Shown in pieces: positions 1 to 32,605 of a DNA stretch of 32,605 nucleotides. The notes beneath the pieces were generated by a model, which was not told the origin of the DNA, made no database searches, and worked only from the letters and a program-made list of their open reading frames with translations. How positions within the stretch are numbered: position 1 is the stretch's first letter; each line of letters opens with the position of its first letter. Source of the stretch: Holdemania filiformis DSM 12042 (GTDB lineage Bacteria > Bacillota_I > Bacilli_A > Erysipelotrichales > Erysipelotrichaceae). The position numbers were made by a program, and so were the translations under genes. The DNA lies in assembly GCF_000157995.1 (NCBI RefSeq), contig NZ_GG657553.1, positions 126,342 through 158,946 of the forward strand, in the 5' to 3' direction.

Positions 1-74
1 TTTCTCGTTTTCAGTTAACGAAATCCATTTTCAGAAGCGGCAGCGAACAGTCTTGTTTCGTTCATCATACTGGA

Positions 75-93
75 TTGACAGGCGGACTGTCAA
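75..93. repeat. Inverted repeat in the gene-less left edge
   Basis: Perfect 7-bp arms TTGACAG and CTGTCAA around a 5-base spacer (gcgga). A wider TCGTT (58-62) / AACGA (92-96) pairing could enclose it. No gene is visible in bases 1-306, so this could be an operator or the structured end of an upstream transcript. Its role is unknown. Confidence 0.4.
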
Positions 94-209
94 ACGATAC
101 TTTCCAGCTTTGCTTTCTCTGACGGCATAAAAGGGTAAGAGTGCCTTTTCCGCTCATTACAAATTTCTTACGTTTCCCTGGTTCCCGCCCTTCTCCCTGG
201 CTTTCCTTA

Positions 210-215
210 TATAAT
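210..215 (+). promoter_or_regulatory. Possible -10 box for the small membrane protein
   Basis: TATAAT lies about 90 bases before the ATG at 307. No convincing -35 box stands 16-18 bases upstream (the position reads gccctt), so this is a weak call. Confidence 0.3.
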
Positions 216-306
216 AGAGATACTCAGAATCTTCACCCAGCTGCCCATGCGACGATACAAAAAATTTAGAGCCGGCGCGATGGCCTGCACGAGTAAAGGA
301 GAGCTT

Positions 307-792
307 ATGAAAAAAGATCGCTTCTATAATATCCTGTTTCCCCTCTGGTTCTTTTTGTTTATTCCTTCCACCTGGCTTTTCCTGATCACATTCCTTGGAA
401 ACGCCGCGATTGATTCGCTGGTGTTGGCGCTGGGCTGCAAAATGAATCACAGACCTTTCGTTACAACCTGGAAAAAGAGTTTTCTCTGGGTCTTTGCCTT
501 CGGTTATCTGGCGGATTTCCTCGGCGGTGTCTTGTTGTTCATCCTCTCCACCGTTTTAGACAATCCGCTGGCTTATGCGATGATGTTTAATCCATTTTCC
601 AGCTTTGCCGGATTTCTGCTTGTCGCCTTGATGGTAGCGGCAGCAGGAGGGCTGATTTATCTTTTCAATTTCAAAGTAAGCTTTCGCAGGCTGGACTGGC
701 CGCTCAAGGAGAAGCGCAAAGCAGCGTTAATTCTGGCAATTTTGACGGCGCCGTATTTGTTCCTGTTTCCTTCGATCCTGCTTTACCGATAA
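307..792 (+). CDS. Small multi-pass membrane protein, unknown function
   Basis: I do not recognise a family. The 161-residue product is mostly hydrophobic, with about four or five membrane segments: one near the N terminus (FPLWFFLFIPSTWLFLITFL), then SFLWVFAFGYLADFLGGVLLF, FAGFLLVALMVAAAGGLIYLF and a final AALILAILTAPYLFLFPSI. A positively charged loop (RRLDWPLKEKRKAA) precedes the last segment. The start at 307 is chosen because AAAGGAG stands six to ten bases upstream; the earlier in-frame ATG at 247 has no ribosome binding site. A terminator-like structure follows, so it is probably monocistronic. Nothing in the sequence indicates a substrate. Confidence 0.7.
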   Translation: MKKDRFYNILFPLWFFLFIPSTWLFLITFLGNAAIDSLVLALGCKMNHRPFVTTWKKSFLWVFAFGYLADFLGGVLLFILSTVLDNPLAYAMMFNPFSSFAGFLLVALMVAAAGGLIYLFNFKVSFRRLDWPLKEKRKAALILAILTAPYLFLFPSILLYR

Positions 793-817
793 AAGGAATA
801 ATAATAATTTAAAAATG

Positions 818-882
818 AAAAAACGGGCCTAACGATTGATTACGAGCTTTTCGTTTTCAAGCTTATTAAGTGCCTGTTTTTT
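818..882 (+). terminator. Long-loop terminator after the membrane protein gene
   Basis: AAAAAACGGGC (818-828) pairs with GCCTGTTTTTT (872-882) with one G:U pair, and the right arm runs into T-rich sequence. The loop of about 43 bases contains a small inner stem, AGCTT/AAGCT. The loop is unusually long for an intrinsic terminator. Confidence 0.5.
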
Positions 883-1014
883 ATACTTTTCTGCTTGCTT
901 ATTATTTTTGAAATTCTTTCATCATTACTCTTTCTAAGCCTTGATTCCGACATTGAATATAGTCCTTGTCTATTTTATAAAAGGATGACTCAATCGTTCT
1001 GTTTTATCAATTTT

Positions 1015-1044
1015 TTTAAAGTAACTAACGGTTAATGATATAAT
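1015..1044 (+). promoter_or_regulatory. Promoter of the surface protein gene
   Basis: A perfect TATAAT (1039-1044) carries an extended TG motif (TGA immediately upstream). A weak -35 candidate, TTTAAA (1015-1020), lies 18 bases upstream. The ribosome binding site AAGGAG (1069-1074) and the ATG at 1085 follow. Confidence 0.6.
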
Positions 1045-1084
1045 AAACATATATTCCAGTCCTTTATGAAAGGAGTCCATTTTC

Positions 1085-2083
1085 ATGAAAAAGAAGTCCT
1101 CGCCGGGTCTTGTCCTGTTACGTTATTTTTCCGGAATCCTCGCTGCTCTCATCCTCTTTATCGCACTGGCCAATTTCATTGCCGGAGGGGGCTTATTTTC
1201 TACTATCCTGCTTATCCTCGCCGCTTTGTTCATTGCCCCGATCAAATCCATTATAACATTAAAGAAAAAATACGGAATCAAGCCCTATCTGACCGCCGTT
1301 CTTTTACTTCTTTTGTTCTGTTCAGGGATCTTATTTTCAAATGTTCCTTCCGCAGATAAACCGGCTTCAGCCGCCGCGGCCACCCCTGTCGCTACAGTTG
1401 AGGCAAATCAGGAACCTGCCGCCCATGCGGACAAAGATCTCAATGAATCACAAAAAGAGGAAAAGGAACAGAAACAGGAAACGGAAGAGATTTCTCCAAC
1501 TCCATCGGTTTCGCCCGTTACGAGTTCAGTTCCTTCTTCAACGCCTTCACCGACGCCCAGTTCTACCCCAACGCCAACACCCGCGCCTACACCGGAACCT
1601 ACGCTGTCTCCTCAAACTCTCTTATTGTACGCAAATACTTCTTATTATAGCAACGCCTGGCAAATCAAAACCGGAGATACGATCAGCACCTATGTTCAGT
1701 ATGGTTCAAGCGGTCGGAATATCCCTTCCCACTTAAACTATTATTCTGATAATGAAGAAATCGCAACGGTAGATTCTCAAGGCTATGTTAACGGCGTCGC
1801 CGCAGGAACAACTAAAATTCATGTTGAAGGCGACGGATTGGAAGATTATATTACCGTTGCCGTCAGTGAAAAACAAATTGTCATGGAATCGGAATCCTCA
1901 AGTCAACAAGGATATCAAAGTGAGGGTGCTGATTATGTTCTCAATACAAATACAATGAAATTTCACTATCCAAGCTGCCGCCACGTCAAAACCATCAAAA
2001 GCAGTAATCGTTGGGATTATCACGGAGATCGGGAAGAAGTGATCAACATGGGCTATATTCCATGTAAGACATGCAAACCTTAA
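1085..2083 (+). CDS. Membrane-anchored surface protein with Pro/Thr linker, Big_2-like domain and His/Cys C-terminal motif
   Basis: The 332-residue product has three hydrophobic segments (about residues 9-33, 37-57 and 68-86). A charged Glu/Lys stretch (118-135) and a Ser/Thr/Pro linker (137-177) with repeated TP pairs follow. Residues 180-262 resemble a bacterial Ig-like Big_2 domain (SDNEEIATVDSQGYVNGVAA, GTTKIHV). The last 49 residues (284-332) begin YVLNTNTMKFHYPSC and end CKTCKP. H294, C298, C327 and C330 are well placed to bind a metal, resembling the Ada-type Cys domain attached to various Firmicutes secreted proteins and nucleases. The distal part is probably outside the cell, anchored by the last membrane segment. 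AAGGAG precedes the ATG by ten bases. The function is not known to me. Confidence 0.8.
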   Translation: MKKKSSPGLVLLRYFSGILAALILFIALANFIAGGGLFSTILLILAALFIAPIKSIITLKKKYGIKPYLTAVLLLLLFCSGILFSNVPSADKPASAAAATPVATVEANQEPAAHADKDLNESQKEEKEQKQETEEISPTPSVSPVTSSVPSSTPSPTPSSTPTPTPAPTPEPTLSPQTLLLYANTSYYSNAWQIKTGDTISTYVQYGSSGRNIPSHLNYYSDNEEIATVDSQGYVNGVAAGTTKIHVEGDGLEDYITVAVSEKQIVMESESSSQQGYQSEGADYVLNTNTMKFHYPSCRHVKTIKSSNRWDYHGDREEVINMGYIPCKTCKP

Positions 2084-2144
2084 AACTAAACTCATGGACT
2101 TATGCCGGCAGACTCTGAGATTAACCTTTCAAAAATCAATTATA

Positions 2145-2228
2145 AAAACCAGAACGCTTGTTGCTCTAAAACAATGATCCGGATCCTGTTTCCTTGTCAT
2201 TGTACGCATCAATCCGCATTCTGGTTTT
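2145..2228. terminator. Bidirectional long-loop terminator between convergent genes
   Basis: AAAACCAGAACGC (2145-2157) pairs with GCATTCTGGTTTT (2216-2228), 12 of 13 positions. The interior holds a second perfect stem, ACAATGA (2171-2177) / TCATTGT (2197-2203). T-rich flanks exist on both strands, so it can end both the + surface-protein transcript and the - M56 transcript. It could instead be a small structured RNA. Confidence 0.55.
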
Positions 2229-2327
2229 CTTTTAGCTTATCATTTCCTTAAAATCAGTTAGTGTCAAAGTCCCAATAAGAACTTCTTCTTTCCTATCGCA
2301 AACTGCCCAAACTAAATAAGAAACAGT

Positions 2328-3809
2328 TTAATCTTTAACGATATAGGTTTTCACTTTAACGATCTCGCCGCGGTCATCACGTTCGATATAAACATCGACC
2401 TGACCATCGCTCTGCATTGAGTATCGCCCGGCCATTTTGTCTTCCATCACTCTGACCTTTTTTCCCTGGTAAGTGTAGCGTTCGTGGTCATAGATCAGCT
2501 CATGTTCCCGATATTCCTGATTCAGTTTCTCCTCGCTTAAGTTAAGATAAACATCGATATGGAAGGCCCGCGGCTCGGCATGAAATTCGGCTGCCAGCGC
2601 GGTCGCGGCTTTTTCTCTCAAATCGTTCAGTCCATCCTGCGGATTCTCCCGCAAAACCTGGATCAAGGCTTGATCGGCACGGCTGCGGATTTCCTGCGTC
2701 GATGGCAGATTGAGATCCCGCGTCAGTTCCGCTTCCAGCATAAAGCGGGAGTCCGCGCTGGAGCACATCGACGACAGGTCTGGGGAAAACGGCGTTTGGG
2801 CTGCCGCCGCGGTAATCATGGTAAAGCAGACCAGCAAGCCCAGACAACCGGCCGTCATGATTTTCTTCAGCGGTTTATAGGCGGCGATGCTACGTACCCG
2901 GCGTTCCACTTCATTGCGGCTGAACGCACAGTAGTTCCAGGCAAATTTCAGACGTTTGCGCGACATCTGGATCAGCGCCCGGGCATAGCTCTGACGCTGC
3001 TGGATATCCAGGATCGTCAGCACTGTTTCGTCGCACGCTTCCTCAAGATCCCGGCTGATCCAATTGATCATCAGCCAGACCAGCGGATTAAACCAGTGAA
3101 TACAGAGCGCAAGCAATGCGGCCAGCTTCATCAGGTTATCCCGGCGGCGGATATGCGCGCATTCGTGAAGCAGGATGTTTCGCAGCAGTTCCGGATCCCG
3201 GAAATCCAGACTCGCGGGCAGGAAAATCAGCGGACGCAGCACGCCGGAAACCAGCGGACCTTGAATCTGATCGTTGAGATATACTTCCGCCCGCACATTT
3301 CGTTCTTCCAGAATGGAGCTGACCCGTTCATCGTCTTCGATCAAAATACTATCGTCAAATTTGCGGCGTGTCTGGGTATAGCGCCAGAATAAAAATCCTC
3401 CCAAAAGCAGTGTTCCGGCCATGCGAATTGTCGCCCAATTCCATTGCAATGCCGGAAGCGCTGACTGCGTGACTTCGTTAGTCGTTGTATAAGCAATTTG
3501 CCGGTCCTCGGTTACATTTGTTTCCGCAGGCTGACTGGCGGTCCCGGCTTGTACAATCACATCTGCGCTTTCCGCAAACCGTTCAAAGAATACCGGCAGC
3601 TTCCAGTCAGGCAGTGAAGTCAGATTGAACGGCGTCGATAATGAGAAGGGAAGAAGCAGACGAATCAGGACGCAGATCCATAAAAGCGGAAACAAACGTT
3701 TCGGCAGAAACCGTCCGAATATTTTTTTGAGCAGCACCACGATGACGATCATTCCGCCCCCGACCAGACTCATCAGCATCAGCGGCATATTCATTTTAAT
3801 AATCCACAT
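2328..3809 (-). CDS. M56 family membrane metalloprotease (BlaR1/MecR1-type signal transducer) without a penicillin-binding sensor
   Basis: In this family a membrane zinc protease senses an external signal and inactivates the partner BlaI-type repressor. The 493-residue product has N-terminal membrane segments (about 8-28, 37-54, 128-142). A cytoplasmic part carries the zinc motif HECAH (215-219), with acidic residues in DLEEACDE (254-261) as likely third ligand. Another membrane segment (318-337) is followed by about 150 extracytoplasmic residues. This tail is much shorter than the roughly 240-residue beta-lactam sensor of true BlaR1, and I see no SxxK or KTG motif, so beta-lactam sensing is unlikely. 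The ATG at 3809 has GAGGA upstream. The repressor gene ends ten bases before, making an operon. The signal is unknown. Confidence 0.85.
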   Translation of the reverse strand: MWIIKMNMPLMLMSLVGGGMIVIVVLLKKIFGRFLPKRLFPLLWICVLIRLLLPFSLSTPFNLTSLPDWKLPVFFERFAESADVIVQAGTASQPAETNVTEDRQIAYTTTNEVTQSALPALQWNWATIRMAGTLLLGGFLFWRYTQTRRKFDDSILIEDDERVSSILEERNVRAEVYLNDQIQGPLVSGVLRPLIFLPASLDFRDPELLRNILLHECAHIRRRDNLMKLAALLALCIHWFNPLVWLMINWISRDLEEACDETVLTILDIQQRQSYARALIQMSRKRLKFAWNYCAFSRNEVERRVRSIAAYKPLKKIMTAGCLGLLVCFTMITAAAAQTPFSPDLSSMCSSADSRFMLEAELTRDLNLPSTQEIRSRADQALIQVLRENPQDGLNDLREKAATALAAEFHAEPRAFHIDVYLNLSEEKLNQEYREHELIYDHERYTYQGKKVRVMEDKMAGRYSMQSDGQVDVYIERDDRGEIVKVKTYIVKD

Positions 3810-3819
3810 GATTTTTTCC

Positions 3820-4173
3820 TCATTTCATCTTTTCGATCAGCTTCAGAAGTTCGTCGGCTTTTTCATCGCTGAGTCCCTTATTCTTTAAGAAAGAAGAAAA
3901 GAACAGCTCGTCGCTTCCACCGAACATTTTATTGATCAGTTCCGCGGTTTCCTCTTTCTGAACCTCTTCCCGGCGGACTAACGCCTCACATTGAAAGTTG
4001 GGTTCCGTTCGTAAAACCGCGCCCTTATCCACACATTTTTTGATCACGGTATACGTCGTATTCTTATTCCAGCCGATGCTCTGACCCAGCTCATCGGCAA
4101 TTTCCTTCGCCGGTGTTTTGCCTTTCCGCCATAAGACGTCCATGATTTTCAATTCAGAATCGAATAATTTCAT
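3820..4173 (-). CDS. blaI: BlaI/MecI/CopY-family transcriptional repressor
   Basis: The 117-residue winged-helix repressor matches the family in length. The N-terminal DNA-binding part has FDSELKIMDVLW and the recognition region GWNKNTTYTVIKKCVDKG (about 34-51). The C-terminal dimerisation part contains INKMFGGSDELFFSSF (80-95), similar to the region where BlaI homologues are cleaved. The ATG at 4173 has AGGAGG a few bases upstream. It is first in an operon with the M56 protease. Its promoter overlaps inverted repeats that are almost certainly its own binding sites, so autorepression relieved by the protease is the expected circuit. The regulated output beyond this pair is not visible here. 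Confidence 0.9.
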   Translation of the reverse strand: MKLFDSELKIMDVLWRKGKTPAKEIADELGQSIGWNKNTTYTVIKKCVDKGAVLRTEPNFQCEALVRREEVQKEETAELINKMFGGSDELFFSSFLKNKGLSDEKADELLKLIEKMK

Positions 4174-4187
4174 CCTGTCCTCCTTTC

Positions 4188-4263
4188 AGACTACTCCGAT
4201 AGTCTTTTTGTCAATTAAAGACTACTACAATAGTCCCGTGATGTCAAGACGATTTGAGTAGTC
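4188..4263. promoter_or_regulatory. Operator cluster for the BlaI-type repressor (two clear sites, one degenerate)
   Basis: Two inverted repeats have the same form GACTA-N6-TAGTC: 4189-4204 and 4220-4235, centre spacing 31 bases or about three helical turns. A third, GACGA-N6-TAGTC at 4248-4263, has one mismatch and lies 28 bases further. The middle site covers the promoter spacer and -10 region. The first lies next to the ribosome binding site. That these are BlaI sites is inferred from position and symmetry. Confidence 0.75.
4219..4247 (-). promoter_or_regulatory. Promoter of the blaI-M56 operon
   Basis: On the - strand a perfect TTGACA (4242-4247) is followed after 17 bases by TAGTCT (4219-4224) as a weak -10. 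Operator 2 lies across the spacer and -10, as expected for direct repression. Confidence 0.6.
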
Positions 4264-4361
4264 TGATCTGTTTTATTGTAATCATCTTAATTTCAAAAAA
4301 ATTTCTGCACTTCATTTTATGCATAGTTAATAGCTTAAAGTAAATTGAAAAACAATATTCC

Positions 4362-4408
4362 TATTCCGGTATCACTTATCAAAATTTTATAAATTTATTC
4401 CGATATCA
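4362..4408. repeat. Short direct repeat at the left edge of the AT-rich island
   Basis: TATTCCGGTATCA (4362-4374) and TATTCCGATATCA (4396-4408) match at 12 of 13 positions, 34 bases apart. The rest of 4264-4483 is AT-rich with nothing else recognisable. It may be a scar of island insertion; this is uncertain. Confidence 0.3.
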
Positions 4409-4483
4409 GAATCTTAGTACAGCAGAATAACAATTATCTAATAAGATCAATTACTCTGAAAATCAAAAAACCCAAATAATTCA

Positions 4484-4512
4484 AAAGCTGGGCAGCATTT
4501 TATCCCAGCTTT
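4484..4512 (-). terminator. Terminator of the hsd operon
   Basis: AAAGCTGGG (4484-4492) and CCCAGCTTT (4504-4512) form a perfect 9-bp stem with an 11-base loop. On the - strand the stem ends in TTTT and a second T-run (GGGTTTTTTG) follows. It lies about 40 bases past the end of hsdR. Confidence 0.8.
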
Positions 4513-4553
4513 AATGATATAACTCATTCTTACTTAGACCTAGAACCTGCATC

Positions 4554-7500
4554 TCAGGATAAAGCATTAGAATTGATTCTTTTAATAACATTCTGAATTC
4601 CATTTAACATGTTTAAATCATTACCAAACAATTCAAGGATCGTACCTTTATCTGTAAACGGTGTATGTTTAAGCACTTCTGGATCCTTTAGCATACCGTT
4701 TCTTACAATATATTCAATAATCTGATTGACAAAATAAATCTGATTACTATTCAGCTCCGCATCATCCAGATATTCCGCAAACGCCCCTTTCGCGGCATTC
4801 ATATCCAAGCCTACAATTTCTCTGACAAATTCACCTAATGGTTTATCTCCGAACTCTGAATAATAGTCCTGTTGAGTTCCCAATTCAATCCAAAGAATAT
4901 ATTCTAAATCTTTTAAATCTTTGGAATTTAGAGGTTCATTGGACTTGAGTTTTATGATGGCTGGATTATCTTGTTGATGCTGCTTAATATAATATTCAAT
5001 CTTCGCTTTATAATTTTCCAAGTTAGTTTGATTAAGTTCTGACTCATTCCATTCTATGGATAGAATATCATCTTCAAAATTAGTGTCATATTTACTCGTC
5101 TTGCCTTTTGGCAAATATTTCATAAGACTTCTAAGCTTTTCTCTGATTTCCTCGAATTCGTTAATCCCGCTATCTTCCAAATAATCTGTATGCAGGATTT
5201 TGTTGATTAAGTCTGAATGAACCTGAATTTCCGGAATGTTGGCTACGTTGGAAATTCCTTTAACCTTATTAGTTAAATCTCTATATCCTTTCATATACCG
5301 ATTATTCATTAGATACGCTAACTCGATCTGATACATTAAAGCATCAAATCGCACTGCGCTGATCTCATCTTCATCAGGTTGAATCAGCGGTGTAAGCTCA
5401 TTTTTAACCATTGAACAATCTTCAGAAGTCAAAGTTACATAATTATCTGGATTCGAGTATAAATCAACATATTTAAGATGTTGGCGCACATCAAATTTGG
5501 AACGATCCAATTCTTTTACCTTTACCACCAATTCATCAACTAAAGTACTTCTCCACGCTTTTAATTCCTCTGTCTGATAAGCCATAGCTTGAAGCTTCCA
5601 CACAATTTCAAATTTCAAGTTAAAGATCGCTCCTTGAATAGCGGTTATATTCGCAGAGGCTTTCCCTTTATTCATTCTGAAAAATTCAAAATTACCACAA
5701 AAATCGAAAATATAAAATTCTTTTTTATCTTCCCCATCCAGCAATTCAGGACATAAACGGGTTCCACGTCCAATCATTTGCCAGAATTTAGCCTTGCTCA
5801 TTACCTTTTTGAAGAAAACAAGATTCACTACTTCAGGCACGTCAATCCCCGTGTCCAACATATCTACGGATATCGCTATCTGAGGAAGCTTATTAGCATC
5901 CGAAAACTCATCAATCGCAGTTTGTGCATAATTGATATAATTGTCAATTACTTTTGCATATCCCTTTAACTGTGGATATTCTTTATTAAAAATTTCGTAT
6001 ATTTTTTCCGCATGATTGTGATTTTTAGCAAATATTATTGTTTTTCCTATTTTCTGGCCATAATCAATTTTAATTCCATAGTGAAATAGAGTTCTCAAAA
6101 CTTTCTTTATAGTATCCTCATTAAACACCCACTCATTTAACGCTTCAGGACTAATCCTTTCTGGAAAATTTCCATTCTCATCCGCAAAGGTATTTTCGTA
6201 TTCTTCTTTTTCTTCGTCGCTCAATTGATCCCAGCTAATTCCATCAACAATAAATTTTAAATCTGTTTCTACTGATAAATAATCGACTAAATACCCATCT
6301 TTTACAGCTTGAGCTAATTCATATCCAAAAGTCGGAACATGGTTTTCAAGTTCAAAAATTCCATACGTGTTTTTATCAATTTCATCTTTTGGCGTTGCGG
6401 TCAAGCCCACTAACGGTGCATCAAAATACGTGAATATATCCTTATATTTATTATAGATGGATCTATGAGCTTCATCGCATATGATTAAATCAAAATGTCC
6501 GCAGGTGAAAAGTTTTTTGCCCTCTTCTTTAATTGAATCGATACAGCCCATCATCGTTTGATAGGTAGAAAAAACCGCATGTGCGTTATAATTATCTTTC
6601 TCCTCAACCAGATTCGTCGCTGACAATTCTGGAAGCAAATTAACAAAACTTCTTTTTGCTTGAATAACTAAAGAATTACGGTCTGCTAAAAACAGAATGT
6701 TTTTTACCCATCCGTTTTTTAATAATACATCGACAAGTCCGATAACAACTCTTGTCTTACCTGAACCGGTTGCCATGACCAGTAGTGCTTTTCTTCTATT
6801 TCTGGCATCGAAAGCTTCGCAAACTGCTTTAATCGCATTTTCCTGGTAATAACGCCCAGCAATCTCCTTATTGATATCAATATACTTCAAATGCGATTTC
6901 ATTTTCTGCAAGTTGAAATGTTTTTCCAAATCTCGCTTAGAATAAATAGATGAAACTTTTCTTTCCGGATATTGATTATCTATAATTCGGGTATCAAAAC
7001 CATTTGTCAGAAAAATGACGGGTCTTACATGATATTGTTTTTCTATTAAATCAGCATATAAAGAGGCTTGCTGCCTTCCTTGAGAAACATCAACACATGT
7101 TTTTTTCGCTTCAATAATCGCTAATGGTTTATGCGCATCATCAAATAAAACATAATCAGCATAACCAACATTCGATTTATTTGGCATTTCTGTTAACTCT
7201 ACTTCATTCAGCCAATCCTTGCCTTCTGTCCATCCAGCATCAATTAACATGGCATCAATATATAGCTTCCTTGTTTTGAACTCAGATAAATCTAACGGTC
7301 TGGCAACATAGGTATCCTGTTGTTGAATTCTGCGCTCACTTAATTCAGCTTTTAAAGCTTTATTTTCTTCAATCAGAGTCTGCAATTCAATATCTTGTAC
7401 TTTATTATCGGGTTCACTTATCTTTTGAGTCTCTAATAAGGTTTCATCATAGTCTCTCTGTTCATAATTTTCGCCATAGCAATAAGCAATAAAGTCAAGA

Positions 7501-7850
7501 AAATAGAAAAGGTTACGCAAACATATTTTAGCTATGTTTTCACTTTTCTTATCTGTGGTATGGGCTACTTTATTACCATATCTGCGAATGAATTCTAAAC
7601 GATTCCACAAATCAGTACCCACGATATCCCTAAAAGCATCAGTATTCATCAAACTATGTAAATTATCCTGATAGGGAACTTTCAATTCCCGATCAACAGA
7701 ATACATCCATTTAATTGCCGCTTCCATCGCTCGTCGGCAGTTAAAAATACATGAGCTAACATCGATATTGAATGTTTTTTCTGCGACAACCGCAATATCT
7801 ACAAAGCTATCAAAATCTTTTTCGTCTTTCAAATAATCGAAGTTAGTCAT
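4554..7850 (-). CDS. hsdR: Type I restriction enzyme subunit R (HsdR), EcoEI-like, with DUF4145-like N terminus
   Basis: HsdR is the ATP-driven DNA translocase and nuclease of the type I complex. The 1098-residue product begins with a DUF4145-like segment (about 13-125). The nuclease region (228-285) has D232, E247 and K249 in the IIEAKK motif. The SF2 helicase motor follows with Walker A TGSGKT (361-366), DEAH (459-462) and TAT (484-486), then the later GRGTRLCPE motif. A long C-terminal part presumably contacts the methyltransferase. The start at 7850 is chosen because GGAGGAAATTT stands directly before this ATG, whereas upstream in-frame starts would overlap hsdS2. All core motifs look intact. 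It is the last gene of the operon, with 37 bases between hsdS2 and its start. Confidence 0.93.
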   Translation of the reverse strand: MTNFDYLKDEKDFDSFVDIAVVAEKTFNIDVSSCIFNCRRAMEAAIKWMYSVDRELKVPYQDNLHSLMNTDAFRDIVGTDLWNRLEFIRRYGNKVAHTTDKKSENIAKICLRNLFYFLDFIAYCYGENYEQRDYDETLLETQKISEPDNKVQDIELQTLIEENKALKAELSERRIQQQDTYVARPLDLSEFKTRKLYIDAMLIDAGWTEGKDWLNEVELTEMPNKSNVGYADYVLFDDAHKPLAIIEAKKTCVDVSQGRQQASLYADLIEKQYHVRPVIFLTNGFDTRIIDNQYPERKVSSIYSKRDLEKHFNLQKMKSHLKYIDINKEIAGRYYQENAIKAVCEAFDARNRRKALLVMATGSGKTRVVIGLVDVLLKNGWVKNILFLADRNSLVIQAKRSFVNLLPELSATNLVEEKDNYNAHAVFSTYQTMMGCIDSIKEEGKKLFTCGHFDLIICDEAHRSIYNKYKDIFTYFDAPLVGLTATPKDEIDKNTYGIFELENHVPTFGYELAQAVKDGYLVDYLSVETDLKFIVDGISWDQLSDEEKEEYENTFADENGNFPERISPEALNEWVFNEDTIKKVLRTLFHYGIKIDYGQKIGKTIIFAKNHNHAEKIYEIFNKEYPQLKGYAKVIDNYINYAQTAIDEFSDANKLPQIAISVDMLDTGIDVPEVVNLVFFKKVMSKAKFWQMIGRGTRLCPELLDGEDKKEFYIFDFCGNFEFFRMNKGKASANITAIQGAIFNLKFEIVWKLQAMAYQTEELKAWRSTLVDELVVKVKELDRSKFDVRQHLKYVDLYSNPDNYVTLTSEDCSMVKNELTPLIQPDEDEISAVRFDALMYQIELAYLMNNRYMKGYRDLTNKVKGISNVANIPEIQVHSDLINKILHTDYLEDSGINEFEEIREKLRSLMKYLPKGKTSKYDTNFEDDILSIEWNESELNQTNLENYKAKIEYYIKQHQQDNPAIIKLKSNEPLNSKDLKDLEYILWIELGTQQDYYSEFGDKPLGEFVREIVGLDMNAAKGAFAEYLDDAELNSNQIYFVNQIIEYIVRNGMLKDPEVLKHTPFTDKGTILELFGNDLNMLNGIQNVIKRINSNALS

Positions 7851-7887
7851 AAATTTCCTCCGTTCTAACCTAATTATACACTTACAT

Positions 7888-8916
7888 TCACTTATATGGA
7901 GCGACATATTTTGATTTATCGACTTGTTTAACGAAATCGGCAAACTCATTTTGAAGATCAAGAGGAACATCAATAATCATTTCATTATGAAATTCATTCC
8001 GATTTAGCGTTGGTACGCCAGTACCAGAAGCAAATCGTTGTAGTTCATAAAATTCTAATAAGTATTTAAGATATATAATATTGTTATTATAAGTATTAAT
8101 AGAGTAAAGTGTCGTATTTAATGGCCAAAAAGGATGGGCATAATAGTAAACTTTGCCGAGAGTTCCTGACCTTCCAGTTATTATTCCACTATTACTTTTT
8201 GCTTCATTATGATATCCAACAATTCCATTTGAACCCCAAACGGGAATCGTACTATTCTGAATCCTGTTTTGTATCGGTAAATCATGACCTCTTTGAAGTT
8301 TTACAACCTCAATAACTTTTTTAACAACGAAATTCTTATTATTGGTAATAGGGTTTCCAAACATCTCGACAAATCGGGCTTTGATCAAATCATCAAGTTT
8401 ACACAGTTCTCGCTTACGTAAAATTATAACATTCCAACATTTTCTGAGATTTTCTGCGCGTTTAATTTGCTCTTCTATTAAGGGTAAACTTATTTGTATA
8501 TCACTAACTATAGATTTTGATATTTCTTTAAATGTTGCTCCTCTTCCTAGTGAATTCAGATATTGCGTATTTCTTTTAAGAAACCAATAGAGATAGATAT
8601 TATTTATTCGCTCTGAACAAATTAAATTTTTAAACCCCTGATTACAATACATTTCTCTCCCGGCAATGGCAACCTTCCCTATTGGTGCACGTGATGATAG
8701 TATTACTGTACCAGGTGGAAATGATTTTAATCCCGTGTCTATGACCGCTTGCCGAGTAATCTTTCTTACACTTTCATTGATTATAATTGTATCGTCAGAC
8801 AACTCTGCTGGAGTAATCCAATTGATATCACCGTTCCAATATTTAGAGCAACTAGTGTTTGGTGTGGTTCCCGATACGATTTCACATATATCACCTAACT
8901 TAAACTTATTAAACAC
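7888..8916 (-). CDS. hsdS: Type I specificity subunit HsdS (second copy, shortened C terminus)
   Basis: HsdS carries two target recognition domains that read the two halves of the recognition site. The 342-residue product starts with GTG at 8916, directly after a repeat that supplies GTGGGGATAAA as binding site. The first domain has SGTTPN..YWNGDINWITPAE and the spacer reads KLDDLIKARFVEMFG. The second domain has PVWGSNGIVGY and ITGRSGTLGKVYY. The protein ends NEFADFVKQVDKSKYVAPYK: it loses similarity to the other HsdS right after VDKSK, missing about 17 terminal residues. It may be functional or may serve as a donor for recombination. It lies between the integrase and hsdR. Confidence 0.9.
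   Translation of the reverse strand: MFNKFKLGDICEIVSGTTPNTSCSKYWNGDINWITPAELSDDTIIINESVRKITRQAVIDTGLKSFPPGTVILSSRAPIGKVAIAGREMYCNQGFKNLICSERINNIYLYWFLKRNTQYLNSLGRGATFKEISKSIVSDIQISLPLIEEQIKRAENLRKCWNVIILRKRELCKLDDLIKARFVEMFGNPITNNKNFVVKKVIEVVKLQRGHDLPIQNRIQNSTIPVWGSNGIVGYHNEAKSNSGIITGRSGTLGKVYYYAHPFWPLNTTLYSINTYNNNIIYLKYLLEFYELQRFASGTGVPTLNRNEFHNEMIIDVPLDLQNEFADFVKQVDKSKYVAPYK
7908..7923. repeat. 3' hsdS direct repeat, copy in hsdS2
   Basis: ATTTTGATTTATCGAC is identical to 10051-10066 in hsdS1, in the same orientation. It encodes the VDKSK end of the conserved C-terminal stretch. hsdS2 diverges immediately downstream. Confidence 0.75.
8357..8380. repeat. Central hsdS direct repeat, copy in hsdS2
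   Basis: 24 bases are identical to 10569-10592 in hsdS1, same orientation, starting CCAAACATCTCG on the + strand. It encodes ARFVEMFG in the spacer between the two recognition domains. Similarity continues imperfectly for about 25 bases beyond. Confidence 0.85.
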
Positions 8917-8939
8917 TTTATCCCCACAAATCCGAATTT
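8917..8939. repeat. 5' hsdS direct repeat, copy before hsdS2
   Basis: 23 bases are identical to 11061-11083, same orientation, starting TTTATCCCCACAAATC on the + strand. On the - strand it ends with GTGGGGATAAA just before the GTG start, so the ribosome binding site lies within the repeat. It begins one base after the integrase stop codon. Confidence 0.9.
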
Positions 8940-8940
8940 G

Positions 8941-9936
8941 CTAACTAATATACCTTCTGTGTGATTCTTTGACATTATTCTGATTGACCATTGCGTAATG
9001 CATCGTCGTGTCTATTTGAGAATGCCCTAATAAACTTTGCACCTGTTCTATTGGCATTCCTTTATCAATCGCTTTTGTAGCTACAGTTCTTCGAAATTTA
9101 TGCGGATGAACTTTCGAAATTCCTAATCTTCTTCCAAGTTGCCTTAATCTGATCTCCACCCCGCTTATTTTTAATCTATCATGTGGTAAATCTAAAGAAA
9201 CAAATAATGCAGGATTATCATCATTTCTCGTATTTAAATAATTTTTCAAATGAATTTTTGTTCTCGCATCAAAATATACCGGTCTTTCTTTATTGCCTTT
9301 ACCAAAAACTACACATTCTCTATTTTCAAAATCAATATCATTAATATTCAATTTTACCAGCTCTCCAACACGCATTCCTGTTGAAGATAGCAGATCAATG
9401 ATCGCTAGATCTCTTAAACTTGTACAACTATCTCTTAGCAATTCTAACGTCTCATCAGAATATGTTTCTTTAATTACTTTATCTGTCTTAATCTTATGAA
9501 TTCTCTTCATCGGACTCTTTAAGATATAATTCTCCTCTTCTAGCCAAGAAAAGAAACTACTTAAATTCCGTCTAATGTTATCCACACTTGCCTTAGAACA
9601 ATTATTCATTTTCTGATAATCTGTCAAATATGTGCGCAAATCATCAGTAGTCATATATGTTATACTCATATTGATTTTTTCATTCATTTTAATCAAAGTA
9701 GATTCATAATACTTTGTAGTTCTTTTACTACAACCTTCTATTTCTTTAGCAGATATGAATTTAGAGATTAATTCTTCATTGGAATATTTGCAAATCTCAC
9801 TAACAGAATCCTCCAAAGCTTTAATTTCCACTTTTTCAAAGCATCGAGTTAAAACAATATCAAGCATCTGCATTTGAGCGTTATTTAAATGTTTAAGTAA
9901 AGATTGTTCAATTTCTTTGATAATGGTTTCTTTCAT
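8941..9936 (-). CDS. Tyrosine recombinase (XerC/D-like integrase) inside the hsd operon
   Basis: Tyrosine recombinases cut and rejoin DNA at specific sites. The 331-residue product has an N-terminal SAM-like core-binding region (about 52-140) and a catalytic domain with the full set: R189 (GMRVGE), K213 (GKGNKER), H279 and R282 (HPHKFRR), H305 (LLGHS) and Y314 (TMHYAMV). The ATG at 9936 follows GGAGG by eight bases; two earlier in-frame ATGs have worse sites. An integrase between two hsdS genes usually marks a phase-variable type I system. Here the two hsdS genes point the same way and the gene lies within a unit bounded by 23-bp direct repeats, so excision or exchange of that unit is a plausible reaction. 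Confidence 0.92.
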   Translation of the reverse strand: MKETIIKEIEQSLLKHLNNAQMQMLDIVLTRCFEKVEIKALEDSVSEICKYSNEELISKFISAKEIEGCSKRTTKYYESTLIKMNEKINMSITYMTTDDLRTYLTDYQKMNNCSKASVDNIRRNLSSFFSWLEEENYILKSPMKRIHKIKTDKVIKETYSDETLELLRDSCTSLRDLAIIDLLSSTGMRVGELVKLNINDIDFENRECVVFGKGNKERPVYFDARTKIHLKNYLNTRNDDNPALFVSLDLPHDRLKISGVEIRLRQLGRRLGISKVHPHKFRRTVATKAIDKGMPIEQVQSLLGHSQIDTTMHYAMVNQNNVKESHRRYIS

Positions 9937-9979
9937 ACTAATAACCTCCATTACCAACCTCACTCCAACCATTACTCAA

Positions 9980-11059
9980 CTATCCAAAATATTTTTGCAT
10001 TAAACTATCAAATAATTCTTGTGTTTTATCCAGTGACTGCTGCACCGCTAATTTTGATTTATCGACCTGATTAACAAATTGTTCAAAATCATTTTGTAAT
10101 TTTAAATTTACTTTAGGAACTAAGATATTTTTTAATGTCTCAGATTTAATACCTTGAATTGTAGCACCACGTTTCTGACCATTGAAAAAATCTAAATACT
10201 CATCTAAAAGATATTTTAAAAACACTAAATTGAAATTATCATCAATATTTGTAATTGAAACAATATCTTGATTTGTACACATTGGAACAACATTTTTGGA
10301 CACTTTACCAACTCCAACTCGTATTCCAAACAATAGTGAATTCGCAGGTATTAATTTAGTTGCGCTATTTTCTATTGCATCTTTTGTTATATATTCGATT
10401 GCATCTTCGAATCCTATTTCAGTCTTACCTAACGCAACTGTAGAAATCCATGGGATTTCTCCTTCAAAATATTCCGGTTTAGCTCTTGACGGTGTACCTC
10501 CACTAATTAAATATGAAATGTCTTTCAAGTATACTTGCTCCCATTTCTTAGAATTTGATTTTATGTCCCCAAACATCTCGACAAATCGGGCTCTAATTAA
10601 ATCATCAAACTTCTGAAGCTGTTGTTTTTTCAAGTTAATAATCAACTCGACTTTTTGAAGTTTATCTACTACTTTAAACTGAACAACTAAATCAGGAACA
10701 TCTATTTCAATCTTCAATAGATCTGATTTTGTAAGGCTCGGTAATGTTACAGCTTTGTTGAGCCTATTAAAATCAAAATGCAAACAGAAATAATACAAAT
10801 ATTTAGGGATCATTTTAGATCTATCCGTAACTAATCCAAACGCAGTATCGACATTCCAAAATGGTTTATCTACAAATATTGGGTTATTGATGCTTCCTTT
10901 TCTGCCAATAACAACAGTATTGCCTTCGCATAAATAATTATTAGCAAACCCAATGATCCCACCACTTCCATAGATAGGATATTGACCCTCTGGATTCTCG
11001 ACACTTTTTTGATTCTTACCATTCTTAATAATCAAAATATCCTTGAACGTTTTCAGCAT
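9980..11059 (-). CDS. hsdS: Type I specificity subunit HsdS (first, full-length copy)
   Basis: The 359-residue product is probably the expressed specificity subunit, since it follows hsdM directly. The first domain has GQYPIYGSGGIIGF and VVIGRKGSINNP. The spacer ends KFDDLIRARFVEMFG. The second domain has SGGTPSRAKPEYFEGEIPW and FGIRVGVGKVSK. The C terminus FVNQVDKSKLAVQQSLDKTQ...LMQKYFG is the usual complete tail. The ATG at 11059 is preferred to the in-frame GTG at 11071, because the latter lies inside the repeat that supplies GTGGGGATAA as binding site and hsdS2 uses the equivalent position. The gap after hsdM is 46 bases; the integrase start lies 43 bases downstream. Confidence 0.9.
   Translation of the reverse strand: MLKTFKDILIIKNGKNQKSVENPEGQYPIYGSGGIIGFANNYLCEGNTVVIGRKGSINNPIFVDKPFWNVDTAFGLVTDRSKMIPKYLYYFCLHFDFNRLNKAVTLPSLTKSDLLKIEIDVPDLVVQFKVVDKLQKVELIINLKKQQLQKFDDLIRARFVEMFGDIKSNSKKWEQVYLKDISYLISGGTPSRAKPEYFEGEIPWISTVALGKTEIGFEDAIEYITKDAIENSATKLIPANSLLFGIRVGVGKVSKNVVPMCTNQDIVSITNIDDNFNLVFLKYLLDEYLDFFNGQKRGATIQGIKSETLKNILVPKVNLKLQNDFEQFVNQVDKSKLAVQQSLDKTQELFDSLMQKYFG
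10051..10066. repeat. 3' hsdS direct repeat, copy in hsdS1
   Basis: Identical 16 bases to 7908-7923, same orientation, encoding VDKSK near the C terminus of HsdS1. Confidence 0.75.
10569..10592. repeat. Central hsdS direct repeat, copy in hsdS1
   Basis: Identical 24 bases to 8357-8380, encoding ARFVEMFG. Recombination between the two copies would join the first recognition domain of HsdS1 to the second of HsdS2 and delete the integrase. Confidence 0.85.
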
Positions 11060-11060
11060 A

Positions 11061-11083
11061 TTTATCCCCACAAATCCGAATTT
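11061..11083. repeat. 5' hsdS direct repeat, copy before hsdS1
   Basis: Identical 23 bases to 8917-8939, same orientation, 2144 bases apart. It lies in the hsdM-hsdS1 gap and carries the ribosome binding site of hsdS1. Confidence 0.9.
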
Positions 11084-11105
11084 ATCATTCAGATTTTCCT
11101 CCTTT

Positions 11106-12608
11106 CTATTCCTCCAGTAAAGCCTTTAATTCTTCTAAATTCTTATCTATTTCTTTGTTTAATGCCACAATATCCACAAGTATTTCATGAGTTGGCGCAT
11201 ACTCCACTTTTTCATACACGACTTCTTTATATTTGTTAATAGAAAGATCATAGTTGTTATTCACAATTTCTTCTTTATTGACAAAGAAGCTTTGATCTGT
11301 ACGTTTTCTATCAATTTCTTTATCAAGGTTTTTAAATCTATTAATGATATCTGGAATATCGTTTTCTTTGACTATTGAACGTTTATCATCCAATGAAAAG
11401 CCGTCAGCTTTCATATCATAGAACCAGACTTTATCTGTTCCACCGTGACCTGTCTTCGTGAAAATGAGGATTCCTGTAGAAACTCCGGCATATGGCTTAA
11501 ATACGCCAGACGGCATGGAAATGACAGCTTCCAGTCGATTTTCCTCAATAAGCGCTTTTCTGATTTGCACATGAGCGTTGCTTGATCCAAACAAAACTCC
11601 GTCCGGAACAATACAAGCGCAACGACCGCCAATCTTTAACATTCTTATAAATAAAGCCAAGAATAACAACTCAGTCTTTTTTGTTTTAGCGACTTTTAAC
11701 AGATCGGATGATACGGATTCCGCATCTAATGTGCCTTTAAACGGAGGATTGGCTAAAACTAACGAGTATTTATCCTGATCCAAATTTTGATCCGAAAGAC
11801 TGTCCCGATACTCAATGAAAGGAGATTCTACCCCATGTGTCATCATGTTCATGGCTCCAATTCGAAGCATCGTTCGATCCATATCAAAACCATGAAACAT
11901 ATGATTCATGTAGTGATCTCGATTTTGCTTATTCATTAAAATATCATTTTTATAAGTGTCGATAAGATAAGTACTGGCTTCAACTAGAAATCCTGCGGTT
12001 CCACAGGCAGGATCACAAATCGTATCTTCTGGTTTCGGATTTACTAATTTGACCATCATTTCAATAATATGTCTTGGTGTTCTGAACTGACCATTTCTAC
12101 CTGCTGTCGCAATCTTCGACAAAAGATATTCGTATACATCTCCTCGGATATCTTTTTTTTCAGATTTGCTCATAGAATCATAAATATCATCCAGTGAATC
12201 AATGACCTTAGATAAAACTAAAGGAGTCGGTAATTTAAATATCGCATCATCCATGTATTTTGAATACGCACTGTTCTTATCAGCATGTAGATTCTTAATA
12301 AAAGGAAAAACCCAATCTTGCATAATCTCATACATCTTGCCAGCAGGAAAATCATGAAAAACTGACCATTTAAGTTGATTCCCATTAATTGACCTTTCAC
12401 CAATTTGAACTTGGTCTGAGAAAATACTTTTGAAAGGTAAACCCAATATCGCATTTTCTTTTGCATTTTTATTATCTACATCATCTAAATCACGAATGAA
12501 CATTAGATACGTTATTTGCTCAATGACTTCTAACGGATTGGTTAAGCCACCTGCCGCAAAGATATCCCATAAACTATCAATCTTATTTTTTAATTCACCT
12601 GTAATCAT
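11106..12608 (-). CDS. hsdM: Type I DNA methyltransferase subunit M (HsdM)
   Basis: HsdM methylates adenine in the site chosen by HsdS, using S-adenosylmethionine. The 500-residue product has the N-terminal helical HsdM region, the GQFRTPRHIIEMMV segment (174-187), the SAM-binding motif DPACGTAGF (199-207) and the catalytic NPPF (287-290). Length and motifs are complete. The start at 12608 is chosen because GAGGAG precedes it and because the ATG overlaps the fic stop codon as TAATG, indicating translational coupling. It is followed by hsdS1. Confidence 0.95.
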   Translation of the reverse strand: MITGELKNKIDSLWDIFAAGGLTNPLEVIEQITYLMFIRDLDDVDNKNAKENAILGLPFKSIFSDQVQIGERSINGNQLKWSVFHDFPAGKMYEIMQDWVFPFIKNLHADKNSAYSKYMDDAIFKLPTPLVLSKVIDSLDDIYDSMSKSEKKDIRGDVYEYLLSKIATAGRNGQFRTPRHIIEMMVKLVNPKPEDTICDPACGTAGFLVEASTYLIDTYKNDILMNKQNRDHYMNHMFHGFDMDRTMLRIGAMNMMTHGVESPFIEYRDSLSDQNLDQDKYSLVLANPPFKGTLDAESVSSDLLKVAKTKKTELLFLALFIRMLKIGGRCACIVPDGVLFGSSNAHVQIRKALIEENRLEAVISMPSGVFKPYAGVSTGILIFTKTGHGGTDKVWFYDMKADGFSLDDKRSIVKENDIPDIINRFKNLDKEIDRKRTDQSFFVNKEEIVNNNYDLSINKYKEVVYEKVEYAPTHEILVDIVALNKEIDKNLEELKALLEE

Positions 12609-13663
12609 TATTCTTTCTCCTCGTTCCAAATATAGGAAGTATATCTTCCTCCGCTAATCTTAATGATTTCTCCTTTTTCAACTAATTCAATTAAAGCTCT
12701 TTGAATCGTAATCTGACTGATGTCCGGACATTGTTTCATAATCTCCGCTTTTGTAATCTTGCCCACATTTCGTTTGATAATTGCTCGTACCCTTTCAGGT
12801 TTAGAAAATCCAGATTCAATCAGAATTTGGACTCGTGAAGAAAAATCGCGATATGCGGCGACAATGGCACCTAGATAATATTCAACAAAGGGTGCATAAT
12901 CATTATTATTTTCATGCCAGCCTAGCGAACTTTGCTGCAAAGCTTCATAATAACTTTCTTTTGTAGTTTCAATTAGCTTTTCAATGCTGATATATTTGCC
13001 GACAATATAGCCTGATTTATACAAAAGTAATAATGTTAGTAATCGGCTCATTCTTCCGTTACCATCATTAAACGGATGAATGCAAAGGAAATCCAAAATA
13101 AACATAGGCATCAAAAGAAGTGGATCAACATTGTCTTTCAAGGCTTGATTGTATGCATCACATAATTCATCAATGGCTTCAGGCGTTCTCCATGATTCGA
13201 CAGGGCGAAATCTGATTTTACTATTCCCTTGAGAATCCATTTCAGCGATGATATTATCGACATTCTTATATTTTCCACCAATGCTTAAACCTGTAAACTT
13301 ATACATCCCTCCATGCAGCTGTAAAAAGTAATTTGATCGAATCGGAATGTAATCATAGTTTTCGTGAATCATATTTAATATGTCCCGATAACCCGCTATT
13401 TCTTTCTCATTTCTGGTCTTAGGCATCGTTTTATCCATAACAATTTTCTTTAATCGCTCATCAGATGTATAAATACCTTCAATCTTATTCGACGCGTCTA
13501 CACTTTGAATCTTTGCAATTTCAACAAGATCGCTTAATTTATCTGCATTGGATTCAATAAACAGATTTTGTTCCCCTTTATATTCATGAATAGTTGTCAA
13601 TAAGGAAACAATTTGAGGTGTCAATAAACTTTTCGATAACTCGCTATATTCAAATTTTTTCAT
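12608..13663 (-). CDS. fic: Fic-family protein with C-terminal winged helix, first gene of the hsd operon
   Basis: Fic enzymes transfer AMP or related groups to protein hydroxyls, or remove them. The 351-residue product has the intact catalytic motif HPFNDGNGRMSR (196-207). It also has an N-terminal SNKIEG (58-63), matching the class II autoinhibitory pattern S/T-x3-E-G/N. Residues about 290-345 form a winged-helix-like domain (ITKAEIMKQCPDISQITIQR). The start at 13663 has AAGGAG upstream; an earlier in-frame ATG lies too far upstream. Its stop overlaps the hsdM start, so it is made together with the methyltransferase. A toxin-like or regulatory role towards the restriction system is possible; target and activity are unknown. 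Confidence 0.92.
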   Translation of the reverse strand: MKKFEYSELSKSLLTPQIVSLLTTIHEYKGEQNLFIESNADKLSDLVEIAKIQSVDASNKIEGIYTSDERLKKIVMDKTMPKTRNEKEIAGYRDILNMIHENYDYIPIRSNYFLQLHGGMYKFTGLSIGGKYKNVDNIIAEMDSQGNSKIRFRPVESWRTPEAIDELCDAYNQALKDNVDPLLLMPMFILDFLCIHPFNDGNGRMSRLLTLLLLYKSGYIVGKYISIEKLIETTKESYYEALQQSSLGWHENNNDYAPFVEYYLGAIVAAYRDFSSRVQILIESGFSKPERVRAIIKRNVGKITKAEIMKQCPDISQITIQRALIELVEKGEIIKISGGRYTSYIWNEEKE

Positions 13664-13756
13664 ATCCGTCTCCTTTCTGCAGAGAAACATCAATAAGTCC
13701 AGAAAAACAGAACTCCTATTTAAACGAATTTAGAATTTATGCTTTCCGACAGTTTC

Positions 13757-13785
13757 ATTATAGATTCAATATTATCAAAAAGCAA
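13757..13785 (-). promoter_or_regulatory. Probable promoter of the fic-hsd operon
   Basis: On the - strand TTGCTT (13780-13785) is followed after 17 bases by a perfect TATAAT (13757-13762). The -35 overlaps the end of the 22-bp palindrome arm, so a protein bound there could control the operon. Confidence 0.55.
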
Positions 13786-13849
13786 TTCAATTTTATCATT
13801 TTTAAAATTTTGATATAATTAAAATCTAAAATGATAAAATTGAATTGCT
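13781..13849. repeat. Palindromic element, copy 1, upstream of fic
   Basis: Perfect 22-bp arms (13781-13802 and 13828-13849; left arm starts AGCAATTCAATTTTATC) enclose a 25-base centre. The centre contains TTTGATATAATTAAA, which looks like an extended -10 box on the + strand. A 61-bp related copy with the same 17-27-17 layout lies at 15697-15757. It is probably an operator or promoter module; a small mobile repeat is the alternative. Confidence 0.75.
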
Positions 13850-13958
13850 AAAAAAGTGAACTTGAATTATTAGATTAGGACATCGTTGCGTTTAATCATG
13901 CCATAACTTTACTTAATTAAGGTCTCATAATAGATATGAGATTGGTTTTCGGTTTTTT

Positions 13959-14210
13959 TCACCATTTTACGCAGTCTTTTTCCAAACCGTCATAAAAATC
14001 AATGACCACCTCATATGTAGTTTTATTGCTGATGGATCATTATTACCATAATCAGGATCTTGATCATCACACATATAGTCTATAAAAGATTTTTTTTTGA
14101 CCGGGTTCAGTACTATATTATCATAGCATATCTTTTTCTTACCTTTTACGATGGCAGGGCAAAACAAAATAAGAAGATTCATCAATTTCCTCTACAATTG
14201 CATAATTCAT
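13959..14210 (-). pseudogene. Frameshifted remnant of a small gene, unknown family
   Basis: A good binding site (GGAAGGTGA) precedes ATG at 14210, which reads MNYAIVEEIDESSYFVLP and stops after 23 residues. Continuing in other frames gives further protein-like stretches: KKSFIDYMCDDQDPDYGNNDPSAIK, cited here only by its core DPDYGNNDPS, and finally YEVVIDFYDGLEKDC ending at TGA (13959-13961). This suggests one gene broken by at least two frameshifts. A run of nine T (14090-14098) lies inside. The bases between this and the palindrome (13850-13958) hold only a weak AT-rich hairpin (13922-13941). Confidence 0.4.
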
Positions 14211-14237
14211 TATTCCGCTCACCTTCCTTGGCTATTC

Positions 14238-14342
14238 TTAAAGCTTACTTACTAAAATCTTTAACCAGTCCTCAGAGCTTAACAGATCTACATAATTTTT
14301 TAAAGCGTATTCTGAGCGCAGCAACGTAATACCAAAGAACAT
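14238..14342 (-). CDS. Possible 34-residue small protein or remnant
   Basis: ATG at 14342 begins seven bases after the stop of the ATPase gene and reads MFFGITLLRSEYALKNYVDL to a TAA at 14238. Upstream GGGGCG is a poor binding site. It may be a tiny gene translated with the ATPase, or a leftover of a decayed gene. No family is recognised. Confidence 0.25.
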   Translation of the reverse strand: MFFGITLLRSEYALKNYVDLLSSEDWLKILVSKL

Positions 14343-14349
14343 ATCGCCC

Positions 14350-15582
14350 CTATGTATTCGATTCTTCAAGCAGCCAGTCAATAACATTCACAACTTTAAT
14401 TCCATTGTAATTTCCGGGTGTAAAACGATCCAAAGTAAGAACAATTTTCTCATAATTATCCTGAATATTTTGCAGAGGCCTCATTTCACGATTAAACGTC
14501 TCTTCCGCCGTCATGTTCACTGCTACCTGAATATAAGTGATTATATCCTGTTTTTGAGCTACAAAGTCAATTTCTGTATTTCCCAGTTTACCGATATACA
14601 CGCGATATCTTCTTCGTAGAAGTTCTAAATACACGATATTTTCAATCGAAAAACCGAGATCATAATTCTTTCACGGCAGCATCACAGTCCGAAGTCCTAA
14701 ATCCACAAGATACCATTTCGCATTAACCTTCAGTAATTGTTTTCCTACGACGTCAAAACGATCTGCTTTGTAAAAAATAAACGCTTCTGACAAAGCTTCC
14801 ATGTAATCGCTCACGGTATTCGACGAAATTTTTCTGCTGCTGGAAATCAGCGTATCTGTTACCTTTTTAGCGGATACCGGACTGCCAACGACACTCGCCA
14901 AATAACGAGCGATTGTAAGCAATAACGCGGCATCTGTTGTTTTTCGCTGATTCCCGTCGTTATTTCTTCGATTCTGTCGTTCTTCAATATCTTTTACAAC
15001 GACTGTATTCAGAATTCCTTCCAGATAATCCGGAGCTTTTTCGGATATCTTGTTCACTGTGGCAAGATAAGGAAAGCCGCCGTTACGCATATAGTTCAAA
15101 AATGCCTGATCGAGATTCTCTGGTTTTTGCGCTTCAACAACTTCCTTGAAGGATAAAGGCAACAACGTAATTTCAATATAGCGGCCTGACAATAAAGTAA
15201 CTAAATCACCAGAAAGTAAATAAGTATCGGAAACTGTTATATAAATATCCACATTTTCCTTTAAAAAGAGACTGTCGACGACTTTTTCAAAAGCTTCTAC
15301 TCTTTGAATTTCATCAAGAAAGATATAGGTCATTCTATTTAAACAAAGCCGTTTTTGAATAGATGCATATAGAGCTTTATAATCTAATAAGGCTTCGTTC
15401 TCTAAATCTTCAAAATTGATCGAAACAATTTGATCTTCTGTTACTCCTTCTTTTATCAAGCGTTCCTGCATTTGCTTTAATAGTGTCGATTTTCCGCAAC
15501 GACGAATACCGGTGATCACCTTGATGACTTTTTCATCTTTCCAGGCTGAAAGCTGTTCTAAGTATGTCTTTCTTTCTATCAT
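14350..15582 (-). pseudogene. AAA (AAA_14/DUF4143-type) ATPase gene with in-frame TGA
   Basis: This family has an N-terminal P-loop ATPase and a C-terminal DUF4143 domain with a nuclease-like fold; its role is poorly known. The frame runs 410 codons, interrupted only by TGA at 14671-14673 (codon 304). The N-terminal part has Walker A GIRRCGKST (25-33) and Walker B TYIFLDEIQRV. After the stop the same frame continues with NYDLGFSIENIVYLELLRR and GNTEIDFVAQK, the typical C-terminal part. Relatives usually have a glycine at the stop position, so a GGA-to-TGA change is likely. The usual ITGSN motif reads ITVSD here, a further sign of decay. The start at 15582 has GGAGG before it. Confidence 0.75.
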
Positions 15583-15673
15583 GATGTCCTCCACTATACG
15601 TTCTCATCGTAGCATGAATTCAATTTTTATAATCGATAATTCTATTATTACTCCTATGGGTGGATTGATTTCT

Positions 15674-15702
15674 ATTATGATATCTGGAATAACCCCATTC
15701 AA
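15674..15702 (-). promoter_or_regulatory. Probable promoter of the ATPase gene
   Basis: On the - strand TTGAAT (15697-15702) and CATAAT (15674-15679) are 17 bases apart. The -35 is the outer end of palindrome copy 2, so binding to the palindrome would affect this promoter. Confidence 0.5.
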
Positions 15703-15757
15703 TTTTATCATTTTTTTAAATTTGATATAATTAAATCCCTAAATGATCAAATTGAAT
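15697..15757. repeat. Palindromic element, copy 2, upstream of the ATPase gene
   Basis: Arms of 17 bases (15697-15713, 15741-15757; 16 of 17 paired) enclose a 27-base centre with TTTGATATAATTAAA at the same offset as in copy 1. Arm sequence ATTCAATTTTATCATTT is shared exactly with copy 1 on the left side. Confidence 0.75.
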
Positions 15758-15794
15758 GCTTATTCTTCCCTCTTTAAGCTTTATAAACAGAACA

Positions 15795-15818
15795 CCGAAC
15801 TGTATCTCTGCAGTCCGG
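15795..15818 (-). terminator. Possible terminator of the amidohydrolase gene
   Basis: On the - strand CCGGACTG and CAGTTCGG form an 8-bp stem with one G:U pair and an 8-base loop, 27 bases past the stop. The following T-tract is weak (TGTTCTGTTTA). Confidence 0.45.
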
Positions 15819-15844
15819 CGATCGTTGTCTTTATATCCTTATGT

Positions 15845-17125
15845 CTAAATAAACTGATCCAGAGCCTGTTCGACCTCCGGCATTTTCTTGACCTGCGGAT
15901 CCGCATAGCGCTTGCCGCGGGCAACCACCAAGCTGACCTTCCGCAGCGCTGTTAAATCTTCCAACGGATTCTTCTCCGTTACGATGAAATCTGCACACTT
16001 GCCGACCTCGATAGAACCTGTCTGATCACCGATTCCTACCAGCTCAGCGTTGCGCTTGGTCGCGGTATACAGCGCGAACGCATTGGAAACACCGCAGAAC
16101 TTATGGAAGTAGTTGACTTCCCGCCACATATCGTAATGCGTGATGTACGGACATCCCGTATCCGTGCCCAGGCCGACCGGAATGCCGTTGGCCAGACATT
16201 CCTTCGCGCATTCGACAATGCCGTCAAAAACGACCTTGCCGTTGTACTGTTCCATTTCTGAAACATGACTGACAGCCCGGTCAAATAACGCATAAGGCAA
16301 AGCGGGCGACAGTGTTGCCACCTGGCAGGCCTTGCGGTCTTTGAACAGCTGGATAATCTCCGCGCTCGGCATCGCGCCATGCTCGATCGTATCGACGCCG
16401 TTTTCCAACGCGACCTGTACGCCCTGCGGACTTTCCACATGCGCCGCTACCTGCAGACCCAGGGCATGGGCTTCTTCACAGGCCGCCTTCACGATTTCCG
16501 GCGACATTTTCAATTCTCCCGGCTCCCCTTTGACCTTCGCGTCCAGCACGCCGCCGGTGATCATCAGCTTGATCAGATCCGGCTTGTCCTTGGCGATCTG
16601 ACGAACAAAAGACCGCGCCTGTTCCGGAGAGGTCGCCTCATACGCCAGCGATCCGGCCATGTGGCCGCCTGGTACAGAAATCGCCATATTTCCCGCCAAA
16701 ATCCGCGGTCCGTCGATTTTGCCCGCCAGCACCGCGTCGCGGATTTTCGTATCAACATCCTCAACGCCGCCGACCGTGCGGATCGTCGTCACGCCGCTCA
16801 TCAGCTGTGTCTTTGCATACCCTTCGCACATCTTCAACATAATTTTGCGCAGGAAATTGTTGCTTGTCATCAGCTTGACCAGTTTCTTCGGATCACTCTG
16901 CTTCTTCTTCGGCTTGCCGTTGGCCGGCAGATGAACGTGCAGATTGATCAGCCCCGGCATGATGTACTGCCCTTTCAGATCGACGACCTGCGCGCCTTCA
17001 TAAGCGGACTGCTGCGGCTCGATCGCAATAATCTTTTCCCCTTCGGTAATCACGGCCATCCCTGTCTGCGGTTCCATGTTCTCGGAACCATCTAACAGGA
17101 TTCCATGGATATAAACTGTTTTCAT
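15845..17125 (-). CDS. Metal-dependent amidohydrolase (imidazolonepropionase/prolidase-like)
   Basis: Amidohydrolases use one or two metal ions in a TIM barrel to hydrolyse amide or related bonds. The 426-residue product has the metal motif HVH (63-65, in GLINLHVHLP), K186 in LIKLMITGG as likely carbamylated lysine, H229 (AAHVES), H249 (IEHG) and D322 (GTDTG), so the active site looks complete. The C-terminal GSIEVGKCADFIV is typical of the imidazolonepropionase-like branch, which includes cytosolic aminoacyl-proline dipeptidases. No histidine-degradation genes are nearby, so HutI is unlikely. The exact substrate is unknown. The ATG at 17125 has AAGGGTGA upstream. It appears to be transcribed alone, with strong GC contrast to the adjacent AT-rich island. 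Confidence 0.88.
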   Translation of the reverse strand: MKTVYIHGILLDGSENMEPQTGMAVITEGEKIIAIEPQQSAYEGAQVVDLKGQYIMPGLINLHVHLPANGKPKKKQSDPKKLVKLMTSNNFLRKIMLKMCEGYAKTQLMSGVTTIRTVGGVEDVDTKIRDAVLAGKIDGPRILAGNMAISVPGGHMAGSLAYEATSPEQARSFVRQIAKDKPDLIKLMITGGVLDAKVKGEPGELKMSPEIVKAACEEAHALGLQVAAHVESPQGVQVALENGVDTIEHGAMPSAEIIQLFKDRKACQVATLSPALPYALFDRAVSHVSEMEQYNGKVVFDGIVECAKECLANGIPVGLGTDTGCPYITHYDMWREVNYFHKFCGVSNAFALYTATKRNAELVGIGDQTGSIEVGKCADFIVTEKNPLEDLTALRKVSLVVARGKRYADPQVKKMPEVEQALDQFI

Positions 17126-17148
17126 AAGTCACCCTTCCCTTTCTTATC

Positions 17149-17154
17149 ATTATA
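17149..17154 (-). promoter_or_regulatory. Possible -10 box of the amidohydrolase gene
   Basis: TATAAT on the - strand lies 24 bases before the ATG. No clear -35 is present (TTTCAA at 17 bases). The remaining bases up to the atp terminator show no gene. Confidence 0.4.
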
Positions 17155-17346
17155 AGAGTTTCTTTTTCAGATTGAAACCGCTTTGCGGAAGAATGGGGCA
17201 ATAACTGCCGATCCTTTTCTGAAACTCATGAAAACAAATCAATTCGTCAACGGTTCCTGCCTATTTTTCTTTCTTCCTTTACCCGGAATTCAATCCCTTT
17301 CATCTTCTTTTTGTCAAGCTTGATTAAAAGATCAGTGAAAACATGA

Positions 17347-17386
17347 AAAACGACGACCTTTCCTTTTCAGATCAGATCGTCGTTTT
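17347..17386 (-). terminator. Terminator of the upp-atp operon
   Basis: AAAACGACGA (17347-17356) and TCGTCGTTTT (17377-17386) form a perfect 10-bp stem with a 20-base loop. On the - strand it ends GTCGTCGTTTTTC. It begins six bases past the atpC stop. Confidence 0.8.
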
Positions 17387-17392
17387 CTTTGA

Positions 17393-17785
17393 TTATTTAA
17401 GATCGTTTTTCACTGAGATCCGGTTGATCGCTTTTTTCAAAGCCACCTCCGCCCGGCGCATGTCCATATTCGGATCATCCAGCCGCGCTTCGGCGCGTTG
17501 CTTCGCTTCCTCGGCCCGGCGCAGATCGATTTCCTCTTTGGACTCAATCGCGTCAGTCAGGATCGTCGCCAGATCGTTTTCAAAATATAACAGACCGCCG
17601 GCGACCGCGTATTCCTTGCGGCCGTCGCTTTCTTCCGTAATCATGCGGGAGATGGCCAGCGGCGTGACCAGCGGTACGTGACGGGATAAAATTCCCAGCT
17701 GACCGACAGTGCTGACCACATTCAGGATGGTGGTATCCATTTCCTTCGCCAGTCCTTCCGGCGTCACCACGCGGCAGTGAATCAT
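17393..17785 (-). CDS. atpC: ATP synthase epsilon subunit
   Basis: Epsilon belongs to the central stalk and can inhibit ATP hydrolysis. The 130-residue product has the N-terminal beta-sandwich (HCRVVTPEGLAKEMDTTILNVV cited by its start HCRVVTPEG; GQLGILSRHVPLVTPL) and a C-terminal helical hairpin rich in Ala, Glu and Arg (about 85-128). Length is normal. ATG at 17785 follows the atpD stop by three bases and has a weak binding site, so it is likely coupled to atpD. Last gene of the operon. Confidence 0.95.
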   Translation of the reverse strand: MIHCRVVTPEGLAKEMDTTILNVVSTVGQLGILSRHVPLVTPLAISRMITEESDGRKEYAVAGGLLYFENDLATILTDAIESKEEIDLRRAEEAKQRAEARLDDPNMDMRRAEVALKKAINRISVKNDLK

Positions 17786-17788
17786 ACG

Positions 17789-20049
<2,261 letters not shown>

Positions 20050-20052
20050 GGA

Positions 20053-22100
<2,048 letters not shown>

Positions 22101-22120
<20 letters not shown>

Positions 22121-22625
22121 ACGCGCTTACTTCCTTTACAAATTGATCGACAGCCTGGCGGTCGCCGGCTTCGCTGCTCTTTTCTCCGATCAGCTTTTCC
22201 GCGGCGCTCATCGCGACTTCGACCATTTCCCGGTGGATTTCACTCTGCATCTGCGAGCGCTCCAACTCAATCTGGCCGCGCGCCCGGATAATTTGATCGT
22301 CGGCTTCCGTTTTTGCTTTGCGCACAATTTCTTCACGCACGGACTTGGCTTCCACCGTCGCCTTTTCAATCATCGTCTGGGAACGGGTTACCGCTTCCTT
22401 CAATTCCTGACGGGCGTTTTCGCGATCCTGCTGCGCCTGTTGGCGGGCCTGCTCGCTGGCGGTCAGCTCCTCCTGCATCTTTTCGGCGCGCCGGTCCAGC
22501 ATGCCTGTGATGCTTTTCCACAAAAATTTCTTGATGACCAGAAACAGCACCAGCGTGGAACACAGCTGCGTCAGCATCGTGATCGGATTGGGAAGCAATT
22601 GGCCGATTACATCAATATCAATCAT
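22101..22625 (-). CDS. atpF: ATP synthase b subunit
   Basis: The b subunit forms the peripheral stalk. The 174-residue product has one N-terminal membrane helix (about 15-33, LTQLCSTLVLFLVIKKFLW) and then a long charged coiled coil (about 40-160). AGGAGGG precedes the ATG at 22625. A single b gene is present, so the stalk should be a homodimer. Confidence 0.95.
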
Positions 22626-22666
22626 ATCTTCCCTCCTGCTCTATCGTTTTCACACACGTGTCTGGT

Positions 22667-22909
<243 letters not shown>

Positions 22910-22916
22910 CTAATAG

Positions 22917-23642
22917 TTATGCTTTTTTCATTTCTTCCGGAACTTCATTACCGATAAAGACCATCGTCAGCGTAATGAAGATCAGAGTCTGGATAAATCC
23001 GGCGAACAAATCAAAGTAGAAATGCAGCGCCGGGGTCAGGATCGGAGCGATAAAGTTAAACGCCGATCCGACAGGAACAATAAAATTAATTAAAGCGGTC
23101 GAGCACCATGACGTAAAGCTGTAAACCAGGGACATGATAATGCCTCCGCACAGCACGTTGCCAAACAGACGCAAAGACATCGACAGCAGTGTTGAGAATT
23201 TACCGAAGATATTCATCGGCAGAAAGACCGGAATCGGTTCGATAAATGAATGCATATACGCCTTGAAGCCGCCGGCTTTGAGCTGCGCAATCTGGACGAG
23301 CACCCACGTGATAATCGTCAGCATCAGCGTGACGCTGTAATTGCCTGTGGGAGAAGAGAAGCCGAACAGGCCCAGAATATTGCTTAAAAAGATGTAAATC
23401 GCGATCGTCGTGACATACGGCGACAGATTTTTAGCGATCCGGGGTCCGACATTGTCCTTCACCTGGTTATCAAGCGTTTCCACCAGCATGATCGCCAGCA
23501 GGACCAGCCCGTGCGGTTTGGCCAGCGGATCGGTCTTGTCGATTTTCTTCGACAGCGCGATCACCGCCAGACACAGCAGGATGGTGACGCCCAGAATGAC
23601 GAAGACATCCGATTGGATCGTCAGGTGCAGCGGTTTACCCAT
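22917..23642 (-). CDS. atpB: ATP synthase a subunit
   Basis: The a subunit holds the ion half-channels beside the c ring. The 241-residue membrane protein has about five to six helices and the essential arginine R158 in SMSLRLFGNVLCGG. The N terminus is short before the first helix. The ATG at 23642 overlaps the end of atpI by eight bases and has AAGGAGGG upstream. Confidence 0.95.
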   Translation of the reverse strand: MGKPLHLTIQSDVFVILGVTILLCLAVIALSKKIDKTDPLAKPHGLVLLAIMLVETLDNQVKDNVGPRIAKNLSPYVTTIAIYIFLSNILGLFGFSSPTGNYSVTLMLTIITWVLVQIAQLKAGGFKAYMHSFIEPIPVFLPMNIFGKFSTLLSMSLRLFGNVLCGGIIMSLVYSFTSWCSTALINFIVPVGSAFNFIAPILTPALHFYFDLFAGFIQTLIFITLTMVFIGNEVPEEMKKA

Positions 23643-23988
23643 CTTTTTCCCTCCTTTCTAAAACAGAATCAAGAATCAGAACAACCTTCATCAAAAACAG
23701 GCCGCCGGCCGCCGCGAAGATGTTGAATACCTCGGGAACCAGCGCCGCGATCAACAGCGGCAGGGCCATCAGAAGATAGCTGAATAAAAAATGTCCGATC
23801 AGGCCGATTTTCCCCGCTGCCTGCTGATCCAGGACCTGATCGCAGAACATCGTCGTGCGCCAGTACAGCAGTGCGGAAATCGCCGCACCCATGACATAGC
23901 CGGACGCGATCCGCCAATCGGTCAGAACGCCGGCCAGTACGACCAGGCCGGACAAGACCAGCGCGATTGAAATGGCTTGTTTACGCAT
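23635..23988 (-). CDS. atpI: ATP synthase subunit I (AtpI-like)
   Basis: AtpI-type proteins help c-ring assembly. The 117-residue product has four hydrophobic segments (about 6-21, 27-45, 65-83, 87-107) and a charged end (DSVLERREKDG). Sequence similarity in this family is low, so the call rests on size, topology and position just before atpB. AAGGAAA precedes the ATG at 23988. Confidence 0.8.
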   Translation of the reverse strand: MRKQAISIALVLSGLVVLAGVLTDWRIASGYVMGAAISALLYWRTTMFCDQVLDQQAAGKIGLIGHFLFSYLLMALPLLIAALVPEVFNIFAAAGGLFLMKVVLILDSVLERREKDG

Positions 23989-23997
23989 ACGTTTTCC

Positions 23998-24183
23998 TTA
24001 TTTCGTTTTTGTCAGCTGCCACAAAGCCCCGAACGCGCAGAGCGCGCCGCAGACAACGCCCCCGATTACGCCCCAGGGGCTTATGCCGCAGACATGGTCC
24101 AGCGCCAGTCCGATCAGGGTCGGCGCCAGAATTGACACCGCGATGGTGAAGCCCAGCGTCAGCGCCTGGACGGTGCTTTTCAC
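23998..24183 (-). CDS. atpZ: Small AtpZ-like membrane protein
   Basis: The 61-residue product has two membrane helices (about 8-28 and 37-57) joined by a short loop, with the GLALDHVCGISPWGVIGGVV pattern typical of AtpZ/AtpI-family proteins encoded at the head of atp operons. The start is GTG at 24183, overlapping the upp stop as TAGTG, so its translation should depend on upp. The family has been linked to c-ring assembly or Mg2+/Ca2+ transport; the role here is inferred from position. Confidence 0.8.
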   Translation of the reverse strand: MKSTVQALTLGFTIAVSILAPTLIGLALDHVCGISPWGVIGGVVCGALCAFGALWQLTKTK

Positions 24184-24803
24184 TAGCGGGTGCCGAAGAT
24201 CCGATCGCCGGCATCGCCCAGACCCGGAACGATGTAGCCTTTTTCATTTAAGTGATCGTCCAGCGCCGCCAGATAGATATCGACGTCCGGATGGGCTTCC
24301 TCAACGGCTTTGACGCCTTCCGGCGCACCGACCAGGCAAACCAGCTTAATCGTCTTGGCGCCGCGTTTTTTAATCATGTCGATCGCCGCGACGGCAGATC
24401 CGCCGGTCGCCAGCATCGGATCCAACACCATGTTGACAGCGTCCGGCATCGTGTTCGGGAACTTGGCAAAATACTCGTGCGGCTGTAAGGTTTCTTCATC
24501 GCGGTACAGACCGATAAATCCAACCTTGGCGGTCGGAATCAGATCGGTGATGCCGTTGACTAACCCCAGTCCGGCACGCAGGATCGGAATCAGAACAATT
24601 TCCTTGGACAGTTCTTCCGTCTGGCATTCGCAGATCGGCGTTTGGATCGTCACCGGCTTGGTCGGCAGATCGCGGCAGATTTCATACGCCATCAACCCGG
24701 CGATTTCATCCAGATTCTGACGGAAATCCTTGGTTCCGGTTTCCACCTTGCGCATCTGGGCCAGCTTGTGTGTGATCAGCGGGTGATTCAATACTTTCAA
24801 CAT
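24183..24803 (-). CDS. upp: Uracil phosphoribosyltransferase
   Basis: Upp makes UMP from uracil and PRPP in pyrimidine salvage. The 206-residue cytosolic enzyme has the PRPP loop [10 protein letters not shown] (128-137) and the uracil-binding end [16 protein letters not shown] (190-205). The ATG at 24803 is chosen because AAGGAGAG precedes it and the protein then matches the family from its first residues; the upstream frame extension is not homologous. It is the first gene before the atp genes, a common Firmicutes arrangement. Confidence 0.97.
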
Positions 24804-24839
24804 AAGCTCTCTCCTTATTCTGTTAGCGTTATCACGGTT

Positions 24840-24869
24840 ATTATACCATTGACTCTTATCAAAATACAA
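24840..24869 (-). promoter_or_regulatory. Promoter of the upp-atp operon
   Basis: On the - strand a perfect TATAAT (24840-24845) carries TGG upstream (extended -10). TTGTAT (24864-24869) stands 18 bases further up. Confidence 0.7.
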
Positions 24870-24955
24870 AGGATTCCAGCTCACTTTCTCGTGAGTTTTC
24901 GCACGACCTCCTTTTCGGATGTCATTATACGCGAAAGGTCTGGCGGCAGGACATA

Positions 24956-25005
24956 GACAAACAAAATCTTTTGTCGGAAAAGCGGACAAACACCCCTGTT
25001 TTGTC
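24956..25005. repeat. Paired GACAAA/TTTGTC inverted repeats in the upp-ppaC divergent region
   Basis: Two inverted repeats: GACAAA-N8-TTTGTC (24956-24975) and GACAAA-N9-TTTGTC (24985-25005). A further GACAAA lies at 25069-25074 inside the ppaC promoter spacer. They may be operators for ppaC or upp; no regulator is evident. Confidence 0.5.
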
Positions 25006-25057
25006 AACGGCTGGACATTCCTGGAGCAGGCAAATTGAAAGCGGTCACAAATCGAAC

Positions 25058-25086
25058 TTGTTTTTCCTGACAAACTTCGCTATGAT
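25058..25086 (+). promoter_or_regulatory. Promoter of the pyrophosphatase gene
   Basis: TTGTTT (25058-25063) and TATGAT (25081-25086) are separated by 17 bases, 20 bases before the ATG. The transcript would have a very short leader containing TGAGGA as binding site. Confidence 0.6.
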
Positions 25087-25106
25087 GAAGTCAGTGAGGA
25101 TAAACT

Positions 25107-26720
25107 ATGGATAAACCTGTATATGTAATTGGTCATAAAAATCCTGACGCCGACTCGATCTGTTCGGCGATCGCTTACTCGGCGCTGAAAAACAAGCTGG
25201 GCATCAATACCGTAGCCGCCCGGCTGAGCGCGGTCAACAAGGAAACCTTATACATCCTGGACCGGTTCCGGCTGCCCGTGCCGATGCTTTTGACAAGCGC
25301 TAAATGCACGCTGGCAGAAATCGATATGGATGAAGCGATGCTTTTAAGCAAAGACACGACGATGAAGGAAGCGCTCGACGCGATCCTGTCGCGGAAAAAC
25401 AAAGGAATCTTTGTCGTGGATAAGAAGCATCATCTGGAGGGCATCGTTTCCGTTTCCGATCTGACAAATCTGTGGACCGCGGATGAGGAAGCGTTGGAGG
25501 ATCTGATGAGCCGGGTGCCGTTAGCCAACATTTTGAAAACCACGCGGGCTTCCCTGCTTTATGAAGCGCCATTTCATCCGAATGGGAAAGTTCATCTGAT
25601 GCCTTCCTTAGGCCAGAACAGCAACATCGAAGCAGGCACGATCGTGATCGTCGGGAACAACCCGGAGGTGCAGCGATCGGCGATCCGCCAGAAAGCATCG
25701 TTAATTTTGATCTGCGGTGAGAACTGGGTCGATTCGATCACGTTGGAAATGGCGAAACAGGAACAGGTTTCCATCCTGCATACGCCGCTCAGCGCGATCA
25801 CGGTGGCGCACAGCATTTTCCAAAGTCCGAGCGTCGCGGAGATCATGACCCGGGAAGTCGTCGTGTTCAGGACCAGCGAAACGGTCGACGGGGCCAGTCA
25901 GCGGATTGCGAAGACGCGCTTCCGCACGTACCCGGTCGTCAATGAAAAAGAGGAAGTGATCGGTGCGATCTCCCGGTATCACTTGTTTAATTATCGGAAG
26001 AAACAGCTGATTTTAGTCGACCATAATGAAAAAGAACAGAGTATTCATGATCTGGAATTTGCGGAGATCATCGAAATCGTCGATCATCATCGGTTAGGCG
26101 GGATTGAAACGCAGAGTCCGATCTCCTTTGTGAACCAGATCGTCGGCTCCACCTGCACGATCGTCGCCAATCTCTACGAGCAGCATCAGATTGAGATTCC
26201 CGCGCAGATCGCTGGGGTTCTGTTAGCCGGACTGCTTTCCGACACGATGAATTTAAAATCGCCGACCACGACCGAGATTGACCGCATCACTGCGGAGAAG
26301 CTGGCGCAGATTTCCGGCGTTGACCGGCAGACCTTGTCCGAGGAGTTGGTCGGAACCTCGGATTCGTTGATGAACAAATCGTTCCAGGAATTGATGTATG
26401 AGGATTTCAAGGAGTTCCGGATTCAGGACAGCAAGGTGGCAATCGGTCAGGTCGTGTGCCGCTGTCCGGATGAATATCAACAGATCAAGCCGGATTTTCT
26501 GGCGTATCTGGAAGAGCAGAATCTGCAGCATCATTATGATCTGTTGTTGATCTTGTTTACAGATCCGAAAGGTTCCGGCTCCCATTTCCTGTATACGGGT
26601 AAAAAAGGCTGGGTTATTGAGGAAGGATTTAAGACTGTGCTGACGAATGGGTTTGCGCCGGGCTTCATCTCACGAAAGAAACAGGTGCTGCCGGTCGTGA
26701 TTGATACACTGAACAAATAA
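25107..26720 (+). CDS. ppaC: Manganese-dependent inorganic pyrophosphatase, family II, with CBS-DRTGG-CBS insert
   Basis: The enzyme splits pyrophosphate and so pulls biosynthetic reactions forward. The 537-residue product is much longer than the roughly 310-residue simple form because a regulatory insert divides the DHH domain. Metal motif GHKNPDADS lies at 9-17. CBS motif 1 covers about 74-125, a DRTGG-like region about 130-235, and CBS motif 2 about 245-295 (VAEIMTREVVVFRTSETV cited by its start). The second DHH part follows with VDHHRLGG, then LLSDTMNLKSPT and a DHHA2-type C terminus. In this family CBS domains bind adenine nucleotides, which inhibit or activate. All metal ligands appear present. 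The gene runs opposite to upp. Confidence 0.95.
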   Translation: MDKPVYVIGHKNPDADSICSAIAYSALKNKLGINTVAARLSAVNKETLYILDRFRLPVPMLLTSAKCTLAEIDMDEAMLLSKDTTMKEALDAILSRKNKGIFVVDKKHHLEGIVSVSDLTNLWTADEEALEDLMSRVPLANILKTTRASLLYEAPFHPNGKVHLMPSLGQNSNIEAGTIVIVGNNPEVQRSAIRQKASLILICGENWVDSITLEMAKQEQVSILHTPLSAITVAHSIFQSPSVAEIMTREVVVFRTSETVDGASQRIAKTRFRTYPVVNEKEEVIGAISRYHLFNYRKKQLILVDHNEKEQSIHDLEFAEIIEIVDHHRLGGIETQSPISFVNQIVGSTCTIVANLYEQHQIEIPAQIAGVLLAGLLSDTMNLKSPTTTEIDRITAEKLAQISGVDRQTLSEELVGTSDSLMNKSFQELMYEDFKEFRIQDSKVAIGQVVCRCPDEYQQIKPDFLAYLEEQNLQHHYDLLLILFTDPKGSGSHFLYTGKKGWVIEEGFKTVLTNGFAPGFISRKKQVLPVVIDTLNK

Positions 26721-26813
26721 AAGTCAACTTAACTTGGGGACATTGGCTTGGCTGTGTTTTTTATCACTTAACTCCAACTATCCCCTTTTCATATCTCGTT
26801 GTCAGAAAACTAC

Positions 26814-26850
26814 AAAAGGCGTTTAACCTGCTTTCGGTTAAACGCCTTTT
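26814..26850. terminator. Strong bidirectional terminator
   Basis: AAAAGGCGTTTAACC (26814-26828) and GGTTAAACGCCTTTT (26836-26850) are a perfect 15-bp stem with a 7-base loop. It lies between the convergent pyrophosphatase and flavin-reductase genes and can serve both. A second weaker bulged stem (TTCAACAGCC/GGCTaaGTTGAA) lies just to its right. The remaining bases of 26721-26946 show nothing else. Confidence 0.9.
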
Positions 26851-26946
26851 ACTGTTAATTCAACAGCCAAGAAGAACGGCTAAGTTGAACAAATTTTCTC
26901 AAATTAACCGCTCAAACAATCATCAAATCTTTTGCGTCAATTCGGT

Positions 26947-28908
26947 TTACTGCAGTGCATTTTCCACTGCATGACAAATCGCGTTGGAAGTCATTGTTGC
27001 GTTGGTCACTGCGTCGACCTTGCTGGATTGCGCTTCAATGATTCGCGTCGGCATTTGCTCGATCGCCGGATCGCTGATGCCCTCCGATTCTTGATGCTCA
27101 ACAATTTCAATCTTTGAAATTAAACCCTTCTCCACGGTGACTTTTACTTTGACCTCGGCGTTCATGCCTTGCGCCGCGCCTTCGTATTCGCCGTCAGTCA
27201 AATCCTTGAAATCCTGGCCCTCAGTTTTATTTTCTGTCTTTTCAAACAAGGATAAATCAAACATGTTCGCCGCTGGCTTTACTTCATAGCCTTCAGCCAG
27301 TGGAAGCGTCATGATGTTGCGCCCGGTAATTCTTCCCCAGGTCACCGCGCCGTTCATACCGACCCCCGGCGCAATGGTCTTGCCCCACATCTGACCGACA
27401 ACCTCGCCCCCGGCATAAAGACCCGGAATGACGGTTCCCTCATCCGTAACGACCTGATTATTTTCGTTCACGCAGATGCCGCCGCGGGAAGAAAGAACGA
27501 TTGGCTGCAGCTTAAGTGCATAATAATGATCACCCTCAATTTTATTGACCGCTTCAACGCGGTTTTCATTAGGCTTCACTTCAAACTCGCGGCCAAACTC
27601 ATCCGGTACGCCGGCCTCTACCGCCGCGTTATAATCCTCAACGGTCTTAACCAGCGCGTCCGCCGGAATCTGCAGCTTCTCCGCTAACGCTTCCAACGAA
27701 TCCGCTTCGACTAAGCGAGAACGATAAATTCCGCCTTCTTTAAACGAATCATACGCACCACGCAGCGTCCCCTGCGTATCTTCCAGAATTTTATCGGTAA
27801 AGATTTCAAACATGTAGCTTTCCGGTTGCGCCTTCAAACCGGCGTTGCGAACCTCGTCGTCCCAAGCACATTCGTTAATAAACCGCTTGCCGTCAAGATT
27901 CACCAAAATACCGCCAGTATAATAAGTTCCCGTCGATCCGTTCACGCCCTGCGTCGTGGATCCTTCGTTGATCATTCCCTTCGGGTAAGTTTCGATCCAT
28001 CCCATTGCTTCTTCCGTAATGCCAGCACCGACCTCCTGCATCATTCTAAGGCCGTATCCATCATCGCTGGATAATGCGGCTGAGATTAAGTTTTGCAGAT
28101 CTGTCGAATAAGCTTCAAACAGCTTCGGGTTTGCGGCATATCCGCCAGTACTCATAATCACGCCGCGCTGTGACTGAAACTGATATGTCCTGCCGTCCGT
28201 TCCAATGCCTTCCGCGCCGCAAACCTGACCCTTTTCATTGGTGATCAGGCGAGTTCCGGCAACCGAGGTATAGACGCGAATCTGATCTTTTTTCGCCAGC
28301 TCGTTCAACATGACTTCGATCGCCGGATTTCCCAGCTTCGAATCCTCTTTTGGCAGCGGAACATAAGTCCGATTGTATTCATACGGCATATGTCCCGGAT
28401 TGACAATGACCTTGTTGCCTTCACTATCTGTCATAAATGGATAGTCCTTAACACCCATCTGATAAATCCACTCCCAGGCTTCTGTCGCATTTTTCGCGTA
28501 GCTCTCAACAAGGTACTCGATAGGATGACCGCCGTTAGAGTTGCCAAATTTTAAGATTTCCTCCGTATAACGCTCAACTGAATCTTCCGTCAATCCTTGT
28601 TCTTTTTGAAGTGTTGTGTTTGCTGCTGAGAACTGCCCTGTTTTCATCCGCATAAATCCGCCCAATTCCGGAAGTTTTTCAACCAGAATCACACTTTCCG
28701 CTCCCTCTTCAACAGCGGTCAGCGCGGCACTGATTCCCGTTCCTCCACCGCCGACAATAACGACCTCCGCGCTATCGGTTACGTCGAATTCTGTGTTTGA
28801 CGGCTGATCTGCCGGTTCTTTGGGGGCCGTTGAACAGCCGTTCAGCGCCGTGCATGCCATCAAAGCGCACAACGCCGCCGCAAGATGCTTCATTCCTGTT
28901 TTTTTCAT
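26947..28908 (-). CDS. Lipoprotein flavin reductase: FAD-dependent (fumarate-reductase-like) domain plus covalent-FMN domain
   Basis: Such proteins reduce external electron acceptors at the cell surface, fed by the membrane quinone or flavin chain. The 653-residue product has a lipoprotein signal with lipobox ALNGC (lipidated C25). The FAD-binding fold starts AEVVIVGGGGTGIS (47-60). The C-terminal FMN_bind domain (about 570-653) has DAVTNATMTS with T638 as probable FMN attachment; the usual Gly is Asn here. Against Shewanella fumarate reductase, from memory, HPT reads YPK, the proton-donor Arg region reads AWDD, and HHTMGG reads SSRGG. Fumarate is thus an unlikely substrate; a urocanate- or cinnamate-type acceptor is possible. 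AGGAGG precedes the ATG. Confidence 0.9.
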   Translation of the reverse strand: MKKTGMKHLAAALCALMACTALNGCSTAPKEPADQPSNTEFDVTDSAEVVIVGGGGTGISAALTAVEEGAESVILVEKLPELGGFMRMKTGQFSAANTTLQKEQGLTEDSVERYTEEILKFGNSNGGHPIEYLVESYAKNATEAWEWIYQMGVKDYPFMTDSEGNKVIVNPGHMPYEYNRTYVPLPKEDSKLGNPAIEVMLNELAKKDQIRVYTSVAGTRLITNEKGQVCGAEGIGTDGRTYQFQSQRGVIMSTGGYAANPKLFEAYSTDLQNLISAALSSDDGYGLRMMQEVGAGITEEAMGWIETYPKGMINEGSTTQGVNGSTGTYYTGGILVNLDGKRFINECAWDDEVRNAGLKAQPESYMFEIFTDKILEDTQGTLRGAYDSFKEGGIYRSRLVEADSLEALAEKLQIPADALVKTVEDYNAAVEAGVPDEFGREFEVKPNENRVEAVNKIEGDHYYALKLQPIVLSSRGGICVNENNQVVTDEGTVIPGLYAGGEVVGQMWGKTIAPGVGMNGAVTWGRITGRNIMTLPLAEGYEVKPAANMFDLSLFEKTENKTEGQDFKDLTDGEYEGAAQGMNAEVKVKVTVEKGLISKIEIVEHQESEGISDPAIEQMPTRIIEAQSSKVDAVTNATMTSNAICHAVENALQ

Positions 28909-29054
28909 CTTTCAATCCTCCTGTAACTACGATATACTATTTGGTAGTTCATTCACATATGCAATTCAGTCCTTTTTTGTGATTTTCATGCTGAACGGCC
29001 ACCGTAGGAAGCCCTCGCTAAAAACGGGCGCAATAGAAAGAGCAGGATTTGACG

Positions 29055-29948
29055 ATGAAGCAATCATTACGCTTAAATTCATATCGAATCCAAAAGGATT
29101 CCCTTTCCGCCTATCTGGATCCGCTTCGTCTGGATATAGACTATTTTACAAACTGGCCAAATCAAAGTGGAAAAGTACTGCGGAACATTGTTGGCACGCA
29201 CATTAAAATTATTATTTTGAAAGAGGGCTTCTGCGAGTTTGAATTTCAAAACCGCCGTTATCAGCTCCATGGCGGCGACTGTCTGATTATCCCGCCCTAT
29301 ACCGTATACAGCGCCATAACTGGCGAGGCTCCGCTGAATTCTTATGAGCTGTTTTTTAACGTTTATCCGATCACCCGCGAACAGGAGCTTCTCACGCAGT
29401 TAAAAATCGACAGCGTTTTACTCTTTGCCAATCTCATTACGGAGTTCGAATGGCAGAGCTTCAGCCACTGTTACGCCAGTCTGCAGGCAGGACAGGCAGG
29501 CAGCTACGCTCAATTAAAAGCTAATCTTAACTTACTGCTGATCAAAATTCTGCGTCGTCAGCCTTCGCTTGAAAAAGTTCCGCGAACGCGAATCAAGGAA
29601 CAGACCGTCGTAAACAATGTGCTAATCTATTTAAATGATCATCTCAGCGAGCCGATTCATGTCGATGAGCTTTGCTCCACCCTGGCTTTGTCGCAAAGCT
29701 ATTTATATCGCTGCAGCCGCAACGTGATGAACTGTTCAACCGCGCAGCTGATCATCCGACACAAGCTAACCCGCGCAAAGCAACTTTTAAAGGATCCGGA
29801 GCTATCCGTTCAGAACGTCGCTGAATTGATTGGTTATGATCCGCTTTATTTCAGCAGCCAGTTTAAGAAATACTTCCTGCTCTCGCCGACACAATACCGT
29901 AAACAGCACTTTCCCAATCATGAACAGGATCCTTTAATTTCACAATAA
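29055..29948 (+). CDS. AraC-family transcriptional regulator
   Basis: The 297-residue product has an N-terminal cupin-like sensing part (about 60-115, RRYQLHGGDCLIIPPYTVYS) and a C-terminal pair of helix-turn-helix motifs (about 195-292), with VDELCSTLALSQSYLYR and VAELIGYDPLYFSSQFKKYF, ending SPTQYRK. This is the standard AraC/XylS layout. It is transcribed away from the flavin-reductase gene, with 146 bases between their starts, so it very probably controls that gene in response to its substrate. The ATG at 29055 follows AGCAGGA; a TTG two codons earlier is possible. The shared intergenic region shows no unmistakable promoter boxes. Confidence 0.92.
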   Translation: MKQSLRLNSYRIQKDSLSAYLDPLRLDIDYFTNWPNQSGKVLRNIVGTHIKIIILKEGFCEFEFQNRRYQLHGGDCLIIPPYTVYSAITGEAPLNSYELFFNVYPITREQELLTQLKIDSVLLFANLITEFEWQSFSHCYASLQAGQAGSYAQLKANLNLLLIKILRRQPSLEKVPRTRIKEQTVVNNVLIYLNDHLSEPIHVDELCSTLALSQSYLYRCSRNVMNCSTAQLIIRHKLTRAKQLLKDPELSVQNVAELIGYDPLYFSSQFKKYFLLSPTQYRKQHFPNHEQDPLISQ

Positions 29949-30065
29949 ATTCGATTGACAAGCAGAAAGCTGGGAGCGCGGCGATGATTTCAAAATCAAA
30001 AACCAGTCTTTCTCTTTACCCGCTGTTCTTAATCAGCTTCAGGCAGAAATAGAATTTTCACAGAA

Positions 30066-30115
30066 AGAAACAGACAGGCTAAAGCGATATATACCGCTCT
30101 AGCCTGTCTGTTTCT
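30066..30115. terminator. Strong bidirectional terminator
   Basis: AGAAACAGACAGGCT (30066-30080) pairs perfectly with AGCCTGTCTGTTTCT (30101-30115), and the stem continues with AAGCG/CGCTC after one mismatch. The stem is about 20 bp with an 8-base loop. It lies between the convergent AraC gene and tsaC-rpiB and probably ends both. The rest of 29949-30245 shows no gene. Confidence 0.85.
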
Positions 30116-30245
30116 GCGTTAACTTAAATTAAAATAAGATTCTCGTTCACAAAGGCAATCGTTTTTTTATCAGAAGGACATCTCAAAAGATCCGCAGGTT
30201 ACTGAATTTGCGTGAAAAAACGTTCTCCATCCCTTTACGCTGCAT

Positions 30246-30692
30246 CTAGGCGTGCTTCTCCAATTCCGCGATCTGAGCAATCCGGCGCTGATGCCGTTCT
30301 TCGTTGGAAAACGGTGTCGTCAGCCAGACTTCCGCGATCTGCTCGATCAGCTCCTGGCTGATAATCCGTCCGCCCATCGCCAGAACATTGGAATCGTTAT
30401 GCTCGCGGGTCAGCTTTGCGGTTTCCAGATCATGCACATGCGCGCAGCGAATGCCCGGCACTTTATTCGCGACGATGCTGACGCCGATCCCCGTTCCGCA
30501 CATGACGATGCCGCGGTCCGCTTTTCCATCCGCAACCGCTTTCGCGCACGGATAAGCCACTTCCGGATAATCGATGCTTTCCTCGCTGAAGCATCCGAAA
30601 TCTTCAACCTCGTAACCTTCCTGAATCAACTTTGCTTTCAGCGCTTCCTTATTTTTATAAGCGCCATGATCACAAGCCATTGCAATTTTCAT
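30246..30692 (-). CDS. rpiB: Ribose-5-phosphate isomerase B
   Basis: RpiB interconverts ribose-5-phosphate and ribulose-5-phosphate in the pentose phosphate pathway. The 148-residue product has MACDHGAY at the N terminus (D8, H9), the catalytic cysteine C65 in VMCGTGIGVS, and H98 in REHNDSN. A LacAB/RpiB family hexose-phosphate isomerase is possible, but the length and the single copy favour RpiB. The ATG at 30692 is preferred because AAGGAG lies at the right distance; an upstream GTG is too close. It is second in an operon with tsaC, 39 bases downstream of it. Confidence 0.94.
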   Translation of the reverse strand: MKIAMACDHGAYKNKEALKAKLIQEGYEVEDFGCFSEESIDYPEVAYPCAKAVADGKADRGIVMCGTGIGVSIVANKVPGIRCAHVHDLETAKLTREHNDSNVLAMGGRIISQELIEQIAEVWLTTPFSNEERHQRRIAQIAELEKHA

Positions 30693-30731
30693 CTTCACCG
30701 CTCCTTTTCCTATTTTTTCACTGATAATTCC

Positions 30732-31337
30732 TTAAATTGAAGCTTCCAGATCTTCCAGCTTAATCGGTCCCTGCCGTAAGATTTTCAGCTCATCGCCGGT
30801 CGTATCGCAGACCGTACTGGCCGTGCTCGCGCCGCTTTCGCCCAAGACGACTGCATCAATCCGGCCATCCAGCTGCTTCAGCACTTCTTCTGACGTTGTA
30901 CACGACGGCTGTCCGCTTAAATTGGCGCTTGGCACTAACAGGGGAACCCCGACACGATTGATGATTTCCAAAACAAAATCATCGTCCGGCATCCGGATTC
31001 CAATCGTCGGGAATCCATTGGTCACCAATTCGTCAATTTCCGGTCTTTTCTTAAACACCAGCGTCAAAGCTCCAGGCATCCACTGGTCGATCAATTTCTG
31101 CGACCGCGCGTCGGTAACGGCAACCCGTTCGATCTGGGCTTTCGACGAAACCATCATTGGAAACGGCTTGGTTTCCGGTCTTTGTTTCGCTTCCTTCATC
31201 TTCAGGATCGCTTCTTTCAGGTCATAACGAACGGCCAATCCGTAAACGGTATCCGTTGGGAACGCCACGACGCCGCCGCGGTTTAAAATTTCTACAATTT
31301 GAGCGCTGTCCTTCTTAGTTAAGCGCTGTGTTTCCAT
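30732..31337 (-). CDS. tsaC: Threonylcarbamoyl-AMP synthase (TsaC/Sua5, YrdC domain)
   Basis: The enzyme makes threonylcarbamoyl-AMP for the t6A modification of tRNAs that read ANN codons. The 201-residue product has PTDTVYGLA (28-36), the KQRPETKPF segment and SANLSGQPS. It is the short YrdC-only form without the C-terminal Sua5 domain. Motifs are intact. The ATG at 31337 has CAGGTGA upstream and a clear promoter. It leads an operon with rpiB, an order also found near upp-atp in Bacillus. Confidence 0.94.
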   Translation of the reverse strand: METQRLTKKDSAQIVEILNRGGVVAFPTDTVYGLAVRYDLKEAILKMKEAKQRPETKPFPMMVSSKAQIERVAVTDARSQKLIDQWMPGALTLVFKKRPEIDELVTNGFPTIGIRMPDDDFVLEIINRVGVPLLVPSANLSGQPSCTTSEEVLKQLDGRIDAVVLGESGASTASTVCDTTGDELKILRQGPIKLEDLEASI

Positions 31338-31366
31338 AATTTCACCTGATTTCTTTTTCCAGATTC

Positions 31367-31394
31367 ATTATATCGGAATTTCATGATCTTACAA
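31367..31394 (-). promoter_or_regulatory. Promoter of the tsaC-rpiB operon
   Basis: On the - strand TTGTAA (31389-31394) and TATAAT (31367-31372) are 16 bases apart, about 30 bases before the tsaC ATG. Confidence 0.65.
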
Positions 31395-31531
31395 CCCTGT
31401 TCCCATCGCAAACTACTGAATTTTCTCAACTTTTTGCCGATCTGGGGACAGAGCGGTTAAACGAAGTGGCTTTATAAGTCTATCCCTGAAAATAGCGGAA
31501 GAACGAGTGAAGCTTTCCAGCATCAAATCCA

Positions 31532-31557
31532 GATTTAGTAAATCATGATTTAGTAAA
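31532..31557. repeat. Short tandem direct repeat in the 604-base gap
   Basis: GATTTAGTAAA occurs at 31532-31542 and 31547-31557, a 15-base period. No gene is visible in 31395-31796, and I see no function for this repeat. Confidence 0.4.
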
Positions 31558-31796
31558 GGACTACCGTTTTTTTATGATAAACTATGAAAGATCGTTCCAT
31601 TTTCTTCTTTATATCTATAAATAAATAACAGCCAATCGAAGCTCAATTAAAATTTGCTTAAAAAGCGATAACGAAATTTCTTGTTGGCCTCAGTCTGAGC
31701 GTTGAAAAACACCGCTCGTTTAGCGATTGAAACCTTATTGAATATGATCTCTATTACAGAATCCGCTTTCCCCCTCGCCCTCCTCAGTCAATTCAT

Positions 31797-31818
31797 TCCT
31801 GACATCCCGCTGTCAGGA
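31797..31818. promoter_or_regulatory. Palindrome 1 upstream of the UDG-like gene
   Basis: TCCTGACA (31797-31804) and TGTCAGGA (31811-31818) are perfect 8-bp arms around TCCCGC. It sits ten bases before the TATAAT at 31828-31833, over the place where a -35 box would lie, so it is a likely operator. Confidence 0.6.
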
Positions 31819-31827
31819 TATTCCTAT

Positions 31828-31833
31828 TATAAT
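31828..31833 (+). promoter_or_regulatory. -10 box of the UDG-like gene
   Basis: Perfect TATAAT, 108 bases before the ATG, with no recognisable -35, which suggests dependence on an activator or a regulated promoter. The long leader contains palindrome 2. Confidence 0.5.
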
Positions 31834-31891
31834 AAGATAGAAACTGAGGATTCTCTGTTGATAGCTTAAACAACACGGGAATCAAATGATG

Positions 31892-31913
31892 ACTGGCAAT
31901 CATGATTGTCAGT
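31892..31913. promoter_or_regulatory. Palindrome 2 just before the ribosome binding site of the UDG-like gene
   Basis: A 22-base near-perfect palindrome reads ACTGGCAATCA then TGATTGTCAGT, with one mismatched pair. It shares the TGTCAG half with palindrome 1, 95 bases away centre to centre, and ends about 15 bases before AGGAGGAG. It could be a second operator or an RNA hairpin. Confidence 0.6.
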
Positions 31914-31941
31914 TCAATATAATATCAGGAGGAGCTTGTCC

Positions 31942-32538
31942 ATGAATATCCGTACTGAACTCGAAAATACTGTCGGCGTTCAACCCAGGATCCAATTGAA
32001 CGATGTAGACCTGAATCCCGCGCACATCCGCGCTATTCTGATCAATGAAGTTGTTCCCGCCGATCCTCATCAGGACTTCTATGGATCCCGCGAAGCAGAT
32101 TATCTCACAACGACGTTTGCGCTTTTCCGCGAAGCCGGCCTGCCCGTCACCACGATCCAGGATTTATTGGATGCCGGTATTTACATCACCAACGCCGTAA
32201 AGATCCCCAAAACAGAATCAACGGTAGAAAACAGCGCCATCGACGTCAGTCTGCCTTATCTAAAGAAGGAATTATCGCTTTTCCCCCAGCTGAAGGCGAT
32301 CCTGTTAATGGGCGACGTCGCCAAGAAAGCCTTTAACAAAATAACCAAACAAACGATAAAGAAAAACATTGTGCCTGCCATTTCTACTTACAAGCTCCGC
32401 AATTCTGAGCTGTATTACGGTGATATCCGGGTTTTTCCTTCTTACATCATGACGGGGAAAAACATTCTGATCGAGAAATCCAAGTTTGCGATGGCCGCCG
32501 AAGATATCCAACAGATGTTGAAACTGATCCAGGATTAA
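31942..32538 (+). CDS. Uracil-DNA glycosylase superfamily protein, atypical
   Basis: The 198-residue product resembles the UDG fold: ILINEVVPADPHQDFYGS (32-49) at the place of the catalytic motif, YITNAVKIPKTE (81-92) with N84, LLMGDVAKKAFN (121-132), and VFPSYIMTGKN (164-174) at the place of the HPSP motif. The His of that last motif is Phe here, and the first motif lacks the Asp-water pattern of family 1 enzymes. Glycosylase activity is therefore uncertain; a binding or regulatory role is possible. The ATG at 31942 follows AGGAGGAG. The bases after the gene to the window end show no feature. Confidence 0.7.
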   Translation: MNIRTELENTVGVQPRIQLNDVDLNPAHIRAILINEVVPADPHQDFYGSREADYLTTTFALFREAGLPVTTIQDLLDAGIYITNAVKIPKTESTVENSAIDVSLPYLKKELSLFPQLKAILLMGDVAKKAFNKITKQTIKKNIVPAISTYKLRNSELYYGDIRVFPSYIMTGKNILIEKSKFAMAAEDIQQMLKLIQD

Positions 32539-32605
32539 TCCCTTTCGCTCTATCCTTTATAAAAGTCTGGCTGCCAATCTTTCAGGAATGTCATTCTATA
32601 CTGGA

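Follow-up and report, generated by a model that had tools for sequence, protein, structure and literature searches.

Excision and reintegration of hsdS parts is, in the literature that we found, described for the pneumococcal tvr (SpnIV) locus only, in which the excised circle carries the recombinase and reintegrates at another repeat, and in which the hsdM-adjacent TRD does not move (Kwun et al. 2018, PMC6265443). The inverting loci (SpnIII/ivr-cod, S. suis, and the L. cremoris and L. salivarius plasmids) share with the locus described here a recombinase family (about 60-62% identity where compared), the same arms and six-base-spacer sites placed centrally and 3' in hsdS, and the exchange of TRDs, but they have one common spacer, inverted sites and half-genes on the opposite strand, which leads to inversion and not to excision. 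Xer/dif and archaeal XerA belong to the same recombinase family, also with a pair of short arms flanking six spacer bases, although Xer/dif acts in chromosome dimer resolution whereas the recombinase considered here appears dedicated to a restriction locus and has several site classes. The domain movement (DoMo) of Helicobacter pylori likewise rearranges hsdS TRDs, which reportedly shift within one gene (PMC3077401); at our locus different sites separate the N- and C-terminal classes and the recombinase is encoded in the locus itself.

We describe here a type I locus within a 32,605-nucleotide stretch of DNA from Holdemania filiformis DSM 12042 (the window), for which the best explanation is a tvr/SpnIV-like locus with 5' sites added and no toxin-antitoxin pair. 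As in tvr/SpnIV, hsdM, TRDs, a tyrosine recombinase, further TRDs and hsdR follow one another in one orientation, and the midpoint and tail-end direct repeats with a common core reported there correspond to the central and 3' repeats seen here (PMC6265443). The differences are several. The tvrAT toxin-antitoxin genes lie between hsdS and the recombinase in tvr/SpnIV (PMC6265443), but genes of this type are absent between hsdS-A and int in the window, where only 43 bp separate the stop codon of hsdS-A (9980) from the ATG of int (9936); this also leaves little room for a transcriptional attenuator as in tvr. The window sites are 16-24 bp long, compared with the ~70-bp tail repeat of pneumococcal tvr, and an extra 5' repeat precedes each hsdS gene, whereas in pneumococcus there is reportedly none at the hsdM-adjacent TRD (PMC6265443); because 5' sites have been added, the hsdM-adjacent domain should also move. 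Unlike pneumococcal tvr, a Fic gene precedes hsdM. Fic-like genes also adjoin hsdM in several direct-type relatives.

Gene order and direct repeats

The gene order is hsdM - hsdS-A - int - hsdS-B - hsdR, with the two hsdS genes head to tail and all genes on the minus strand (Table 1). The initial annotation had placed both hsdS genes on this strand with the integrase between them, and the Methylase_S (Pfam E 5e-39 and 9e-33 for the two hsdS ORFs) and Phage_integrase matches agree. It had also remarked that phase-variable hsdS genes are usually opposed and switch by inversion; the direct layout is nevertheless neither rare nor new in principle, and recurs in relatives. hsdS-A has two TRDs (a1 and a2) and both conserved helical regions, and its C-terminus reads ...FDSLMQKYFG (tail LAVQQSLDKTQELFDSLMQKYFG). 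hsdS-B lacks the tail of C-terminal conserved region 2 (CR2), stopping just past its 3' repeat (...QVDKSKYVAPYK), and judging from the sequence is probably a truncated store copy. The int ORF opens at 9972, upstream of its ATG.

Table 1. Genes and putative recombination sites of the locus, in window coordinates.
Feature	Position	Strand	Description or basis
Fic-domain protein	12608..13693	-	Overlaps hsdM start; Fic E 3e-15
hsdM	11106..12629	-	N6 DNA methyltransferase of type I system; Pfam N6_Mtase E 3e-67 and HsdM_N
5' site, hsdS-A	11061..11083	-	23-bp AAATTCGGATTTGTGGGGATAAA; holds ribosome binding site; exact copy at 8917-8939
5' site, hsdS-A, arms and spacer	11071-11084	-	TAAA-TTCGGA-TTTG; arm motif
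hsdS-A	9980..11059	-	Complete specificity subunit, 359 aa; adjoins hsdM; Methylase_S, two stretches
Central site, hsdS-A	10569..10592	-	24-bp AGCCCGATTTGTCGAGATGTTTGG; codons for ARFVEMFG; exact repeat
3' site, hsdS-A	10051..10066	-	16-bp GTCGATAAATCAAAAT; codons for VDKSK; TAAA-TCAAAA-TTAG
CR2 tail, hsdS-A	9980..10051	-	Between 3' site and int; tail statistics of relatives and simulation
int	8941..9936	-	Tyrosine recombinase, TvrR clade, 331 aa from ATG; Phage_integrase E 1e-36
5' site, hsdS-B	8917..8939	-	Directly after int stop codon; CAAA-TTCGGA-TTTG at 8927-8940
hsdS-B	7888..8916	-	Second specificity gene, 342 aa, GTG start, TRDs b1 and b2; Methylase_S, two stretches
Central site, hsdS-B	8357..8380	-	CAAA-GCCCGA-TTTG at 8370-8383
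3' site, hsdS-B	7908..7923	-	TAAA-TCAAAA-TATG
hsdR	about 4554..7850	-	Type I restriction subunit; ResIII, EcoEI_R_C, HSDR_N

The three exact direct repeats reported initially in the hsdS genes are all present and in the same orientation, with copies spaced 2144 bp (the 23-bp 5' repeat, which does contain the ribosome binding site), 2212 bp (the 24-bp central repeat) and 2143 bp (the 16-bp 3' repeat) apart. Dinucleotide shuffling of the two hsdS stretches gave a longest exact direct match of 11 bp on average and 18 bp at most (300 shuffles), and resampling of synonymous codons with the proteins held fixed gave a direct match of at least 24 bp in 2/500 trials. The 23-bp 5' repeat does not code for protein. 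We regard the repeats as beyond chance. More telling than their length, all three are found at matching places in the genes of many relatives. The 3' site was also considered as the central core in inverse orientation (GATTTGTCGA versus TCGACAAATC), but alignment of arms plus spacer places all three classes in one orientation. A single orientation of all three classes agrees with the pneumococcal report.

With every site class in direct orientation, a longest inverted match of only 11 bp between the two hsdS genes, and class spacers that differ and thus offer no matching inverted pair, switching by inversion in the manner of SpnIII or the S. suis system is extremely improbable, even though the recombinase is of the same family (62% identity with the S. 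suis enzyme) and inverting relatives have the same arms. The inverted repeats between opposed hsdS genes that mark an SpnIII-like inverting locus were not found, and both hsdS genes lie on the minus strand.

Sites, spacers and a proposed route of shuffling

The repeats share an arm motif, [C/T]AAA-N6-TTT[G/A], around a six-base spacer specific to each class (TTCGGA in the 5', GCCCGA in the central and TCAAAA in the 3' sites). The motif is matched exactly in only 3/6 window sites, the others having one or two mismatches (one in the central site of hsdS-A, TAGA-GCCCGA-TTTG), and in the central and 3' sites it is partly dictated by the conserved peptide. This anatomy of arms and six-base spacer fits a tyrosine recombinase, and it recurs at breakpoints in the sister branch, both of which argue against the repeats being mere short homology for RecA-dependent recombination or gene conversion in which the recombinase is not the agent. 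Such a role for homology could be read from the partial persistence of pneumococcal excision at long (~70 bp) repeats without TvrR, but that TvrR-independent path is also RecA-independent, and pneumococcal rearrangements at short repeats need the recombinase (PMC6265443); at just 16-24 bp for the window repeats, we consider homology alone to be a very unlikely explanation.

Our preferred reading is excision and re-entry driven by the recombinase. The enzyme would bind the common short inverted arms ([C/T]AAA ... TTT[G/A]) flanking a 6-nt crossover spacer, and the class-specific spacers would permit recombination only between sites of the same class, giving a circle of about 2.1-2.2 kb with int and two TRDs. 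The 2144-bp unit of hsdS-A and int pointed out initially is one such predicted circle. Re-entry at the same class would restore the locus, and re-entry at another class (central or 3' after 5') would permute it, so that four arrangements (a1a2|b1b2, b1a2|a1b2, a1b2|b1a2 and b1b2|a1a2) and up to four HsdS specificities could occur in one population. Because the tail is located between the 3' site and int, and would travel with int, the hsdM-side gene would always receive the complete C-terminal helix, and the gene beyond int would always be truncated and act as a store. When recombination at the exact repeats was simulated, every ORF remained open, all four TRDs moved, and all four TRD pairings appeared in the first position with FDSLMQKYFG. 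Judging from the repeats and the relatives, we think it probable that the locus is shuffled in this way, with class-specific spacers, four arrangements and a tail retained on the hsdM side.

Some parts of the initial interpretation require adjustment. A swap of order by excision and re-entry was envisaged, but re-entry through the 5' repeat only restores the original, and it is re-entry at another class that permutes the locus in the simulation. Excision would indeed place hsdS-B behind hsdM, but since hsdS-B would then be without the C-terminal conserved region, simple excision would probably inactivate or weaken the type I system instead of providing a clean new specificity. The suggested self-mobilising specificity cassette holds in that recombinase-driven excision and re-entry is the best explanation, although the kind is already known from tvr/SpnIV. 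We infer that shuffling is active in this species, that the upstream copy alone is functional, and that methylation changes as a result. A second arrangement was looked for in the window's own genome and none was seen, and a search of that genome for other hsdS cassettes or rearranged copies found one further Methylase_S match only, on another contig.

The recombinase and its relatives

The Phage_integrase catalytic domain of int spans residues 163-319 (Pfam E 1.3e-36), with the motifs TGMRVGEL, HPHKFRRT, LLGHS and MHY in the sequence; the protein scores above the cut-off of NF040815 recomb_XerA_Arch, and of the solved sequences the nearest is that of an archaeal XerC-like recombinase (4a8e, E 2e-30). 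In the tree it falls in a clade of 35 rows (support 98/93, 32/35 direct-oriented) that includes the Streptococcus loci L081, L096 and L115, and this is a further likeness to tvr/SpnIV. Over 282 residues int is 68% identical to its counterpart in L096. This tvr-type locus comes from a Streptococcus other than the pneumococcus, and its hsdS and int are separated by MazE/doc-partner-like and Doc genes, which resembles tvrAT. Searches for further int copies found only distant ones in the window's own genome (25-31% identity), none above 41% identity in same-genus genomes, and five relatives in a viral collection (60-66% identity), with no direct-type near-copy useful for breakpoints.

The hsdM-hsdS-int-hsdS-hsdR order is present in dozens of relatives, and direct-type loci are found in many, mostly Bacillota but also Bacteroidota, Fibrobacterota and others. 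One locus with the arrangement of the window is L040, from Holdemanella biformis DSM 3989. The relatives are not independent samples, and proportions among them are biased because they were gathered with the window's own recombinase as query. The CR2 tail is present in 44/45 hsdM-side hsdS genes versus 1/40 other copies when classed by eye (Fisher 6e-22), and in 37/45 versus 3/40 by a strict regex (p 1e-12). The arm motif is found upstream of 46/134 hsdS genes, compared with 2.1 expected, and in front of hsdM, hsdR and int it is weak or absent. Spacers are identical between the copies of one locus (33/33 central, 41/41 3') and are never shared across classes (0/41 central/3', 0/18 central/5'). 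The 5'-spacer regex gave three mismatching pairs (L010, L042 and L093), either because it picked up a different AAA-N6-TTT or because the site is not close to the annotated start, and in each of these loci a further 5'-type site carries the matching spacer. Synonymous codons of the central block are constrained across relatives (GCC 0.94 versus 0.13, CGA 0.75 versus 0.14, GAG 0.90 versus 0.31).

Reordered hsdS genes, which the initial annotation had proposed to seek in related genomes, do occur among direct-type loci, in that a site-bounded TRD segment is on one side of int in one locus and on the other side in its relative, for the pairs L046 and L047 (97.7% identical over 561 bp), L047 and L051 (91%), and L102 and L113 (77%). 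TRDs differ between related direct-type loci while the blocks between sites are conserved, and horizontal transfer could be a partial cause of TRD exchange between species. In Lactococcus plasmids with flanks 99.5-100% identical (recombinase 61% identical), TRDs are inverted or moved with breakpoints on TAAA-TCATCA-TTTA sites; these and the L. salivarius plasmid relatives are of the inverting type and check the site motif rather than the direct mechanism, and site-precise breakpoints in near-identical DNA come from the inverting branch only.

These patterns bear on whether the two hsdS genes are instead fixed and expressed, giving two constant specificities, with the repeats as duplication remnants and the recombinase an inert passenger. 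Identity between hsdS-A and hsdS-B is restricted to the three sites and not spread as in plain duplication, the missing C-terminal conserved region of hsdS-B is an asymmetry repeated in relatives, TRDs vary between related loci around conserved blocks, and the recombinase is intact and conserved. Fixed genes would account for the single arrangement in the assembly and for an open frame, start codon and ribosome binding site (in the 5' repeat) at both hsdS genes, but on the whole we find this improbable.

Implications for restriction loci

A more general proposal, towards which we lean only slightly, is that the locus is a three-key shufflon, with shared arms, three incompatible spacers, all four domains permuted via circles, and a tail that remains linked to the recombinase gene, which would leave the hsdM-side gene as the sole one that ever functions. 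Applied with one spacer and inverted sites, this grammar would explain the inverting systems, and the spacer set and site orientation, rather than the enzyme, would decide between excision and inversion. The rule of common arms and class-specific spacers predicts which sites recombine, and would unite direct and inverting systems. A large REBASE survey looked for inverted repeats only (PMC7394358), and direct-type loci would have escaped it for that reason. If the proposal is true, clonal populations of gut commensals of this group would vary in restriction specificity through such switching, and perhaps in gene expression as well.

Locus anatomy and surroundings

The restriction genes of the window lie on one strand in the order Fic-domain gene, hsdM, hsdS-A, int, hsdS-B and hsdR (see table), where hsdS-A and hsdS-B are the hsdM-side and hsdR-side specificity genes, carrying the recognition domains (TRDs) a1 and a2, and b1 and b2, respectively, and int encodes a tyrosine recombinase. 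The three exact direct repeats reported in the initial annotation (5', central and 3'; 23, 24 and 16 bp) were recovered at the same positions when the sequence was re-checked, and the 23-bp repeat lies outside coding sequence. The longest direct match in 300 shuffled sequences averaged 11 bp with a maximum of 18, and synonymous-codon resampling gave a match of at least 24 bp in 2 of 500 trials. No second hsdS-int-hsdS cassette was found elsewhere in the genome (3.93 Mb, 35 contigs searched).

The restriction island (4000-16000) is bordered by a BlaI/BlaR1-like regulator pair on one side and an amidohydrolase-like gene on the other, and its GC content of 32-37%, against 43-57% on both flanks, suggests that it was probably acquired horizontally. 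Within it, two directly oriented, near-palindromic 61-bp copies, 87% identical, flank an AAA_14/DUF4143 ATPase gene that seems to be divided between two open reading frames, probably through a frameshift or stop. Because no further copies occur elsewhere in the genome, the pair looks like the borders of one insertion and not a repeat family. The Fic-domain gene likewise adjoins hsdM in L038, L039, L064, L091, L107 and L108, six related loci; TvrT of the pneumococcal type I locus tvr is a Doc protein, also of the Fic fold, and represses the recombinase gene.

Features of the restriction island and its putative recombination sites
Feature	Position	Strand	Sequence or remark
Fic-domain gene	13693-12608	-	directly before hsdM
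hsdM	12629-11106	-	
hsdS-A	11059-9980	-	
int	9936-8941	-	tyrosine recombinase gene
hsdS-B	8916-7888	-	
hsdR	7850-4554	-	
61-bp near-palindrome	13785-13845		
61-bp near-palindrome	15697-15757		
AAA_14/DUF4143 ATPase gene	14350-15594		ORFs 15594-14671 and 14634-14350
5' sites			TAAA/CAAA-TTCGGA-TTTG
Central site, hsdS-B			CAAA-GCCCGA-TTTG
Central site, hsdS-A			TAGA-GCCCGA-TTTG
3' site, hsdS-B			TAAA-TCAAAA-TATG
3' site, hsdS-A			TAAA-TCAAAA-TTAG

Site structure and simulated rearrangements

Placed in a single orientation, the three repeat classes all align to the motif [C/T]AAA-N6-TTT[G/A], which three of the six window sites match exactly and the other three with one or two mismatches. At direct loci, those with hsdS genes in the same orientation, this arm motif occurs upstream of hsdS in 46 of 134 cases against 2.1 expected, a count that includes some central-type sites preceding half-length hsdS genes, and before hsdM, hsdR and int in 3 (1.1 expected), 6 (1.1) and 1 (2.0). 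A separate 5'-class site, as in the window, is present at about 19 distinct loci. At the central sites the codons GCC, CGA, GTC/ATC and GAG have frequencies of 0.75-0.94, compared with 0.13-0.31 in the remainder of those genes, and since the peptide would permit many codons the DNA itself is constrained.

The six-base spacer differs from locus to locus and is the same in all copies of one class within a locus (33/33 for central and 41/41 for 3' sites); in no locus is it common to the central and 3' classes (0/41) or to the central and 5' classes (0/18). Tyrosine recombinases need identical crossover segments, and class-identical spacers are what such an enzyme would demand; this is support and not proof, because gene conversion could likewise homogenise the copies. 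We propose with moderate confidence a three-class site rule, in which the arms are common and the spacers class-specific.

When the window sequence was cut and rejoined by script at the exact repeats, the circles measured 2144 bp (5'), 2212 bp (central) and 2143 bp (3'). The initial annotation had suggested that re-entry could swap the gene order; in the simulation this holds for entry at a different repeat class, which gives three further arrangements, but a circle that goes back in at its own class only recreates the starting locus. All open reading frames remain open, and each TRD pairing can stand first with a complete tail, the products being 363 (a1a2), 382 (b1a2), 340 (a1b2) and 359 (b1b2) residues long when translation is taken to begin at the earliest possible start codon. 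The second gene ends in DKSKYVAPYK in every arrangement.

The C-terminal tail and relocation of TRDs

The hsdM-side hsdS genes of relatives end in a tail of 19-27 residues, of the type LAVQKSLEKTQQLFDSLMQEYFG, which corresponds to the second conserved helical region, whereas the remaining copies stop shortly past the 3' site with unrelated final residues. By reading, the tail was assigned to 44 of 45 hsdM-side copies and 1 of 40 others (Fisher 6e-22); the counts were 37/45 and 3/40 with an automatic pattern, which overlooks variants like KLMQ and SVMQ. In the window it is present in hsdS-A and absent from hsdS-B, and as it sits between the 3' site and int it should travel with int. The C-terminal conserved region has a role in HsdS proteins, from which we infer that HsdS-B would be inactive.

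Reordered hsdS genes in related genomes, proposed initially as a check, are found in L046 and L047, where TRDs lie on opposite sides of int. In this natural REARRANGEMENTS the flanks are 93% identical over 6.4 kb. A 561-bp segment, 97.7% identical and delimited by a central and a 3' site, is upstream of int in L046 but downstream of it in L047, and a further segment has made the reverse move. The side of int holding a TRD also differs in L047/L051 (91%) and L102/L113 (77%). When the window is compared with L038, L039 and L040, conserved blocks stop within about 40 bp of the sites; transfer between species can also be a source of TRD replacement. In L050 the two hsdS genes are identical for 561 bp from the central site onward, and in L066 their N-terminal TRD proteins are 97% identical, which suggests that a TRD was recently copied between the two positions.

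In the inverting branch, with hsdS genes in opposite orientation, the Lactococcus plasmids pJM1A, pJM2A and pUCCL627F encode a recombinase 61% identical to that of the window and are 99.5-100% identical outside the TRDs, with TRD segments inverted or placed on the opposite side of int. Their breakpoints coincide with TAAA-TCATCA-TTTA sites, which ties the arm motif to real crossovers in the recombinase family, in the inverting branch and not the direct one. Together with pUC073A (L129), pJM2A (L127), pUCCL627F (L128) and pJM1A (L131) share a type I locus for which at least three inversion states are seen among them, the remaining DNA being 99.5-100% identical.

Relatives and comparison with tvr

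We retrieved 80 loci from one-per-species genomes, and further loci from related genomes; the sample is biased, having been retrieved with the window's own recombinase, and tests across these relatives are phylogenetically non-independent. The one-orientation M-S-int-S-R order recurs in Erysipelotrichaceae, Lachnospiraceae, Oscillospiraceae, Selenomonadaceae, some Bacteroidota and others, and in a second group, to which S. suis, S. agalactiae and S. macacae belong, half-genes lie on the opposite strand. On a tree of 89 recombinases, direct loci (66) need 6 label changes against about 20 when labels are shuffled, and inverted loci (20) need 5 against about 18. L048 and L097 have converging hsdS genes yet fall among direct-type loci, with the full-tail copy adjoining hsdM, and are possible intermediates between the two layouts. 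The supported clade of the window has 35 rows, of which 32 are direct loci, and includes the Streptococcus loci L081, L096 and L115. The L096 recombinase is 68% identical to that of the window over 282 residues, and two genes, one MazE/doc-partner-like and one Doc, stand between hsdS and the recombinase of L096, as reported for pneumococcal tvrAT-tvrR.

A REBASE survey of duplicated hsdS genes had inverted repeats as its sole target (PMC7394358), and we found no description of the three-site form in the literature searched, which lay mostly outside subscription journals. The pneumococcal SpnIV/tvr locus rearranges by excision and reintegration via circular intermediates; the process is guided by direct repeats at the midpoint and the tail end, which lie in one orientation and share a core of about 11 bp, and rearrangement is greatly reduced when the recombinase TvrR is absent (PMC6265443). 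Its hsdM-adjacent TRD is immobile, which the authors connect with a missing 5'-end repeat (PMC6265443). The window locus has a 5' repeat at this TRD and lacks the toxin-antitoxin genes tvrAT, whereas pneumococcal tvr has tvrAT and no such repeat; the window locus is thus a variant of tvr and not a strict member. The mode of rearrangement is predicted to be common to both, and the sequence argues strongly that the window locus belongs to the excision-reintegration kind of system.
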